A DNA stretch of 64,000 nt from Bacteroidota bacterium (GTDB taxonomy: Bacteria; Bacteroidota; Ignavibacteria; Tepidaquicellales; Tepidaquicellaceae), in NCBI GenBank assembly GCA_018266835.1, contig JAFDZP010000002.1, positions 1,029,302-1,093,301 on the forward strand. The letters run 5' to 3'. The position numbers and the translations under genes were made by a program. The notes below the pieces were generated by a model that saw nothing but the letters and a program-made list of their open reading frames with translations, did not search any database and was not told the origin of the DNA. Below, piece by piece: positions 1 through 64,000 of this stretch (position 1 is its first letter; each line of letters starts with the position of its first letter).

Positions 1-143
1 ATTGCCCCAGTTGCGCCCCAGAAAAAATTCAGGAAGACAAGCCAGAACGGTTCGCGGTCATTACGGTCGAGCCACCATATTAAAATTAAATAAGTGAACA
101 TCGGAACAACTGCCGCAATTAAAGAAGCAAAAGCTAAAAACAT
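1..143 (-). CDS. PrsW-like intramembrane protease, N-terminal part only
   Basis: Reading leftward from an ATG at 141-143, 47 codons remain open to the window edge. The peptide starts with a hydrophobic segment (about residues 1-24), followed by WWLDRNDREPFW and a second hydrophobic stretch with FFWGATGA. A first membrane helix followed by a D-x-x-D-REP motif is typical of the start of PrsW-family glutamic intramembrane proteases, which cleave membrane anchors such as anti-sigma factors. The catalytic Glu motifs lie outside the window, so the assignment rests on the N-terminus alone. The gene follows the DNA alkylation repair gene on the same strand after 48 nt and could be the last gene of that cluster. 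Confidence 0.6.
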   Translation of the reverse strand, partial: MFLAFASLIAAVVPMFTYLILIWWLDRNDREPFWLVFLNFFWGATGA

Positions 144-191
144 TTAGTGGTTATTACTTTAAATGAAGGTTAAATATAATAAATGTATCTA

Positions 192-1268
192 TCAAATAAT
201 CTCAAATTTTTTATCTGCAAGTTTCCCGCCGTTAATGATTATTGAAAGAGTGTGGCTTCCTTTGAAGTGTTTTCTTACAGTAAGGTCTTTGAATGAATGT
301 GACTTTTTAAATTCGTACATCTTTCCTTTTTCATAAACATTTTCAGTTATCTTGAAAATCTTTTTGCTGTTCTTTCCTGAGGAAGTTATAAAATCTATTA
401 TATACTCTAATCTGATTTTTTGTTCCCTATCGGTTTTCATCTTAAAGCTGAATGTAATTTTTTCTCCGACTTTAATTTTATTCTTATCAAATTTTAAATC
501 GGATATTTTAATTCCTTCTGCACCTGTAAATCCAAATAATTTTAATGCTTCTACATTTCCTTTTTTCAGAAGTCCGCGAAGTCCGTGCTTTATTATCCAA
601 TCGGTCTTCGGACTTTTACCGAACCATTTCTTTGCAGTTTCAAATGCAATATCAGGATTATCTTTTGATATATCGTTAAGATTATTAGCAACGCTTTTTC
701 TTACGTATTCAGATTCATCATTTTTTAAAATCTCAAGGATTTTTAAAACTTCAGAAGGATTTTTTTTAAACTCGGGCAGCCCCATTGCCCACGGAAGTCT
801 GGGACGGCTTCCTTCACTCGCTAATCTTCGCACATGATAATTTTTATGTTTTGCCCATTTCAACATCTGAGGCATTAGTTTTTTAGAGTACCTTATTATG
901 AACAGACGGATGGCAAACTCACTGCTGCCATACTGCGTAAATAATTCTAATGCAGATATAGAAGTATCATAATCTTCAAGACCGTAAACTTCTACATAGT
1001 CAGGAAAAGTCATTGCAAGAAAACCTCTGGAATGAACTACGGCTTTTCTTAATATATCAACGGATTTTTTATAATCGGAGGGAAGAACAGCGTGGAGGCA
1101 TACCGAAATATGCCTCATTCTCTGTTTTAATTCTTTGTTATCCCAGTCATTATCAAAAACAAGATTTAAAAATTTTGCTTTATCAAACTTCGGATAAATT
1201 TTTACAAATACATCAGCAAAGTTATTGAGATATTCTTTGCTGAACATATTCTTTAAAGGTTCTGCCAT
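192..1268 (-). CDS. DNA alkylation repair protein (AlkD/HEAT-like)
   Basis: The 358-residue protein resembles the HEAT-like helical DNA alkylation repair family (AlkC/AlkD), glycosylases that remove alkylated bases without flipping them. About residues 50-245 are helical repeats; the stretch near 146-162 (YHVRRLASEGSRPRLPWA) is the most typical family segment, and a second repeat with EYVRKSVANNLNDIS follows near 187. The last ~100 residues (from about 250) look like a beta-rich appendage (FDKNKIKVGEKITFSFKM), seen in some members. It starts 14 nt after the biotin carrier stop and is the fourth gene of a minus-strand cluster, although its function is unrelated to the carboxylase genes. Confidence 0.85.
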   Translation of the reverse strand: MAEPLKNMFSKEYLNNFADVFVKIYPKFDKAKFLNLVFDNDWDNKELKQRMRHISVCLHAVLPSDYKKSVDILRKAVVHSRGFLAMTFPDYVEVYGLEDYDTSISALELFTQYGSSEFAIRLFIIRYSKKLMPQMLKWAKHKNYHVRRLASEGSRPRLPWAMGLPEFKKNPSEVLKILEILKNDESEYVRKSVANNLNDISKDNPDIAFETAKKWFGKSPKTDWIIKHGLRGLLKKGNVEALKLFGFTGAEGIKISDLKFDKNKIKVGEKITFSFKMKTDREQKIRLEYIIDFITSSGKNSKKIFKITENVYEKGKMYEFKKSHSFKDLTVRKHFKGSHTLSIIINGGKLADKKFEII

Positions 1269-1282
1269 TAATCAGTTAAAAT

Positions 1283-1801
1283 TTACTCTAATACTACAAG
1301 TAATTCGTTTTTATTAACAGATTTCTTTTCTTCCACATTAATTTTTTTGATCTTGCAGTCCCTGATTGCTTTTATTTCGTTTTCCATTTTCATTGCTTCG
1401 AGTACAAGTATAACATCACCTTTCTTTACTTCATCGCCTTCTTTTACATTCATTTTCAAAATAACTCCGGGCATTGGAGAGATAATATCGTTCTTCTGCT
1501 TCTTATCTTTCTTTCCGCCGGCGATTTTATCAACAAGTATATCAAGTTCATTCTTGCAGACCATTGTAATTTTATGCGAGTCTATATTAAAAGTAAACTC
1601 ATTGTTCTCTCTTTCATCTTCATTCAGTTCGTATTCAACAATATAATTTTTATCGTTGATGCGGAGAAGCAGAATGCTTTTATCAAGTATTTTATATTCA
1701 AACGTATAATTCTTATCATTGAATAAAAATTCGTTATTGCCGTTAAGAATTATTCCGTTTGTATCAGTTTGACCTGTTATATTAGTTTGGTAGTTGCTCA
1801 T
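1283..1801 (-). CDS. biotin/lipoyl carrier subunit of an acyl-CoA carboxylase
   Basis: A 172-residue biotin carboxyl carrier protein. The C-terminal ~70 residues form the biotinyl domain: SPMPGVILKMNVKEGDEV near 108, then EAMKMEN with the biotinylated Lys at 138. The N-terminal ~95 residues are a beta-rich region followed by a Lys-rich linker (GGKKDKKQK, about 95-103). It carries CO2 from the biotin carboxylase to the carboxyltransferase. Only 6 nt separate it from the upstream biotin carboxylase gene, so the two are surely co-transcribed. Split carrier plus carboxylase pairs of this type usually belong to propionyl- or methylmalonyl-CoA carboxylase complexes; no carboxyltransferase gene is in the window, so the substrate is open. 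Confidence 0.9.
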   Translation of the reverse strand: MSNYQTNITGQTDTNGIILNGNNEFLFNDKNYTFEYKILDKSILLLRINDKNYIVEYELNEDERENNEFTFNIDSHKITMVCKNELDILVDKIAGGKKDKKQKNDIISPMPGVILKMNVKEGDEVKKGDVILVLEAMKMENEIKAIRDCKIKKINVEEKKSVNKNELLVVLE

Positions 1802-1807
1802 AAAATT

Positions 1808-3307
1808 TTATCTAAAGTTATCGAATTTACGGATTGCCCACTTGCTCTCTGATGTGTTTTTCAGAATTGCTTTGTGATTTGAGTTTCCGTTTGTAGATTT
1901 CAAAATAGTTGATGCAAGCGATGCTGCAAGAATCATATCTTTTGTAGCAGCAGTATCTTTCATTTCTTTCATAAAGGTCTTTTCAATATATTGTGTGTGA
2001 TATTTTCCTGACATAAATGCATCTGATTCAAGCAGGCTGAGTAAGAAACTGATATTGGTTTTTACTCCGGCAATTTTATATCCCTTCAAAGCTCTTTTCA
2101 TTTTTGCAATTGCTGTAGGTCTGTCCGGTCCGTAAGAAATTAATTTTGAAATCATTGAATCATAATAAACAGAAATTTCATCGCCCTGCTCAATACCGCT
2201 GTCTTCACGGATTCCGTTTCCGCCTTCTTTTGACATGTAATTTATTTTTCCTATTGAAGGCATAAAATTATTATCAGCATCTTCAGCGTTTATTCTGCAC
2301 TCGATGGCTGCTCCATGAAGTTTAATATCTTCCTGTCTGAAAGATAGTTTTTCACCGTAAGCGATTTTCAACTGCTCTTTTACAAGGTCAAGTCCTGTTC
2401 GCATTTCTGTTATAGGATGCTCTACCTGCAATCTTGTATTAACTTCTAAGAAGTAAAATTTATTATCTGAGTCAACAATAAATTCAACTGTTCCTGCATT
2501 TGTGTAACCCGATTCTATCACAAGTCTCTTTGCGCATTCACCCATTTCTGTTCTTAAAGCTTCATCCATTATAACAGACGGAGTTTCTTCAATAACTTTC
2601 TGATGTCTTCTCTGCATTGAGCATTCTCTTTCACCAAGATGAACTGCATTACCATGTTCATCAGCAAGAATCTGGAACTCAACGTGTCTCGGGTCAAGGA
2701 CATATTTTTCTATAAATACGCTGTCATCACCGAATGAGGAGCGCGCTTCATTCTGCGCCATTCTCATAAATGATTCCAGATCTTTCGGGTCGTTTACTAC
2801 TCTCATTCCTTTCCCGCCGCCGCCTGCTGATGCTTTTATCAGTACAGGGTAGCCGATCTTATCGGCAACTTCTTTTGCTTCTTCAACTGACTTCAAAGCA
2901 TAGTGAGTTCCGGGTACTGTTGGTACGTTTGCTTTTACAGCAATATCTTTTGCGTTAGTTTTGCTTCCGAGGAAATCGATAGCATGTTCGGTTGGTCCTA
3001 TGAATTTTATTCCGTTATCTGCGCATAGTTTTGCGAAGTATCCTCTTTCAGAAAGGAATCCGTATCCGGGATGAATTGCTTCTGCTCCCGATTTTTTTGC
3101 AATCTCAATTAATTTATCTGCAAGCAGATAGCTCTGCGCTGCAGGTGATGCGCCTATATGAAAGGCTTCGTCGGCTTTACGTGCGAATAAAGAATACTTA
3201 TCGAAATCAGAATAAACAGCAACTGTTTTAATTCCCATTTCCCTGGCAGTGTTAATGACTCTTACAGCGATTTCACCTCTGTTGGCAATCAGTATTTTCT
3301 TGAACAT
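1808..3307 (-). CDS. accC: biotin carboxylase subunit of acetyl-/propionyl-CoA carboxylase
   Basis: A 499-residue ATP-grasp biotin carboxylase that carboxylates biotin using ATP and bicarbonate. The N-terminal domain starts KKILIANRGEIAVRV; the ATP-binding glycine loop AGGGGKGMR is at 161-169; the catalytic signature EVNTRLQVEHPITE is at about 288-301. It is about 50 residues longer than E. coli AccC (about 449); the extra C-terminus (HTQYIEKTF and beyond) resembles the split alpha subunits of propionyl/methylcrotonyl-CoA carboxylases. The carrier gene follows after 6 nt. The symbol is used for the activity; the complex could equally be propionyl-CoA carboxylase. Confidence 0.93.
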   Translation of the reverse strand: MFKKILIANRGEIAVRVINTAREMGIKTVAVYSDFDKYSLFARKADEAFHIGASPAAQSYLLADKLIEIAKKSGAEAIHPGYGFLSERGYFAKLCADNGIKFIGPTEHAIDFLGSKTNAKDIAVKANVPTVPGTHYALKSVEEAKEVADKIGYPVLIKASAGGGGKGMRVVNDPKDLESFMRMAQNEARSSFGDDSVFIEKYVLDPRHVEFQILADEHGNAVHLGERECSMQRRHQKVIEETPSVIMDEALRTEMGECAKRLVIESGYTNAGTVEFIVDSDNKFYFLEVNTRLQVEHPITEMRTGLDLVKEQLKIAYGEKLSFRQEDIKLHGAAIECRINAEDADNNFMPSIGKINYMSKEGGNGIREDSGIEQGDEISVYYDSMISKLISYGPDRPTAIAKMKRALKGYKIAGVKTNISFLLSLLESDAFMSGKYHTQYIEKTFMKEMKDTAATKDMILAASLASTILKSTNGNSNHKAILKNTSESKWAIRKFDNFR

Positions 3308-3384
3308 GATAATTAAGTTTTAATTTCAAATTGATCCGAAAGGAATTGAACCCCCTTCCGGAGCCATTTCAAATTAATAATTAT

Positions 3385-4809
3385 CTAATACACCATCACC
3401 TTTCTTTCCGTCATCTCTTCAATTGCATACTTCACACCTTCTCTTGCATTGCCTGATTGTTTTACTCCGCCATACGGCATTGAATCCATTCTGTAAGTTG
3501 AAACATCGTTAATTATTACACCGCCTGTTTCAATGTTCTCATAGGCATACATTGCATTGGCAAAGTTATTTGTAAATACGCCTGCCTGCAAGCCTAAGTC
3601 GGAATCATTTACTTCTTCCACTGCTGTTTTAAAATCTACAAACTCTTTTATTGTAATAAGAGGCGCAAAGACCTCTTTGCTGTTTACGTTTAAATTTTTA
3701 TTTGCGCCTTCAATAATAGTCGGCTGAACTACTGCATTATCTCTCGTTCCGCCCGTTAAAACTTTCGCGCTGGTTTCCTTTGCTTCTTCAATCCACTTTT
3801 CAACTCTCTTAGCCTCGCCTTCATTTATCATGGGACCAATCATTGTATCTTCTTCAAAAGGATTTCCGTATTTCATTTTTGCTGTTTCTTCCAGCATTAT
3901 TTTTTTGAACTCTTCGTACCTGTTTTTATGTACGAAAACTCTCTGCACAGAGATACAGCTCTGGCCTGCCTGAGCAAATCCGCCGACTGCAATTTTTTGC
4001 GCAGCAAGTTTTATATCGGCAGTTTCATCTACTATTACTCCTGCATTTCCGCCGAGCTCAAGTGAAAGCTTTTGCATGTAAGTATGTTTCTTCAGTCCCC
4101 ATCCGACTATCGGGCTGCCTGTGAAAGAAATTAATTTTACTCTGTCGTCTCCTAAAAATTCTTCAATGTCACTACCTGATGATGTTACAACATTTACGGG
4201 GCAATAATCTAATCCCATCTCTTCGCTTGCTTCCTTTACAATTTTGCTAAGCTCAATTCCGCAGCATAAAGATGCGCTTGCAGGCTTTAGCAAAACAACA
4301 TTGCCCGAGGCGAGTGCAGGCGATAATTTATGCGCGACTAAATTGATCGGGAAATTCCATGGAGTAATAGCTAAAATAATTCCTATAGGAAATCTTCGTA
4401 CAATTCCTTTCTTGCCTTCCGAGCCTTTTAATAAATCCAGAGATAACGTTTCGCCTTCAATTCTTTTTGCTTCTTCGCTTCCTAACTGAAAAGTAAGTAC
4501 AGCTCTCTCTACTTCTATACGTGAAAATTTTATAGGCTTGCCTGTCTCTAGTGTTATTAACTGAGCAAGCTCTTCTTTTTTATCTGAAACTTTTTGTGAA
4601 ATTTTTGCTAGTAGGCCGGATTTAGTATAAGTTGGAGTTGATTTATATTTCGGATAAATCGATGAAAGGTAATTTAGGGACTGATTAACGTGTTCCTTGC
4701 TGCTCTTGAAAACTCTCTTTACAACTTTGTTTGTGAAAGGATTTTTTACTTCAACAATTTCGTCGGAATCAGTATATGAATTCTTTATCAGGAATCTTTC
4801 CGTCTCCAT
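3385..4809 (-). CDS. NAD(P)-dependent aldehyde dehydrogenase family protein
   Basis: A 474-residue aldehyde dehydrogenase oxidising an aldehyde to the acid. Family landmarks are TPWNFPINLVAHKLSPALASGN near 149, the catalytic Glu in LELGGNAG (E251), the nucleophile in FAQAGQSCIS (C285) and the C-terminal MPYGGVKQSGNAREGVKYA. It is more like the succinate-semialdehyde/lactaldehyde/phosphonoacetaldehyde group than the betaine-aldehyde group. It lies 77 nt upstream of the biotin carboxylase and may head the cluster; that gap holds a short imperfect GC hairpin (about 3343-3365). The substrate cannot be read from sequence. It differs strongly from the second aldehyde dehydrogenase at 18339. Confidence 0.9.
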   Translation of the reverse strand: METERFLIKNSYTDSDEIVEVKNPFTNKVVKRVFKSSKEHVNQSLNYLSSIYPKYKSTPTYTKSGLLAKISQKVSDKKEELAQLITLETGKPIKFSRIEVERAVLTFQLGSEEAKRIEGETLSLDLLKGSEGKKGIVRRFPIGIILAITPWNFPINLVAHKLSPALASGNVVLLKPASASLCCGIELSKIVKEASEEMGLDYCPVNVVTSSGSDIEEFLGDDRVKLISFTGSPIVGWGLKKHTYMQKLSLELGGNAGVIVDETADIKLAAQKIAVGGFAQAGQSCISVQRVFVHKNRYEEFKKIMLEETAKMKYGNPFEEDTMIGPMINEGEAKRVEKWIEEAKETSAKVLTGGTRDNAVVQPTIIEGANKNLNVNSKEVFAPLITIKEFVDFKTAVEEVNDSDLGLQAGVFTNNFANAMYAYENIETGGVIINDVSTYRMDSMPYGGVKQSGNAREGVKYAIEEMTERKVMVY

Positions 4810-5012
4810 GTATTAAATTTAACAATATTTAAACCTTTTGGTAAGTTAGAAATTCATTCCAAAATTCCGGACGAATTTTTATGAGAAAAATTTCGTATCG
4901 AACTTATACACATAAGAAATCAATAATTTAAATCCTGTAAGAAAATATATGAATTTTAATTTTTTAAGGCAGACTTATTTGTATAGTTTTGATGCAATAT
5001 AATTTTACAGAT

Positions 5013-8000
5013 ATGAAAACACTCATCTTACTAATTCTGGCTTTATTGATTTTGCCTATAAAATCATTTTCACAGGTTGATGTTACTGCAACGTCAGGAA
5101 CAACAGCAGCCACTTATTCTAACTTATCTTCTGCGTTCGTTGCTATCAACAACGCAACTCATCAGGGCGATATAGTAATAACTATAAATGCTAACACCAC
5201 TAACTTTGGGATAATTCTTAATGCTTCCGGAACAGGAGGTGCCAGCTATTCTTCGCTTAAAATAAGACCGGGAATATTGGGACCGATAAATGTTGATAAC
5301 AATATCGGGGGTTCAACTTTTTTATTTAATGGTGTTGATAATATGACTATCGACGGTACTTTGCCCGGCGGATATGGTCCTTTAACTTTCAGAAGCATTC
5401 AAAACTCTTTTAACTCGGTTATGCTTTATTTATATAATGATGCGCAAAATGATACTGTAAGAAATTGCTTTATTCAGTCTAACTCCGGTTATTGCATTAG
5501 TATTGCAAGTCCTGCAACTTCAAGCGGAAATAAAAATATAGTAATTGCGGGAAACGATATAGGAAACGTTTCCGGCTCGGCATTTCCTCAGTACGGAATT
5601 TATTCTTCATTCACTTCAGACAACATAACAGTTTCAGAAAACCGGATTCACGATGTGCTACTTCAGAATAATATCTGCGGGGGAATTTATGTAGCCGGCG
5701 GGGGCTCAGCTTCAAACTGGAAAATAAAAAATAATAGTATCTATTATTCAGTTCCATTCTCTCCAATAGGGTCAACACAGATTTATGGAATTTTTACTCA
5801 GGGCATTTCTAACACGTGCGAAATAACAGGAAACATAATAGGCTATACCGATACAACAAAGACATCACCGGCGACAATTTCTTCATCTGCTAATACTACC
5901 TTCACAGGTATAACATCAGTTGCCACTCAAACCGGAACAATTATAAGGAACAATGTTATAGACGGCTTTGATTTTACTACAGGAATTTTTTCAAACTCAG
6001 TAACGGGTTCATGGTGCGGGATTAACTTTACTACATTTTATGATTCTTACATTGATTCAAACAGAATAGGAAAAACAAGCGGCGCATCAAGTGTAAAGAT
6101 TACTCACAACTCAGGGACGGCATTCGCGACAGGAATGTACTTTTCCAACTTTGGCGGAAATGTATATGTAAGAAATAATACATTCGGTTCAATTGAGGTG
6201 TCAGGTTCATTGAACACAGTTGTTTCTAAATTTTATGCAATAAATATACAGTCGTCAAGTACTTTTAATATTCAAAATAATATCATAGGAGATTCGTCAT
6301 CTATTGCATCTCCGAACTCTATTTCAGTCGGGACGTTAACAACAACTGTAAACAGTATTTTTTCAGGATTAAATATTGAGCAGGGTGTGTTTCCGCCAAT
6401 GAATTTTAGAAACAATATAATCAGAAATTGCCGGGCAAGAACTAACAGCGATTCGGCTGTATGCTATGGAATGAAAACAAACGGAAATGCCGGAACATTC
6501 AGTGTAACCGATAACACCATAAAAGATCTTGAAGCTCGTTCATCTTCAACGGGAAGCTCAAAGGTTTACGGAATTTACTATCTTAGTTCGAATGGTACTC
6601 CCTGTGAATACAGAAGAAATCAGGTTAACAGCCTGAGCTCGGTATGCGGCACAGGAGCAAGAAGCGGAGCAATGGGAATGTTTATTTCAACTCCAAACTT
6701 CGGCATTACATGTGATTCAAATATTGTTCATGATATTAATACTAACAGCTGCGCTGCAGGAATTACAGGAGGTGCTGTAGGTATTTATGCTTATGCAAAT
6801 TGCACAAACAACAAAATTTATAATATTATTAATACCAATGCCACTGTAAACAACGTTTATGCCGTCGGATTATTTGCAGGAGGAGCTGATAACAGAAGAA
6901 ATCTTGTTTATGATATAAAGACACAAACCTCAAATATATCTACAATCGAAGGGATTCGATTTACCGGTAATTATCTTGTTTGCAATGTTGTTTCGCTCGG
7001 TAGCGGTATTACAACTGATCCTGCAATTAAAGCTATAAATGATTCTAGTTTTCAGGCAAAGATAATTGTTTATAATAGTATTTACATAGGGGGAACACAG
7101 TCATCCAATGTAACAAACACGGCGGGTTATTATATAAATTTCGCAACGAATACCCAGTTATATAATAATATTTTTTATAATGCGCGGGCAAGCACCGGAG
7201 CTACTAATTATTTTACAGGAAGACATTATGGAATAAAGACAAACTTCTCCGGATTTTCCTCTTTAATTATCAGCTATAATAACATCACATCATTAAATAA
7301 CGGCGGTATGTTTATTGGAAGCAGCAATACAGAAATTGCCAATGTTTCAGATTTTAAATCTTATACTAGCGGTAATGGTGCATTTTGTTTTTCATCTGAC
7401 CCGCAGTATAATAATCCCGGAAGCTCACCGCCCGATTTAACTCTGCCTATGAATAACAAACAATCAAATGGCGGCTCAAGGCTGAATGCTTTTTTCAATA
7501 CTGATTTCAATGGAAACAGCAGAGCACTGCCAAGCACAAACAGACCCGATATGGGAGCATTTGAAGCTGACTATGGTGACCCAACAATAGATTTGCAGGA
7601 GCCGTATATTTATTACGGTCAGCTTTCACAGGACTTGGTTACAAATAATTCAAGAACACTTACAAATTTTGTATGGATATCCGATAATAAATCTCCTTCT
7701 AATACAAACACGCCAAGAGTTTATTTTAAAAGAAGCGATGACCCAAATGCAAATTTACCTGTTGCTACGAACTCATCTTCTGACCCAATGGGCTGGAGAT
7801 ATAATTCAGGTACAACATCAGATGCCGGCTCAGAAAGATATTATTCATTTGTTATTGATTACTCTATTATGAATCCCTCCTCGACATTAACAGGAGACGC
7901 AACCAATATTCAGTATTTTGTCTCAGCAGAAGATGAAGCGGGAAATTTTAACTCGAATGGTTACGGAGCATATCCGGGAACTCCGCTGGTAAATGTAACT

Positions 8001-10652
8001 TCGCAGCCTTCAGGGTATATCTATAATTATCAATTAAGATTAGGAATACAAGGTACATATTATATAAAAGCGGGAGGATTTCCATTGTACAATTCTTTTG
8101 CGGAGTTCAGCAATTATTACAGTAATGGGATAATTACAGGAGACATAACTTTAATTTTAGGAGGAGATATTTCCGGCAACGATCAAATTGGACTAACTGA
8201 CGGCAGCGGAAATCAAAATCCAAATAATTACAAAGTAACAATAAGACCTGACGGCAATACTGTAAGAACAATGGAAAACAATGATAACGCATTTGTATCT
8301 TACAACATAAATATGTATAACATAAAAAACTTAACTATCGATGGAAGAAGCCCGAATACCGGAACAGGAAAATATTTAAGGTTTGTAAACAATGTAAGTT
8401 CAACAGATCAATCCAAAGCTATTGTTTACTATGCAACAAATGCTCACAAAAATACAATACGTAACTGTATTTTCGAAAGCAATGCTACATCAGACCCTGT
8501 AGTTTTATACAGCAGTTTCACAGGAACAACAGGATGCGACAGCAACACAATAAGTAACTGCGACTTCAAGCCGTCTAACGCAACATATCCCGGAAGATAT
8601 CGCACCGGAATTTATTTTGCCAATACTTTCGGAAATGATTCAGGATGCACTGCAACTAAAATTGACAGCTGCGACTTTGTGGACTTTTCAAGTTTCTGTA
8701 TAAGTATGGATAAGGCTGCTTCGAATCAGAACGTAACTATTTCACATAATAAATTTCATCAGTCGGCAAATTACGGAGCATCAATTTTCCCGCTGAGATT
8801 TCAGGCTTATGGCACAAATCTCATTTCTGATAATGAAATATACGATACATATACGAATCAAACCGTTTACGGTATGTACATTCTGGAAGCGCAGAACACT
8901 ACTATCACCAGAAACAAAATTAATATAGCACCCAACAGCTCTACAAACGGGTTATACGGAATTTATTTGCTTAGCGCAGGAACGTTCAATAGTATGAACA
9001 TAACTAACAATCAAATCCGGATTCAGCCGACAGGCGGAGACAATCAGCCAATAGTGGGAATAAATGACCAGGGCTCAACAACTACTGTAAACATATTATA
9101 CAACACAGTTTATATAGGAGGTCAATCTACGGGAACGGCTAATACATATTGCGCTTTCAGAGAAAATCCTTTCTTTAATTCTTCAACATGGGTGTGCCAA
9201 AATAATATTTTCTACAATGATAGAACTGCCTTCTCAGGTTCAGGACTTCACTTTGCTATGGGAAATAAAAATCTGGATTACGGCTTATTTAGCAATTATA
9301 ATTTCTTTGTCGGAAGAGGTCAGTTTGATGCCTGGATTTTTGAAAATGCCGGCTCATCCATTTCGTTTTATAACTGGAGACTGGCAAGTTTTGGAAGAGA
9401 CGCAAATTCGATATCAAGAATTGCAAACACAATTAATCCATCAAACTTCTTTCAGGATGCATTCAATTGTGATTTGAGAATTAAATCAAACTATGCTGAG
9501 TCATACTATGTAAAAGGTATGGGTTATCCGGCAACAACACCAAGTGTTGCCACAGATTATAACGGTACTCCGCGTTCAACATCATTAACAACAGGCGCAA
9601 CAACAATTGGCGCATTTGAAGTTGCTCCGGGTGTTGAGCCCAATCCAATAATAATCAGCGGGCCTTTTGATATAGGTCAGGAATATCCTATTTATGATAA
9701 TGAGAGATATTACGGAACCATAAAATTTAATTCCGCTGTTCAGCCTTCCGGCTTAGCTTTATATTATTACGGCGGAACAAATCCCCCGAATGCATCAGGT
9801 TCTTATGGTAACAGTTATTTTAAAATTATTCCCTCAGGAACCAATGCAGGATTGGATTATGATCTGAAACTTGCCTTCGATGAAAGAGAGCTTAATAATA
9901 TCACTGCGCCTGCATCATCTAACTTAGGACTTGCAAAGAGTGAGGATAACGGAACAACATGGACTTTCATTCAGGGAAGTATGTATGATAATAACGGAAA
10001 TTTCACAGGAGCAATTGCTCACAACCAGACATCATTTTCATTGTTTACTTTTACAGGACTTGACAATGCTCTTCCTGTTGAACTTTCTGCTTTTAATTCA
10101 TCTGTGAACAGAAATGATGTTACTTTGAAATGGACTACTACATCGGAAAGAAATTCTGCAAACTTTGAAATAGAAAGAAAATTATCATCCACTGAAAACT
10201 GGAGCAAAGTTGGTTCATTAAGCGGAGCAGGAAATTCCAATACACCGAAGAGTTATACGTTTGATGACAGAAGATTACAGATTGGAAAATATAAATACAG
10301 ATTGAAACAGATTGACTACAACGGGACATTCAAATATTATGACTTGCACAATGAAATAGAGGTCGGTTTGCCAAAGGATTTCAGAATGAGTCAGAATTAT
10401 CCTAATCCGTTTAACCCGACATCGAAGATTGATTACGAGCTGCCGTTCGATTCAAAAGTTGAAATCAGAATATATGATATGACGGGAAGAGAAATGAATG
10501 TATTGGTAAATCAGCAGCAGACAGCCGGTTATTATACAATTCAGTTTAACGGAGCAGGATTTGCAAGCGGCACTTACTTCTATAGAATTGCAGCGAAATC
10601 TACTTCAGGAAAAGACTTCAGTAAAACTTTAAAAATGGTATTAGTGAAATAA
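5013..10652 (+). CDS. giant secreted beta-helix protein with T9SS type A sorting domain
   Basis: About 1,879 residues. The start is placed at ATG 5013 because a classic signal peptide follows (MKTLILLILALLILPIKSFSQ); in-frame TTG 4989 and ATG 4992 would put eight extra residues before it. Most of the protein is right-handed beta-helix repeats rich in N-N-x-I and 'TIDGT/TIDGR' turns, in two blocks (about 60-860 and 1020-1560) separated by a globular stretch. Near residue 1690 comes a linker module (LPVELSAFNSSVNRNDVTLKW, then FEIERK), followed by the C-terminal sorting domain: QNYPNPFNPTSKI, IYDMTGREM, TYFYRIAAKS and final LKMVLVK. It is probably exported by the type IX system and anchored at the surface. 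TAGTTTTG at 4984-4991 resembles a Bacteroidota -7 element, with no clear partner. Confidence 0.93.
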   Translation: MKTLILLILALLILPIKSFSQVDVTATSGTTAATYSNLSSAFVAINNATHQGDIVITINANTTNFGIILNASGTGGASYSSLKIRPGILGPINVDNNIGGSTFLFNGVDNMTIDGTLPGGYGPLTFRSIQNSFNSVMLYLYNDAQNDTVRNCFIQSNSGYCISIASPATSSGNKNIVIAGNDIGNVSGSAFPQYGIYSSFTSDNITVSENRIHDVLLQNNICGGIYVAGGGSASNWKIKNNSIYYSVPFSPIGSTQIYGIFTQGISNTCEITGNIIGYTDTTKTSPATISSSANTTFTGITSVATQTGTIIRNNVIDGFDFTTGIFSNSVTGSWCGINFTTFYDSYIDSNRIGKTSGASSVKITHNSGTAFATGMYFSNFGGNVYVRNNTFGSIEVSGSLNTVVSKFYAINIQSSSTFNIQNNIIGDSSSIASPNSISVGTLTTTVNSIFSGLNIEQGVFPPMNFRNNIIRNCRARTNSDSAVCYGMKTNGNAGTFSVTDNTIKDLEARSSSTGSSKVYGIYYLSSNGTPCEYRRNQVNSLSSVCGTGARSGAMGMFISTPNFGITCDSNIVHDINTNSCAAGITGGAVGIYAYANCTNNKIYNIINTNATVNNVYAVGLFAGGADNRRNLVYDIKTQTSNISTIEGIRFTGNYLVCNVVSLGSGITTDPAIKAINDSSFQAKIIVYNSIYIGGTQSSNVTNTAGYYINFATNTQLYNNIFYNARASTGATNYFTGRHYGIKTNFSGFSSLIISYNNITSLNNGGMFIGSSNTEIANVSDFKSYTSGNGAFCFSSDPQYNNPGSSPPDLTLPMNNKQSNGGSRLNAFFNTDFNGNSRALPSTNRPDMGAFEADYGDPTIDLQEPYIYYGQLSQDLVTNNSRTLTNFVWISDNKSPSNTNTPRVYFKRSDDPNANLPVATNSSSDPMGWRYNSGTTSDAGSERYYSFVIDYSIMNPSSTLTGDATNIQYFVSAEDEAGNFNSNGYGAYPGTPLVNVTSQPSGYIYNYQLRLGIQGTYYIKAGGFPLYNSFAEFSNYYSNGIITGDITLILGGDISGNDQIGLTDGSGNQNPNNYKVTIRPDGNTVRTMENNDNAFVSYNINMYNIKNLTIDGRSPNTGTGKYLRFVNNVSSTDQSKAIVYYATNAHKNTIRNCIFESNATSDPVVLYSSFTGTTGCDSNTISNCDFKPSNATYPGRYRTGIYFANTFGNDSGCTATKIDSCDFVDFSSFCISMDKAASNQNVTISHNKFHQSANYGASIFPLRFQAYGTNLISDNEIYDTYTNQTVYGMYILEAQNTTITRNKINIAPNSSTNGLYGIYLLSAGTFNSMNITNNQIRIQPTGGDNQPIVGINDQGSTTTVNILYNTVYIGGQSTGTANTYCAFRENPFFNSSTWVCQNNIFYNDRTAFSGSGLHFAMGNKNLDYGLFSNYNFFVGRGQFDAWIFENAGSSISFYNWRLASFGRDANSISRIANTINPSNFFQDAFNCDLRIKSNYAESYYVKGMGYPATTPSVATDYNGTPRSTSLTTGATTIGAFEVAPGVEPNPIIISGPFDIGQEYPIYDNERYYGTIKFNSAVQPSGLALYYYGGTNPPNASGSYGNSYFKIIPSGTNAGLDYDLKLAFDERELNNITAPASSNLGLAKSEDNGTTWTFIQGSMYDNNGNFTGAIAHNQTSFSLFTFTGLDNALPVELSAFNSSVNRNDVTLKWTTTSERNSANFEIERKLSSTENWSKVGSLSGAGNSNTPKSYTFDDRRLQIGKYKYRLKQIDYNGTFKYYDLHNEIEVGLPKDFRMSQNYPNPFNPTSKIDYELPFDSKVEIRIYDMTGREMNVLVNQQQTAGYYTIQFNGAGFASGTYFYRIAAKSTSGKDFSKTLKMVLVK

Positions 10653-10678
10653 AAAATATTTGTAGTATCTGTAAAATG

Positions 10679-10716
10679 AATGCCCGGTACGTGTAATGCG
10701 TCCGGGCATTTTTTTT
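10679..10716 (+). terminator. Rho-independent terminator
   Basis: AATGCCCGG at 10679-10687 pairs perfectly with CCGGGCATT at 10702-10710 and is followed by a run of T. It lies 27 nt after the stop of the beta-helix gene. Confidence 0.9.
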
Positions 10717-11058
10717 ATATTATAATTTCTGCCCGGAAGTACAAATATTTTGAAATTGTTGTAAAGTGATTTATTTATATCTTCACCTATTAGCAGTAAT
10801 GTATAAGATATAATAGACTAATTGAATTAATCTTTGTAAATTGATTGATGATTTTCTTCGCTCTTTGTTTTATAAATGCTTATGAATTTGTAAAAAATTC
10901 ATATTTGATAAAACACGAAATTAAAGGAAAACTTACGAGGGGGCGTAAGTTTCACTGTATGAAAAATCAATATTTAAGTCTGGAGTTTTCACGGCAAATA
11001 AAATTAAGAAAGTGGTTTACATTTTTCTTTTAAAGCGATTAAACTAATTTTGTTAATT
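10717..11058. other. AT-rich intergenic region with a perfect 9-bp hairpin
   Basis: No convincing gene. At 10929-10952 AAACTTACG pairs perfectly with CGTAAGTTT around the loop AGGGGG; no T-run follows, so it is not an ordinary terminator. A 62-codon open frame (10845-11033) spans the hairpin but shows no family features or start signal. The hairpin lies about 105 nt before the next start codon and could be a leader structure of the 11059 gene. Confidence 0.45.
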
Positions 11059-12045
11059 ATGATTACAAATTCTTTAAAAAAGTTACTCACGGGTTTAATA
11101 GATTACGCAGGACTTTTTCCGCCGGCTTCTCTTCCACTGAATGAAGCATATAAGCAGTTCACAGGATATATAAATGAAAATGACGAATGGATTTTATCAA
11201 AGTTCATTTGTCCTGCTAAGCAGTTATCTGCGCTTGCGGAGTTAATAAAAAAAGATGAGACGAACAAAAAATCATTTTCCGTTTCAGTCCTTGGCAGAAG
11301 CGGAGCAAATGTTGAAGAGTTTATAAAAGGTTCAAGCGAAGATTTAAATCTCATAATAAATTTTTTAAAAGAGACAGAAAATAAATTTTCAACTGATGCA
11401 TTTGAAGTGAGACTTCCGGAAGATATAGTACTAGAAAATAATCCTGACGCTATGTATGAAATACTGAATAGCGTCTCAGCAATCTTTAAAGAAAATTTAA
11501 TTTTACCTGTAAAGAAATTCTTTGAGCTGCCTTTGAAAGGTGACTGGAAATCATCGGTAGATAATTTCGCATCAGTTTTAAAAAGACATAATGATTTTTT
11601 CGGACAGGATGATAAATTTCCACGAAGCGGATTTAAGCTCCGCACAGGAGGAATAGAGGCATCTGCTTTCCCTACTCCGGAACAAATCGCTTATGTTATA
11701 AACTCATGCTATGAAAATCAGCTGCCTTTGAAATTCACAGCCGGACTTCATCACCCGATAAGACATTATAATGAATCAGTTCAAACAAAAATGCATGGCT
11801 TCCTGAATGTGTTTGGCGCAGGAGTTTTATTGTATGGAAACGATTTATTAGAGCAGGATTTGATTAATATACTATCAGATGAAGTTGCTGATAATTTTAA
11901 ATTCGATGAAGATTATTTCAGATGGAAAGAGTTTAAGTCGCCAATAAAAGTGATAGAGAATGCAAGAAGAAACTTTGTAATATCATACGGCTCCTGCTCC
12001 TTCGATGAACCGAGAGAAGATTTATTAAACCTTAACTTAATGTGA
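11059..12045 (+). CDS. conserved hypothetical protein beside fumarylacetoacetase
   Basis: A 328-residue soluble protein with no signal peptide or membrane segment. The N-terminus LLTGLIDYAGLFPPASLPL looks like a conserved block, because 'ASLFPP'-type starts occur in a family of unannotated bacterial proteins. A second conserved-looking region is KLRTGGIEASAFPTPEQIAYVI followed by LKFTAGLHHPIRHYN and a phosphate-loop-like MHGFLNVFGAG. The Lys/Thr/Gly-rich core could be a TIM-barrel, but this is a guess. ATG at 11059 is preferred over in-frame TTG at 11050. It reads toward fahA, with the GxxExxY unit inserted between the two, so a role in aromatic amino acid breakdown is possible but not shown. 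Confidence 0.75.
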   Translation: MITNSLKKLLTGLIDYAGLFPPASLPLNEAYKQFTGYINENDEWILSKFICPAKQLSALAELIKKDETNKKSFSVSVLGRSGANVEEFIKGSSEDLNLIINFLKETENKFSTDAFEVRLPEDIVLENNPDAMYEILNSVSAIFKENLILPVKKFFELPLKGDWKSSVDNFASVLKRHNDFFGQDDKFPRSGFKLRTGGIEASAFPTPEQIAYVINSCYENQLPLKFTAGLHHPIRHYNESVQTKMHGFLNVFGAGVLLYGNDLLEQDLINILSDEVADNFKFDEDYFRWKEFKSPIKVIENARRNFVISYGSCSFDEPREDLLNLNLM

Positions 12046-12049
12046 TGAA

Positions 12050-12090
12050 TTAAACGCAAAGAGCGCTAAGAATTCGCAAAGAGCGCTAAG
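12050..12090. repeat. left inverted repeat of the GxxExxY unit
   Basis: Contains a direct duplication of CGCAAAGAGCGCTAAG at 12055-12070 and 12075-12090, separated by AATT. Reverse-complement similarity to 12507-12548 extends over nearly the whole length with about eight mismatches or indels. Confidence 0.8.
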
Positions 12091-12113
12091 TAATAATTTC
12101 AAATTTATATTAT

Positions 12114-12506
12114 ATGAGTGAAAATGAATTAAGTAATTTTATAATTGGTTTGGCAATTGAAGTACATAAAAACTTAGGTCCAGGATTATTGGAATCTGCA
12201 TATGAAGAATGTTTGTTTTACGAAATTCTCAGCAACAAATTATTCGTTGAACGTCAAAAGGCTATGCCTTTAATCTATAAAGATATATTGCTTGATTGCG
12301 GATACAGAACTGATTTAATTGTTGAAAATAAAATTATTATCGAAGTTAAAGCTTGTGAATCTCTGATGCCAGTACATGGTTCACAACTTTTAACATATTT
12401 AAAATTGTCAAATTTAAAACTAGGATTATTAATTAATTTCAATGTTAAACTTTTAAAAGAAGGAATAAAAAGAGTTGTAAATAATGACGGTAAAGAATTA
12501 TTGTAA
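12114..12506 (+). CDS. GxxExxY family protein (PD-(D/E)XK nuclease-like)
   Basis: A 130-residue protein matching the GxxExxY family by its name motif: G24-L-L-E27-S-A-Y30. The core has the layout of a PD-(D/E)XK nuclease, with YRTDLIVENKIIIEVKA giving D67, E77 and K79 and a conserved QLLTYLKLSNLKLGLLINFN block after it. Family members are small, widespread in environmental bacteria, often near repeats, and of unproven function. Here the gene sits alone between inverted repeats. The protein is full length with all presumed catalytic residues, so it is not obviously decayed. Nuclease activity is inferred from the fold family only. Confidence 0.9.
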   Translation: MSENELSNFIIGLAIEVHKNLGPGLLESAYEECLFYEILSNKLFVERQKAMPLIYKDILLDCGYRTDLIVENKIIIEVKACESLMPVHGSQLLTYLKLSNLKLGLLINFNVKLLKEGIKRVVNNDGKELL

Positions 12507-12548
12507 TTCTTTGCGTGCTTAGCGAAAGCTTTGCGCTCTTTGCGTTAA
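12507..12548. repeat. right inverted repeat of the GxxExxY unit
   Basis: Starts TTCTTTGCGTGCTTAGCG and ends CTCTTTGCGTTAA. Its reverse complement aligns with 12050-12090, including the doubled CGCAAAG/CGCTAAG core. Confidence 0.8.
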
Positions 12549-12588
12549 AAGGTACTCTGTGGTAAAAAATTAAATTCTAAAATATAAT

Positions 12589-13842
12589 ATGAAATCTTTT
12601 ATAAAATACTCAGCCGATTCTCATTTTCCTATTCAAAATCTTCCTTACGGAGTTTTTAAGCCAAAGCCGGATGGCAATGCACGTATTGGAGTTGCCATAG
12701 GAAAATTTATACTTGACTTATCCGTCCTTGAGGACAGAGGACTTTTAAAAAATTCTTCAGGTGAAAAAAATCTCTTCAACAAAAGTTCATTAAATCTCTT
12801 CATGTCACAGGATAAAAAAGTATGGAAAGAAATCAGAACGCAACTTCAGAGTTTATTAAGTGAAGATAATGCAGCGTTAAGAGATGATTCTGAATTAAGA
12901 CAGGAAGCTTTTATTGAAATGGAAGATGCAATCATGTGTCTGCCTGTTGAGATTGGTGACTACACCGATTTTTATTCTTCACGTGAGCATGCTACAAACG
13001 TCGGTATTATGTTCCGCGGAAAAGAAAACGCTCTAATGCCTAACTGGCTTCATCTGCCCGTTGCATATCATGGAAGAGCTAGTTCTATTATAATAAGCGG
13101 AACAGATATAGTCCGTCCAAAAGGACAAACAAAACCTGCTGATGCAGAAACCCCTGTCTTCGGCGCAAGTAAACTTATGGACTTCGAACTCGAGATGGGA
13201 TTTTTCATAGGCAAAGGAAATAAACTCGGTAGTTCAATCTCAGTCGAAGAAGCTGAAGATCATATATTTGGAATGGTGATTGTTAACGACTGGAGCGCAA
13301 GGGATATTCAGGCATGGGAATATGTGCCGCTCGGTCCTTTCCTTGCGAAAAATTTTGCGACATCAATTTCACCCTGGGTTGTTACACTTGATGCGCTTGA
13401 GCCTTTCAGATGCGCAAGTCCCAAACCTGAATTTGAACCGCTGCCTTATCTGCAAAGCAAAGGCGATAAAACTTTTGATATTCAGCTTCATGTTTTTATT
13501 CAGAATGATAAACTTGAAGAGCCGTTTCAGGTATGTCACTCAAATTTTAAATATTTATACTGGAATATGCCGCAGCAATTAGCGCATCACACAGTTAACG
13601 GATGCAATTTACAGACGGGTGATTTGCTTGCATCGGGAACTATCAGCGGCGAGACAAAGGAATCCAGAGGGAGCATGCTTGAACTTACATGGCGCGGAGC
13701 GGAGCCTATAACTCTTTCAAACGGTGAGGAAAGAAAATTTATCAATGACGGCGATACTGTTATAATGAGCGCTTACTGTGAAGGTGACGGATACAGAGTC
13801 GGATTTGGTGAAGTGAGCGGAAAGATTTTACCTGCGAAGTAA
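12589..13842 (+). CDS. fahA: fumarylacetoacetase
   Basis: A 417-residue hydrolase that splits fumarylacetoacetate into fumarate and acetoacetate, the last step of tyrosine/homogentisate degradation. Length and layout match the mammalian enzyme closely. The active-site residues are recognisable: D127 and H134 in [16 protein letters not shown]200 and E202 in [10 protein letters not shown], and D234 in [20 protein letters not shown], each one position beyond the mouse numbering. [19 protein letters not shown] near 345 is also diagnostic. The pathway upstream needs oxygen (homogentisate dioxygenase), although that gene is not in the window. The stop codon abuts the stop of the convergent gene at 13843. 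Confidence 0.96.
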
Positions 13843-14145
13843 TTACACTAAAATAAAAATTGCATAAAAAATAAGTCCGAGAGTTGAAACTACTCTATGA
13901 TAAACCCCGCCTTTTTTTCCAAGTGGAAGTATTGCCATAAAGAGAAGAGAAAACAGAATAAGCATTTTTCCAAACAAGGAAAGATTTACAAGAATTAAAA
14001 TCAGAATAAGATTTATTATTATTGCAGCGAAAAGAATTTGATGTGTGATTTTTTTCATCGTGATTATTTTCAGATACAAAAGCCATCCTACTAAATAATT
14101 CACAACGTAAAAAAATAAAGCGGAGTATGTGAGAATTTTTTCCAA
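13843..14145 (-). CDS. small integral membrane protein, unknown
   Basis: A 100-residue, strongly hydrophobic protein with about four predicted membrane helices (near 5-27, 33-55, 57-72 and 83-100). The start is TTG at 14145; the first ATG (codon 30, 14056-14058) would remove the first helix. The stop abuts the fahA stop on the other strand. No family was recognised. It is kept because hydrophobic patterning and length look protein-like, but the weak start codon leaves doubt. Confidence 0.5.
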   Translation of the reverse strand: MEKILTYSALFFYVVNYLVGWLLYLKIITMKKITHQILFAAIIINLILILILVNLSLFGKMLILFSLLFMAILPLGKKGGVYHRVVSTLGLIFYAIFILV

Positions 14146-14211
14146 TAAATAAAATTACCCTTCCCAAACTAAATTGAAAAGGGTAATTATAAGAATCAAT
14201 AAAAATTAAAA

Positions 14212-14715
14212 TTACATCTGGCCTTCATCAGCAGAAGGACCGTAAGAAGATGGAAGCGGAACATCAAGAAGTCTTAAATAAACTCCAAGCTGTGCTCTGT
14301 GATGAATTAAGTGGCTGAGAACAAATCCTCTCATTACTCCTATTCTCGGCATAGTCATATAAACAGTTTCGCCGTTCCTTAAAGTCCACATTCCCATAAG
14401 GTTTTCATCTGTTGCATTTGTTTCAAGAGTCCTTAAAGCTGCTGCCTGTTTTTCGTCATAAAATTTTACAAGCTCTTCAGTTGTCTTTGGTTCGAATGGT
14501 TTGTATTCCATTTTAGAGAAATCCAGAACGTCCTGATTAATTGTAGGACCTGTCCAGTCAGCTATTTCAGCTACATGTGATGCAAGTCTTCCAAGAGACA
14601 TTGATTTTTCGTGTGGTTTCCATGAGAATTTATCTGCAGGTACACGCTCAAGCATTTTTCTTGTAGCGATACCCTCATGTTTCATTTCACCGATTATTGC
14701 TTCGTTTAATGCCAT
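14212..14715 (-). CDS. DinB family protein
   Basis: A 167-residue four-helix-bundle protein of the DinB/YfiT superfamily, putative metal-dependent proteins that in some lineages act in thiol transfer or stress. The expected metal-binding histidines are visible: one in RLASHVAEIADW (about residue 47) and a pair in SHLIHHRAQLGVYLRLLDVPLP (about 134-138). Single-gene transcription unit by spacing (66 nt to the neighbour downstream, 80 nt upstream). Family membership is clear; the substrate is not. Confidence 0.9.
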   Translation of the reverse strand: MALNEAIIGEMKHEGIATRKMLERVPADKFSWKPHEKSMSLGRLASHVAEIADWTGPTINQDVLDFSKMEYKPFEPKTTEELVKFYDEKQAAALRTLETNATDENLMGMWTLRNGETVYMTMPRIGVMRGFVLSHLIHHRAQLGVYLRLLDVPLPSSYGPSADEGQM

Positions 14716-14795
14716 GATCTTTTTTTATGTTGGTTAATAAATGTGAGAGTTGAAAACAACTTAATTATTTTACCCATTATAATAAAGGGTATTTT

Positions 14796-15245
14796 TTAAT
14801 TTGCAGAAATTTTCAAAGTTGAAACTGCATCATCGCCGACTTTAACATCAGTAAGCTCAAAACCTAAAGATTTATAAAGCTTTATCGCATTATGGTTATT
14901 AGGATTATGCAATATATCTAAAACTTTCACTCCCATGTTTTTCAATTTTTCAATCATAAGCTGCAAAGCATATTTACCATAACCTTTGCCTTGATAATTT
15001 TCATCTATCATAAATCTGTTAATATAATATATTTTATCATCGGGGTCTAATGCATGCGTGATGAAACCAATAATTTTATTATCGAGATAAATTCCAAACG
15101 GATTTATTTCCGGATATACATAACACATTGCAAGGCTGTTCTCATTTGAGCCGACAAACTTTTTCTGCTCTTCAGTTACTTTCAGCTTTATACATTCGCG
15201 CCAGTTATCTTTATCTATCGGACGCAGTGATATATTCATTTCCAT
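14796..15245 (-). CDS. GNAT family N-acetyltransferase
   Basis: A 149-residue acetyltransferase. The acetyl-CoA pyrophosphate loop is YQGKGYGKYALQLMI at about 84-98, preceded by the beta strand IYYINRFMIDENY; the C-terminal NPNNHNAIKLYKSLGFE is the usual GNAT motif B. It resembles the diamine/spermidine acetyltransferase-like group in layout. The first codons overlap the end of the nitroreductase gene by 10 nt, so the two are translationally coupled. An alternative start two codons in (15239) cannot be excluded. Confidence 0.9.
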   Translation of the reverse strand: MEMNISLRPIDKDNWRECIKLKVTEEQKKFVGSNENSLAMCYVYPEINPFGIYLDNKIIGFITHALDPDDKIYYINRFMIDENYQGKGYGKYALQLMIEKLKNMGVKVLDILHNPNNHNAIKLYKSLGFELTDVKVGDDAVSTLKISAN

Positions 15246-16003
15246 TTGTTTCTGAAACTGAGTTCTTCGGGTGATTTTCTTTGCGATGACTTCCAGTCAA
15301 TCGTCGGACGCTTCATGTTTTTATCTACATATCCCATTCTGAATATTGCCATCATTTCAAAGCTATCCGGAATTTCAAGCATGTCAACTATCTTTGCCCA
15401 GTTCTCAGGAATTTCTCCCGGAGTGGAAATAAACTGCATACCCATTCCAAGCGCAGTGGTGGAAAGCCAAAGATTTTGTATCACTGCTCCCATGGAAATT
15501 ACGGAATAAAATCCGGAAAGTTCTTCTTTCTTATATTCATCTTTTGTGAGAGCAATTACAAAAAGTATTGGTGAGCCGGCTACGAGCTTCTCTTCGTCGT
15601 TTCCTAAAATTCTTGATACTCTGAATTTTGAAATTATTTTTCCGCCTGCTTCACTGAAGATTTGTTTTGCGAACGGTTTTAAGAAAGCCGGCATATGGTC
15701 TATATGAATTCCGTCGCTGGTCTTATCCACTTCTTCGTCATCGAAGCGGAAATACTTTCTGTACTGCTTCCAGAATCTTCCGTCATCCATAAGCTGCACC
15801 ATAGAGTCACCGGCAATTTTTGCAATTTTAGCTATGGTGTTTTTATCATCAACAATAATAAATCTCCATGGCTGCGAATTAAAATGGCTTGGAGCATATG
15901 AAGCCATTTTAACGAGAGTGTTCAAGTCTTCTTCTGAAACTTCTTTATTTATAAATGCACTGTTAGCAGTTCTGCGGTTTAAAATTGCATCAAAAACTTC
16001 CAT
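15236..16003 (-). CDS. nitroreductase family protein
   Basis: A 255-residue FMN-dependent NAD(P)H nitroreductase-like protein. The N-terminus MEVFDAILNRRTANSAF and the segment ASYAPSHFNSQPWRFIIV (about 32-51) form the FMN-phosphate binding site; GAVIQNLWLSTTALGMGMQFIS near 172 is the second conserved block and GYVDKNMKRP near 224 the C-terminal one. It is somewhat longer than the usual ~200 residues because of an insert at about 75-130. Reduction of nitro or quinone-type compounds is the family activity; the actual substrate is unknown. It is followed by and overlaps the GNAT gene. Confidence 0.92.
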   Translation of the reverse strand: MEVFDAILNRRTANSAFINKEVSEEDLNTLVKMASYAPSHFNSQPWRFIIVDDKNTIAKIAKIAGDSMVQLMDDGRFWKQYRKYFRFDDEEVDKTSDGIHIDHMPAFLKPFAKQIFSEAGGKIISKFRVSRILGNDEEKLVAGSPILFVIALTKDEYKKEELSGFYSVISMGAVIQNLWLSTTALGMGMQFISTPGEIPENWAKIVDMLEIPDSFEMMAIFRMGYVDKNMKRPTIDWKSSQRKSPEELSFRNKWK

Positions 16004-16068
16004 GGTTTTCAGGCGTTAAATATTATTCGTTAACCGGAATAATTTGTTCAAAAATGTTACAATGATAT

Positions 16069-16566
16069 TTATCTACCAAAGTCATCCTGAATTCTTCTGA
16101 TATCGTCTTCATTGGAAGGATTTGAAGGGTCAGTATGCACCCAGATTTCTGCAACAACACCCCAATCATCTTCGCCTACAAGTCTGTGACGTGTACCCTG
16201 AGGCAGCGTTACAACTTCATCCTTAATATAAGATTTCGGGTCTTCCGGTTGTTCATCGGTAGGACTTTGATAAACAGCTATTGGTCCCCGAACAACTCTC
16301 CATACTTCAGAGCGTCTCTCGTGAACCTGCCATGAAAGTCTTTTCCAGGGTTCAACAACTAGAATTTTAGGGCTGGCATTCATTGTGCGGGCATACTCAG
16401 GAAGTTCTACTCCCTGATAATATATATCCAGAAATTTAGGAAGGTCAGAATCGGCTATTCTGTAAAATCCGCCCCATGGTCTTTCGAAATCTTTATCGAC
16501 TATTGTTAAACCTTTTTCTTCGAGTGATTGTGCTACTTCTTTAGCAATTTCTTCTTTTGTAAGCAT
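16069..16566 (-). CDS. cupin protein resembling type II phosphomannose isomerase
   Basis: A 165-residue cupin. FERPWGGFYRI near 23, LVVEPWKRLSWQVHERRSEVWRVVRGPI near 68-96 and the second cupin motif LPQGTRHRLVGEDDWGVVAEIWVHTDP near 121-147 match the C-terminal domain of type II mannose-6-phosphate isomerase/GDP-mannose pyrophosphorylase proteins. As a free-standing domain it may isomerise sugar phosphates. Some metal ligands of the family (Gln and His in the first motif, Glu after it) are present as Q-V-H-E-R. It lies 10 nt downstream of the DUF5615 gene on the same strand. Confidence 0.8.
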   Translation of the reverse strand: MLTKEEIAKEVAQSLEEKGLTIVDKDFERPWGGFYRIADSDLPKFLDIYYQGVELPEYARTMNASPKILVVEPWKRLSWQVHERRSEVWRVVRGPIAVYQSPTDEQPEDPKSYIKDEVVTLPQGTRHRLVGEDDWGVVAEIWVHTDPSNPSNEDDIRRIQDDFGR

Positions 16567-16576
16567 TGAATTTTAA

Positions 16577-16930
16577 TTATTCGTGAAAAAAAATATTTTG
16601 ATTATTCATTTCAATAAATCTATTGTTTTCAAATCCTTTAACTATTTGACTAATATTTTTATTGAATAATTCTAAAAGTTTGATGTTTATAATATTTCCG
16701 GTTGTAATCCAAAGAAGCTTGTTAGGAGAGTTTTTTAACAGACAGGTTTCTACAAAGTCTTCATCTTTTGTGATTAAAATTCTGTCTTGAGTATCTGCAA
16801 TCTTGCGAAGATAATTATCAGTTGTAAATTCTTTATCAGGTAAATCTTCAGTATGAATTACATCATGTCCTTCAGCCTGCAAATGTTTTTTTAAAAGAGG
16901 AGGCAGCTGAGCATCGATTAAAAATTTCAT
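16577..16930 (-). CDS. DUF5615 PIN-like protein (putative toxin)
   Basis: A 117-residue protein of the DUF5615 group, PIN-like nucleases. Acidic residues typical of a PIN active site are D6 in KFLIDAQLP, and D56 and D58 in LITKDEDF. The start codon overlaps the stop of the DUF433 gene by 4 nt (ATGA), a sign of translational coupling. DUF433-DUF5615 pairs are known as toxin-antitoxin-like modules; RNase activity is inferred from the family only. Confidence 0.88.
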   Translation of the reverse strand: MKFLIDAQLPPLLKKHLQAEGHDVIHTEDLPDKEFTTDNYLRKIADTQDRILITKDEDFVETCLLKNSPNKLLWITTGNIINIKLLELFNKNISQIVKGFENNRFIEMNNQNIFFHE

Positions 16931-17163
16931 GAAGAAACTCTGTTAATGCTTTTAACTTTAGTAAGTCGCGAAGCATATGCCAATGAAGCCATTATATCCT
17001 CTTTATTTAAAGAAGGATAATCTTTAATTATTTCCTCGTTAGTCATTCCCGCTGAAAGCAAATCCAATATTAACTCAACCGTATATCGCATATTCCTAAT
17101 AGTAGGTTTTCCATGACAAACTTCCGGATTAATTGTTATTCTGCTTAATAAATTCTCTTCCAT
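16927..17163 (-). CDS. DUF433 protein (putative antitoxin)
   Basis: A 78-residue protein starting MEENLLSRITINPEVCHGKPTI; an in-frame TTG three codons upstream is unlikely to be used. The DUF433 core is visible: the CHGKPTIRNMRYTVELILDLLSAGMTNEEIIKDYPSL stretch (positions about 18-54) includes an HTH-like helix pair for DNA binding. In this family the upstream partner is thought to neutralise the PIN-like protein and repress the pair. No promoter could be read confidently in the 56 nt before it. Confidence 0.88.
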   Translation of the reverse strand: MEENLLSRITINPEVCHGKPTIRNMRYTVELILDLLSAGMTNEEIIKDYPSLNKEDIMASLAYASRLTKVKSINRVSS

Positions 17164-17218
17164 AATGAACAAAATATATATTTTGCTGTTTATAAAAAAC
17201 AGAGATAAAAATGAAATT

Positions 17219-18163
17219 TTAATTAAATTCCTGCTTAAAACTTTGTATATACTCTACAAGTTCAGCATCTAACTTTTCTATTGATTCACCTGTTATTTTT
17301 TCAAGCTGTTTAATTCCTGTATGGTCATCTGAATAATTGTCACGGAAAGATTTATAATACTCTTCAAATAATCCCTTCTCCTGAAGTAGCATAAATAAGT
17401 AACAGCCCTGAGCATAATAGAACGAAGTCCTTGTACCGTAGAACTCATCGTCATTTGTATTCATCAAGTGTCTTAATGAAGTATAATTATTATCGTTAAA
17501 CGCTCTTCTTAAAGCCAGTATTCTCCAGTTAAAATTACCTATGAATCTTCCGTTATTAAAGATTGCTTTCTCATGCATTGCAGCAAAACCTTCATTGAAC
17601 CACGAAGGAATATTCGGAAAGTCATTCTGAAGCATTGCATGGGTGGCTTCGTGGGAAGTGCTCCCCTTCCAGTTTACGTATCTTATAAGAATTACGTTCC
17701 TTGAAATTTTATAAAACCCGTATGGAGATAAGTCAGTTTCATCAACTCCGAATTCTTTGATTGAAAAATCCTTGTAGCTCTGCATATCTTTAAAAAGAAA
17801 TATAGGAGTTACTTCGTCGGGGCGTGTTTCAATATAATTGTTAAGCATCACATCGACTGTATTTCTGATATCGCTATCGATTAACTGATAAGTAACTTTA
17901 TCATCAAGATTTGAAAATATTATAAAGTAACGAAAACGTATCGCTCTAAAGTCCTTTCCGAGAATTTTTGAGTAATCCGAAAGTGCATCATCGTAATTAA
18001 GATTATCATAAACATCTTCAAGTTCGGCAAAATTGTAGTTATCGTACTCAAATTCAGTGACAGATGCTCCGTCATTGGTGACGGGTTTGTCATACTTGAC
18101 ATTATTTTTTATTCCGCAGCCGGCTAAAAATACAAAAAAGATGTAAATAAACGTTTTTTTCAT
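17219..18163 (-). CDS. putative lipoprotein metallopeptidase (peptidase MA-like)
   Basis: A 314-residue protein with a lipoprotein signal peptide: MKKTFIYIFFVFLAGC gives a lipobox with Cys16, so it is membrane anchored outside the cytoplasm. The zinc motif HEATH is at 171-175 and a likely third ligand is E191 in WFNEGFAAMHEK, a gluzincin arrangement seen in the peptidase MA/DUF1570-type families. No inhibitor or partner gene is adjacent. Proteolysis is inferred from these motifs. Confidence 0.75.
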   Translation of the reverse strand: MKKTFIYIFFVFLAGCGIKNNVKYDKPVTNDGASVTEFEYDNYNFAELEDVYDNLNYDDALSDYSKILGKDFRAIRFRYFIIFSNLDDKVTYQLIDSDIRNTVDVMLNNYIETRPDEVTPIFLFKDMQSYKDFSIKEFGVDETDLSPYGFYKISRNVILIRYVNWKGSTSHEATHAMLQNDFPNIPSWFNEGFAAMHEKAIFNNGRFIGNFNWRILALRRAFNDNNYTSLRHLMNTNDDEFYGTRTSFYYAQGCYLFMLLQEKGLFEEYYKSFRDNYSDDHTGIKQLEKITGESIEKLDAELVEYIQSFKQEFN

Positions 18164-18338
18164 TACTTTCTATTTGTGTTACTGTATATTATCAACAATA
18201 TCCACGCCGTAAAAGTTAATCCAATTTTGATGTTAGAATAGTGCATTTAATCCCATATTCAATTTAGCTATTTTATATGACACTCATAATTCAAGAAAAT
18301 AATCAGCAAGAAAATAATTAGATTAACTAAATAATATC

Positions 18339-19853
18339 ATGTCACAAAAATTTCAGAACTTAATAAACGGAGTCTGGAAAGACTCAGTATCAGGCAATAC
18401 ATTTGAAAACAGAAATCCGGCAAACTGGAACGACGATTTAATCGGAATATTTCCATCTTCTTCAGCAGAAGATGTGAACGAAGCAGTTGCAGCTGCAAAA
18501 GAAGCTTTCAAAAAATGGAGACTCGTACCTGCTCCTAAAAGAGGAGATGTTTTAAAAATCGTAGGCGATATGATGCTTGAGCGCAAAGATGAGATTGCAC
18601 ACGAAATGACACGCGAAATGGGAAAGGTATTTGCCGAAACAAAAGGTGATGTACAGGAAGGTATCGATACAGCTTATTATGCAGCATCTGAAGGAAGAAG
18701 ACTTTTCGGAATGAACGCACCGAGCGAGCTTCCTAACAAAATGAATTTAAGTTTCAGAGTGCCGATTGGCGTTGGCGGATTTATAACTCCGTGGAATTTC
18801 CCAATGGCAATCCCAACATGGAAAATGTTTCCTGCTTTAGTCTGCGGTAATACATGTGTATTCAAACCGGCAGAACTTACTCCGAAGACAGCAGCTATCC
18901 TTGTTGAAATTATCGATGCAGCTATGAGACAGGAGCTTGGTAAAGATTATATTCCCGGCGTTATAAATATCGTTCACGGAAAAGGAAGAATAGTAGGTGA
19001 AGCAATTACAAATCATCCTGATATAGACTTGATTTCTTTTACAGGTTCAACTGCAGTCGGAAAAAGAATCAACGAAGTTGCAGGAAAAGAACTTAAAAGA
19101 GTTTCGTTAGAACTTGGCGGAAAGAATGCGCAGATCGTAATGGCAGATGCCAATATGGACTTAGCAATCGAAGCTGTTCTATGGGGAGCATTCGGCACAA
19201 CCGGTCAAAGATGCACAGCTACTTCAAGATTAATACTTCACAAAGATATTCACGATGAATTTGTAAAAAGATTAGTAGAGAAGGCATCAAAGCTTAGACT
19301 TGGTTACGGTAACGATAAAGGTGTTGATGTCGGTCCATGCGTAAGTGAATCACAGAGAGAAACTGTAAACAACTATGTAAAGATTGCAAGAGATGAAGAT
19401 AAGGCAACATTAGCTCTTGGCGGTGATTATGCAAAAGAAGGTGACCTTGCAAAAGGCTGGTTCTATAAGCCAACAATATTTACAGGTGTTACACCCGAAA
19501 TGAGAATTGCAAAAGAAGAGGTTTTCGGTCCTGTACTCGCAGTATTGAAATGCGACTCACTTGAAAATGCAATCGATATCTTAAACAACACTCAATACGG
19601 ATTATCATCAAGCATATTCACAAATAATGTTAACGATGCATTTACTGCGGTAAGAGATATTCAGGCAGGTATAACTTACATCAACGGAGCTACAATCGGA
19701 GCAGAAGCACATATGCCTTTCGGCGGAGTTAAAGCTACCGGCAACGGACACCGTGAAGGCGGCTGGACGGTGTATGATTTCTATACAGAATGGAAGGCAG
19801 TTTATATCGATTACTCAGGAAAATTACAGAGAGCGCAGATAGATAATTATTAG
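18339..19853 (+). CDS. NAD(P)-dependent aldehyde dehydrogenase family protein
   Basis: A 504-residue aldehyde dehydrogenase. GGFITPWNFPMAIPTWK starts near 146; FTGSTAVGKRI near 234 is the cofactor loop; the base is E258 in LELGGKNAQIV; the nucleophile is C292 in GTTGQRCTATSRLI; the C-terminus has MPFGGVKATGNGHREGG. Segments resemble the alpha-ketoglutaric semialdehyde or alpha-aminoadipic semialdehyde (lysine-related) groups, but the substrate is not certain. It is monocistronic: a GC hairpin terminator follows. Confidence 0.92.
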   Translation: MSQKFQNLINGVWKDSVSGNTFENRNPANWNDDLIGIFPSSSAEDVNEAVAAAKEAFKKWRLVPAPKRGDVLKIVGDMMLERKDEIAHEMTREMGKVFAETKGDVQEGIDTAYYAASEGRRLFGMNAPSELPNKMNLSFRVPIGVGGFITPWNFPMAIPTWKMFPALVCGNTCVFKPAELTPKTAAILVEIIDAAMRQELGKDYIPGVINIVHGKGRIVGEAITNHPDIDLISFTGSTAVGKRINEVAGKELKRVSLELGGKNAQIVMADANMDLAIEAVLWGAFGTTGQRCTATSRLILHKDIHDEFVKRLVEKASKLRLGYGNDKGVDVGPCVSESQRETVNNYVKIARDEDKATLALGGDYAKEGDLAKGWFYKPTIFTGVTPEMRIAKEEVFGPVLAVLKCDSLENAIDILNNTQYGLSSSIFTNNVNDAFTAVRDIQAGITYINGATIGAEAHMPFGGVKATGNGHREGGWTVYDFYTEWKAVYIDYSGKLQRAQIDNY

Positions 19854-19889
19854 TAGAAAGTATAAAGTAAAAAGTATAAAGACTAAGAG

Positions 19890-19912
19890 AGGCGGTGATG
19901 AACCGCCTTTTC
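19890..19912 (+). terminator. Rho-independent terminator, GGCGGT/ACCGCC type
   Basis: AGGCGGT at 19890-19896 pairs with ACCGCCT at 19902-19908 around GATGA and is followed by TTTCTTT. The same hairpin recurs after several other genes in the window. Confidence 0.9.
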
Positions 19913-20001
19913 TTTATTCAATAATTATTCATGAATTACTCATTAATAACCACTTAAACTTTTAGAGTTATAATACGTATTTTTTGACAATCAAACATTC
20001 T

Positions 20002-22035
20002 ATGAAATCATACAAAATATTTTACCCTTTACTGGCGTTGTTCGTCTTTGCTTCAATTTCAATTGCATCAGCGCAGCAGGCAGATCCGCTGCAGGTTAAC
20101 AGAGATTTTTCTGTAAAGCCCGGAGTTGATTTTTTCCATTACGCAAACGGCACATGGTTTAAAAATAATCCTATCCCTGCCTCTGAAACAACGAACGGTT
20201 TATGGAGCTTAATTACAGATACTATCAATGCACAGATAAAAAGAATATGCGAACTCTCAGCCGAGGATTCCGACGCGCCGAAGGGAAGCAACAAGCAAAA
20301 GATTGGTGATTTCTATTTCAGCGGAATGGATACTGTGACCATCGAAAAGCTCGGACTTGAACCGCTTAGAGCAGACATTAATAAAATAGAAGGTATAACT
20401 GATGTAAAAAGCCTTCTGAGTGTTATGGCTTATCTGAGGAAAATCTCAGTTGACCCCGGATTTTCATTTTACATAGGACAAGATGAAAAGAACAGCGAGA
20501 AATATGTTATTAACTTCGGACAGGGAGGACTCGGATTAGGCGAGAGAGAGTATTACGTTTCAACCGATGAAGCAAACATTAAAATCAAGAATGAATATGT
20601 AAAACATCTTACAGCTATGTTCAAGCTGATGGGCTATGATGACAACACTGCTGCAAGTAACGCTGCAACTGTTATGAAGATGGAAACGGAATTTGCCAAC
20701 AACAGCAGAAAGATGGAAGACCTTCGCGACCCCGAACACAACTATAACAAAATGTCCGTTGATAAATTCAATCAGCTGACTCCTTCAGTTTCATGGGCAG
20801 AAGTAATAGGATATCTTGGAATTCCCAATGCAGATACAGTTAATGTCGGACAGCCTGAATTTTTCACAGGCTTTGAAAAATCACTGAAGAACTTTTCTAT
20901 AGAAGACTGGAAGACATATCTTAAATGGAATCTCGTGAACTCATATGCTGATTACCTCAGCACACCTTTTGTAAATCAGAACTTTGATTTCTATTACAGA
21001 ATACTTGAAGGCGTTCCGGAAATGAGACCAAGATGGAAAAGAATTGTTGACCAGACGAACGGCTCACTTGGAGAATTGATAGGTCAGGTTTATGTTGCCG
21101 AATACACTCCTGCAGGAACAAAGGAAAAACTGCTTGAGATCGGCAATAACATCAAAGCTGTTTACGGTGAAAGAATAAAGAAGCTTGACTGGATGAGCGA
21201 AGCAACGAAGAAGAAAGCTCTGAATAAACTGAGCAAGGTATTTATGAAAGTTGGTTACCCGGATAAATGGAGAGATATGAGCGCGCTGCAAATCGATAGA
21301 AGCTCCTATGCAAATAATGTAAAGCGAGTAATTGAATGGTACTATAACTACAGAATAAACAAGTACGGCAAACCGGTTGACAGAACTGAATGGGGTATGA
21401 CTCCTCAGACTTACAACGCTTATTACAGTCCCACCAATAACGAGATATGCGTGCCTGCATGCAACATAATGGTACCCGGATTTGAGGGCAGACTTCCCGA
21501 TGACGCTGTGCTTTACGGAATTATCGGCGGCTCGACATTCGGACATGAGATAACTCACGGCTTCGATGACCAGGGCAGCAAATACGACGAGTTCGGAAAC
21601 TTAAATGAATGGTGGACTAAGGAAGACAGGGAGAAGTTCACACAGAAGACTAAGAAGATAGTAGAGCAGTTCAATCAGTACAAAGTAGAAGAGCTTCATG
21701 TAAACGGCGAGAACACTCAGGGTGAAAACATTGCCGATCTTGGCGGAGTTGTTATGGGCTTAGAGGCATTCCATAAGACCAAGCAGTATAAGGATAACGT
21801 TAAGATTGCAGGTCTCACACCAACGCAGAGATACTTCCTTGCCTATGCATACGCATGGATGGTGAATAAAAGAGTTGAGGCTCAGAGACGCCAGATAATG
21901 ACTAACGAGCATGCGCCGGAACAGTTCAGAGTACTTGGACCTCTAAGCAACATGGTCGAGTTCTATGAAGCTTTCAATATTAAAGATGGGCAGCCGATGT
22001 GGAGAGATGAAGATGAAAGGGTAGTTATTTGGTGA
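20002..22035 (+). CDS. M13 family metallopeptidase (neprilysin/PepO-like)
   Basis: A 677-residue endopeptidase. The start is set at ATG 20002, because a signal peptide follows directly (KSYKIFYPLLALFVFASISIASAQQ); in-frame TTG 19984 would add six residues. The zinc motif HEITH is at 515-519 and the third ligand lies in ENIADLGG (E575), with FDDQG following the first motif and the substrate-binding Arg/His near the C-terminus in FYEAFNIKDGQPMWR. NAYYSPTNNEICVPA near 470 is the typical M13 NAYY segment. It probably degrades peptides in the periplasm or outside. Confidence 0.95.
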   Translation: MKSYKIFYPLLALFVFASISIASAQQADPLQVNRDFSVKPGVDFFHYANGTWFKNNPIPASETTNGLWSLITDTINAQIKRICELSAEDSDAPKGSNKQKIGDFYFSGMDTVTIEKLGLEPLRADINKIEGITDVKSLLSVMAYLRKISVDPGFSFYIGQDEKNSEKYVINFGQGGLGLGEREYYVSTDEANIKIKNEYVKHLTAMFKLMGYDDNTAASNAATVMKMETEFANNSRKMEDLRDPEHNYNKMSVDKFNQLTPSVSWAEVIGYLGIPNADTVNVGQPEFFTGFEKSLKNFSIEDWKTYLKWNLVNSYADYLSTPFVNQNFDFYYRILEGVPEMRPRWKRIVDQTNGSLGELIGQVYVAEYTPAGTKEKLLEIGNNIKAVYGERIKKLDWMSEATKKKALNKLSKVFMKVGYPDKWRDMSALQIDRSSYANNVKRVIEWYYNYRINKYGKPVDRTEWGMTPQTYNAYYSPTNNEICVPACNIMVPGFEGRLPDDAVLYGIIGGSTFGHEITHGFDDQGSKYDEFGNLNEWWTKEDREKFTQKTKKIVEQFNQYKVEELHVNGENTQGENIADLGGVVMGLEAFHKTKQYKDNVKIAGLTPTQRYFLAYAYAWMVNKRVEAQRRQIMTNEHAPEQFRVLGPLSNMVEFYEAFNIKDGQPMWRDEDERVVIW

Positions 22036-22073
22036 AATAGATAACTGATATAACAAATAATTATTAATATACG

Positions 22074-22107
22074 GCCGGTGAGATATTTATTTCATCGGCT
22101 TTTTTAT
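22074..22107 (+). terminator. Rho-independent terminator
   Basis: GCCGGTGA at 22074-22081 pairs with TCATCGGC at 22092-22099 (one G-T pair), followed by TTTTTTATTT. It lies 38 nt after the M13 peptidase stop. Confidence 0.85.
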
Positions 22108-22250
22108 TTCCAAAAAAAAATTTTGAAATGATGGATTTTTGACGGATTTTGAAAAATAAGTATTGATTTTACAATGCAGGGAATTTTCACTTTTCGTCAT
22201 TACTGAATTTTGGAACACGAATGAATATGATAATTATAATGTCACTGATA

Positions 22251-22269
22251 GTAACATTATTGTCACATT
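22251..22269. repeat. iteron-like 19-mer, copy 1
   Basis: GTAACATTATTGTCACATT: two 8-nt half-sites (GTNACATT) spaced 11 nt. Further copies are at 22422-22440, 22594-22612, 22670-22688 and 51198-51216, with variants at the third and fourth bases. Confidence 0.7.
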
Positions 22270-22337
22270 TTATTGTTGGTCAGTTAACTAGCAACGGCGG
22301 TTTAAATAAAGTCGGGAAATAGTCGGGTTTTATTTAT

Positions 22338-22376
22338 AACCACCCCCTTAATCCCCCTCCTTTTCAAGGAGGGGGA
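22338..22376. repeat. dispersed C-rich/G-rich palindrome, copy A
   Basis: AACCACCCCCTTAATCCCC leads into CCCCCTCCTT (22353-22362), which pairs with AAGGAGGGGG (22366-22375) over a 3-nt loop. Three further copies lie at 22508, 27110 and 51687. Confidence 0.85.
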
Positions 22377-22507
22377 AACCGTATCCTATTAATACAAGTT
22401 TTAAAAATCTTTAGAAAGATTGTCACATTATTGTAACATTTTGTTTTGGTCAGTTAACTAGCAACGGCGGTTTAAATAAAGTCGGGAAATAGTCGGGTTT
22501 TATTTAT

Positions 22508-22548
22508 AACCACCCCCTTAATCCCCCTCCTTGAAAAGGAGGGGGGGA
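22508..22548. repeat. dispersed C-rich/G-rich palindrome, copy B
   Basis: Same 5' half as copy A; the loop is GAA and the G-run is longer. It is the second tandem unit's copy, so it arose by the array duplication rather than independently. Confidence 0.85.
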
Positions 22549-22620
22549 AACCATATCCTATTAATACAAGTTCTAAAAATCTTTAAAAAGATTGTCACAT
22601 TATTGTTACATTTAATTTGT

Positions 22621-22640
22621 TGTTGGTCAGGTGACCAACA
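22621..22640. repeat. perfect inverted repeat
   Basis: TGTTGGTCA and TGACCAACA are separated by GG. It occupies the place where the two full units have the related, imperfect palindrome centred on AGTTAACT (about 22275-22293 and 22447-22463). A dimeric regulator site is possible. Confidence 0.65.
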
Positions 22641-22944
22641 TCGGGGGTAATATGTAATTTAAATTCATTGTCGCATTATTGTCACATTTTCATTTTAACT
22701 TATTATCCGTTTAAAACTGAGACCAATCCGGGCTGCAACAGATTAATATATATAAAACGAATTTATAAAAAAAGAATATCATCCCTATTAGTAGGAATAG
22801 AATAAATTAATCCGCTATGAAACTTCCACTCTATATTTAATTTCTATTTTCAAATTAAAATGAGTATTTTTACTTATACATACATTCCGGATTCGCCAAA
22901 GAAATTTTTAAAAATAATTTTAACTTACCCTAAGAATAAAAATT

Positions 22945-25900
22945 ATGAAAAAAATTCTCCTTCTTTCCCTATCAGTTTTTTTCTTTTTAGTTACAATTTG
23001 TAATGCGCAGGTTAACTCCGTTCAGGTAACTCCCGGCGGAACATTTTACAACAGCATTACAGATGCTTATACTGCCATACTTGGAGGGGCTCCGATATCG
23101 CAGGCATATATAATTGAACTTCAGTCTATTTACGATGGAAGCACAGAAATTTTTCCAATCAATTTAACGGCAGTCAGCGGCACAAGCTCGGCCAATACAA
23201 TTACTATAAGACCGGCATCGGGTGTATCAAGTCTTCTTGTGGCAAGCACGCAGGTCGGATTCGGCACAATAGATATGAACGGAGCAGATTATATTGTTAT
23301 CGACGGTAGAGCAGGCGGAACGGGCAGTTCAAGAAATCTTACTATAAGAAATTCATCCAACTCTACAACTATAGGAACATCTGCCATTCGCCTTGCGAAT
23401 GATGCAGAGAACAATGTAGTAAAATACTGTGTGCTGCAGGGACTGGGAAAAGATGCTAACAGCGGAACAGGTGTAGTTCAGTTCACGACTACTACAGGCA
23501 CTAACGGAAATTCAGGAAACTATGTAACAAGAAATCTGATTCAGGATGACCCGACAAACGTAACGGATTTACCAAACTACTGTGTGGCTTCAAACGGCAA
23601 TACAAGTACGGGCTCAGGATTGAACTCAAACAACTCAATCACCAATAACGAACTTACAAATTTTTTTAACAGAGGTGTTTCATTGTTCGGGCTTAACGGC
23701 AACGGATGGCATATTGACAGCAACTTTGTTTACAGAAACAGCTATACAAAAGTTCCGGGAGCAACTAACTGCTTATCGGTTCTTGTAGCTATTACAGGGT
23801 TCACAATAAATAATAATACAATTGCAGGACCGACTCCCGCAGACACATTTTACATGGGTGTAACAAATCTGCAATGGACGGGAATAGTATCAACAAACGG
23901 AGGCGCAGGATTTGTTTCAAATAATACTATCTCTAAAATCAGAATGATTTCTACAACTGCAGGAACGGGAATAAACGTCGGCGGTACAGGAGGAAATTAT
24001 ACTGTAAGCGGTAACACAATTACGGATATAGTACAGAGAAATACAGGGGAGTTCAGAGGTATAGTTTCAAATTCTCCGGCAGTCACAATCAGTAATAACA
24101 CACTTTCCAATATTCAGTGTACAAATGCTACGGGAACGAACAATAATATACGGGGAATATTTCACTCAGGAGCTTCTACTACTGCAATTATAACTGACAA
24201 CACGCTTAGCAATTTTATTACCTCGGGAATAAGCACTACGTTTAACTCCACGAACGCAAATCCGCTTAACGGAATATTTGTAGGCACGGCAGACTCCTGC
24301 GCTATTTACAATAACAGTGTAAGCGGACTGAGCATGACAAGCACCACTGCAATTAATACAGCTGCCTTTGGTATCGGCGCAACAGCATGCGCAAAGACTT
24401 TCATAGGCAATAACTACATTGCAGATATAAATAATCTTAATACAGGTGCAACATCAAGAACAGGAGGAATTTTAATTTTCAATGCATCATCAAGACAATG
24501 GATATGGAATAATTTAATAAGCCTCGGTTATAATACAAACAACTCATTAAATGTTTATGGAATTGTTCACTATAATACTGCTGCTCAAACGGGTCCTTTA
24601 TATATTTACGATAACAGTGTTTATTTATCGGGGACTGCAAGCGGAACGGCGGCGAGTTATGCATTCCAGAGAGTGAGAGAAACTCCGATAGAATTAAAAG
24701 GAAATATTTTATCGAATATAAGAAGCGGAGGAACGGGGGGACAATTTGCGATATCGGTTATTAATTCAACCACTAACTGGACGGCAGGCAATATAAACAA
24801 CAACGATATTTATTCTGCTAACTCTTCTACCATAGGGCAATGGCTGACAAATTCCTATGACTTCCCAAACTGGAAAACAAATTCCGGAGCTGATGCAAAT
24901 TCTATTTCATCTGACCCGTTATATCACAGTATAATAAATTTGAGATTGCTGCCTAACTCGCCGTGCTACAATGCAGGAGTTCCGGTTTCATATGTTCCCG
25001 TTGATTATTATGGAACTACGAGGTCTTTAACCACTCCTACAATCGGCGCAGTAGAAATGACAAGCACTCAGTCACCCACAAGCCAGAATACAATAACGTC
25101 TCCTACTACAAGTACTGATAACGTAGTTTTATCATTGGCGGCAGCGGGAGGATTATCTGTTAATCCGGCTACATTATCACCTGCATCCGGCAGTCATTTT
25201 ACAGGACAATATTATTCATCGGGAAGCACAGGAAATCACCCCGGCGCAACAAATATTTCCGGCTACTACTGGACTGTTTCCACAGATGCATCTTCATTCA
25301 CCGGCTCGGTGAGATTTTATTTCAATAATATTCCTGCTAACGGAGTTTTGGTTCCGGGCACGCTTAAGTTATTAAAGCGAAACGGTCCCGGATTAGACTG
25401 GGCTGTATGGCCGACTACAACTAATACTGCTACTTATATAGAGGCAACGGGACTAACAGGATTTTCTGAGTTTGCACTGGGAGGCGATGTAGATAATCCG
25501 CTGCCTGTAGAGCTTACAAGTTTTTCAGCGGTTATAAATAACAGAGATGTAAATCTTAACTGGAAGACAACAACTGAAACCAATAACTCGGGATTTGATA
25601 TTGAAAGAAAAACAATTGACGGCAGCTGGACGAAAATAGGTTTTGTTAATGGAAGTGGAAATTCAAATCATGAAAATTCTTATTCTTACTCAGACAGGAA
25701 TCTGAGTAAAGGAAATTATAATTACAGACTTAAGCAGATAGATTTTAACGGAGCATACAAATATTATACTCTTGCGGGAAATGTAAGTGTTGGCGTTCCG
25801 GTAAAATTTGAGCTTTCGCAGAATTATCCAAATCCGTTCAACCCCGCTACTAAAATAAATTTCTCTTTGCCAAAGGATGCAAAAGTAACTTTGACTGTAT

Positions 25901-26067
25901 TTGATATTTCCGGAAGGGAGATTGCAAGATTGCTTAACGATGAATTTAAGCAGGCAGATTTTTATACGGTGCAGTTCAACGGATTAAATCTGGCATCAGG
26001 TGTTTACTTTTATAAAATTGAGGCAGGAGAATTTATTCAGACAAAAAAAATGATGCTGGTAAAATAA
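22945..26067 (+). CDS. secreted beta-helix protein with T9SS type A sorting domain
   Basis: A 1,040-residue protein. The signal peptide is MKKILLLSLSVFFFLVTICNA, cleaved before QVNSVQ. Residues about 30-700 are right-handed beta-helix repeats with many N-N-x-I and GxxSNN turns (TIDMNGADYIVIDGRAGG near 110). A second region (about 725-850) is Ser/Thr/Gly-rich with SGYYWTVSTDASSFTGSVRFY, followed by PLPVELTSFSAVINNRDVNLNW, FDIERK and the sorting domain: ELSQNYPNPFNPATKINF near 955, VFDISGREIARLL and the final KTKKMMLVK-like end. It has the same end modules as the 5013 protein but is little more than half its length. It is probably a surface protein; the ligand is unknown. Confidence 0.93.
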   Translation: MKKILLLSLSVFFFLVTICNAQVNSVQVTPGGTFYNSITDAYTAILGGAPISQAYIIELQSIYDGSTEIFPINLTAVSGTSSANTITIRPASGVSSLLVASTQVGFGTIDMNGADYIVIDGRAGGTGSSRNLTIRNSSNSTTIGTSAIRLANDAENNVVKYCVLQGLGKDANSGTGVVQFTTTTGTNGNSGNYVTRNLIQDDPTNVTDLPNYCVASNGNTSTGSGLNSNNSITNNELTNFFNRGVSLFGLNGNGWHIDSNFVYRNSYTKVPGATNCLSVLVAITGFTINNNTIAGPTPADTFYMGVTNLQWTGIVSTNGGAGFVSNNTISKIRMISTTAGTGINVGGTGGNYTVSGNTITDIVQRNTGEFRGIVSNSPAVTISNNTLSNIQCTNATGTNNNIRGIFHSGASTTAIITDNTLSNFITSGISTTFNSTNANPLNGIFVGTADSCAIYNNSVSGLSMTSTTAINTAAFGIGATACAKTFIGNNYIADINNLNTGATSRTGGILIFNASSRQWIWNNLISLGYNTNNSLNVYGIVHYNTAAQTGPLYIYDNSVYLSGTASGTAASYAFQRVRETPIELKGNILSNIRSGGTGGQFAISVINSTTNWTAGNINNNDIYSANSSTIGQWLTNSYDFPNWKTNSGADANSISSDPLYHSIINLRLLPNSPCYNAGVPVSYVPVDYYGTTRSLTTPTIGAVEMTSTQSPTSQNTITSPTTSTDNVVLSLAAAGGLSVNPATLSPASGSHFTGQYYSSGSTGNHPGATNISGYYWTVSTDASSFTGSVRFYFNNIPANGVLVPGTLKLLKRNGPGLDWAVWPTTTNTATYIEATGLTGFSEFALGGDVDNPLPVELTSFSAVINNRDVNLNWKTTTETNNSGFDIERKTIDGSWTKIGFVNGSGNSNHENSYSYSDRNLSKGNYNYRLKQIDFNGAYKYYTLAGNVSVGVPVKFELSQNYPNPFNPATKINFSLPKDAKVTLTVFDISGREIARLLNDEFKQADFYTVQFNGLNLASGVYFYKIEAGEFIQTKKMMLVK

Positions 26068-26093
26068 AATTTGCTTTAAAACATTAATCGGAT

Positions 26094-26118
26094 ACGGGGC
26101 GAAAGCCCCGTTTTTATT
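26094..26118 (+). terminator. Rho-independent terminator
   Basis: ACGGGGC at 26094-26100 pairs with GCCCCGT at 26105-26111 around the stable tetraloop GAAA, followed by TTTTATTTTT. Confidence 0.92.
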
Positions 26119-26190
26119 TTTACAATATTGGGCTTAGTTGAATTTTCATCTTATTTGTTTTAATTTTAAGTGAACATAATTTTCACTGAA

Positions 26191-27099
26191 ATGAATTCAA
26201 ACCTGTCCTGGCCTGAGCTGGATTACAATGAGTGGTCAGAAACTCTCGAAACTCTTCATATGAAAATGCAGATAGCAGGTAAAATAAAACTTGCTCTGAA
26301 TCCCTTTCTCAATCAGTGGTGGAACGTTGCGCTTTATATAAACACATCAGGAATAGGTACCGGTGTTATTCCGTACAAAGATGATTCGAAGGATATAATA
26401 TTTGAAATCAATTTTGATTTTGTAAATCACCACGTCTGTGTCCGTTCCAGCGATACACGCACAAAAATAATTCCGCTGGAAAACTCAGTGGCGGAATTTT
26501 ATTCTGAGCTTATGAAGGCGCTGAACGAACTTGGAATATCTGTAACGATTAGCACGCTTCCATGTGAAGTCCCCAATCCTGTGCATTGCAATGAAGATGA
26601 ACGCAAGGCGCATGACAGGGATTATATAGAAAGATGGTGGAAGGTAATGATAAGCTCGCAGAAAGTTTTCGAAAAATTCAGAAGCGGATTTTGCGGTAAA
26701 AGCAGTCCGATTCATTTTTTCTGGGGCTCGTTTGACTTATCTGGAACGCGATTTAACGGAGGAAGATGCACGCCTCCTATGCCGGGCATAATAATGAAAT
26801 ACGCCGAGAACGAAGAGAACTTTGCATTTGGCTTCTGGCCCGGAAATAAAAATTATCCGATAGCCGCCTATTATTCTTATATGTATCCCTCCAATGAAAA
26901 AATACCCGGGCTAAAAATAAACGGACCCGGTTTTTATAGCAAAGAACTGGGGGAATTTATTCTTAACTATGAAGATGTTCGAAAATCTGATAACGCCGAA
27001 GAAACAATTACAGAGTTTTTAAATGAGACATACAATAAAACAACTGAAGCAAAGGGCTGGGACGTAAAATCGTTTGAAGGTCCGGTGCCGGAAAAGTAA
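26191..27099 (+). CDS. DUF5996 family protein
   Basis: A 302-residue cytoplasmic protein starting MNSNLSWPELDYNEWSETLETLHMKMQIAGKIK, a stretch typical of DUF5996. Other family blocks are HPFLNQWWNVALYI-like LNPFLNQWWNVALYI near 35, and SSPIHFFWGSFDLSGTRFNGGR near 185. The start is ATG 26191; an in-frame GTG seven codons upstream (26170) is less likely. Family function is unknown. A C-rich/G-rich palindrome lies 11 nt after the stop, between this gene and the zinc finger gene. Confidence 0.85.
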   Translation: MNSNLSWPELDYNEWSETLETLHMKMQIAGKIKLALNPFLNQWWNVALYINTSGIGTGVIPYKDDSKDIIFEINFDFVNHHVCVRSSDTRTKIIPLENSVAEFYSELMKALNELGISVTISTLPCEVPNPVHCNEDERKAHDRDYIERWWKVMISSQKVFEKFRSGFCGKSSPIHFFWGSFDLSGTRFNGGRCTPPMPGIIMKYAENEENFAFGFWPGNKNYPIAAYYSYMYPSNEKIPGLKINGPGFYSKELGEFILNYEDVRKSDNAEETITEFLNETYNKTTEAKGWDVKSFEGPVPEK

Positions 27100-27109
27100 T
27101 TTTATTAAT

Positions 27110-27145
27110 AACCACCCCCTGCCCCCTCCTTATTAAGGAGGGGGA
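27110..27145. repeat. dispersed C-rich/G-rich palindrome, copy C
   Basis: AACCACCCCCTGCCCCCTCC then TTATTAAGGAGGGGG: the arms CCCCCTCCTT (27122-27131) and AAGGAGGGGG pair around a short loop. It is in a 100-nt gap, 11 nt after the DUF5996 stop. It could also act as a terminator for its left neighbour, but lacks a T-run. Confidence 0.85.
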
Positions 27146-27199
27146 CAAACTGACATATTACACTAACACTAAGAAATTTAAAAAAATAAGGAGAATGAA

Positions 27200-27466
27200 A
27201 TGAGTGCAGCTTGCGAACACATAAAAAATGCAAATGAAAACGTAAAACCAAGAACACCGGAAGGATGTGAAGAGTGTCTGAAGATGGGAGACGACTGGGT
27301 TCATTTACGGCTCTGTCTTGAGTGCGGGCATGTCGGCTGCTGTGATAACTCAAAGAACAAGCACGCTACAAAGCACTATCATGCAACACATCACCCTGTA
27401 ATAAAATCATTTGAGCCCGGTGAGGACTGGAAGTGGTGTTATGTTGATGAAGTTTATTCGGAATAA
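27200..27466 (+). CDS. UBP-type zinc finger protein
   Basis: An 88-residue protein made of one UBP-type (ZnF_UBP) zinc finger. Metal ligands are visible as CEHI (C5/H7), CEEC (C23/C26), CLECGHVGCC (C38-C47), H54, H58 and H64 with the typical spacing, and WKWCYVDE ends the domain. In eukaryotes this finger binds the C-terminus of ubiquitin; the bacterial proteins are stand-alone and of unknown role. One of the few genes here with a clear Shine-Dalgarno (AGGAG at 27189-27193). Confidence 0.92.
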   Translation: MSAACEHIKNANENVKPRTPEGCEECLKMGDDWVHLRLCLECGHVGCCDNSKNKHATKHYHATHHPVIKSFEPGEDWKWCYVDEVYSE

Positions 27467-27488
27467 AAATTGAATCAGCAAAAATAAA

Positions 27489-27556
27489 AACGGGACATAT
27501 AGTCCCGTTCGAATTTGTAATCTGAATGATTTCACCTATGAAAATCACCGGATTAC
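27489..27556. other. two adjacent stem-loops
   Basis: The first pairs AACGGGAC (27489-27496) with GTCCCGTT (27502-27509). Read on the minus strand it is followed by TTTATTTTT, as a terminator would be; on the plus strand no T-run follows. The second pairs GTAATC (27517-27522) with GATTAC (27551-27556), with an inner TGATTT/AAATCA pairing. There is no minus-strand gene here to terminate. Confidence 0.5.
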
Positions 27557-27565
27557 ACACACCTT

Positions 27566-27595
27566 TTTGACTTACAACACAAATTCAATTACATT
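27566..27595 (+). promoter_or_regulatory. candidate promoter for the 27669 gene
   Basis: TTTGACTTACAA (27566-27577) includes TTGACT at 27567-27572; TACATT at 27590-27595 is 17 nt further on. The same 12-mer precedes asnA. The 66-nt distance to the Shine-Dalgarno is long, so this is tentative. Confidence 0.35.
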
Positions 27596-27668
27596 ACGTT
27601 TTTAATGGGTTTGGTATTTTTTCCTTATGATATCTCATTTTTACATGAATTAAATTAAAGGAGAACAT

Positions 27669-28082
27669 ATGAGAACTAAAATGTTTTTTCCACTCGCTTT
27701 ATTATTTTTATTTTTTTCATCTGCTATATATTCACAGCAAGGCTGGGGAAACAAATACAACAAAATTTACGATGTAAATACCGTTGAAACTGTTTCCGGC
27801 CAGGTTATAAGCATAGATAAAACTTCTCCCGATCAAAACGGAATTCACTTAGTACTGAAAGCTGATAATAATGAAATAACAGTGCATCTTGGACCGGGCT
27901 GGTATATTGAACAACAAAATGTTCAAATTAATGTAAATGATAATATTACTTTGACCGGCTCCAAAGTTACCTATGAGGGAAGTAAATTTATTATTGCAAA
28001 AGAAGTAAAAAAGGGAGACCTGATTTTAAAGCTGCGTGATGATAATGGAGCTCCTTTATGGGCAGGATGGAAAAACAAATAA
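27669..28082 (+). CDS. secreted OB-fold-like protein, unknown function
   Basis: A 137-residue protein with a signal peptide (MRTKMFFPLALLFLFFSSAIYSQ, cleaved before QGWGNKY). The mature part is short beta strands: TVSGQVISIDKTSPDQNGIHLVLKADNNEITVHLGPGWYIEQQ, then ITLTGSKVTYEGSKFIIAKEV and KLRDDNGAPLWAGW. This layout matches a family of small periplasmic proteins sometimes annotated 'DNA-binding' or magnetosome MamX/S-like and probably OB-folds; the annotation is not a proof of DNA binding. A strong Shine-Dalgarno (AAAGGAG, about 27656-27662) precedes the ATG. Confidence 0.7.
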   Translation: MRTKMFFPLALLFLFFSSAIYSQQGWGNKYNKIYDVNTVETVSGQVISIDKTSPDQNGIHLVLKADNNEITVHLGPGWYIEQQNVQINVNDNITLTGSKVTYEGSKFIIAKEVKKGDLILKLRDDNGAPLWAGWKNK

Positions 28083-28102
28083 TATTGTTTTAACTGCTGA
28101 TG

Positions 28103-28139
28103 AACAGGTTTTCCTTAAGCGGGAAACCTGTTTTTTTTT
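28103..28139 (+). terminator. Rho-independent terminator
   Basis: AACAGGTTTTCC (28103-28114) pairs with GGGAAACCTGTT (28121-28132, one G-T pair), followed by T7. Confidence 0.9.
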
Positions 28140-28184
28140 ATATGTTTAATACAGAAAGGCTTAAATTCCGATAATCCCTTGCTA

Positions 28185-28220
28185 TTTGACTTACAAAACA
28201 TTCTTCTATAAATTAATTTG
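28185..28220 (+). promoter_or_regulatory. candidate asnA promoter
   Basis: TTTGACTTACAA at 28185-28196 and TATAAA at 28207-28212, with TTAATTTG ending at 28220. The 12-mer is shared with the region before 27669, and TTGACT resembles a sigma70 -35 element. Confidence 0.35.
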
Positions 28221-28278
28221 AAGTCAGGTTTGGGAAATATTTCTGTTCTTTATTTTTAATAAATAAGGAGAGTATGTC

Positions 28279-29424
28279 ATGGATACCAAACCAATTGATG
28301 TAAAGAAAAAAGACTTAGCAGGACCCGGAATCGGAAACTACGATGAACTCAGAAACGTTCTGCCAAACAACTACAAATCACTTCTCACTCCAAGAGAAAC
28401 ACAGCTTGCAATCACTGAATTAAAAAGATTTATCGAAGACGGACTTTCAAAAGAGTTAAATCTTATGAAGGTTGAAGTGCCTTTAATCGTCGATGACGAA
28501 AGCGGCTTCAATGATAATCTGGATAGAGACGGTTCAAGAACTCCTATAGAGTTTCACATCAACAACGATTATAATAAAAATCCCGTAAATGCCCAGGTAG
28601 TACAGGCAGCAACTAAGTGGAAAAGATTTTCATTAAAAGAATTTGATATGCAGCCCGGCGAAGGTATCATTACCGATATGCGGGCGGTAAGAAAAGATTA
28701 TTTCTTAGACCACGACCACAGCGCATACGTTGACCAGTGGGACTGGGAAAAAGTCATACGTCCGGAAGATAGAACTCTCGACTATCTGACCGACACAGTA
28801 AAGAAAATCTGGCGCGTAATAAAAGTAGCGGAAATGTACATTCAGGAAAAATTCCCGCAGCTGAAAACAGATAAGTATCCGAATCTTCCAGAAGATCTGG
28901 TATTCATCCATGCTGAGGACTTGCTTGAAATGTATCCTAACCTTCCAAGGAAACAAAGGGAAACAGCCATACTGCAAAAATATCCTGCAGTATTTATTTA
29001 TGGAATCGGCTGGACGCTAAAAGACGGGTATCCCCATGAACTAAGAGCAGCAGACTACGATGACTGGGTAACTGAGACAGTATCGAAAGACGGAAGACCA
29101 ATGCACGGACTTAACGGTGATATACTTGTTTGGAACCCTGTAACACAAAGAAGACATGAGTTATCTTCGATGGGTATAAGAGTAAATCCCGAAACATTAA
29201 AGCTTCAGCTTGAAATGACTGACCAGCTTGATTTCTTAAACTTCCCTTATCACAAAATGATAATGAACAATGAAATTCCATTGAGCATCGGCGGAGGAAT
29301 AGGACAGTCAAGAACCGTAATGCATCTGCTAAAGAAAGCGCATTTAGGAGAAGTAAGCGTAACGGTATGGCCGAAGGTATTAAAAGATATCTGTAAAGAA
29401 AAAAATATTTTTGTACTCGAATAG
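28279..29424 (+). CDS. asnA: aspartate-ammonia ligase (asparagine synthetase A)
   Basis: A 381-residue, ammonia-dependent asparagine synthetase, related to class II aminoacyl-tRNA synthetases, making Asn from Asp, NH3 and ATP. Clear blocks are QAATKWKRFSLKEFDMQPGEGI near 110, YVDQWDWEKVI near 150, ELRAADYDDWVTE near 252, LNGDILVWNPV near 277 and the C-terminal IGGGIGQSRTVMHLL near 350. It is about 50 residues longer than E. coli AsnA (330), with a ~30-residue N-terminal extension and small inserts. The Shine-Dalgarno AAGGAG is at about 28265-28270. AsnRS is encoded at 56584 in the same window. Confidence 0.95.
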   Translation: MDTKPIDVKKKDLAGPGIGNYDELRNVLPNNYKSLLTPRETQLAITELKRFIEDGLSKELNLMKVEVPLIVDDESGFNDNLDRDGSRTPIEFHINNDYNKNPVNAQVVQAATKWKRFSLKEFDMQPGEGIITDMRAVRKDYFLDHDHSAYVDQWDWEKVIRPEDRTLDYLTDTVKKIWRVIKVAEMYIQEKFPQLKTDKYPNLPEDLVFIHAEDLLEMYPNLPRKQRETAILQKYPAVFIYGIGWTLKDGYPHELRAADYDDWVTETVSKDGRPMHGLNGDILVWNPVTQRRHELSSMGIRVNPETLKLQLEMTDQLDFLNFPYHKMIMNNEIPLSIGGGIGQSRTVMHLLKKAHLGEVSVTVWPKVLKDICKEKNIFVLE

Positions 29425-29470
29425 AGAGCTCTATTGTAACATAACACAAAGCGTGATTAACGCGATCATC

Positions 29471-29496
29471 AAGGCGGCGACGAGCCGCCTTTTTTA
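29471..29496 (+). terminator. Rho-independent terminator, GGCGGC variant
   Basis: AAGGCGGC (29471-29478), loop GACGA, GCCGCCTT (29484-29491), then T. It differs from the copies at 19890, 38152 and 42101 by matched changes in the two arms and in the loop. Confidence 0.92.
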
Positions 29497-29645
29497 TTTT
29501 CAATCCTACTAAACTAATCCATTGGGATTAATTCCTAATTCAATCCAAAGATTAATTGTACTCTTACTGCAAATAGTATAAGTTTAATCAACCACAAGTC
29601 TCAATATGAAATTTCAACATTTTCATAAAACTTAACATTCTCGTT

Positions 29646-29879
29646 ATGTCTAAGATATATGGAACTTACGCCAGAACCACTCTGCAAGATCTTTGGCACA
29701 GCAGAAAAGATTGTTCTCAATATCCGGATGCAGCAGATGCGGAATTTATGGTATCTACAAAACCTATTCCGGTAAATGAAATTTGCCCGGAATGTCTGGA
29801 ACTGGATATAAAAACTGCGAAAATAGTTTCTTTAGATACATTAAATGAGAAACTGTCCAATTTTAAGTTATTTCTTTGA
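29646..29879 (+). CDS. small protein with putative zinc-binding site
   Basis: A 77-residue protein. The pattern W-H-S-R-K-D-C near 17-23 followed by P-D and then VNEICPECLELD (two Cys three apart, about 48-51) looks like a four-ligand metal site of the kind in small uncharacterised 'W-H...C...C-x-x-C' proteins. There is no signal peptide or membrane segment. The region before it (29500-29645) is free of other features. I give moderate weight to the call because it has a good pattern and stands alone, but no family name. Confidence 0.6.
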   Translation: MSKIYGTYARTTLQDLWHSRKDCSQYPDAADAEFMVSTKPIPVNEICPECLELDIKTAKIVSLDTLNEKLSNFKLFL

Positions 29880-29941
29880 TTATAATACAATTTTATGCCT
29901 GTCCTCGCTGTAAATATCCGCATTTTAAAGCCCTCGTTACA

Positions 29942-29980
29942 GAGCTCTTTTTATTTCTTTAAGAAAGAGCTCCTTTCTTT
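29942..29980 (+). terminator. probable terminator
   Basis: GAGCTCTTT (29942-29950) pairs perfectly with AAAGAGCTC (29964-29972) and is followed by CTTTCTTTT. It ends the transcript of the small Cys protein, or precedes the regulator region. Confidence 0.6.
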
Positions 29981-30005
29981 TCTATGAAAAATAAGCGGAC
30001 ATTAC

Positions 30006-30048
30006 ACTTACAACTCTCCGTAATTTTACTTACATTCTTATACTTACA
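30006..30048. promoter_or_regulatory. triplicated ACTTACA upstream of the first response regulator
   Basis: ACTTACA at 30006-30012, 30028-30034 and 30042-30048, 64-106 nt before the start codon of the 30112 gene. The same heptamer lies inside the TTTGACTTACAA elements at 27566 and 28185. It may be an operator, or a chance occurrence in AT-rich DNA. Confidence 0.35.
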
Positions 30049-30111
30049 GTTCCTTACGTATGGAATATGAAGTTGACCCCGGATGAATATTAAACAAATG
30101 AAGGATGTATT

Positions 30112-30822
30112 ATGAAAGCAACAAAAAAAATTAATAAAACAAGTATTGTAATAATCGAAGACAACCGTCTGCTTCGCGAAGGAATTACAAGCTTAATAAA
30201 CGAACAGCCCGAATTAAAAGTAGTCGGAGCGTTCAGCGAAAGAGAAAATGCCCTAACAAAAATATTTGAACTAAAACCTGATATAGTATTAATTGATTTA
30301 GGATTAAGAAGTCAGAACAGTCTGCGAGTTGTAAAATCTATCAAGCAGCGTTCGGAAAAAATAAAAATTATTGTGATGGACTTGATGCCGATAGAAAATG
30401 ACATACTTGATTTTGTAAAAGCAGGCGCATCAGGGTTTATACTTAAAGATGCCAAAGTCCATGAGTTCATCAAAACAATAAATGCAGTTGCTGCCGGAGA
30501 AAAAATCCTGCCAACTCATATGACAGGTTCTCTTTTTAATCAGATAATAGACAGAGCTGTAAACGGAACGACAACTTCAGATTTAGAGCAGGCAGTAAAA
30601 ATGACAAAACGCGAGCGCCAGGTAATTGAGCTTATTGCCGACGGACTTGCAAATAAAGAGATTGGCAAGCTGCTTAATTTATCTCCGTTTACAGTAAAAA
30701 GCCATGTGCATAATATTCTGGAAAAAATGGCACTGCACTCACGAGTACAGATTGCAACATATGCTCACACCAGTAAAGAGTTCAAAGAGACAAACCCCAA
30801 AGCCTCTGAAAATAATTCTTAG
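30112..30822 (+). CDS. LuxR/NarL-type response regulator
   Basis: A 236-residue protein with a receiver domain (about 10-130) and a LuxR-type helix-turn-helix (about 160-220, MTKRERQVIELIADGLANKEIGKLLNLSPFTVKSHVHNILEKM). The acidic pair is E16/D17 and the phosphoacceptor is D62 in VLIDLG; the conserved Lys is K112 in FILKDA. The usual Thr/Ser after strand 4 is replaced by Asp (IIVMDLMP, D90). No histidine kinase gene is near, so it is an orphan. The closest relative is the 31599 gene, 777 nt downstream. Either it works with a distant kinase, or activation is atypical. Confidence 0.92.
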   Translation: MKATKKINKTSIVIIEDNRLLREGITSLINEQPELKVVGAFSERENALTKIFELKPDIVLIDLGLRSQNSLRVVKSIKQRSEKIKIIVMDLMPIENDILDFVKAGASGFILKDAKVHEFIKTINAVAAGEKILPTHMTGSLFNQIIDRAVNGTTTSDLEQAVKMTKRERQVIELIADGLANKEIGKLLNLSPFTVKSHVHNILEKMALHSRVQIATYAHTSKEFKETNPKASENNS

Positions 30823-31004
30823 TCAATTTATAGTCTAAGCGGACTAATTCTTTTTCCAATCCAAAGGACTCTTGCTCAATAAAAACAATCTTCATAGTTT
30901 ATAAGATATAATGATTTCCTGATTCAGGGATCTTTGACTTCTAGTTTTACAGATGAATTTTTGAAACACATAGGAGAGGTTTTAAAGTACAATGATTCTC
31001 CGTT

Positions 31005-31409
31005 GTGGTAAGCAGCGCAGATAAACAATTAACTGATACTATGTATATAGAAAAAAAAATACACGAATATGTAGAAGCAGGGGTTAATGGATTCATCCTG
31101 AAAGATTGCAAGATAGAGGATTTTATTAATGCCATTGCCTCAGTAGCTGCAGGTAAGGAAGTTATTCCATGCCAACGTGAGGAAATAAGAATATTTAAAA
31201 CAAAACAAAGCACTGAAGTGACAGAAAATTCAGAAGAAATGAAACCGGTTAAACTGACTAAGCGCGAACGCCTGGTAATCGGACTGATAGCAAACGGAAC
31301 AGATAATAAAGAAATCAAAAGGCTTCTTCATATATCAGCTTTTAAGCTGAAGAACCATGTTCACGATATTTTCAAAAAAGTTGCGCTGCACTCCGAGATG
31401 CAGAGTTAG
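31005..31409 (+). pseudogene. truncated LuxR-type response regulator paralogue
   Basis: The open frame starts with GTG 31005 and shows only the tail of a receiver domain (HEYVEAGVNGFILKDCKIEDFINAIASVAAGKEVIP) plus a diverged helix-turn-helix (KLTKRERLVIGLIANGTDNKEIKRLLHISAFKLKNHVHDIFKKVALHSEMQ). The first ~75 residues of the receiver, including the phosphoacceptor Asp, have no counterpart in any frame upstream that I can see. A Shine-Dalgarno-like AGGAGAGG lies about 30 nt before the GTG, too far away. It sits between two intact paralogues, so it is best read as a decaying third copy; a functional DNA-binding fragment is also possible. Confidence 0.7.
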
Positions 31410-31598
31410 TAAGATTTAACACTCACAAACTCTCCTTCACTTAAAATCAGCGTCTCAAGAGAAGACGGTTATTCCCCTTACTCTTTGCTGTGTGATTGCC
31501 GACCTTATAAAAGAAGGAACCTTACGAGTTAAATTGCGTTTGATGCAGATGGATTATCATCTGTATTACTATGTTTTAATTATAAGAAATAGATGTAA

Positions 31599-32267
31599 AT
31601 GAATCAGATAACAAAAATAAACGTAATGATTATTGAAGATAACCGCCTGCTAAGGGAGGGAATAACTTCAATGATAAACGAACGCGCAGATATGAAAGTT
31701 GTAGGCTCATTCGGAGATACAGATAAATCACTTTCAAAAATAGAAGAGCTTAACCCTGATATAGTATTAATTGACCTTGGTCTCAGAAGCAGAAACAGTC
31801 TTCACGCAGTAAAACTCATCAGACACAAATCATCAGACGTAAAAATAATTGTAATGGACTTAATGCCAGTAGAAGATGACATCATCGACTATGTAAAGGC
31901 AGGCGCATCGGGATTTATACTTAAGGATGCAAAAGTCCGCGAGTTTCTAAAAACAATTCACGCAGTAGCAGCAGGCAAAAAAGTTCTGCCTCCTAATATG
32001 ACTGATACACTTTTTAATCAGATTATTGAAAGAGCTATCAGTACAATTAAAAGTCCCACCCTTAAACATCTTATCAAAATGACTAAGCGCGAACGTCAGG
32101 TAGTTGAGCTTATTGCAGACGGTCTCTCAAATAAAGAAATAGGCAAAGCGCTTCACCTCTCCCCGTTCACAATCAAAAGCCACGTCCATAATATACTGGA
32201 AAAGATGGCGTTGCGCTCCCGGGTACAGATAGCCGCACACGCTCATAAAATTAAAGAGCATCATTAA
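31599..32267 (+). CDS. LuxR/NarL-type response regulator, paralogue of 30112
   Basis: A 222-residue regulator with the same architecture as the 30112 protein. Receiver residues are E/D in MIIEDNRLLREG, the phosphoacceptor in IVLIDLGLRSRNSL and K in GFILKDAKV; again IIVMDLMP puts Asp in the usual Thr/Ser place. The helix-turn-helix is TKRERQVVELIADGLSNKEIGKALHLSPFTIKSHVHNILEKM. The middle and recognition helices are nearly identical to the first copy, so both probably bind related DNA sites. The outer-membrane barrel gene follows 178 nt downstream and could be a target. Confidence 0.92.
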   Translation: MNQITKINVMIIEDNRLLREGITSMINERADMKVVGSFGDTDKSLSKIEELNPDIVLIDLGLRSRNSLHAVKLIRHKSSDVKIIVMDLMPVEDDIIDYVKAGASGFILKDAKVREFLKTIHAVAAGKKVLPPNMTDTLFNQIIERAISTIKSPTLKHLIKMTKRERQVVELIADGLSNKEIGKALHLSPFTIKSHVHNILEKMALRSRVQIAAHAHKIKEHH

Positions 32268-32445
32268 ATCTTTTAAAAAGTCTTTCAAAAAAACTTCCAG
32301 ACAACTTTCGGAAATACAAATTAATTTTTTATAGTCCATTGGGTGTAGTTCCTTTTTCAGCCGTTTGCCCGATAGGTGTTCACATGTTAATTGCGTAGTT
32401 TATATGCGTAACCACTTTTGGTTACAAAACGAAAGGAATAACAAA

Positions 32446-33051
32446 ATGTTTACAAAAATTTACAAAATCATGTTTGCCTTAATAATGTTAGCGATAATCA
32501 CGTCTAATGTATCACAAGCACAAACAGTTAAAAAAACTATGATAGCGCAGTATCCTGCGTTCTCAATCGCACCTTTTGCAGGTGTCAGCTTTCCAATTGG
32601 AGACCTTGGTAATTATTATAAATCAAGTTTCAATGCAGGTATCGACTTTAATTTAAAAGTTAACAGAGAAGTATCATTCTTCTTAAACGTTGGATATTAT
32701 GATATGCCGTCAAAACCTGATGTAGCCGCACCCGGTGCATCGTTTATAAGTATTACTGCAGGACCAAGATATGTTCTTTCAAGCGCTAATGTAAAAGCTA
32801 AGTTCTTTATGGAAGCCGGTTTAGGAGCTTATATTTTTGGTGTAAAAGAATACACAACAACTACAGCGCCTATAGTTACAACACCAAGCACTTCAACAGT
32901 TAACTTTGGTGTTAATACAGGTCCCGGAGTTATACTTCCTTTAAGTGATTCAATGGACTTAATGCTGAAAACAAAACTTCATTACGTTTTCAATAAAAAC
33001 GGATCAAGCACATTCTTAAGTGCATTAATCGGGCTTGATTTCAAATTGTAA
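32446..33051 (+). CDS. small outer membrane beta-barrel protein
   Basis: A 201-residue protein. The start is placed at ATG 32446, giving a signal peptide (MFTKIYKIMFALIMLAIITSNVSQAQ) and an upstream AAAGGA; a longer frame from 32365 adds 27 residues that would not form a signal. The mature protein has alternating beta strands (FSIAPFAGVSFPIGDLGNYYKSSFNAGIDFNLKVNREVSFFLNVGYYD, ... HYVFNKNGSSTFLSALIGLDFKL) and a C-terminal aromatic/Leu strand, as in OmpW/porin-like small barrels. The function is unknown. Confidence 0.75.
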   Translation: MFTKIYKIMFALIMLAIITSNVSQAQTVKKTMIAQYPAFSIAPFAGVSFPIGDLGNYYKSSFNAGIDFNLKVNREVSFFLNVGYYDMPSKPDVAAPGASFISITAGPRYVLSSANVKAKFFMEAGLGAYIFGVKEYTTTTAPIVTTPSTSTVNFGVNTGPGVILPLSDSMDLMLKTKLHYVFNKNGSSTFLSALIGLDFKL

Positions 33052-33085
33052 TTCCAATCGATGAGATGTAAGATATATCGTCAAC

Positions 33086-33119
33086 AAAAGGTCTCCTGTT
33101 CATTCGGGAGACCTTTTTT
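33086..33119 (+). terminator. Rho-independent terminator
   Basis: AAAAGGTCTCC (33086-33096) pairs with GGAGACCTTTT (33107-33117). Perfect stem of 11 bp. Confidence 0.92.
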
Positions 33120-33296
33120 AAATTAAATATGTAAGTAAATATAGTATTATTTAAATATATGAAATATTGGCACATGTATTGCAAGAGAAGATTGTAACTT
33201 AGTAAATCCGGTTTCTATGTAATACATCTTTTAAATTAAGACCGAATGGTCTGCAATTGATCGTTGAACAACATACACTGAAGAGGCGCTAAAGTT

Positions 33297-33313
33297 GTGT
33301 TAATTTTTAACAC
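33297..33313. promoter_or_regulatory. small inverted repeat before the repeat-protein gene
   Basis: GTGTTAA and TTAACAC around a 3-nt loop, 31 nt before the start at 33344. It could be an operator or a small hairpin in the leader; nothing further supports either. Confidence 0.35.
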
Positions 33314-33343
33314 TTCTAATTTATGATTTTCAAATAGAAAACA

Positions 33344-35326
33344 ATGAATAGTAACTCTACAATCCTAAAGAAATTTACAAGCAGTATAGGGCTGCTTATG
33401 ATTTTAGTTTTAACAGTAATTTTCACCATGCCCGTATCTGTTTTTTCACAGGAAGGTGTTGTCAGCAATGCAGTTAATAACCAGATAAACCCTGCATCAA
33501 CTACAGATAGCAGCGGCGGTACAATTGTAACATGGCAGGATTATAGAAACGGTAAATACGAGATTTACGCTCAAAGAATTAATGCATCAGGACTTGCAGT
33601 ATGGACACCAAACGGTGTACCAATTTGTTTACAGGATAGCAATTATAATCCTGCAATTACTTACGACGGTATAGGCGGAGCTATTATAACATGGCAGTCT
33701 TACAGAAACAGCGCTACTGCAGATATATATGCACAGCGCATTGACTCTAATGGAGTTGTACAATGGACTGCTAACGGAGTTGCTTTATGCGTTGTAGTAT
33801 TCGACCAGAATACAATTACAATGGTTAACGATGACAACGGTGGAGCAATTTTAACATGGAGAGATTACAGAAGCAATATCGGTCTTGCCGATATTTATGC
33901 GCAGAGAGTAAGTCCTACAGGTGCAATGCTTTGGGTAGCAAATGGTGTAAGCATTTGTAATCAGGCAGCAGAGCAGGGCGCACCAAAACTAATCAGCGAC
34001 GGCACAGGCGGAGCATTTATTACGTGGTCAGATAACAGAGCCGGAGATTACGATATTTATACACAAAGAATAAGCGCAGGCGGCGCGCCGCAATGGACTA
34101 CTAACGGCGTAGCAACATGTACTTCAGCGTCAGACCAGTTAACTCCCTCAATTTGCAGCGATGGAGCAGCGGGTGTAATTATTACATGGTCAGATTTCAG
34201 AAGCACAACAGATTTTAATATTTACGCGCAAAGACAAGGACCTGCAGGAGGAATTGTATGGACAGTTGATGGTATTGTTATGAATAACAATGTTGCTTAC
34301 GCTCAGACAGAACCGCAAATTATCAGTGATGAACTTGGCGGAGCAATAATAACATGGACAGATTACAGAACGGGAGTTCTTGCCGATATATATGCACAGC
34401 GTGTAAGCTCCACAGGAGCAGTTCAATGGACTGCAACCGGTGTGACTATTTGTACAGCAGCAAACGACCAGATAAAATCACAGCTTGTAAGTGATGGTAA
34501 TCACGGCGCATACATAGCATGGGAAGACCATCGTAATGCAGGCAACTCAGATATCTACGTACAAAGAATAGCGTCCGATGCATCATTGAACTGGTCAGCA
34601 AATGGTGTTGCTGTTTGCGATGCAAATTATGACCAGTTAAATCCTTCTATTGTGAGCAACGGCAATAACGGAGCTTTAGTAGTATGGCAGGATTTCAGAG
34701 GCGGCAATGATTTCGATATAGTTACATACGGATTCAATACTGCGCTTCCGGTGGAACTTGCATCACTGACATCAATTGTAAACAACAGAGACGTAAATCT
34801 GAAATGGACAACAGTTTCAGAAATAAATAATTCAGGATTCGAAATTGAAAGGAAAAATTACTCAGCCACAAATGATAACTGGGTAAATGCAGGATTTGTT
34901 GCGGGAAATGGAACAGTAAACACTTTATCGGAGTATAACTTCCAGGACCAAAACTTACAGACCGGTAAATACAATTACAGATTAAAACAAATTGATTATA
35001 ACGGTAACTATGAGTATCACAATCTAAGCAGTTTCGTTCAAATCGGAACTCCTTCCAAATTTAATCTCTCTCAGAATTATCCTAATCCGTTTAATCCTGT
35101 TACAAAGATAAATTTTGAAATACCCATTGATGCTATGGTTAATATAACCGTATTTGATATGGCAGGACGTGAAGTAAAAACACTTGTAAATGAAACTAAA
35201 TCAGCAGGATTTTACACAGTGCAATTTGATGCTTCAGGAATTTCCAGCGGTTTATATTTCTATAGAATTATGACGGATGGCAATGATAAATTTATCATGA
35301 CTAAAAAACTCATAGTGATAAAATAA
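33344..35326 (+). CDS. secreted WxDxR-repeat protein with T9SS sorting domain
   Basis: A 660-residue protein with an unusually long N-terminal signal region (about 35 residues, ILKKFTSSIGLLMILVLTVIFTMPVSVFSQ). Eight repeats of about 52 residues follow (about 48-460), each with a T-W-x-D/S-x-R segment and ending D-I-Y-x-Q-R (for example TWQDYRN, TWRDYRS, TWSDNRA, AWEDHRN). This may form a beta-propeller; the count of eight suggests it, but that is inference. Then LPVELASLTSIVNNRDVNLKW with FEIERK and the T9SS domain (NLSQNYPNPFNPVTKINF, VFDMAGREVKTLV, final KKLIVIK). It is the first of two tandem paralogues. Confidence 0.92.
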   Translation: MNSNSTILKKFTSSIGLLMILVLTVIFTMPVSVFSQEGVVSNAVNNQINPASTTDSSGGTIVTWQDYRNGKYEIYAQRINASGLAVWTPNGVPICLQDSNYNPAITYDGIGGAIITWQSYRNSATADIYAQRIDSNGVVQWTANGVALCVVVFDQNTITMVNDDNGGAILTWRDYRSNIGLADIYAQRVSPTGAMLWVANGVSICNQAAEQGAPKLISDGTGGAFITWSDNRAGDYDIYTQRISAGGAPQWTTNGVATCTSASDQLTPSICSDGAAGVIITWSDFRSTTDFNIYAQRQGPAGGIVWTVDGIVMNNNVAYAQTEPQIISDELGGAIITWTDYRTGVLADIYAQRVSSTGAVQWTATGVTICTAANDQIKSQLVSDGNHGAYIAWEDHRNAGNSDIYVQRIASDASLNWSANGVAVCDANYDQLNPSIVSNGNNGALVVWQDFRGGNDFDIVTYGFNTALPVELASLTSIVNNRDVNLKWTTVSEINNSGFEIERKNYSATNDNWVNAGFVAGNGTVNTLSEYNFQDQNLQTGKYNYRLKQIDYNGNYEYHNLSSFVQIGTPSKFNLSQNYPNPFNPVTKINFEIPIDAMVNITVFDMAGREVKTLVNETKSAGFYTVQFDASGISSGLYFYRIMTDGNDKFIMTKKLIVIK

Positions 35327-35370
35327 GTACTGAAGGAAATTTTGTAACATGGTAATGCATAATTGAATTA

Positions 35371-35412
35371 ATAACGGGTCTTCAATTAAATCAGGAAGAC
35401 CTGTTATCTTTC
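35371..35412 (+). terminator. Rho-independent terminator between the paralogues
   Basis: ATAACGGGTCTTC (35371-35383) pairs with GAAGACCTGTTAT (35395-35407, one G-T pair), followed by CTTTCT. It separates the two paralogues, so they are transcribed apart. Confidence 0.85.
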
Positions 35413-35469
35413 TAAAATTGATTTGAAGTTTATTTTTCCCAAGCAATTTAAAGTTTAAAAATTCATAAA

Positions 35470-37176
35470 ATGAAAACACATTTAACTAAATTGATTAATT
35501 TTGTAATTCGAGAGACAGGCTTATACAGTTTTATACTCGCAGCAATTCTAATAATACCTATTACAACTTTTTCACAGACAACAGGACCTGTAAGCACAGC
35601 ATCAAATAACCAGATAAATCCTGCAATGGCAACTGACGGTGCCGGTGGTACTATAGTAGCTTTTCAGGATAAACACAACGGCAAATACGAAATTTATGCG
35701 CAAAGAATGAACGCATCAGGAAATCCTTTATGGACAACAAACGGAATTGCAATCTGCACGCAGGATAGTAATTACAATCCTATTGTAGTAAGCGATGGCG
35801 TAGGCGGCGCAATTATTTCATGGCAGTCTTACCGCGGAAGCGCAACAGCAGATATCTATGCACAAAAAATTAATTCTTCAGGCACGGTTCTCTGGGCATT
35901 AAACGGAGTTCCCGTATGCGCAGTAGTTTTTGACCAGAATACAATTTCAATGATTGAAGACGGAGTTGGCGGAGCAATTTTAACATGGCAGGACTACAGA
36001 AGCAATAACGGCTTTGCCGATATTTATGCGCAGAGAGTTAACAGCTTAGGAGCTATGCTCTGGGTAGCTAACGGTGTAAGCGTTTGTAATCAGGCAGCAG
36101 AACAAAACGGTCCCGCAGTTGTAAACGACGGCTTAGGCGGAGCTTTTATAACATGGGCAGATAACAGAGCCGGTAACTATGATATTTATACACAAAGAAT
36201 AAGCGCAGGCGGCGCACCGCAATGGACAACTAACGGCGTTGCAACTTGTACTATGGCATCAGACCAGCGCAAGCCTGACCTTTGCACCGATGGCGCAGCA
36301 GGCGTAATAGTTACATGGTATGATTTCAGAAGCACAACAGATTATAATATTTATGCACAGAGAATGGGACCAGCAGGCGGTATTGTATGGGCAGTTGACG
36401 GAGTTGTAATGAACAACAATGTTGCATACGACCAGATAGACCCTATGATTGTCAGCGACGGTCTTGGCGGCGCAATCATTTCATGGAGCGATAAACGCAC
36501 AGGTATAACATCAGATATTTATGCACAGAGAGTTAACTCAACAGGTGCAGTTCAATGGACTGCTACCGGAGTAATTATCTGCACAGCCTCTGGCGACCAG
36601 ATAAAATCTCAGCTTGTAAGCGACGGTAACAACGGCGCATACATTGTATGGGAAGATCATCGCAACGCGGGTAACTCAGATATCTATGCACAGAGAATTG
36701 CATCCAATGCAGCATTGAACTGGGCAGCAACAGGATTTGAAATCTGCGCAGTCGGCAACGACCAGTTGAATCCAAGAATTGTCAGCAACGGAAATCAGGG
36801 AGCAATAGTTGTATGGCAGGATTTCAGAAGCGGCACAAACTTCGATGTTTACAATACAGGATTTAACACACAAGGTTTAGTCGGAATTCATAACGGCGGA
36901 ATAACAAATCCGGTTAATTATACATTGGAGCAGAACTTTCCTAATCCGTTCAATCCTTCTACCAAAATAAATTACACACTTCCGCAAAGCAGTAATGTGA
37001 AGCTTAGTATTTACGATGCTCTGGGGCATGTAGTAAGTACGCTTGTTAATGAATCACAAAATGCAGGAAGTTATAATATTGAATGGAATGCAGCATCTTT
37101 TGCTACAGGTGTTTACTTCTACAAATTAGAAGCAGGCAGCTTTAGCTCAACAAAGCAAATGATATTAGTAAAGTAA
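35470..37176 (+). CDS. secreted WxDxR-repeat protein with T9SS sorting domain, tandem paralogue
   Basis: A 568-residue protein, clearly homologous to the 33344 protein over signal peptide and all eight repeats (AFQDKHN, SWQSYRG, TWQDYRS, TWADNRA, TWYDFRS, SWSDKRT, VWEDHRN, VWQDFRS). The first repeat has lost its Trp. The LPVEL linker module is missing; after the last repeat comes GLVGIHNGGITNPVNY and a sorting domain of a different subtype (TLEQNFPNPFNPSTKINY, IYDALGHVVSTLV, VYFYKLEAGSF, KQMILVK). The C-terminal 90 residues are therefore not derived from the first copy. It is probably secreted and anchored in the same way. Confidence 0.93.
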   Translation: MKTHLTKLINFVIRETGLYSFILAAILIIPITTFSQTTGPVSTASNNQINPAMATDGAGGTIVAFQDKHNGKYEIYAQRMNASGNPLWTTNGIAICTQDSNYNPIVVSDGVGGAIISWQSYRGSATADIYAQKINSSGTVLWALNGVPVCAVVFDQNTISMIEDGVGGAILTWQDYRSNNGFADIYAQRVNSLGAMLWVANGVSVCNQAAEQNGPAVVNDGLGGAFITWADNRAGNYDIYTQRISAGGAPQWTTNGVATCTMASDQRKPDLCTDGAAGVIVTWYDFRSTTDYNIYAQRMGPAGGIVWAVDGVVMNNNVAYDQIDPMIVSDGLGGAIISWSDKRTGITSDIYAQRVNSTGAVQWTATGVIICTASGDQIKSQLVSDGNNGAYIVWEDHRNAGNSDIYAQRIASNAALNWAATGFEICAVGNDQLNPRIVSNGNQGAIVVWQDFRSGTNFDVYNTGFNTQGLVGIHNGGITNPVNYTLEQNFPNPFNPSTKINYTLPQSSNVKLSIYDALGHVVSTLVNESQNAGSYNIEWNAASFATGVYFYKLEAGSFSSTKQMILVK

Positions 37177-37200
37177 TCATCTGTAAGAAACATTCAGTAT

Positions 37201-37236
37201 CTGACGGAGGTCTCCTCTCCGTCAGATTTTTTTTTA
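37201..37236 (+). terminator. Rho-independent terminator
   Basis: CTGACGGAG (37201-37209) and CTCCGTCAG (37217-37225) form a perfect 9-bp stem, followed by a run of nine T. Confidence 0.93.
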
Positions 37237-37372
37237 CACAATTCTACATTAGCATCAAAACAGCATGCTAATCGTTTTTGGTTTCGGCAGCATGACTTGT
37301 TTTACAGGGGTTATGTCGCAACCATTATCGAAATTCTATTCACAGATCGCACTAAAACTTACAGAAAAAATT

Positions 37373-38125
37373 ATGAAGATGTTAGAGAACAAAGTCGCAT
37401 TGGTAACCGGCGCGGGCTCCGGTATTGGTAAAGCTATTGCATTATTGTATGCAGCACAGGGTGCAAAAGTTATTGTATCTGATATAAATGAAAAGTCGGG
37501 TAAAGAAGTTACAGAAGAAATTATTTCTAAAGAAGGAACGGCAGTTTTTTTCAACGCTGATACCTCAAATCCTAAAGACCAGGAAAATCTTGTAAAGGAA
37601 GCTATGAAGCAATTTGGCGCGTTGCATATTGCATGTAACAATGCTGGCATTGGCGGCGACTTACTCCCTACAGCAGATTATCCTATTGAAAGCTGGAATA
37701 AAATAATCGGAATTAATTTATCGGGAGTATTTTACGGAATGCATTTTCAAATCCCTGCTATGTTAGCAAGCGGAGGCGGAAGCATTGTAAATATCTCTTC
37801 CATATTGGGACAGGTGGGTACTAAAGGTCTTTCAGGATATGTATCTGCAAAGCACGGAGTGGTCGGGCTTACTAAGACGGCAGGTATTGAATATGCAGAG
37901 CAAAACATTCGTGTAAATGCAGTGGGACCCGGTTATATTGAGACTCCTTTGCTCACCGATACTCTCGATGAAAAAACAATTGCAGCATTAGCTGGCTTGC
38001 ATCCTATGAACAGATTAGGAAATGCAGATGAAGTTGCAGAGTTAGTTTTATGGCTGAGTTGTTCAAAAGCATCATTTGTGACAGGTTCTTATTACGCGGT
38101 AGATGGGGGTTATCTGGCGCAGTAA
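37373..38125 (+). CDS. short-chain dehydrogenase/reductase
   Basis: About 250 residues with start ATG 37373 (MKMLENKVALVTGAGSGIG); the frame is open for 36 codons before, without a coding look. SDR landmarks are TGAGSGIG (12-19), NNAG near 89, the Ser of NISSILGQ and the Y-x-x-x-K of GYVSAKHG, and the C-terminal FVTGSYYAVDGGYLAQ. It is a classical 3-oxoacyl-ACP reductase/glucose dehydrogenase-like SDR that uses NAD(P)H; the substrate cannot be assigned. Followed by a GGCGGT-type terminator. Confidence 0.93.
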   Translation: MKMLENKVALVTGAGSGIGKAIALLYAAQGAKVIVSDINEKSGKEVTEEIISKEGTAVFFNADTSNPKDQENLVKEAMKQFGALHIACNNAGIGGDLLPTADYPIESWNKIIGINLSGVFYGMHFQIPAMLASGGGSIVNISSILGQVGTKGLSGYVSAKHGVVGLTKTAGIEYAEQNIRVNAVGPGYIETPLLTDTLDEKTIAALAGLHPMNRLGNADEVAELVLWLSCSKASFVTGSYYAVDGGYLAQ

Positions 38126-38151
38126 TTTGTGTAACAGTGATGTTTTCTCCT

Positions 38152-38178
38152 AAGGCGGTGATATGAACCGCCTTTTTT
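38152..38178 (+). terminator. Rho-independent terminator, GGCGGT/ACCGCC type
   Basis: AAGGCGGT (38152-38159), loop GATATGA, ACCGCCTT (38167-38174), then T. Confidence 0.92.
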
Positions 38179-38225
38179 ATTTTGTATAAATTGTAAACGG
38201 AATTTTCTATTTTTTGCAAACTAAT

Positions 38226-39459
<1,234 letters not shown>

Positions 39460-39473
39460 AAAATAATACAAAC

Positions 39474-39887
39474 ATGTCTGGATTTCAAATAAAAACAAAC
39501 GACGGAGTAACAATCCATTTTAAATATTACTCCGAAGCACCGGAAACATCAAAAGCATTTGATGCATCGCTGCCGTTCACAAAAACATTCTTTCATGCAA
39601 AAGTATCGGGAGAGGAAATCTGGACTGATAACGCACCAGAACTGGATATTATACAGGAGAATTCCTCTGTGTTTATTCATCCCGGCGAAGTTGTAATTGG
39701 TCCTTTAAATCCCTCACGTAACAAAGTTGTAAAGTGCATGGGAGTAATGTACGGAGAGGGTAAGCTGCTTGACTGCGGTAATATTTTTGCCAAGGTGTAT
39801 GATGAAGATTTACCTAAACTTGTCAACTTGGGTCTTAAACATTGGAGAGAAGGATTTCAGGAATTGACTTTTGAAAAACTGAATTAA
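39474..39887 (+). CDS. DUF3830/cyclophilin-like protein
   Basis: A 137-residue protein that starts 14 nt after the methyltransferase. The order of blocks resembles the cyclophilin-like DUF3830 family: ASLPFTKTFFHAKVSGEEIWTDNAPELDI (about 27-55), VFIHPGEVVIGPLNPSRNKVVKCMGVMYG (63-91) and a final GNIFAKVYDEDLP. No catalytic residues can be assigned with confidence. Cyclophilin-like fold proteins bind peptides or small molecules. The gene is likely the third in a small operon. Confidence 0.65.
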   Translation: MSGFQIKTNDGVTIHFKYYSEAPETSKAFDASLPFTKTFFHAKVSGEEIWTDNAPELDIIQENSSVFIHPGEVVIGPLNPSRNKVVKCMGVMYGEGKLLDCGNIFAKVYDEDLPKLVNLGLKHWREGFQELTFEKLN

Positions 39888-39891
39888 TATT

Positions 39892-40308
39892 ATGTATTAT
39901 TACAGAGAAATGACTCTCTCAGACCATGAAAAATCCATTGAGCTTTGGAAACAAACTGAAGGCATGGGATTTTTGGAAAGCGATACGGAGGATGCATTAA
40001 TAATGTACCTTGAAAGAAATCCAGGAATGAGTTTTGTTTGTTACTATAAAGACAATCTTATCGGAACAATTCTCGGCGGGCACGATGGAAGACGCGGATA
40101 TATTTATCATCTTGCAGTCAATAAAAATTACAGAGGAAAATCAATCGGCAAAACGCTTACAAATCTTTCACTGGAAAAAATAAAGTCAGCAGGTATTAAG
40201 CGCTGTATCATAATGCTGAAATCGGATAATAAAGCTAATGGTGAGTTCTGGCTTAAAAGCGGATTTGAAAGAAGAGAAGATTTAAATATGTTTTCAAAAG
40301 ATTTGTAA
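39892..40308 (+). CDS. GNAT family N-acetyltransferase
   Basis: A 138-residue acetyltransferase. The acetyl-CoA loop is NYRGKSIGKTLTNLSL near 79-94, preceded by the strand YIYHLAVNKNY; NGEFWLKSGFERREDLNMFSK is the C-terminal block. It begins 4 nt after the upstream stop codon, so it is almost certainly in the same operon as the O-methyltransferase. The acceptor is unknown. Confidence 0.9.
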   Translation: MYYYREMTLSDHEKSIELWKQTEGMGFLESDTEDALIMYLERNPGMSFVCYYKDNLIGTILGGHDGRRGYIYHLAVNKNYRGKSIGKTLTNLSLEKIKSAGIKRCIIMLKSDNKANGEFWLKSGFERREDLNMFSKDL

Positions 40309-40394
40309 ACATTTCCTGTCACAAGATTCATTTCGAAACATCTAACCTTATAAGACGTAAAATTAGCAACTCCCCTCTCTAAACATCCAATTTT

Positions 40395-41609
40395 ATGAAA
40401 AAACTTATCCTATTTGTTGCATTATTTTTTTTATCAGTCTCACTTCGCGCGCAAACTGATTTTGTGAACGACAATATTTTATATCACAATCTATATCCTG
40501 CAGAGCTTGTTGAGTTTTTAAAAGCAAATCCTGATGCATTATTAATTGATGTGCGCAGTCCCGGGGAATTTGCTGATACCAGTTCTAAGCAAAGTCTTAA
40601 CATAGGTCATCTTAAAGGAGCAATAAATATTAACATTGAAACTTTTGAAGACAGAGTTAATGAAATAAAAGATCATACCGATAAACCGGTAGTGCTGTAC
40701 TGCTCACACAGCCAGCGCAGCCGGAGAGTCAGTAAATATTTATCTGAGCAGGGATTCAAAAAAATATATAATCTGAACGGCGGAATGTCTTTGATGAATC
40801 AGCTAAGCGAATCTGAATTTCCGGGTAAAAAAGATATGATAGTTTTTAATCCCCCTTTTAAAAATCTCTCTGTGGAAGAAGCAGGTAATTTAATTTCAGC
40901 GAACCGTGATATATTAATTATTGATTTGCGTCCCTCTACTCAATATGCAGGAAATGATACAAACACTTCATATAACCTTGGGAAAATAAAAGGAGCTATT
41001 AATATTCCTTACACTGAATTCAGCGATAATCTTTCACGGCTAGAACAATACAAAAACAATACAGTTTTAATTTATGATATCAACGGAGCAGGGAATGCCT
41101 CTGCTAATTTGTTAACGCAAAACGGATTTACAAAAGTCCATCATCTTATAGGAGGATTAGCTGCTTTTCACAGGGAAGGTAAATCTAACGCAAAGAAAAT
41201 TTATCTTGAAAATCTTCCCACATATAATATTCTTAACGTTTACGAAACTCTTAACCTGATTAAATCAAAATCTGATTTAATAATCTTAGATGTCAGACCG
41301 GCTGATGATTTTAATAATAAGGCATCAATGAGCCACATGAACGTAGGGCGATTAAAACACTCACTGAATTTGCCTCCGGATAAATTCGCAAGTGAAGTCA
41401 CGAAGACAGTAAAAGATAAAAAAGCAGCAATATTAATTTACGGAAGCGGCGATGACCCTGCAAGATGCGCAAAGCTTTTGAAAGAGCTTGGTTATGAAAA
41501 TGTAAATTTGCTTTACGGGGGATTGTGGTCGATGGTATCAGTTTATGCAAATGTGAAAGGATACTCATTCATAAAAGACTACATGGAAAATTACGAAGGA
41601 ATGTATTAA
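40395..41609 (+). CDS. secreted protein with three rhodanese domains
   Basis: A 404-residue exported protein (signal peptide MKKLILFVALFFLSVSLRAQ). Three rhodanese-like domains are at about 30-130, 155-258 and 280-388, each with a typical ID-V/L-R-P/S start and a G-H/K-x-K-G-A-I-N-type strand. Only the first keeps the catalytic Cys (C103 in VVLYCSHSQRS). The equivalent positions are D228 (TVLIYDINGAG) and G350 (AILIYGSGDDP), so two domains are probably inactive or carry another function. Sulfur transfer outside the cytoplasm is inferred from domain one. No redox partner is in the neighbourhood. Confidence 0.85.
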   Translation: MKKLILFVALFFLSVSLRAQTDFVNDNILYHNLYPAELVEFLKANPDALLIDVRSPGEFADTSSKQSLNIGHLKGAININIETFEDRVNEIKDHTDKPVVLYCSHSQRSRRVSKYLSEQGFKKIYNLNGGMSLMNQLSESEFPGKKDMIVFNPPFKNLSVEEAGNLISANRDILIIDLRPSTQYAGNDTNTSYNLGKIKGAINIPYTEFSDNLSRLEQYKNNTVLIYDINGAGNASANLLTQNGFTKVHHLIGGLAAFHREGKSNAKKIYLENLPTYNILNVYETLNLIKSKSDLIILDVRPADDFNNKASMSHMNVGRLKHSLNLPPDKFASEVTKTVKDKKAAILIYGSGDDPARCAKLLKELGYENVNLLYGGLWSMVSVYANVKGYSFIKDYMENYEGMY

Positions 41610-41639
41610 CATTCTTTTTTTAAATTTTCATAAAAATCT

Positions 41640-42098
41640 ATGTCTAAAAATCCTGAGATAAGTAAAGATGCTCACAGAAAAATTGGAATTGACGCATTCA
41701 ATGGTACGTGGAAAATTATGGAAAAAGATAATCCGACCGAGGATGATATTTGTGAAGCAATAAGACTGGCGCATATCTCTACATGGCATTGGAAATTTGC
41801 CGGAACAGAACTAAATCAGCAAAGGGGCGAATGGATTTGCTCACGTGTGCATGCCCATTTTGGTTTCGGAAAAGAAGCGCTTTATTATGCAAAAAGATGT
41901 TACGACTTAACCATGAAACATGGCTTCACAGATTTTGATTTGGGCTATGGATATGAATGTATCGCAAGAGCATACATGGTTCTGAAAAAGAAAAAAGAAA
42001 AAGAGAAATATTTAAAGTTAGCAGAAGAATCAGCAGCTCAGATAAAAAAGAAAGAAGACAGAGACTGGTTCATGAAAGATTTAAGTACAATAAAATAA
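41640..42098 (+). CDS. hypothetical TPR-like helical protein
   Basis: A 152-residue cytoplasmic, helical protein with two TPR-like segments (ALYYAKRCYDLTMKHGFTDFDLGYGYECIARAYMVLKKKKEKEKYLKLAEE). The N-terminus has a conserved-looking TWHWKFAGTELNQQRGEWICSRVHAHFG block. No family name was recognised. It starts 30 nt after the rhodanese protein and precedes a bidirectional-looking terminator, so it may be co-transcribed. Confidence 0.6.
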   Translation: MSKNPEISKDAHRKIGIDAFNGTWKIMEKDNPTEDDICEAIRLAHISTWHWKFAGTELNQQRGEWICSRVHAHFGFGKEALYYAKRCYDLTMKHGFTDFDLGYGYECIARAYMVLKKKKEKEKYLKLAEESAAQIKKKEDRDWFMKDLSTIK

Positions 42099-42100
42099 AA

Positions 42101-42124
42101 AAGGCGGTGATGAACCGCCTTTTG
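42101..42124. terminator. bidirectional terminator, GGCGGT/ACCGCC type
   Basis: AAGGCGGT (42101-42108), loop GATGA, ACCGCCTT (42114-42121). It is flanked by A-rich sequence on the left and T on the right, between convergent genes ending at 42098 and 42137. Confidence 0.9.
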
Positions 42125-42136
42125 TTTACATTAAAA

Positions 42137-43882
42137 TTATAAAATGTCATTCCAGATACTTTTATCTTTCAGCATTATTTCCCTGAGTAACGGTATAGGT
42201 GGCATTCCGTACTTCAACATCTCGTCATGAAATTTCATCAGTGAATAATTACTTCCCTCTTGTCTTGCATAGTCATCTCTTAATTTATATATCATAAGTT
42301 TTCCCAGTGTATAATTCAGATAGCCGGGGTCGTTTGTTCCGCGCATAGCTTCTGAACGCGACGGCTGTTTTTCGTAGTAGCAGTTATCCATAAAGAACTG
42401 TGTCCCTTCATCCACTGTCATTCCCTGCGTATGCATTTTTATTGAGACACAAAGTCGGCAATAACGGAGCAGCGATTCATCTAATTGCGCAAGATGATAT
42501 TTTAATGCAGCCATATCACCTTTATCTTTTCCGAAGCCCTCTTCAATCATCATCTGCTCAGTATAATGCGCCCATCCCTCAGTGAATGCATAACTTCCGA
42601 AAATCTTCTGCAGCTTAGTCGCATCGCTTGCATTCAGATGCAGGAACTGAACGTAATGTCCGGGATATGCTTCATGAATTGAAACAACATCAGTTGTATA
42701 ATAATTGAATGCCGTAAGCCACTCATCTTTTTGCTTATCACTCCAGTTACTTTCAACAGGAGTTACATAATAATATGCCTGAGTTGATTTCTCAAACGGT
42801 CCCGGAGTATCCATTGATGCAAAGCTTGTTGCACGCGCATACTGCGGAGTTTCTTTCACAAGTGCTTTCACATCGGATGGCATTGAGATTATTTTTTTAT
42901 CTATAAGATATTGTCTGATTGCATCAAGGTTTTTCTTTGTATCGGGAATAAGATTTTCTGCCGTGGGATGCTCTACCTGAATTTCTTTAAATACATCTAT
43001 AGCTTTTTTAGTGGGGTCAATTTTCTTTGCGACTTCTTCAAACTTCTGCTGCTCTTCTTTTAGTTTTTTTAATCCTATTTCTAAAATCTGCTCGGGTGTA
43101 TATGAAACCATTTCTCCTGCCAGCATCTTCTGATACAACTCCTTTCCTATCGCATAATTATTATCTGCCTTAGGGAGTTTTTCTTTTTCAAGATAATCAG
43201 CATAGTCTTTTAATTCTTTTATTGCCCTGTCATTAGCATCGTTGAACTCTTTCATAAGAGCTTCGTTCTTTACATCTTTTAATGCGACTTTCAGATCGCT
43301 TCCGAGAAAATCTGCTGAACCTTTTGCTATTGAAATTGCAAGCTCAACATAGGGCTTAGGCAGAACCGGCTTAAGGTTTTGTCTTGCTGCTGCAAAAACA
43401 TTGGGAGCATTTTTTTCTATCTTAATTATAGATTTTACTCTCTCTTCTATAGGAGCGAAGTCACGAGAGATGTAAATGTTCACGTCAACTGCCCCCGCAT
43501 AAGTCATTGGGTTCTTTCTGAAAAACTCCCTGTCCTCTAAACCAAACAATTGCTTATTAACTTCATTCGATAAAAGCCTGTAGTTGAAATAATTTTTTTG
43601 ATTTAAAGAGAAAGGATTGATAAGTTCAAGCTTTGACTTATAATTTTTCAGCCAGTCAATTTGCTTTATAAATCCCTGAAGAGAATAATCTGATGTCTTT
43701 CCGTCGTATTGGTGAAGACCGAGTCCAACAGCAGACTCAGGGTTTATCTCCAGATATTCATTTACAAAATTATCCGAGAGTGTTTCGAAGTCGGAATTGG
43801 CATCTGATACAGAGGGTAAAGATTGAAATCCCGTTGAGAAAAAAATCAGAACGAGAGCAAGAAATATGTAAAGTGATTTCAT
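42137..43882 (-). CDS. DUF885 family metallopeptidase-like protein
   Basis: A 581-residue exported protein (signal peptide MKSLYIFLALVLIFFSTGFQS). DUF885 is recognised by the HEAYPGHYVQFLHLN block at 403-417, with the extended HExxxGH zinc motif H403-H409, and E of FTEGWAHYTEQMM as the likely third ligand. The C-terminal YLNYTLGKLMIYKLRDDYARQEG is also a family block. Peptidase or dipeptidase activity is inferred from the motif and from the M32-like distant relationship. A monocistronic minus-strand gene. Confidence 0.9.
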   Translation of the reverse strand: MKSLYIFLALVLIFFSTGFQSLPSVSDANSDFETLSDNFVNEYLEINPESAVGLGLHQYDGKTSDYSLQGFIKQIDWLKNYKSKLELINPFSLNQKNYFNYRLLSNEVNKQLFGLEDREFFRKNPMTYAGAVDVNIYISRDFAPIEERVKSIIKIEKNAPNVFAAARQNLKPVLPKPYVELAISIAKGSADFLGSDLKVALKDVKNEALMKEFNDANDRAIKELKDYADYLEKEKLPKADNNYAIGKELYQKMLAGEMVSYTPEQILEIGLKKLKEEQQKFEEVAKKIDPTKKAIDVFKEIQVEHPTAENLIPDTKKNLDAIRQYLIDKKIISMPSDVKALVKETPQYARATSFASMDTPGPFEKSTQAYYYVTPVESNWSDKQKDEWLTAFNYYTTDVVSIHEAYPGHYVQFLHLNASDATKLQKIFGSYAFTEGWAHYTEQMMIEEGFGKDKGDMAALKYHLAQLDESLLRYCRLCVSIKMHTQGMTVDEGTQFFMDNCYYEKQPSRSEAMRGTNDPGYLNYTLGKLMIYKLRDDYARQEGSNYSLMKFHDEMLKYGMPPIPLLREIMLKDKSIWNDIL

Positions 43883-43951
43883 ATCAATTTAATGGATGTG
43901 CATTAAATTAATTAATATGAATCTATTTACAAATAACTTTATTGATGACAA

Positions 43952-44944
43952 TTATAATTTATAACTGTTCAGAACCTTCATATAGTTTGCGCGCTCAAAT
44001 GCAGCAGGTTCCTTAACAGATTTCTGACTCATGCTTCCCTTCATCTGAGTAATCGAATCGTATTCTCTTTCCTGCATCCAGCTAATAATGTCGCTGAGAA
44101 TTTCAGTGATGCGAACGGGTCCATGACGAAGTAAATCAGAACACACCATTGCAACATCACCGCCTGCCATCATAATTTTTATTACATCTTCTGCACTGTG
44201 TATTCCGCTTGTGGCAGCCATACTTGCATGAATCTTCCTATAGAGAATTGCAATCCATCTTAAGGGCATTCTCATTTCCCAGTTGCTTGAGAGCAGTAAG
44301 TGAGGAACAATTTCAAGATTTTCCAGATCGAAGTCAGGCTGATAAAATCTGTTGAACATTACAAGCGCATCTGCGCCTGCATCATCCAGCCTCTTTGCCA
44401 TATTTGCAAAGGAAGAAAAGTAAGGACTTAATTTTATTGCCACAGGAATGTTCACGCTGTCTTTCACTGCTTTCAAAACGTTTACATACATATTTTCAAC
44501 TTCGTATCCGGGTAAGTTTATATCGGTAGGAATGTAATATACATTTAATTCAATTGCATCTGCTCCTGCCTGCTCTATTAGCTTTGCATACTTAGTCCAG
44601 CCGCCGACACTGACTCCGTTGAGACTTCCTATAACAGGAATGTGAACGCTTTCTTTCATTCGTGTTATGTGCCTTAAATATTCATCAGGTCCAAGATTAT
44701 AATCTTCCACATCGGGAAAATATGTTAAGGCTTCGGCGTAAGATTCAGTTCCGTGTGTTAAAAAATAATCAAGCTCGCCTGCATCGTGAGTGATTTGCTC
44801 TTCGAATAAAGAGTAACATACAATTGCAGAAGCGCCGGCGTCTTCAAGCTGCTTTACTGAGTCAAGATTTTTTGACAAGGGAGAAGCCGATGGAACTATA
44901 GGGTTTTTTAATTTTAAACCCATGTATTTTGTTGAAAGGTCCAT
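43952..44944 (-). CDS. dihydroorotate dehydrogenase-like flavoprotein
   Basis: A 330-residue TIM-barrel FMN protein of the PyrD family, with the start [24 protein letters not shown], the [12 protein letters not shown] strand near 100, [32 protein letters not shown] near 166 and [23 protein letters not shown] near 244. Proteins of this 'dihydroorotate dehydrogenase-like' type are often encoded near pyruvate:ferredoxin oxidoreductase, as here, and are probably not the pyrimidine enzyme. It lies 41 nt downstream of a c-type cytochrome gene and belongs to the same minus-strand group as NifJ. Confidence 0.85.
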
Positions 44945-44985
44945 AATTTTATATTAAACGAAGCCGCGCTTCGGGTTTCAAAATT

Positions 44986-45408
44986 TTAATTTAAAGTTTT
45001 TAAGTAAGCCAGCAAATCATTCCTATCTTTTTCTGACATCTTCCATACAACTCCTGTGCTTGCAGGTGAACCATCACTCTTTAATTCTTTATCTAAAAAT
45101 CTGAAGAACAGTTCATCCGTATAAGGCACTTTATGCAAATTCGCATCCGATAAATCCTTGAACTTAATAGAACCAGTCGGTCCCATTCTTCTATGAGGTT
45201 TTCCTTCGGCAGATTCACCGTGGCAGTGCGCGCAAGAGTGCTGCATTCCGCTCATTTCAGATTTTTCCATATCCTGCAATACTTCTCCCGATAAGTTTTT
45301 TCCTGTCTTAAAAATCGTTTCGCCATTTTTCAAGTCCACATCACTTTTGTTTACATGAAACAGCGGAGTTAGAAATCCTGCAGATATTAAGAATAATATT
45401 TTAATCAT
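44986..45408 (-). CDS. c-type cytochrome, single haem
   Basis: A 140-residue protein with a short signal peptide (MIKILFLISAGFLTPLFH) and one haem-binding motif C59-A-H-C62-H63. A Met in HRRMGPTGSIKF near 74 is a possible distal ligand, and the C-terminal VVWKMSEKDRNDLLAYLKTL resembles the last helix of cytochrome c. It begins 15 nt after the stop of nifJ and ends 41 nt before the flavoprotein gene, so it is in one operon with both. A periplasmic electron carrier is likely, although NifJ is cytoplasmic. Confidence 0.88.
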   Translation of the reverse strand: MIKILFLISAGFLTPLFHVNKSDVDLKNGETIFKTGKNLSGEVLQDMEKSEMSGMQHSCAHCHGESAEGKPHRRMGPTGSIKFKDLSDANLHKVPYTDELFFRFLDKELKSDGSPASTGVVWKMSEKDRNDLLAYLKTLN

Positions 45409-45423
45409 AAAAATATTTGCTTT

Positions 45424-48400
45424 TTATTTTTTAGGTTCAGGCGCATGTTCTTTTTCAATCTTTTCGTATTGTTTCCATTTTTTATTAACTTCTTCCTGCG
45501 CAAGTTTTAATAAGTGCTTTGCATGTTCCGGATGAGATTTTGTGAGCATCTTGTAACGTGTTTCCCTGTAAGCATAATCTTCAAATTTTATTTTCGGAGG
45601 TTTGGAATCCAGCTTAAACGGATTTTCTCCTTCTTTCAATAAATCAGGATTGTATCTGAACAGCTGCCAGTAACCGCTATCAACTGCGCCCTTCTGGCTG
45701 TCTAATGCTTTCTCCATATTTATTCCGTGCGCTATACAATGGGAGTAAGCAATTATAAGTGATGGTCCGTCATAAGCTTCAGCTTCAAGGAACGCTTTAA
45801 GGGTCTGCAAGTCATTCGCTCCCATTGCAACACGCGCAACATAAACGTTGCCATAACTCATTGCAAGCAGTCCAAGATCTTTTTTAGGAGACGCTTTTCC
45901 GTTTGATGCAAATTTTGCAACTGCACCGATACCTGTTGACTTAGACATCTGTCCTCCTGTATTGGAGTAAACTTCAGTATCAAGCACAAGAAGATTTACA
46001 TTTTTACCGGAGGCAAGAACGTGGTCAAGTCCGCCATAGCCGATATCATATGCCCATCCGTCCCCGCCGATAATCCAAACAGATTTTCTTACAAGATAAT
46101 CAGCAACACTTAAAAGCATTTCGGAGTTATGTGATTTTATATTTTTTAACTTCTCTTTGAGCAGAGCAATTCTTTCTCTCTGTTTTGCAATATCGATCTC
46201 TTCTTTTTGCGGTGAGTGGAGAATTTCGCTTACAAAAACTTCTCCTAAATCATAGCTCATGGAAATCAAAAGTTCAGCTGCATAATCAAAATGTTTATCA
46301 ATAGATAATCTCATACCAAGACCGAACTCAGCATTATCTTCAAACAAAGAATTATTCCATGCCGGACCTTTGCCATCGATATTAATTGTATAAGGAGTCG
46401 TTGGTAAATTTCCGCCATAAATAGAGGAGCATCCTGTAGCGTTTGCAATTATCATTCTATCACCAAAGAGCTGTGTTGCAAGTTTTATATAGGGAGTTTC
46501 ACCGCAGCCCGAGCATGCTCCTGAAAATTCAAACAGGGGCTGCAAAATCTGGCTGTCTTTTATAGAGTGAATATTAAGTTTACTTCTGTCGTATTCGGGA
46601 AGCTCTTTGAAGAAATTCCAGTTAGCTCTTTCTTTTTCTCTTACAGGTAATTGAGGTATCATATTAAGAGCTTTAAGTCTTACTTCACTTTTATTTTTTA
46701 CAGGACAAATTTCATAGCATAGTGTACATCCTGTGCAGTCTTCTGCAGCAACCTGAATTGTGTACAATGTATCTTCACCGAATTCTTTTCCTTTTGCCTT
46801 CATGTATTTAAATCCGGCAGGAGCAGTTTCCAAATATTTCTTATCGTAAGTTTTTATTCTTATAGTCGCATGGGGACAAATCATTGCGCACTTGCCGCAT
46901 TGAATGCAGATACTCTCATCCCACTCAGGAACCTGCAATGCGATATTTCTTTTTTCCCACTGAGATGTTCCCGATGCAAATGTTCCGTCGATAGGCATTT
47001 CACTGACTGATACTTCATCGCCGTTTCCGGAAATCATTTTGGATAGAACATTCTTTACGTAGTTAGGAGCATCATTAGGAACTATAGGAGGAAGTTCAAT
47101 ATTACCGGTAGCTTTTGCAGGAACATCAACTTTAAATAAGTTCTCAAGAGTTTTATCAACGGCATTGAAATTTTTATTTACAATTTCATCGCCCTTTGCT
47201 CCGTATGTTTTTTGTATTGAGTATTTTATCTTTCCTATAGCTTCGTCGCTTGGCAGTACTCCCGATATTGCAAAGAAACATGTTTGCAGAATTGTATTCA
47301 TGCGTGAACCCATTCCCGTTTCCTTAGCAACCTTATAAGCGTCTATAGCATAGAAATTAATTTTCTTTTCAATTATATCTTCCTGAACTAATCTCGGGAG
47401 CTTATCCCAAATTTCAGCTTTTCCATAGGGAGAGTTCAATAAAAATGTTCCGCCATCCACAATGTTTCTGAGCATATCAAATTTTTCAAGGAAGTTAAAC
47501 TGATGACAGCCAATGAAATTTGATGAGCCGATTAAGTAAGATGATTTAATCGGATGAGGACCGAATCTTAAATGCGAGATTGTAGTCGAGCCTGACTTTT
47601 TTGAATCGTAAACAAAGTATCCCTGGCAATAGTTATCAGTTTCTTCTCCAATGATTTTAATTGTGTTTTTATTCGCTCCGACTGTACCATCTGCGCCAAG
47701 TCCGTAAAACATTGCGCGGAATACACTATCATTTTCCTTTAAGAAATTTTTATCGTACTTAAGACTTGTGAAAGTTACATCATCGTTTATTCCGATTGTA
47801 AAATGATTCTTTGGATTATCTTTTTTAAGCTCTTCATAAATTCCCATCACCATTGCAGGAGTGAATTCCTTCGATGAAAGTCCGTATCTTCCGCCGGTTA
47901 CATGGGGAAATTTTTCAAACGGAGGATTATCTGAAGTCATTGCTTCGCTTATTGCAGCAACAATATCTTTATACATCGGTTCACCGTTTGAGCCGGGTTC
48001 TTTTGTTCTATCGAGAACTGCTATTTTCTTAACAGATTTAGGAAGCTTATCTATAAAATGTTTTATTGAGAAAGGTCTGAACAGGCGTACCTTTAACACT
48101 CCGATTTTTTCTTCGCCTGATTGTTTTAAATAATCAATTGTCTCTTCAACTGTTTCTGCGCCTGAGCCCATCATAATAATAATTCTCTCTGCATTCGGGT
48201 CTCCGTAGTAATCAAATAAATTATATCTTCTTCCTGTCAGTTCAAACAATTTATCCATGTACTTCTGAACAATACCCGGGCATTCATCATAATATTTATT
48301 AACGGTTTCTCTTCCCTGAAAATAAACATCAGGATTTTGAGCTGTTCCTCTTATAAAAGGATTATCCGGTGAAAGCGCGCGTTTGCGGTGTTCATAAATA

Positions 48401-48999
48401 AACTTCTCATCAATCATTTGCTTAATGACTTCTTCAGGTATTAATTCAATCTTGGCAACTTCATGCGATGTTCTGAATCCGTCGAAGAAATGTATGAACG
48501 GAATTCTTGATTCAAGCGTAGCTGCGTGGGCTATCAAAGCAGTATCCATAATTTCCTGTACTGAGTTTGAACATAGCATTGCAAATCCTGTTTGTCTTAC
48601 TGCCATTACGTCACTGTGGTCTCCGAAGATTGAAAGTGCCTGTGCGGAAAGTGCTCTTGCGCTTACATGGAATACAGTTGAAGTAAGTTCACCTGCAATT
48701 TTATACATGTTTGGAATCATCAGTAATAATCCCTGTGATGCAGTGAAAGTTGTTGTAAGCGAACCGGTTTGTAATGCGCCGTGAACTGCGCCTGCAGCTC
48801 CGCCTTCGCTCTGCATTTCCTGAACTACGGGTACGCTGCCCCAGATATTGGGCTTGCGCAAGGAAGACCAGACGTCGGAAAGTTCACCCATTCCCGAAGA
48901 AGGTGTTATAGGATATATTGCGATAACTTCGTTTAATTTGTAAGCTATGTAAGCGGCAGCTTCATTGCCATCAATAGTTGAGAATTTGGAGGAATTCAT
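45424..48999 (-). CDS. nifJ: pyruvate:ferredoxin (flavodoxin) oxidoreductase
   Basis: A 1,191-residue single-chain PFOR that makes acetyl-CoA and CO2 from pyruvate with reduction of ferredoxin or flavodoxin. The N-terminal IYPITPSSGMGE block (about 29-40) binds pyruvate; the two [4Fe-4S] ferredoxin motifs are CIQCGKCAMICPH (about 696) and CTGCTLCYEICPVKN (about 753); the thiamine diphosphate region near the C-terminus has GDGWAYDIGYGGLDHVLASG and DTEVYSNTGGQMSKST. The length is in the usual range. The first gene of a unit with the cytochrome and flavoprotein. It suggests an anaerobic or microaerobic phase of life, since PFOR is oxygen sensitive. Confidence 0.96.
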   Translation of the reverse strand: MNSSKFSTIDGNEAAAYIAYKLNEVIAIYPITPSSGMGELSDVWSSLRKPNIWGSVPVVQEMQSEGGAAGAVHGALQTGSLTTTFTASQGLLLMIPNMYKIAGELTSTVFHVSARALSAQALSIFGDHSDVMAVRQTGFAMLCSNSVQEIMDTALIAHAATLESRIPFIHFFDGFRTSHEVAKIELIPEEVIKQMIDEKFIYEHRKRALSPDNPFIRGTAQNPDVYFQGRETVNKYYDECPGIVQKYMDKLFELTGRRYNLFDYYGDPNAERIIIMMGSGAETVEETIDYLKQSGEEKIGVLKVRLFRPFSIKHFIDKLPKSVKKIAVLDRTKEPGSNGEPMYKDIVAAISEAMTSDNPPFEKFPHVTGGRYGLSSKEFTPAMVMGIYEELKKDNPKNHFTIGINDDVTFTSLKYDKNFLKENDSVFRAMFYGLGADGTVGANKNTIKIIGEETDNYCQGYFVYDSKKSGSTTISHLRFGPHPIKSSYLIGSSNFIGCHQFNFLEKFDMLRNIVDGGTFLLNSPYGKAEIWDKLPRLVQEDIIEKKINFYAIDAYKVAKETGMGSRMNTILQTCFFAISGVLPSDEAIGKIKYSIQKTYGAKGDEIVNKNFNAVDKTLENLFKVDVPAKATGNIELPPIVPNDAPNYVKNVLSKMISGNGDEVSVSEMPIDGTFASGTSQWEKRNIALQVPEWDESICIQCGKCAMICPHATIRIKTYDKKYLETAPAGFKYMKAKGKEFGEDTLYTIQVAAEDCTGCTLCYEICPVKNKSEVRLKALNMIPQLPVREKERANWNFFKELPEYDRSKLNIHSIKDSQILQPLFEFSGACSGCGETPYIKLATQLFGDRMIIANATGCSSIYGGNLPTTPYTINIDGKGPAWNNSLFEDNAEFGLGMRLSIDKHFDYAAELLISMSYDLGEVFVSEILHSPQKEEIDIAKQRERIALLKEKLKNIKSHNSEMLLSVADYLVRKSVWIIGGDGWAYDIGYGGLDHVLASGKNVNLLVLDTEVYSNTGGQMSKSTGIGAVAKFASNGKASPKKDLGLLAMSYGNVYVARVAMGANDLQTLKAFLEAEAYDGPSLIIAYSHCIAHGINMEKALDSQKGAVDSGYWQLFRYNPDLLKEGENPFKLDSKPPKIKFEDYAYRETRYKMLTKSHPEHAKHLLKLAQEEVNKKWKQYEKIEKEHAPEPKK

Positions 49000-49153
49000 T
49001 GAACAATAGTTAAAATTGAAGAAAGAACTTTAATTCGAGCACTCATTTTAATAAGAAATTTTAATTAAAATCAAATACCTTGTATTGTAAAAATGGTATA
49101 TTTTTTTCAGATTTAATATGATTTAGGTCAGTTTTTATGCTAAAAATTCTTAA

Positions 49154-49184
49154 TTGTTAATTGCCCCCCCTTAATTTATATTTG
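49154..49184 (+). promoter_or_regulatory. Bacteroidota-type promoter for the M3 peptidase gene
   Basis: TTG at 49154-49156 and TATATTTG at 49177-49184 fit the consensus TTTG, about 19-20 nt, TAnnTTTG. The start codon is 36 nt further on at 49220. Confidence 0.45.
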
Positions 49185-49219
49185 TTTTTCAAATTTTTTC
49201 AACCCCACTTTATTTCTTC

Positions 49220-50914
49220 ATGAAGTTTTCAGATTTTAAGTATTCCCGCCCTGACCTTGATAATATCGGACGTGAAATACAAAGTGATTTAACAGAATTT
49301 AATAATGCCGAGTCAGCAGATATTCAGTGCCGCGTTATTGAAAAAATTAACGTTGTAAGAAAGAATTTTTCAACGATGTTTAACATAGCTTCGGTTAACT
49401 ATTCTATCGATACAAACAACAAGTTTTACGAAGAAGAAAAAAAATTCTTCGATGACAACTCCCCTATCTTCTCAGGATATATTTCAAATTATTATAAAGC
49501 ACTTGTTCATTCAAAATTCAAGGATGAACTTGAGAAAAAATTTGGCAAGCTTTTATTCGATGTTGCCGAGTGTTACATAAAAACTTACGACCCAGTCATC
49601 AACGATGACCTTGTAAGAGAAAATGAACTCTGCACAGAGTACAATAAGCTTATCGCCACTGCAAAAATTTTCTACGACGGCGAAGAAAGAAACATTGCCG
49701 GCATGGAACCGTTTATGCTTTCAACGGACAGAGCAAAACGCAAAGAAGCCAATGAAGCAAAATGGAAATACTATGCAGATAACGCTGAAGAGCTTGACAG
49801 AATTTTCGATGACTTAGTAAAAGTAAGACATAAAATCGCAACAAAGCTTGGTTTCAAAAATTTTGTAGAGCTCGGTTATTACAGAATGAGCCGTACAGAT
49901 TACAATGCTGAAGACGTAAAAAAATTCAGAAGCTACGTTAAAAAATACGCAGTGCCGATTGCAGCAAAGCTGAAACAAAGACAGGCAAATCGCTTGGGAC
50001 TTGAAACATTAGAGTACTTCGACGGCGCGCTGGATTTTAACTCGGGCAATGCTACTCCCAAAGGAACTCCCGAATGGATTTTAGAGAACGCAAAAAAAAT
50101 GTATGAAGAACTCTCCAATGAAACGGGTGAGTTTTTCAACTTCATGGTTGATAACGAGCTGATGGACCTTGTTAACAAAAAAGGGAAAGAAGCCGGCGGA
50201 TATTGTACCTTCATCGAAGATTACAAAGCGCCTTTTATCTTTTCTAACTTCAACGGAACATCGCATGATATTGTCGTTCTTACCCATGAAGCAGGCCATG
50301 CATTTCAGGCATATTGCAGCAGGAATTTTAACATCGTTGAGTATCACAATCCTACTATGGAAGCATGTGAAATCCACTCAATGAGTATGGAGCTTCTTAC
50401 ATGGCCGTGGATGCATTCATTCTTTAAAGAAGATACGGAGAAGTTCAAGTTTTCTGCTATCAACGGCTGCATGATTTTTATTCCTTACGGAACTGCCGTA
50501 GATGAGTTCCAGCATTACGTTTATGAAAATCCTGATGCTACTCCTGAAGAGCGCAAAGCCTGCTGGAGACACACTGAGAAAAAATATCTGCCATTACTTG
50601 ACTACATTGATAACGACTATCTGGAGAATGGCGGAAGATGGCAGGCACAGAGACATATTTATGAAAGCCCTTTCTATTATATAGATTACTGCTTAGCACA
50701 AATAAGCGCTTTTGAATTCTGGAGAAAGTTCAACGAGAACCGCGATACTGCCATGGTTGATTACATCAAGCTTTGCAAAGAAGGCGGCAGCAGATCTTAT
50801 ACTGAGTTACTGAAAGTACCAAAGCTCGGCTCACCATTTGTTGAAGAGTGCTTTGAGCAGAACGTAAGTTATGTCGAACACTGGTTAGACAAAGTAGATG
50901 ACATGGCGTTATAA
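49220..50914 (+). CDS. M3 family oligoendopeptidase
   Basis: A 564-residue zinc peptidase, PepF/oligoendopeptidase-like, that cleaves short peptides in the cytoplasm (no signal peptide). The zinc motif HEAGH is at 356-360 (VVLTHEAGHAFQAYC), followed by E in NPTMEACEIHSMSMELL about 25 residues on; YIEDYKAPFIFSNFNGT before it and FQHYVYENPDATPEERKACWRHTEKKYLP near 430 are family blocks. Length fits the family (about 560-610). Preceded by a clear promoter match at 49154 and ended by a terminator at 50922. Confidence 0.95.
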   Translation: MKFSDFKYSRPDLDNIGREIQSDLTEFNNAESADIQCRVIEKINVVRKNFSTMFNIASVNYSIDTNNKFYEEEKKFFDDNSPIFSGYISNYYKALVHSKFKDELEKKFGKLLFDVAECYIKTYDPVINDDLVRENELCTEYNKLIATAKIFYDGEERNIAGMEPFMLSTDRAKRKEANEAKWKYYADNAEELDRIFDDLVKVRHKIATKLGFKNFVELGYYRMSRTDYNAEDVKKFRSYVKKYAVPIAAKLKQRQANRLGLETLEYFDGALDFNSGNATPKGTPEWILENAKKMYEELSNETGEFFNFMVDNELMDLVNKKGKEAGGYCTFIEDYKAPFIFSNFNGTSHDIVVLTHEAGHAFQAYCSRNFNIVEYHNPTMEACEIHSMSMELLTWPWMHSFFKEDTEKFKFSAINGCMIFIPYGTAVDEFQHYVYENPDATPEERKACWRHTEKKYLPLLDYIDNDYLENGGRWQAQRHIYESPFYYIDYCLAQISAFEFWRKFNENRDTAMVDYIKLCKEGGSRSYTELLKVPKLGSPFVEECFEQNVSYVEHWLDKVDDMAL

Positions 50915-50921
50915 ATTTATC

Positions 50922-50955
50922 GGCGGCTTGAATTTTTTTGAGCCGCCAATTTTTT
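50922..50955 (+). terminator. Rho-independent terminator
   Basis: GGCGGCT (50922-50928) pairs with AGCCGCC (50941-50947), with a T-rich loop, followed by AATTTTTTC. It lies 7 nt after the M3 peptidase stop. Confidence 0.88.
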
Positions 50956-50980
50956 CCCTACTAATAGGTAAAAATTTCTT

Positions 50981-51163
50981 ATGCAAATAGAACACGAATT
51001 TACCTGCCCTTACTGTTTTGAGAAAATCTCAATTCTTATAGACCCCACTGAAGATCCTCAGGCTTATGTAGAGGACTGCGAAGTCTGCTGCAATCCCATT
51101 GCCATCGCATGTGAAGTCAAAGACGGAGAAGTTATTGACTTTGAAGCGTTTCAAATCGATTAG
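50981..51163 (+). CDS. CPXCG motif-containing cysteine-rich protein
   Basis: A 60-residue protein. The N-terminal CPYCFEKISILID motif and the second CEVCCNPIAIACEV pair give four Cys for one zinc, typical of this small family; the usual Gly after the first pair is Phe here. The acidic C-terminus (GEVIDFEAFQID) is normal. Function is unknown; a free-standing zinc ribbon. Confidence 0.85.
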   Translation: MQIEHEFTCPYCFEKISILIDPTEDPQAYVEDCEVCCNPIAIACEVKDGEVIDFEAFQID

Positions 51164-51396
51164 TTGTCAGTTGCCGGTTATTAGTTGTCAAAAAAAAGTC
51201 GCATTATTGTCGCATTCCGGAACACTGATGTTTATGATTATTATGATGTCACTGATGAATAGTAAATTGTTATTCGCCTTGGCGAATCACATTCTTTAAT
51301 TCCTTTCTGTTTTTAAACAATTCAACTTCTTAATATTTTTCTAAATTGATGAATTTTTGACGGATTCTTCTGCAAAATAAATTGCATCGAGTTGCA

Positions 51397-51503
51397 GGGG
51401 GCGCTCGCACGAACCGAAGGTTCGTTTGCTCAAACTAAAAAATTGAGGAACTCAATTTTTTAGTTTGAGCAAGTCCCGACTTCGTCGGGACGCGAGCGCC
51501 CCC
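51397..51503. repeat. perfect four-way cloverleaf element, 107 nt
   Basis: The outer stem pairs 51397-51408 with 51492-51503 (12 bp, GGGGGCGCTCGC against GCGAGCGCCCCC). Inside it three hairpins abut with no unpaired base: 51409-51415 with 51419-51425 (7 bp, loop GAA), 51426-51447 with 51451-51472 (22 bp, loop GAA) and 51473-51480 with 51484-51491 (8 bp, loop TTC). All pairs are Watson-Crick. It has no T-run. It resembles neither tRNA nor a known riboswitch, and is most likely a non-autonomous mobile or recombination element. Confidence 0.9.
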
Positions 51504-51686
51504 GAATTGCTGCTTACAATATATCAATTTTTATTTTCCGTTCTGAAGTACTTTTACCTATTCCTGCTAATAGGGAAAATAATTTTTAATCGCTTGACAC
51601 AATTTCCTGATAGAAATCATAAGGCTCTACTACATCTTCAAATCAGGAAAGTATCCAAATAAGTTAAGAATTATATTTATGCACTT

Positions 51687-51726
51687 AACCACCCCCTCAG
51701 TCCCCCTCCTTGTAAAGGAGGGGGAA
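51687..51726. repeat. dispersed C-rich/G-rich palindrome, copy D
   Basis: ACCACCCCCTCAGTCCCC leads to CCCCCTCCTT, which pairs with AAGGAGGGGG around GTA. It lies about 53 nt before the trhO start codon. Confidence 0.85.
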
Positions 51727-51778
51727 GTAATGTACTTTTTGCATTAAATTTTTTTACCGTTATTATTATTTTCCGAAT

Positions 51779-52708
51779 ATGAAAAGAAATGTACGACCTT
51801 ATAGAATCCTGCTTTACTACCTCTATACGAAGATCGAAAATTCAGAAGCATATGCAGAGCTTCATTTAAAATTCTGCAAATCCTTGGGAGTGCTTGGGCG
51901 AATTATAATTGCACACGAAGGTATTAACGGAACAATTTCAGGAACCATCGACCAGACTAACGCATACATTGCTGCAATGCGTATGGACCCGCGTTTTGAA
52001 AAAATGGAGTTCAAAATTGATGAAGCCGATGAACATGCTTTTAAAAAAATGTTTGTAAGACACAGAAGTGAAATCGTTACTATGAACCTTGATGAAGATA
52101 TAGATCCCAATGAAATAAGCGGTAAGAAACTTAAACCGAAAGATTTTTATGAAGCATTACAAAGAGATGATGTTGTTATTGTGGACGGAAGAAATGATTA
52201 CGAGTATGACTTAGGACACTTTCCCAATGCAATAAGACCTGAGGTAAGAGTCTTTAAAGAATTCCCGGATTGGATAAGAAAAAACCGCGAGATGTTCGAA
52301 GGCAAAAAAATCCTCGCCTACTGCACAGGCGGAATAAGATGCGAGAAGCTGACGGGATTATTTTTAAAAGAAGGATTTGAAGATGTAAATCATTTACACG
52401 GTGGAATAATAAACTACGGAAAAGATAAAGAAGTTAAAGGCAAAGGATGGCTTGGCAAATGCTACGTATTCGATGAAAGAATTTCAGTTGATATAAATTC
52501 AGCAGAGCCGCATCAGATCGTTTCAAAGTGTTATCACTGCGGCGAGCCATGTGAAAGATATGTAAACTGCGCTCAGCTTGAGTGCCATGCGCAATTTTTA
52601 TGCTGCGAAGAGTGCGATGTAAAAACAAAACGCTCCTGCTGCGAAGAGCATAAAAATTCAGAGCGCAACGAGTATAACATAAAAGAACGTGAAGCCGCAC
52701 TTTCGTGA
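51779..52708 (+). CDS. trhO: tRNA uridine(34) hydroxylase, rhodanese family
   Basis: A 309-residue TrhO (YceA) protein that makes 5-hydroxyuridine at the wobble position of tRNAs using O2. The N-terminal domain (about 1-95, with [11 protein letters not shown] near 45) precedes the rhodanese domain (about 120-225) with the catalytic Cys C182 in [13 protein letters not shown]. The C-terminal Cys-rich tail ([41 protein letters not shown]) is the metal-binding part usual in this group. Length fits. Oxygen dependence contrasts with PFOR elsewhere in the window. Confidence 0.93.
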
Positions 52709-52740
52709 GGCTTCACAATATATTTTTCTTTACTTTTTTA
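52689..52740. terminator. bidirectional terminator overlapping the trhO stop
   Basis: GTGAAGCC (52689-52696) pairs with GGCTTCAC (52709-52716), a stem that straddles the trhO stop codon, followed by a T-rich stretch. It also lies at the end of the convergent gene at 52730. Confidence 0.7.
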
Positions 52741-54580
52741 TTTTAATAAGAACATTACCTGCAATTGAGTTTATCATAGGTGTCTTGCCTTTGAAGTAAC
52801 CTCCCATGCTTTCCAGATTGAAGTTCAGTTTTATTTTATTGTTATCAATTATAAAGTTTCCTTTATCAGCCGGCAGCTTTTTATATAGATCTTCTGCTTT
52901 TAAACTGTCAATCAGCGGATTAAAGTTATACACAGATATCTCTGCTCCGTTAAGGTCGACCCGCATCATTGCAGGCTCTCTCAGTAGTGTAATTCCTATT
53001 TTGTTTGAATCTATTTTAATTACATAGGTGGAATCAGGTAGAAAATCTTTTTCTTCGTTTTGTCTGTAAACACTTAGAGGAGAATAATAATCGTAATCAG
53101 AAATTTTAGTCACTGTGCTTCTATCGAAATAATAATTGAAATAATTTTTCTTTTCAGAGTTATAGTTTTCCCTGAAGTAAGATTTATATTGCAGTCCCAT
53201 TAGTTTCATTACATCTCCCGGTTGTGAATAAGAATTTTTACTGTTAATTGAATCCAGGCTGGAATCAAACCATTTTTGCAGGACATCAATTGATTTTCTT
53301 TCTGCAAAGAAATGAACTATTGAACTGATATTGCCCTCATCATTATCGCTTATGTTCTGATGAGCAGTTTTATCCATCGGCTTAATTTTTCCGTCAACTA
53401 ATATTTTATTGTCTGTTAATAGTTTTTCAAGTCTGCTCATCTGGCTGCGCTGAGATACTGAGAAAGCTCCCCACGGACCGAATGATGTGATAAAGCAAAG
53501 CAGGCAGAGTGTTATAGGAATTAATTTTATATTTTTCTTTTTGCTGAACAAAAAATAAAGTGATATAAATGTAAGCCAGCATGCTAGCACAAATACGAAA
53601 TATCTTTTTTCTGTAATTCCATATTCAAACAGCCTTGTTAATATTGCGATAAAAAGCAAAACTATTAAAGGAAGGAGTGCAATATAAAATGATTTTGAGA
53701 AAACCTTTATCCACTTGTTCTCTTCATAATTTCTTATAGGGTATATAAGAAGCAGCGAAAAAATTCCCGCTATTGAGAAACATAATATCAAATATGATAC
53801 CCATCCCACAGGAAGATTCCACAGAATGATAATTTTTCCCATGTACAGATACAGTATCACAAGGTAAATTGTAACCAGCGGAAGCAGAACAAACTGTGTA
53901 AAGAGCTTTAATGCTTTTGGGTAAACTTCTTCCTGATAAAAATCATTTAAGTTTTCCGGAATGCCTGCAAGAAAGAACCATGTATTAAAAACACCGAGTA
54001 TTAAAAAGAAAAGCTGAGCATAAATTTTTCCCTTAATGTGCATCTCGAAAAGCTCGTTAAAAGAAAGAATAGCAACTGATAGCCCTGCATATAAAACGCC
54101 AGAGAACAGAACCGATGTAAGTATTCGCAGGAAAAATAATTTATTGAACCTCCAGAATGCATCAATGTTCTGTTGATGTTCAACATCAGAATTCATGAAT
54201 GCCGTGAAAGAAACCAGCAGATGAAAACCTAAAGCAAAAAGAAGAAATCTTGTAATTTCAATTAAGCCGAGGTCGGCAGGAAGTGTAAAATAATAAACAG
54301 CAAGCAAAATTATACCTGCTCCCTGAATGAGATAATTTTTTCCTGTTGGCAGCTTGAAAACTTCATTGCGTAATGTAAGTGAAAGCAGAAATGAAATTCC
54401 CAGTCCGCAGCACATAACTACATTGTATAAACGCTGATAGTCTCTTCCCGGCTCCGCTTCAATTTCTATAAGATACATCATAAGAATTGAACCGAGAATT
54501 GACACTAAAATTACAAATGGAAATCTTTGCAGTGTTTCCATTGCATCTTCATAAAGCAGGGTAAGGGAAGGAATTTTCAT
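52730..54580 (-). CDS. DUF4153 multi-pass membrane protein
   Basis: A 616-residue membrane protein with roughly a dozen hydrophobic helices in the first ~370 residues (for example near 18-36, 52-66, 84-100, 106-126, 150-172) followed by a soluble domain of about 240 residues beginning RSQMSRLEKLLTDNKIL. DUF4153 is recognised from the N-terminal RFPFVILVSILGSILM and the HLLVSF...NFL-like segments. No enzymatic motif is seen in the soluble part. The function of the family is not known; a sensor or transporter accessory role would be a guess. Confidence 0.8.
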   Translation of the reverse strand: MKIPSLTLLYEDAMETLQRFPFVILVSILGSILMMYLIEIEAEPGRDYQRLYNVVMCCGLGISFLLSLTLRNEVFKLPTGKNYLIQGAGIILLAVYYFTLPADLGLIEITRFLLFALGFHLLVSFTAFMNSDVEHQQNIDAFWRFNKLFFLRILTSVLFSGVLYAGLSVAILSFNELFEMHIKGKIYAQLFFLILGVFNTWFFLAGIPENLNDFYQEEVYPKALKLFTQFVLLPLVTIYLVILYLYMGKIIILWNLPVGWVSYLILCFSIAGIFSLLLIYPIRNYEENKWIKVFSKSFYIALLPLIVLLFIAILTRLFEYGITEKRYFVFVLACWLTFISLYFLFSKKKNIKLIPITLCLLCFITSFGPWGAFSVSQRSQMSRLEKLLTDNKILVDGKIKPMDKTAHQNISDNDEGNISSIVHFFAERKSIDVLQKWFDSSLDSINSKNSYSQPGDVMKLMGLQYKSYFRENYNSEKKNYFNYYFDRSTVTKISDYDYYSPLSVYRQNEEKDFLPDSTYVIKIDSNKIGITLLREPAMMRVDLNGAEISVYNFNPLIDSLKAEDLYKKLPADKGNFIIDNNKIKLNFNLESMGGYFKGKTPMINSIAGNVLIKIKK

Positions 54581-54750
54581 ATCAGATGTTTATAATTTAA
54601 TTTTAACGATACACAAAACTAAAATTTTAAAAAGCACTTTGTACTACAAAGTTACTTAAGATTAGAATAGATTGCAAGTGCTTTCTTATTTGGGTTCGTA
54701 TGCTTCAAAATCAGTTTATTTATTATACACCGGAAAAGCAAAAATGTTGC

Positions 54751-56427
54751 CTACGGCTCACGCCAGTCATATTTTTTCAATAAGTCCCATATTTCCGTCA
54801 ATTTAAGCCGGACTGCAAGTGTGTAAAGAATTGAGTAGGGAGCCGATACGGAATAAATGCTGTTCTTATTTCCTTCCTGAATTTTATCGCAGGTAGTTTT
54901 AAGCTGATATAAATACTTATTAATAAAGTCCGCTTTCTTTATAATGGGAAAATCTTCCTGCATCTTGAAAGCCAGTGTAATCGCATCGTAGAGGTTGAAA
55001 TCTATTGCAAGATTTCTTGTCTTCATCATTCTGTGAAGCTTTCCTTTTATAACTTCAGCATATTGAATATCAATATCTCCCTTCTTCAAAAAAATTATTA
55101 ATAAAAAAGTGATGTAAATATTACTTAATGTATTAGGTGAAATACTTTCCCTCATGCTTATAATAATATTACTCAGGACCTTCTGAAAATTATCAAGGAT
55201 ATCATTTTCCGGAGCAAGAAACTCAGGCATAGTATTTCTATCGTTTTCAAATCTCAGAATCTTTGCAAAGTGTTTTTCATTCTCAATCTGATAGTATGTA
55301 AGAAATACGAAAGCTTTATTTGAAGAGAGCACTGCATTTGCAAGTGCATGATTCATTAATGCATCGCTGCTTCTCGAATCAATGTCATATGACATAATAT
55401 GAACATAATACTTTATAAGAAGAAATGTATGTGCGCTGTACGGAGCAATTCGTGAGCAGATTTCGTAATACTCTTTTATTTTGCTTTCTACTTCTACACG
55501 TTTGTTTTTATCGTCATTAAATTCCAGCAGCGCCAGATATGAATTAGCAACAGCCGCTTCAGATTCCCTTCCTTCTTTATCAGCCTTTTCAGCAATTTCA
55601 TTGCAGATTATTCTTAGTTTTTCGTTGTTACTCAGCCGGAATTGAATCAGCGCAATTAAAAGCGGAATACCATATCTGTAAACCTCCAGATCAAACTCTT
55701 TTATAATTTCATATGCAGCATAAAGATTATTTAACGCAGATAAATAATTTTTATCACTGATTAATTTAAAAACATGCTTGTATGAACGCGTAAGAAACAG
55801 CCTTACATTTACGGTTGCTTCTTCAGCCTCTGAAATGGAATACTTATTTTTTGTTTTGTAAAGTTTTTCAAGTCTGTTATAAAATGCCAGGAATTGCGGA
55901 TAATTTTTCTGTACATAATAATAATGCCCAAGGGTTTCAACACTTTCATATTCATATAGAAATACCTGCGCCGCTGTGAGATTATAATTTTTGGCAAACT
56001 CTTTCCTGTCTTTATCTATCTGCCCGATTATATTCAGATGGAAAGTCTTCATCTCCTTCTTCATTCCTATTGTATTCATTCTCTTCGCTTTGAGAAAATC
56101 AAATTCCAGGTCAGTTCCTTTAAAGTTTTCCCTTAGCTCCTTTTCAATTTTTTCCCAGTTGAATACATACTCCCGGAAATCAGCAAGCAGCCGTGACTTG
56201 AGCGTATCAAGCTCACCGCTTTTAATTCCAAGCTCTTTGCAGACGGCGGCTGAATTCCAGTAGTTTATTTTATCCGCATCAACGTATCCATAAATAATTT
56301 TAAGCAGCTTCACGTTCTTTTGTCCGGACGCATTCTTTCTGTTAAGAAGCTTATTGAGATATTCTTCCCGCTTTTGAGAATCAATTACGGAAAATTCGAG
56401 AAGGTAATTTAATGAAGCTTTATTCAT
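54751..56427 (-). CDS. large helical protein of unknown function
   Basis: A 558-residue, mostly helical protein without signal peptide or membrane segments. The first ~90 residues look like a helix-turn-helix or winged-helix-like region (NYWNSAAVCKELGIKSGELDTLKSRLLADFREYVF). The remainder resembles tetratricopeptide-type repeats (for example YSISEAEEATVNVRLFLTRSYKHVFKLISDKNYLSALNNLYAAYEII near 196-242). I recognise no family. A HTH plus TPR-like repeats could be a regulator of the type that senses a peptide or protein, but no such ligand gene is near. 170 nt upstream of the DUF4153 gene on the same strand. Confidence 0.6.
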   Translation of the reverse strand: MNKASLNYLLEFSVIDSQKREEYLNKLLNRKNASGQKNVKLLKIIYGYVDADKINYWNSAAVCKELGIKSGELDTLKSRLLADFREYVFNWEKIEKELRENFKGTDLEFDFLKAKRMNTIGMKKEMKTFHLNIIGQIDKDRKEFAKNYNLTAAQVFLYEYESVETLGHYYYVQKNYPQFLAFYNRLEKLYKTKNKYSISEAEEATVNVRLFLTRSYKHVFKLISDKNYLSALNNLYAAYEIIKEFDLEVYRYGIPLLIALIQFRLSNNEKLRIICNEIAEKADKEGRESEAAVANSYLALLEFNDDKNKRVEVESKIKEYYEICSRIAPYSAHTFLLIKYYVHIMSYDIDSRSSDALMNHALANAVLSSNKAFVFLTYYQIENEKHFAKILRFENDRNTMPEFLAPENDILDNFQKVLSNIIISMRESISPNTLSNIYITFLLIIFLKKGDIDIQYAEVIKGKLHRMMKTRNLAIDFNLYDAITLAFKMQEDFPIIKKADFINKYLYQLKTTCDKIQEGNKNSIYSVSAPYSILYTLAVRLKLTEIWDLLKKYDWREP

Positions 56428-56583
56428 CTAGAGTATAAGAATCTCAGATAAAAAATTTGTAAAATGGATGTATCCGGAAAAGTTATTCGAAAATAAACGA
56501 TTTTTTATAGATTTTCTAATCCATTTAATTAAACCTCTATATTCGCTAATTTTAGCCATTAATTTAATTCAATCTCATTAGTA

Positions 56584-57921
56584 ATGGAAAGAGTATACAT
56601 AAACAAAATATCGGAACATGTAGATAAAGAAGTCACGATTAAAGGCTGGCTTTACAACATCCGTTCATCAGGAAAATTAATGTTTCCCGAGTTCAGAGAC
56701 GGCTCAGGATTAATCCAGGGAGTTGTATCTAAAAAAGAAGTTTCAGAAAAGATCTGGGAAGACTTCGGCAAACTGACTCAGGAATCTTCCGTAATAGTCA
56801 AAGGTAAAGTAAGCAAGCATCCGAAAAAAGAAAATGTATATGAACTTCAGGTTACTGATCTTGAAATAGTTCAGATTGCAGAAGAATATCCTATCACTCC
56901 GAAGGAACATGGAATTGAATTCTTAATGGATAGACGTCACTTATGGCTGCGCTCACAAAGACAGGTTGCAATTATGAAGGTAAGAAATGAGATTGTCCAA
57001 TCCATCAGAGATTATTTTTACAAAGAAGGTTTCGTTTTATTCGATACACCTATATTCACACCAAACGCAGTAGAAGGAACAAGCACATTGTTCTCAACCG
57101 ATTACTTTGATTTAGGCAAAGCTTATTTATCGCAGTCGGGACAGCTTTACGCAGAGTCCGGCGCAATGGCACTAGGGAAAGTTTATACGTTCGGTCCTAC
57201 TTTCAGAGCAGAGAACTCGATGACTAGAAGACATATTACTGAGTTCTGGATGATGGAACCTGAGATGGCTTACTATGATATAGATGACGATATGGATTTA
57301 ATCGAAGACTTCCTTGAATACGTTGTGCAGAGAGTTATTAAAAACTGTAAGACTGAACTTGAAACTCTTGAAAGAGATGTAACTAAGCTTGAGAAAGTAA
57401 AAAAACCTTTCCCGCGCGTAACTTACGATGAGGCAATTGAAATTTTAAGAAAGAAAGATATTCCGCTTATAAGAAAAACAGCAAACGGCGAAGAGCAGAT
57501 AAGACCTTTCCCATGGGGGGAGGACTTCGGGGCTCCGCATGAAGAAGCAATTGTTGAAGACTACGATAAACCTGTAATGGTTCACCGCTGGCCTGCAGAA
57601 GCAAAGGCATTTTATATGAAGCGTGACCCGAACGATCCGAAGATAGCTCTTGGAGTTGACGTACTTGCTCCCGAAGGATTCGGAGAAATTATCGGCGGCT
57701 CACAAAGAGAAGATAACCTCGATTTACTTGTTGAAAGAATTCATGAGCACAAACTTCCTATGGAAGTATTTGAGTGGTATCTGGATTTAAGAAGATTCGG
57801 AAGCGTTCCTCACTCAGGTTTCGGTATGGGACTTGAAAGAATGGTAAGCTGGATCTGCAATCTTGAACATATCCGTGAAGCAATTCCGTTTGCAAGAAGG
57901 CCGAACAGAATTCGTCCTTAA
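56584..57921 (+). CDS. asnS: asparaginyl-tRNA synthetase
   Basis: A 445-residue class II aminoacyl-tRNA synthetase, charging tRNA-Asn with Asn. N-terminal OB-fold anticodon-binding domain (about 1-105, [24 protein letters not shown]); class II motif 2 near [25 protein letters not shown] (about 206-230); motif 3 [11 protein letters not shown] near 424. [13 protein letters not shown] distinguishes it from AspRS. First gene of a tight operon ending at 62469; the spacing to the next gene is 15 nt. With AsnA at 28279 it gives direct Asn-tRNA formation. Confidence 0.96.
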
Positions 57922-57936
57922 ACTTTTATTTTAAAT

Positions 57937-58629
57937 ATGGCCGGCGATTATGCGTTTATATTGTTTATTATTGCATCTGTGCTGATAGGGCTGGCTGTTT
58001 ATTATTATAAGGACGTTTATAAAAGAAGAGTTTTAACAAATCAGCTTCTTGGTGCAGATGCAGGTACCGGTAAAAAATACGAGTACAAGCATCTTCCCGA
58101 AAAATACACGAACTATGAACTGAAAGGTTATGTTAAGAAATATGAGTGGAAGCTGCAGGAAGTTTTTAACCGCGAGAATGACAGATACACTGAGAATAAG
58201 CATTACGATTATATAAAATTTTCTGCCGACCTGAATAAAAATCCCAACACGATTTTTATTCACAGGAAGACAAATATAATTTCTAAGCCCGAGCTTTTTA
58301 ATCATATACAAAGTGTTTTCTTTGACGGCAAGATTTTAAATCCGGATGTTGATGCACAGGTAAAAGAAATGAACATAGTCCCCTGCGGAAGCACGGGAGA
58401 TTTTATTAGAAATTTTTACGTCTTTGCAAAGAATAAAAACTCCGTAAAAAGAGTTTTAACCGAGTTAGTTGAAGATGCAATTGTTCATGATTTTAACTGG
58501 TGCAAAGAGAACTCATTTCAGGTAATGATTTTAAGAGATAAGCTTGTGATTAAAACTCATACTTCGATTAATTCAGGTGAAATAAAATCAATTATAAGAT
58601 TAGGCGAGAAAATATTAGACTATATTTAG
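57937..58629 (+). CDS. hypothetical protein with one N-terminal membrane helix
   Basis: A 230-residue protein with a single predicted membrane helix at about 5-24 (AFILFIIASVLIGLAVYYYK). The rest is a soluble, beta/alpha-mixed domain without recognisable family features; EYKHLPEKYTNYELKGYVKKYEWKLQEVFNREN and the final KSIIRLGEKILDYI may be the most conserved parts. It sits 15 nt after asnS and 6 nt before the NYN nuclease gene in the operon. Confidence 0.6.
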   Translation: MAGDYAFILFIIASVLIGLAVYYYKDVYKRRVLTNQLLGADAGTGKKYEYKHLPEKYTNYELKGYVKKYEWKLQEVFNRENDRYTENKHYDYIKFSADLNKNPNTIFIHRKTNIISKPELFNHIQSVFFDGKILNPDVDAQVKEMNIVPCGSTGDFIRNFYVFAKNKNSVKRVLTELVEDAIVHDFNWCKENSFQVMILRDKLVIKTHTSINSGEIKSIIRLGEKILDYI

Positions 58630-58635
58630 AATAAC

Positions 58636-59112
58636 ATGAATACAATTATCATAGACGGCAATAATCTTTTACATAAAATTCCTTCTTTTAAGAAGAGCTT
58701 CAGCGCAAGTCCCGATAACACGCGGCGTACATTAGTCGAAGCAGTTAAAGGAAGAGTAAAAATTAAAGCAAAGATAATTTTTGTTTTTGACGGTCACAGC
58801 GATGATAAAGTTCACAACGTAATTTACTCAGGCGCAAAAACGGCAGATGAAATTATAAGAAAGTTTATAGAAGAGAATTACAATAAGAATTCGATTAAAG
58901 TAGTAAGCTCCGATAACGAAATAACTGCGCTGGCAAAAGTCTGCGGATGCGAAGTGAGCAGCAGTGAAAAATTCTGGGAAGAGATAAATCATTCTTCCCC
59001 TACAAAAGGAAAAAATATCAACCAGTTATATATTTACGATAAAGCTGAAAAAGAAAAACCGAACGGAATGAGCAGGAAAGATTTTAACGAATACTTAAAA
59101 CATTTCACATAG
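58636..59112 (+). CDS. NYN domain protein, YacP-like
   Basis: A 158-residue PIN/NYN-type ribonuclease domain protein similar to B. subtilis YacP/Rae1, a ribosome-associated mRNA nuclease. The acidic residues expected in the active site are D7 (IIIDGNNLLH), D52 (FVFDGHSDD), D71 (GAKTADEII) and D93 (VSSDNEI). Starts 6 nt after the previous stop. Length slightly shorter than YacP (about 170). RNase activity inferred from the family. Confidence 0.85.
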   Translation: MNTIIIDGNNLLHKIPSFKKSFSASPDNTRRTLVEAVKGRVKIKAKIIFVFDGHSDDKVHNVIYSGAKTADEIIRKFIEENYNKNSIKVVSSDNEITALAKVCGCEVSSSEKFWEEINHSSPTKGKNINQLYIYDKAEKEKPNGMSRKDFNEYLKHFT

Positions 59113-59133
59113 TCTTTTATTTTACCGGTAAAA

Positions 59134-59667
59134 ATGACTTCAACAGAATTACTCCATCAGTACATTAAAAACGAAAATCTCCGTAAGCACTGCTATGCAG
59201 TAGATGCATGCATGAGATATTATGCAAAACAGCTTGGCGAAGATGAAAACAAATGGGGAGATGCAGGACTGCTCCATGATCTCGACTGGGAAATGTACCC
59301 TGATACACATCCGAATACTGCAGTACCAATCCTTGAAGAACACGGTTATGATAAAGAGTTTATAGATGCAGTTTTAGGGCATGCATACCCCGATAGAACT
59401 AATGTTCCCAGAGAAACTAACCTTGCAAAATATCTCTTTGCATGTGATGAGATAACAGGATTTGTAACTGCGTACTCATTAATGAAACCGGACGGAATGA
59501 ATAGCGTAGAAGCAAAGAGCATCATTAAGAAGATGAAGGATAAAGCTTTTGCAAGAAACGTAAGCCGCGATGATATAAAGCTTGCCGCAGAAGAAATAGG
59601 TATTCCTCTTGAAGAGCATATTACAAATGTTATAAGTATTTTAAAAAGTGACAGCAGATTAAATTAA
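59134..59667 (+). CDS. HD domain phosphohydrolase
   Basis: A 177-residue HD-superfamily hydrolase. The metal site is H19 (LRKHCYAV), H48-D49 (GLLHDLDWE) and a later H in DAVLGHAYPD and a D in CDEITGF. The protein is a small type common in Bacteroidota. Substrate unknown (nucleotide or phosphoester). It begins 21 nt after the NYN gene. Confidence 0.88.
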   Translation: MTSTELLHQYIKNENLRKHCYAVDACMRYYAKQLGEDENKWGDAGLLHDLDWEMYPDTHPNTAVPILEEHGYDKEFIDAVLGHAYPDRTNVPRETNLAKYLFACDEITGFVTAYSLMKPDGMNSVEAKSIIKKMKDKAFARNVSRDDIKLAAEEIGIPLEEHITNVISILKSDSRLN

Positions 59668-59681
59668 TTACAATCTAACTA

Positions 59682-60608
59682 ATGGAAGTAATTTCAACAA
59701 AGAATTTAAGAAAAGAGTATCAGGGTAGCGGATTTAGCAAAGATAAAATCACTGCTCTGAAAAATTTTTCTTTCAATGTTCAGGAAGGCGATATATTCGG
59801 TCTGCTTGGTCCCAACGGCGCAGGAAAGACAACGCTTGTAAAAGTCCTGCTCGGAATTGTTTACCCGACTGAAGGAGAAGTTTCCATCTTCGGCGAGAGC
59901 ATTAAGAATGAAAAGTATAAAAAAAGAGTCGGTTACCTTCCCGAGAATCACAAGTTCCCGAATTATCTTACGGGCGAACAGGTTCTGCATTACTTCGGAA
60001 TGTTAAGCGGACTTACAAAGTCTGAGGTGAAATCACGCAGCGATGAATATCTGAGAATAGTCGATATGGAAAAATGGAAGAAGACAAAGATAAAAAAATA
60101 TTCAAAAGGAATGATGCAGCGCCTCGGCATTGCTCAGGCAATGATAAATGAACCCGATTTGATTTTCCTTGATGAACCTACTGACGGAGTTGATCCGATT
60201 GGAAGAAAAGAGATTAGAGATATATTAATCGGACTGAAAGAAAAAAGAAAAACTATTTTTCTTAACTCGCATTTATTAAGCGAAATTGAATTAGTCTGCA
60301 ACAAAGTTGCTATTCTCAACAAAGGCGAGCTGATAAAAGAAGGCACCATTGATGAAATTACTTCAAGCGGCAATCAGCATACATTTGCCACTTCGGATTT
60401 ATCAGATGCAGTAATAAATATTTTACTGAGCCAGCACTTTGCAACTCTTCACGGCAAAAATGAATTTTTAGTGAATTCAGATTCACCTGAAGTGCTCAAT
60501 TCAATTATAGATATGCTAAGAAAGAACAATGTGAACATTTTAACCTTAACGAAAGAAAAGAATTCACTTGAAAATATGTTCATTAACTTAATCGGTCAGC
60601 AAAATTAA
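59682..60608 (+). CDS. ABC transporter ATP-binding protein
   Basis: A 308-residue ABC ATPase of the NatA/CcmA-like (ABC-2) class. Walker A is GPNGAGKTT at 43-51, the signature region YSKGMMQRLGIAQA is near 145, Walker B LIFLDEPTDGVDP follows, and the H-loop is SHLLSEIE. The C-terminal ~90 residues are the usual extension of exporter ATPases. Its partner permease starts 10 nt later. The substrate is unknown. Confidence 0.93.
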   Translation: MEVISTKNLRKEYQGSGFSKDKITALKNFSFNVQEGDIFGLLGPNGAGKTTLVKVLLGIVYPTEGEVSIFGESIKNEKYKKRVGYLPENHKFPNYLTGEQVLHYFGMLSGLTKSEVKSRSDEYLRIVDMEKWKKTKIKKYSKGMMQRLGIAQAMINEPDLIFLDEPTDGVDPIGRKEIRDILIGLKEKRKTIFLNSHLLSEIELVCNKVAILNKGELIKEGTIDEITSSGNQHTFATSDLSDAVINILLSQHFATLHGKNEFLVNSDSPEVLNSIIDMLRKNNVNILTLTKEKNSLENMFINLIGQQN

Positions 60609-60618
60609 AAAAACAACT

Positions 60619-61419
60619 GTGATTTTTAAAACACTTATATCAGGAGTTCTCAGAGAAGCCATCGCAAAGAAAATTTTTCTCGGCTTCTTTATAATATCCA
60701 CACTTATACTTCTCGGCTTTCTTGTATTTTTAAATACAGAGTCAGTCACGGGAGTAGCCGCAATGGCAGGTAACGATATCAATGAATTTGTAATCGGCTC
60801 GGAAACATTTATACTCAGTGTTTCTTACCTATTACTTATTACTTTCTGCCTTATCGGAGTTTCTTCTATTATTCCGTCGATGCTTGAAAAAGGAAACATT
60901 GATTTATTGTTATCCAAACCTGTATCAAGGTCAACAATCATTTTAGGCAAATTCACAGGCGGTTTGATTTTAATATTCGGAAGTCTTGTGTATCTTCTCG
61001 GAGGTGTATGGCTTATGGTTTCGCTGAAGTTCGGCTACTGGAACGCATCGTTCCTTTCATCAATCTTCATGCTTACATTTTCATTCGCAGTTATATACTC
61101 ACTAGTTATTTTCATAGGTATAATTTCGCAAAGTTCGATACTTTCAATTTTAATAAATATATTTTTAATATTTTTAATCTGTCCCTTCTTAGCTTCACGT
61201 GAGACATTTTTATTTCAGTTCGTTACAAACAATGTCGGGCAGTTCATAATTAATTTCTTCTATTATATTTTGCCGAAGCCCGGAGATCTTCAGGTTATTA
61301 CAGCAAATATAATAAAGAAGGAAAAGATAGAATCGTGGCAGCCAGTAGTAACTTCAGCTCTATTTCTGATAACTTTTTTATCTGCATCAATTTATCTTTT
61401 TAAAAAGAAAGATTATTAA
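60619..61419 (+). CDS. ABC transporter permease, ABC-2 type
   Basis: A 266-residue membrane protein with about six helices (for example near 15-38, 60-83, 108-134, 146-170, 176-196, 240-262). Starts with GTG at 60619, 10 nt after the ATPase stop. ABC-2 permeases of this kind begin with a short soluble stretch and have a long second loop; EKGNIDLLLSKPVSRSTIILGKFTGGL near 96-122 is the most typical motif. It forms an exporter with the ATPase. Confidence 0.85.
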   Translation: MIFKTLISGVLREAIAKKIFLGFFIISTLILLGFLVFLNTESVTGVAAMAGNDINEFVIGSETFILSVSYLLLITFCLIGVSSIIPSMLEKGNIDLLLSKPVSRSTIILGKFTGGLILIFGSLVYLLGGVWLMVSLKFGYWNASFLSSIFMLTFSFAVIYSLVIFIGIISQSSILSILINIFLIFLICPFLASRETFLFQFVTNNVGQFIINFFYYILPKPGDLQVITANIIKKEKIESWQPVVTSALFLITFLSASIYLFKKKDY

Positions 61420-61428
61420 AAAATATTA

Positions 61429-62469
61429 ATGCTTTATCGTTTCTCTCATATAACAGTATTAATATGTTTAAGCTTATTATTCTTCTCGTGCTCAAATAAT
61501 GCTCCGAAGATTGAGCAGCTTCCTCTATCCGTAAAAAATAATTTCAATCTGCTTCAGAAAGACCCGCAGTTTGTGCTTTATATAAATTTTAAAAGCATGA
61601 ACAAAACTCCTTTCTGGAAGGCAAACGTTTCAGATTCCCTACTCAACGCCGAAAGAACTTTCGGAAGCTTACTGAATACTTTCAAAGTTGCAACCGGCGC
61701 ATCTATTTCAGAAGGACTTGATGAACTGTATTATTCAAATTCATGGATGGGAGAGAATTCAATTGTACTTAAAGGAATTTTTGACAGAAAGAAACTTAAC
61801 GATTACCTCGCTAACGATTCAAATTTTTCAAAAGCTGCTGCAAAAGACGGAACTCCCGTTTATATGAAAAATGATAACCGTCTTTATTTTTTCTTTAAAG
61901 ATAATTTCTCAATCTGCGCAAGCAACTATATGACAATTATTGACGGAATGACTGCAGTGAAAGATACTTCAAAGACGGGATTGCTCGAAAATCCTGAAAT
62001 GATATCTGCAATTGAAAAAATTTACAACAAGGAAAATTTGTGGATGATCTCCAAAGAGCAGATGTTCATCAGAGGAATATTTATGAATTTTCTTGAATCA
62101 AAAATTGAAGCTGATGGAAAGAATGAGCAGAAAGAAATTGATTCAAATAAAATCAGCATAGAAAATATTTACGATAAAATTTCTTCCGTATCTTTTTCTG
62201 CAAAGATGGAAAACGACCTGAATTTTTATATACAAACGGAGTTTAAAAACGGCGAGACTGCAAACTTCTTTAAGACTTATATAACGGGATTGCTTTCACT
62301 CTCAAAACTTGCTTCTACAGTAAAAGGGAATCAAAAATCACCTGCTGATAAAATTCTTGAATATACTAAAGTAGAGAATTACGATAATACAGTACTTATA
62401 ATAATGAACATCAATAACTCCAACATCAACGACTTCCGCAAAGGCTCAATTATAAATAAGCCAAATTAA
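61429..62469 (+). CDS. hypothetical lipoprotein
   Basis: A 346-residue protein with a lipoprotein signal (MLYRFSHITVLICLSLLFFSC, lipobox Cys21). The mature part is alpha/beta and includes PQFVLYINFKSMNKTPFWKANV and a long TIIDGMTAVKDTSKTG segment; no family was recognised. It begins 9 nt after the permease, and could be a partner of the exporter, although nothing in the sequence shows it. It is the last gene of the asnS operon; no clear terminator follows, and the stop is 19 nt from the convergent fbp stop. Confidence 0.65.
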   Translation: MLYRFSHITVLICLSLLFFSCSNNAPKIEQLPLSVKNNFNLLQKDPQFVLYINFKSMNKTPFWKANVSDSLLNAERTFGSLLNTFKVATGASISEGLDELYYSNSWMGENSIVLKGIFDRKKLNDYLANDSNFSKAAAKDGTPVYMKNDNRLYFFFKDNFSICASNYMTIIDGMTAVKDTSKTGLLENPEMISAIEKIYNKENLWMISKEQMFIRGIFMNFLESKIEADGKNEQKEIDSNKISIENIYDKISSVSFSAKMENDLNFYIQTEFKNGETANFFKTYITGLLSLSKLASTVKGNQKSPADKILEYTKVENYDNTVLIIMNINNSNINDFRKGSIINKPN

Positions 62470-62488
62470 TTTTAATAATTAAGACAAT

Positions 62489-63502
62489 TTAATCGTTCTC
62501 TTTCAAAAACTTTTCTGCTAACAGTACATCTTCTTCACTTCCGATAAACAACGGAACTCTCTGATGCAGCGCCTGAGGAACAACCTCTAATATTCTTTCT
62601 TTGCCTGTAGATGCTCTGCCGCCTGCCTGCTCAACAATAAATGCAAGCGGATTCGCTTCATACATCAGTCTTAATTTTCCGTTCTTGTTTTTCTTATCGG
62701 CAGGATAAATAAAAATTCCGCCGTATAATAAATTACGATGGAAGTCTGCAACAAGCGAGCCGACGTATCTTGACGAGTAAGGTCTGTTAGTTTCTTTATC
62801 TTCTTCTTTCAGGTAATTTATATATTTTTTCATTCCTTCCGACCACTTGCAATAATTTCCTTCGTTAGTAGAATACGTTTTCGATTTTTTAGGAATCTGC
62901 ATATTTTCATAGCTCAGTAAAAATTCACCGACTGTAGGGTCAAGCGTAAATCCATGCACCCCTTTACCTGCTGTATAAACTAAAAACGTACTTGAGCCGT
63001 AAACAACATATCCTGCCGCAACCTGTTCAGTGCCTCTTTGCAGGCAGTCAGCTTCCGTGCCGGGACCGCTTTCAGAAATTCTTTTATAGATTGAAAAAAT
63101 TGTTCCTATGGAAATATTTGCTTCTATATTCGATGAGCCGTCAAGCGGATCGAAGTGACAAATATATTTATTGCTGATTGTGTTGTTCAGGATATATTTA
63201 TCTTCAAGCGGGATAAACTCCTCTTCTTCCTCCGAACACACTGCACAGATATGCCCGCCTGCCTTCATTGTATTTGTCAGCATATCGTTTGCATACACAT
63301 CAAGTTTTTTTACAGCTTCACCCTGAACATTTTCATCGCCTGTAAACCCAAGTATATCTATTAAGCCCGCCCTGTTTACTTCCAGTGAAATTATTTTACA
63401 TGCTAATGCAATATCGGCAAGCAAATCGGAAAGTTGTCCTGTTGCATCAGGAATATTTCTTTCCTGGTCAATTATATGTCTGTAAAAGGTTTTGCTTATC
63501 AT
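62489..63502 (-). CDS. fbp: class 1 fructose-1,6-bisphosphatase
   Basis: A 337-residue, metal-dependent phosphatase of gluconeogenesis. DPLDGSSNIEANISIGTIFSIY starts at D118 and carries the two metal-binding Asp (D118, D121); EGNYCKWSEGMKKYI near 217 and GKLRLMYEANPLAFIVEQAGGRAS near 271 are typical of class 1. The start MISKTFYRHIIDQERNIPDA is normal for the class. It begins 12 nt after the gmhA stop. Confidence 0.94.
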   Translation of the reverse strand: MISKTFYRHIIDQERNIPDATGQLSDLLADIALACKIISLEVNRAGLIDILGFTGDENVQGEAVKKLDVYANDMLTNTMKAGGHICAVCSEEEEEFIPLEDKYILNNTISNKYICHFDPLDGSSNIEANISIGTIFSIYKRISESGPGTEADCLQRGTEQVAAGYVVYGSSTFLVYTAGKGVHGFTLDPTVGEFLLSYENMQIPKKSKTYSTNEGNYCKWSEGMKKYINYLKEEDKETNRPYSSRYVGSLVADFHRNLLYGGIFIYPADKKNKNGKLRLMYEANPLAFIVEQAGGRASTGKERILEVVPQALHQRVPLFIGSEEDVLLAEKFLKEND

Positions 63503-63514
63503 TTATAGAGGGAA

Positions 63515-64000
63515 TTAATTTTTTAAATTTCTTTCTATGTAATCTATTAAAGTATGAATGACTTTAATGTGAATTTCCTGAACTCTGTCCGAATACTTCG
63601 ATTGCGGCGAACGTATCTCAACATCGCAGACCGTTGCCATCTTACCCCCGTCTTTGCCTGTCAAGCCGACCACTTTCATTCCTCTTTCTCTAGCAGCATC
63701 AACTGCATTAAGGATATTTTTTGAGTTACCGCTAGTGCTAATGGCAAGCAATACATCACCTTCTCTTCCCAGACCTTCAACATATCGCGAAAAAATTCTG
63801 TCGAATCCGTAATCGTTACCAACACATGTTAAATGTGATGCATCCGATATTGAAACAGCGCCGATTGCTCTCCTGTCATCTCTGAATCTTCCAGTGAGCT
63901 CTTCCGCAAAGTGCATTGCATCGCACATTGAGCCGCCGTTACCGCACGAAATAATTTTTCCTCCTTTGTTCAAAGCATCAACCATTAAATCACCTGCCGA
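63515..64000 (-). CDS. gmhA: D-sedoheptulose 7-phosphate isomerase, 5' end outside the window
   Basis: The visible frame (from ATG 63985 leftward, 156 residues) matches Gmh[28 protein letters not shown] (the SIS-domain sugar-binding loop with Ser/Asn), [36 protein letters not shown] and a C-terminal [20 protein letters not shown]. coli GmhA has about 36 further residues before this; the five codons upstream of the ATG (SAGDL) also fit the family, so the true start is beyond 64000. The enzyme makes D-glycero-D-manno-heptose 7-phosphate for lipopolysaccharide core synthesis. Read together with fbp as one unit. Confidence 0.92.

Follow-up and report, generated by a model that had tools for sequence, protein, structure and literature searches.

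A perfectly paired DNA cloverleaf as a probable member of a genus-restricted, REPIN-like family of non-autonomous mobile elements

The window, a stretch of 64,000 nucleotides from a 4.0-Mb Bacteroidota genome (G000), contains an intergenic cloverleaf. It probably belongs to a family of non-autonomous mobile DNA elements, about 105 nt long, that is confined to a single genus of Ignavibacteria-like bacteria among the genomes searched. The elements would be REPIN-like, would travel as folded strands through an enzyme acting in trans and would keep their pairing mainly by template switching. Table 1 lists the parts of the window element. Its 107 bases form 49 Watson-Crick pairs in four stems closed by three 3-nt loops, with zero G-T pairs and no unpaired base at the four-way junction. 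The preliminary description had given these coordinates, stems of 12, 7, 22 and 8 bp, loops of GAA, GAA and TTC and all-Watson-Crick pairing, and re-reading of the sequence reproduced each of them exactly.

Table 1. Parts of the cloverleaf in the window (positions are those of the window)
Feature	Position	Strand	Description
Whole cloverleaf, copy G000a	51397..51503	+ (family orientation, GTCCCG arm at 3' side)	Best model score 109.8 bits
Outer stem, 5' half	51397..51408	+	GGGGGCGCTCGC, 12 bp; pairs with 51492-51503
Outer stem, 3' half	51492..51503	+	GCGAGCGCCCCC; pairs with 51397-51408
Side arm A	51409..51425	+	7 bp, ACGAACC-GAA-GGTTCGT; GNA triloop
Middle arm M	51426..51472	+	22 bp, loop GAA; apex AAATTGA/TCAATTT common to most copies
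M-stem basal block	51426..51439	+	Partner 51459-51472; identity about random even where copies agree by 83-92% in the other arms
Side arm C	51473..51491	+	8 bp, GTCCCGAC-TTC-GTCGGGAC; TNC triloop (read as GNA on the opposite strand)

When positions 51380-51520 were folded with DNA parameters, the energy was -58.4 kcal/mol, compared with -19.8 +/- 2.9 kcal/mol in dinucleotide shuffles (z = -13.3, 0/200). We also scanned 864 kb of G000 (about 22%, including some stretches picked because they hold a copy) for any three-hairpin cloverleaf without regard to sequence, and the well-formed cases were only members of the element family, the other matches being short A+T-rich foldings. A chance origin of the window cloverleaf is excluded.

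The neighbours of the cloverleaf are a small open frame, which ends near 51163, on the left and a UPF0176/rhodanese gene, which begins at 51779, on the right, with an M3 peptidase gene upstream and several other palindromic repeats nearby. One of these, a C-rich palindrome of the type TCCCCCTCCTTGNAAAGGAGGGGGA (51701-51725, also at 22352, 22523 and 27122), is a separate dispersed repeat found in many intergenic regions of both genomes studied here. The sequence TTTTTGACGGATT(C/T)TTCTGCAAAATAA (51352-51380 in the window; near 1500-1550 of locus L056) stands 15-25 nt to the left of the window copy and of copy f, a close version of it occurs at the ortholog of the f site in the sister species, where there is no cloverleaf, and it may be a promoter-like dispersed repeat. 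An iteron-like GTCGCATTATTGTCGCATTCC repeat lies at about 51196-51219, and related text is found to the left of copy f elsewhere in the genome.

To find relatives of the element, we compared G000 with the genome of a sister species (G001), the two being all the genomes of the genus in the comparison. BLAST returned one copy only in G000 and weak matches in G001, which on reading had the identical architecture with a different sequence. A covariance model built from four aligned copies (R1) found 23 distinct places, all in G000 and G001 and 19 of them outside its training set (E from 2e-17 to 1e-6 for the 19), while its matches in other genomes were few and weak. The BLAST reading of a single copy in G000 was thus rejected, since the covariance model had exposed the limit of BLAST sensitivity. 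A second model (R2), of 42 aligned rows from 24 copies, most of them on both strands, brought the count to 13 for G000 and 15 for G001; with one further G001 copy that carries an insert, the total is about 29, a number derived from model searches and partial scans. Outside the genus, no cloverleaf was found in 391 genomes of the class, a weak negative given strict filters and ten candidates scored per genome. In a pattern scan of GTDB contigs, 80 of the stretches listed were examined, and of these only MAG SZAS-86, the sister genome itself, contained family members. A search for phage, plasmid or viral sources of the cloverleaf gave no match.

All copies have the same order of outer stem, side arm A, middle arm M and side arm C, usually abutting without a linker, and each copy folds alone into the four-stem shape, independent of the alignment. 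The outer stem is 7-12 bp long and usually starts with GGGGCGC, its best-conserved part. Arm A is mostly 7-10 bp and often carries GAACC, arm M is mostly 17-22 bp with the apex AAATTGA in most copies, and arm C is mostly 7-9 bp, mostly with GTCCCG. Sequence differs widely between copies while the shape is kept. In both genomes the pattern of the CGAACC/GGTTCG A-arm hairpin and that of the element end matched inside family members only, except for one unrelated coding match of the A-arm pattern in each genome, and these patterns, which have partial sensitivity, found no arms as free hairpins outside the family.

Individual copies depart from this plan in several ways. In the insert-bearing copy (L284, about 525-665; G001:C1:72024) the M arm keeps a 7-8 bp base and about 60 nt replace its apex, which suggests that the interior of the cloverleaf can hold extra sequence. 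About 3 bp above its base, the M stem of G001e, G001i, G000k, G001m and others, though not of the window copy, shows a small recurrent mismatch; by analogy with the extrahelical bases of attC, it could mark strand identity. Copy G001o (L213, 1208-1336) has a partial second GTCCCGC hairpin within its A arm, which has the look of a scar left by template switching or nested insertion. Several mismatches are present in copy G001f.

The alignment of 42 rows shows how strictly the fold is kept. Standard pairs fill 96.9% of its cells; after shuffling the share is 58.1%, and shifting the partner by 1-3 columns lowers it to 38-48%. Changes on both sides are seen at each of the 48 modelled pairs, and there are 726 double-changed cells against 15 one-sided standard changes; these absolute counts are inflated because rows of either strand entered the alignment, which had been fitted to R1. 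Among the 24 copies in a single orientation, 95.0% of pairs are Watson-Crick and 1.2% are G-T. Loops of 3 nt close 67 of 84 arms (80%), and 51 of these 67 triloops are GNA or TNC, with both orientations occurring in the same arm among copies. In comparison hairpins from both genomes, 29 of 90 loops were 3 nt long. Of the 29, 11 were GNA or TNC, but some of the 11 are family arms met again from a second locus, and the share is put at about a quarter to a third. Among DNA minihairpin loops, GNA triloops are known for exceptional stability.

Covariation at all modelled pairs of a four-stem fold, in an element that often lies close to a stop codon (1-23 bp in many copies), is also what a small RNA or an mRNA leader or trailer selected for its fold would present. 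Selected RNA stems usually pass through G-U. That change in RNA stems runs through G-U is stated as the common belief in PMC8794818. The family has only about 1% G-T/G-U pairs and few one-sided changes beside its double ones, its ends carry no consistent T-run, and its neighbours are unrelated genes in every orientation. There was no credible Rfam match, and sub-threshold miRNA-like matches fell on the long hairpin only. GNA and TNC triloops, in either orientation, suit DNA hairpins. We consider a structured RNA very unlikely. An intrinsic terminator was rejected: with flanks read by eye, a run of at least 4 T within 8 nt was present at about 4 of 56 ends. Taken together, the full double-sided change, the G-T share of about 1% and the GNA/TNC loops point to a fold that is maintained as DNA and not as RNA.

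The basal block of the M stem behaves differently from the rest of the element. Among the most alike copies, in which the outer stem and side arms are 83-92% identical and the M apices are mostly conserved, identity in the basal block is about 0.4-0.6 (mean 0.46), two pairs of copies reaching 0.7, and the block pairs almost perfectly despite this near-random identity. The block is either the sole part free of constraint beyond pairing or a part rewritten as a block. The idea that it is a guide copied from the target was rejected, as the block had no excess match to the flanks of its own copy. It is conceivable, though distinctly unlikely in our estimate, that the family is mobile by recognition of shape, in which case the strand with its four-way junction would be the substrate and part of the M stem would be replaced on its two sides while the element moves or is repaired, leaving a copy-specific basal block in a conserved frame.

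Where the copies lie bears directly on the preferred reading of a REPIN-like mobile family. The copies are intergenic, with unrelated neighbour genes in every orientation and with several to many of them 1-23 bp from a stop codon; a bias of their strand against replication direction was looked for, but the skew was too weak to read one. We located the orthologous regions of the two species by concatenated flank proteins and then aligned the flanks. At about 12 sites only one of the two species carries an element: the G001 site is empty for G000 copies a (that of the window), b, c, e, f, g and j, and the G000 site is empty for G001 copies b, c, e, i and j. A cmsearch with E up to 10 over the syntenic loci returned the shared sites and one weak extra match only. 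Similar copies also occur at unrelated sites (G000k with G001i; G000c with G001e), which argues for movement. No target-site duplication is seen, direct repeats at the junctions being not clearly above the shuffled expectation and none of them reaching 5 nt, and the flanks at empty sites are too diverged for insertion junctions to be read to the base. From the distribution of the copies and their presence or absence, the family is probably mobile. The preliminary description had put forward a non-autonomous mobile structured element, to be looked for as several copies with compensatory stem changes at unrelated positions and as empty orthologous sites. This much of its reading is supported: the covariance models recovered about 29 copies at unrelated intergenic sites with such changes in their stems, and about 12 syntenic sites are occupied in just one species.

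Three sites, d, h and m, are occupied in both species, m having one syntenic flank only. At site h the same stop codon lies at a distance of 12 bp from the element in one species and of 11 bp in the other. Paired positions changed on both sides and on one side number 22 and 2 at site d and 29 and 0 at site h, and the d and h copies are no more alike across species than random pairs. Judged by position, common descent with full turnover is likely at d and h; with similarity at the random level, turnover in situ is indistinguishable from independent insertion at a preferred site. An inversion at site m, given its single syntenic flank, is suggestive only.

The three common sites, the conserved fold and the spaced intergenic copies, about 13-16 per genome, would also suit a DNA site that serves the host as a cruciform bound by a junction- or bend-recognising protein in nucleoid organisation, replication or segregation. 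Most of the checked sites, however, are unshared between the species although the flanking genes are syntenic, and the element is absent from every other genus tested, so that we regard a host-serving site as decidedly improbable. Alternatively, the elements may be mobile and keep their pairing solely by selection at transposition, misfolded copies being immobile, without any template-switch repair. The several mismatches of G001f are what would be expected of an ageing copy under such selection. Almost all copies, however, are near-perfect and yet mutually very different, including those at the shared sites d and h, and a given arm has GNA loops in some copies and TNC loops in others, as would be expected from spacer inversion. 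Maintenance by selection only appears to us rather unlikely, and a mobile family with template switching is preferred.

REPINs, the closest known system, are mobilised by RAYT (TnpA-REP) enzymes, which are related to the IS200/IS605 Y1 transposases. Pfam PF01797 had no match in G000; RAYT protein queries and NF047646 then gave two RAYT genes in G000 and three in G001, and the absence of Y1 enzymes from G000 as read from PF01797 was rejected. Since RAYTs are present in both genomes, Y1 activity is available. No cloverleaf lies within about 2-2.5 kb of a RAYT gene in any of the five neighbourhoods, all of which carry other palindromes. The palindrome sets differ from gene to gene (L294-L298): GTTCCCACGC/GCGTGGGAAC, CATTCCCAAAC/GTTTGGGAATG, GTTGGTC/GACCAAC and CTTCCCAACG/CGTTGGGAAG. 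At L296 (about 2418-2465; G000:C1) a REP palindrome beside the RAYT gene has a second, C-arm-like hairpin, TGTCCCGCTTTTAGCGGGAT, inserted in its loop, and such a hairpin within a hairpin is a possible route to multi-arm structures. Searches of both genomes with the end and A-arm patterns, at partial sensitivity, found no longer autonomous relative with the same ends.

Like REPINs, the cloverleaf elements are gene-less, dispersed intergenic units of about 100 nt that fold into hairpins. REPINs have an alternative 'clover' fold of two REP hairpins and a spacer hairpin, with compensatory changes in the spacer (PMC3116915). Given this three-hairpin drawing, the size and intergenic placement and the RAYTs of both genomes, the copies may be true REPINs of a lost or unrecognised RAYT lineage, with the side arms as diverged REPs and the middle arm as the spacer hairpin. 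Whereas REPINs have inverted identical REPs, the cloverleaf has two unlike side arms: arm A and the reverse complement of arm C are 0.48 identical within elements and 0.49 between them and are not inverted copies. The REPIN tag, counted anywhere in the core, is rare (GTAG in just 2 of 28 copies, CTAC in 3 of 28), and CGTC or GACG occurs in 14-16 copies, again counted anywhere in the core and not at a fixed position at the arm foot. Further differences from REPINs are the near-perfect pairing throughout, the sequence diversity of the copies, the low copy number and the lack of an adjacent cognate RAYT, the RAYT genes being surrounded by other palindromes. We consider true REPINs unlikely; the cloverleaf may work like a REPIN, by analogy, and membership among REPINs is not claimed.

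Other systems share some of these features. With MITEs and ERIC/RU-like repeats the family has in common a terminal inverted repeat (GGGGCGC...), the lack of coding sequence, dispersal and presence or absence between relatives, whereas its interior consists of three abutting hairpins, and it shows neither a target-site duplication nor an autonomous relative found with the same ends. Parvovirus-type T-shaped terminal repeats and integron attC sites are fold-defined DNA with small abutting arms, of which the folded strand is recognised; in contrast to these, the cloverleaf copies have no linked replicon, cassette or recombinase. A conserved structure with weak sequence conservation, as in attC, would also fit a tyrosine-recombinase site, whether attC-like or of another kind, that is recognised on the folded strand. 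The copies, however, have no cassette arrangement or adjacent gene cassettes, their flanks are unrelated, and they carry three side-by-side arms with no fixed extrahelical base in most copies, which makes such a site extremely unlikely. Quasi-palindrome correction and template-switch hairpins show complementary arms, inverted loops and double-sided changes without intermediates, as the family does (PMC8794818, PMC8604942), but they are known on single hairpins, while the cloverleaf is a four-stem unit in many dispersed copies.

We propose that an enzyme supplied in trans acts on the folded single strand and that the element spreads in this way through intergenic DNA. The moving form would be folded single-stranded DNA, and a Y1/HUH-type enzyme is the leading candidate for the mobiliser. 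In resident copies, pairing would be restored mainly by template switching during replication, through homogenisation of the arms and inversion of the loops, and selection for foldability would act when copies move. Template switching is reported to homogenise the arms of inverted repeats and to invert their spacers (PMC8604942, PMC8794818), and it is by analogy with this published precedent that the maintenance step is suggested. Counting against the proposal, the RAYT genes found stand among different palindromes of their own, and sequence conservation across copies is weak for recognition by an enzyme, unless recognition is by shape.

Perfect pairing, changes on both sides of each modelled pair and a near lack of G-T in diverse copies are what is expected when a fold is maintained at the DNA level, and they are rarely so clean. 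Covariation, the usual proof of a structured RNA, can arise from DNA. The two sister genomes supply about 29 natural replicates, with which it can be asked if template switching is enough by itself to keep hairpins perfect, if transposases select shape over sequence, and how multi-arm palindromes arise. The family offers a natural system in which to study DNA that is perpetuated through its fold.
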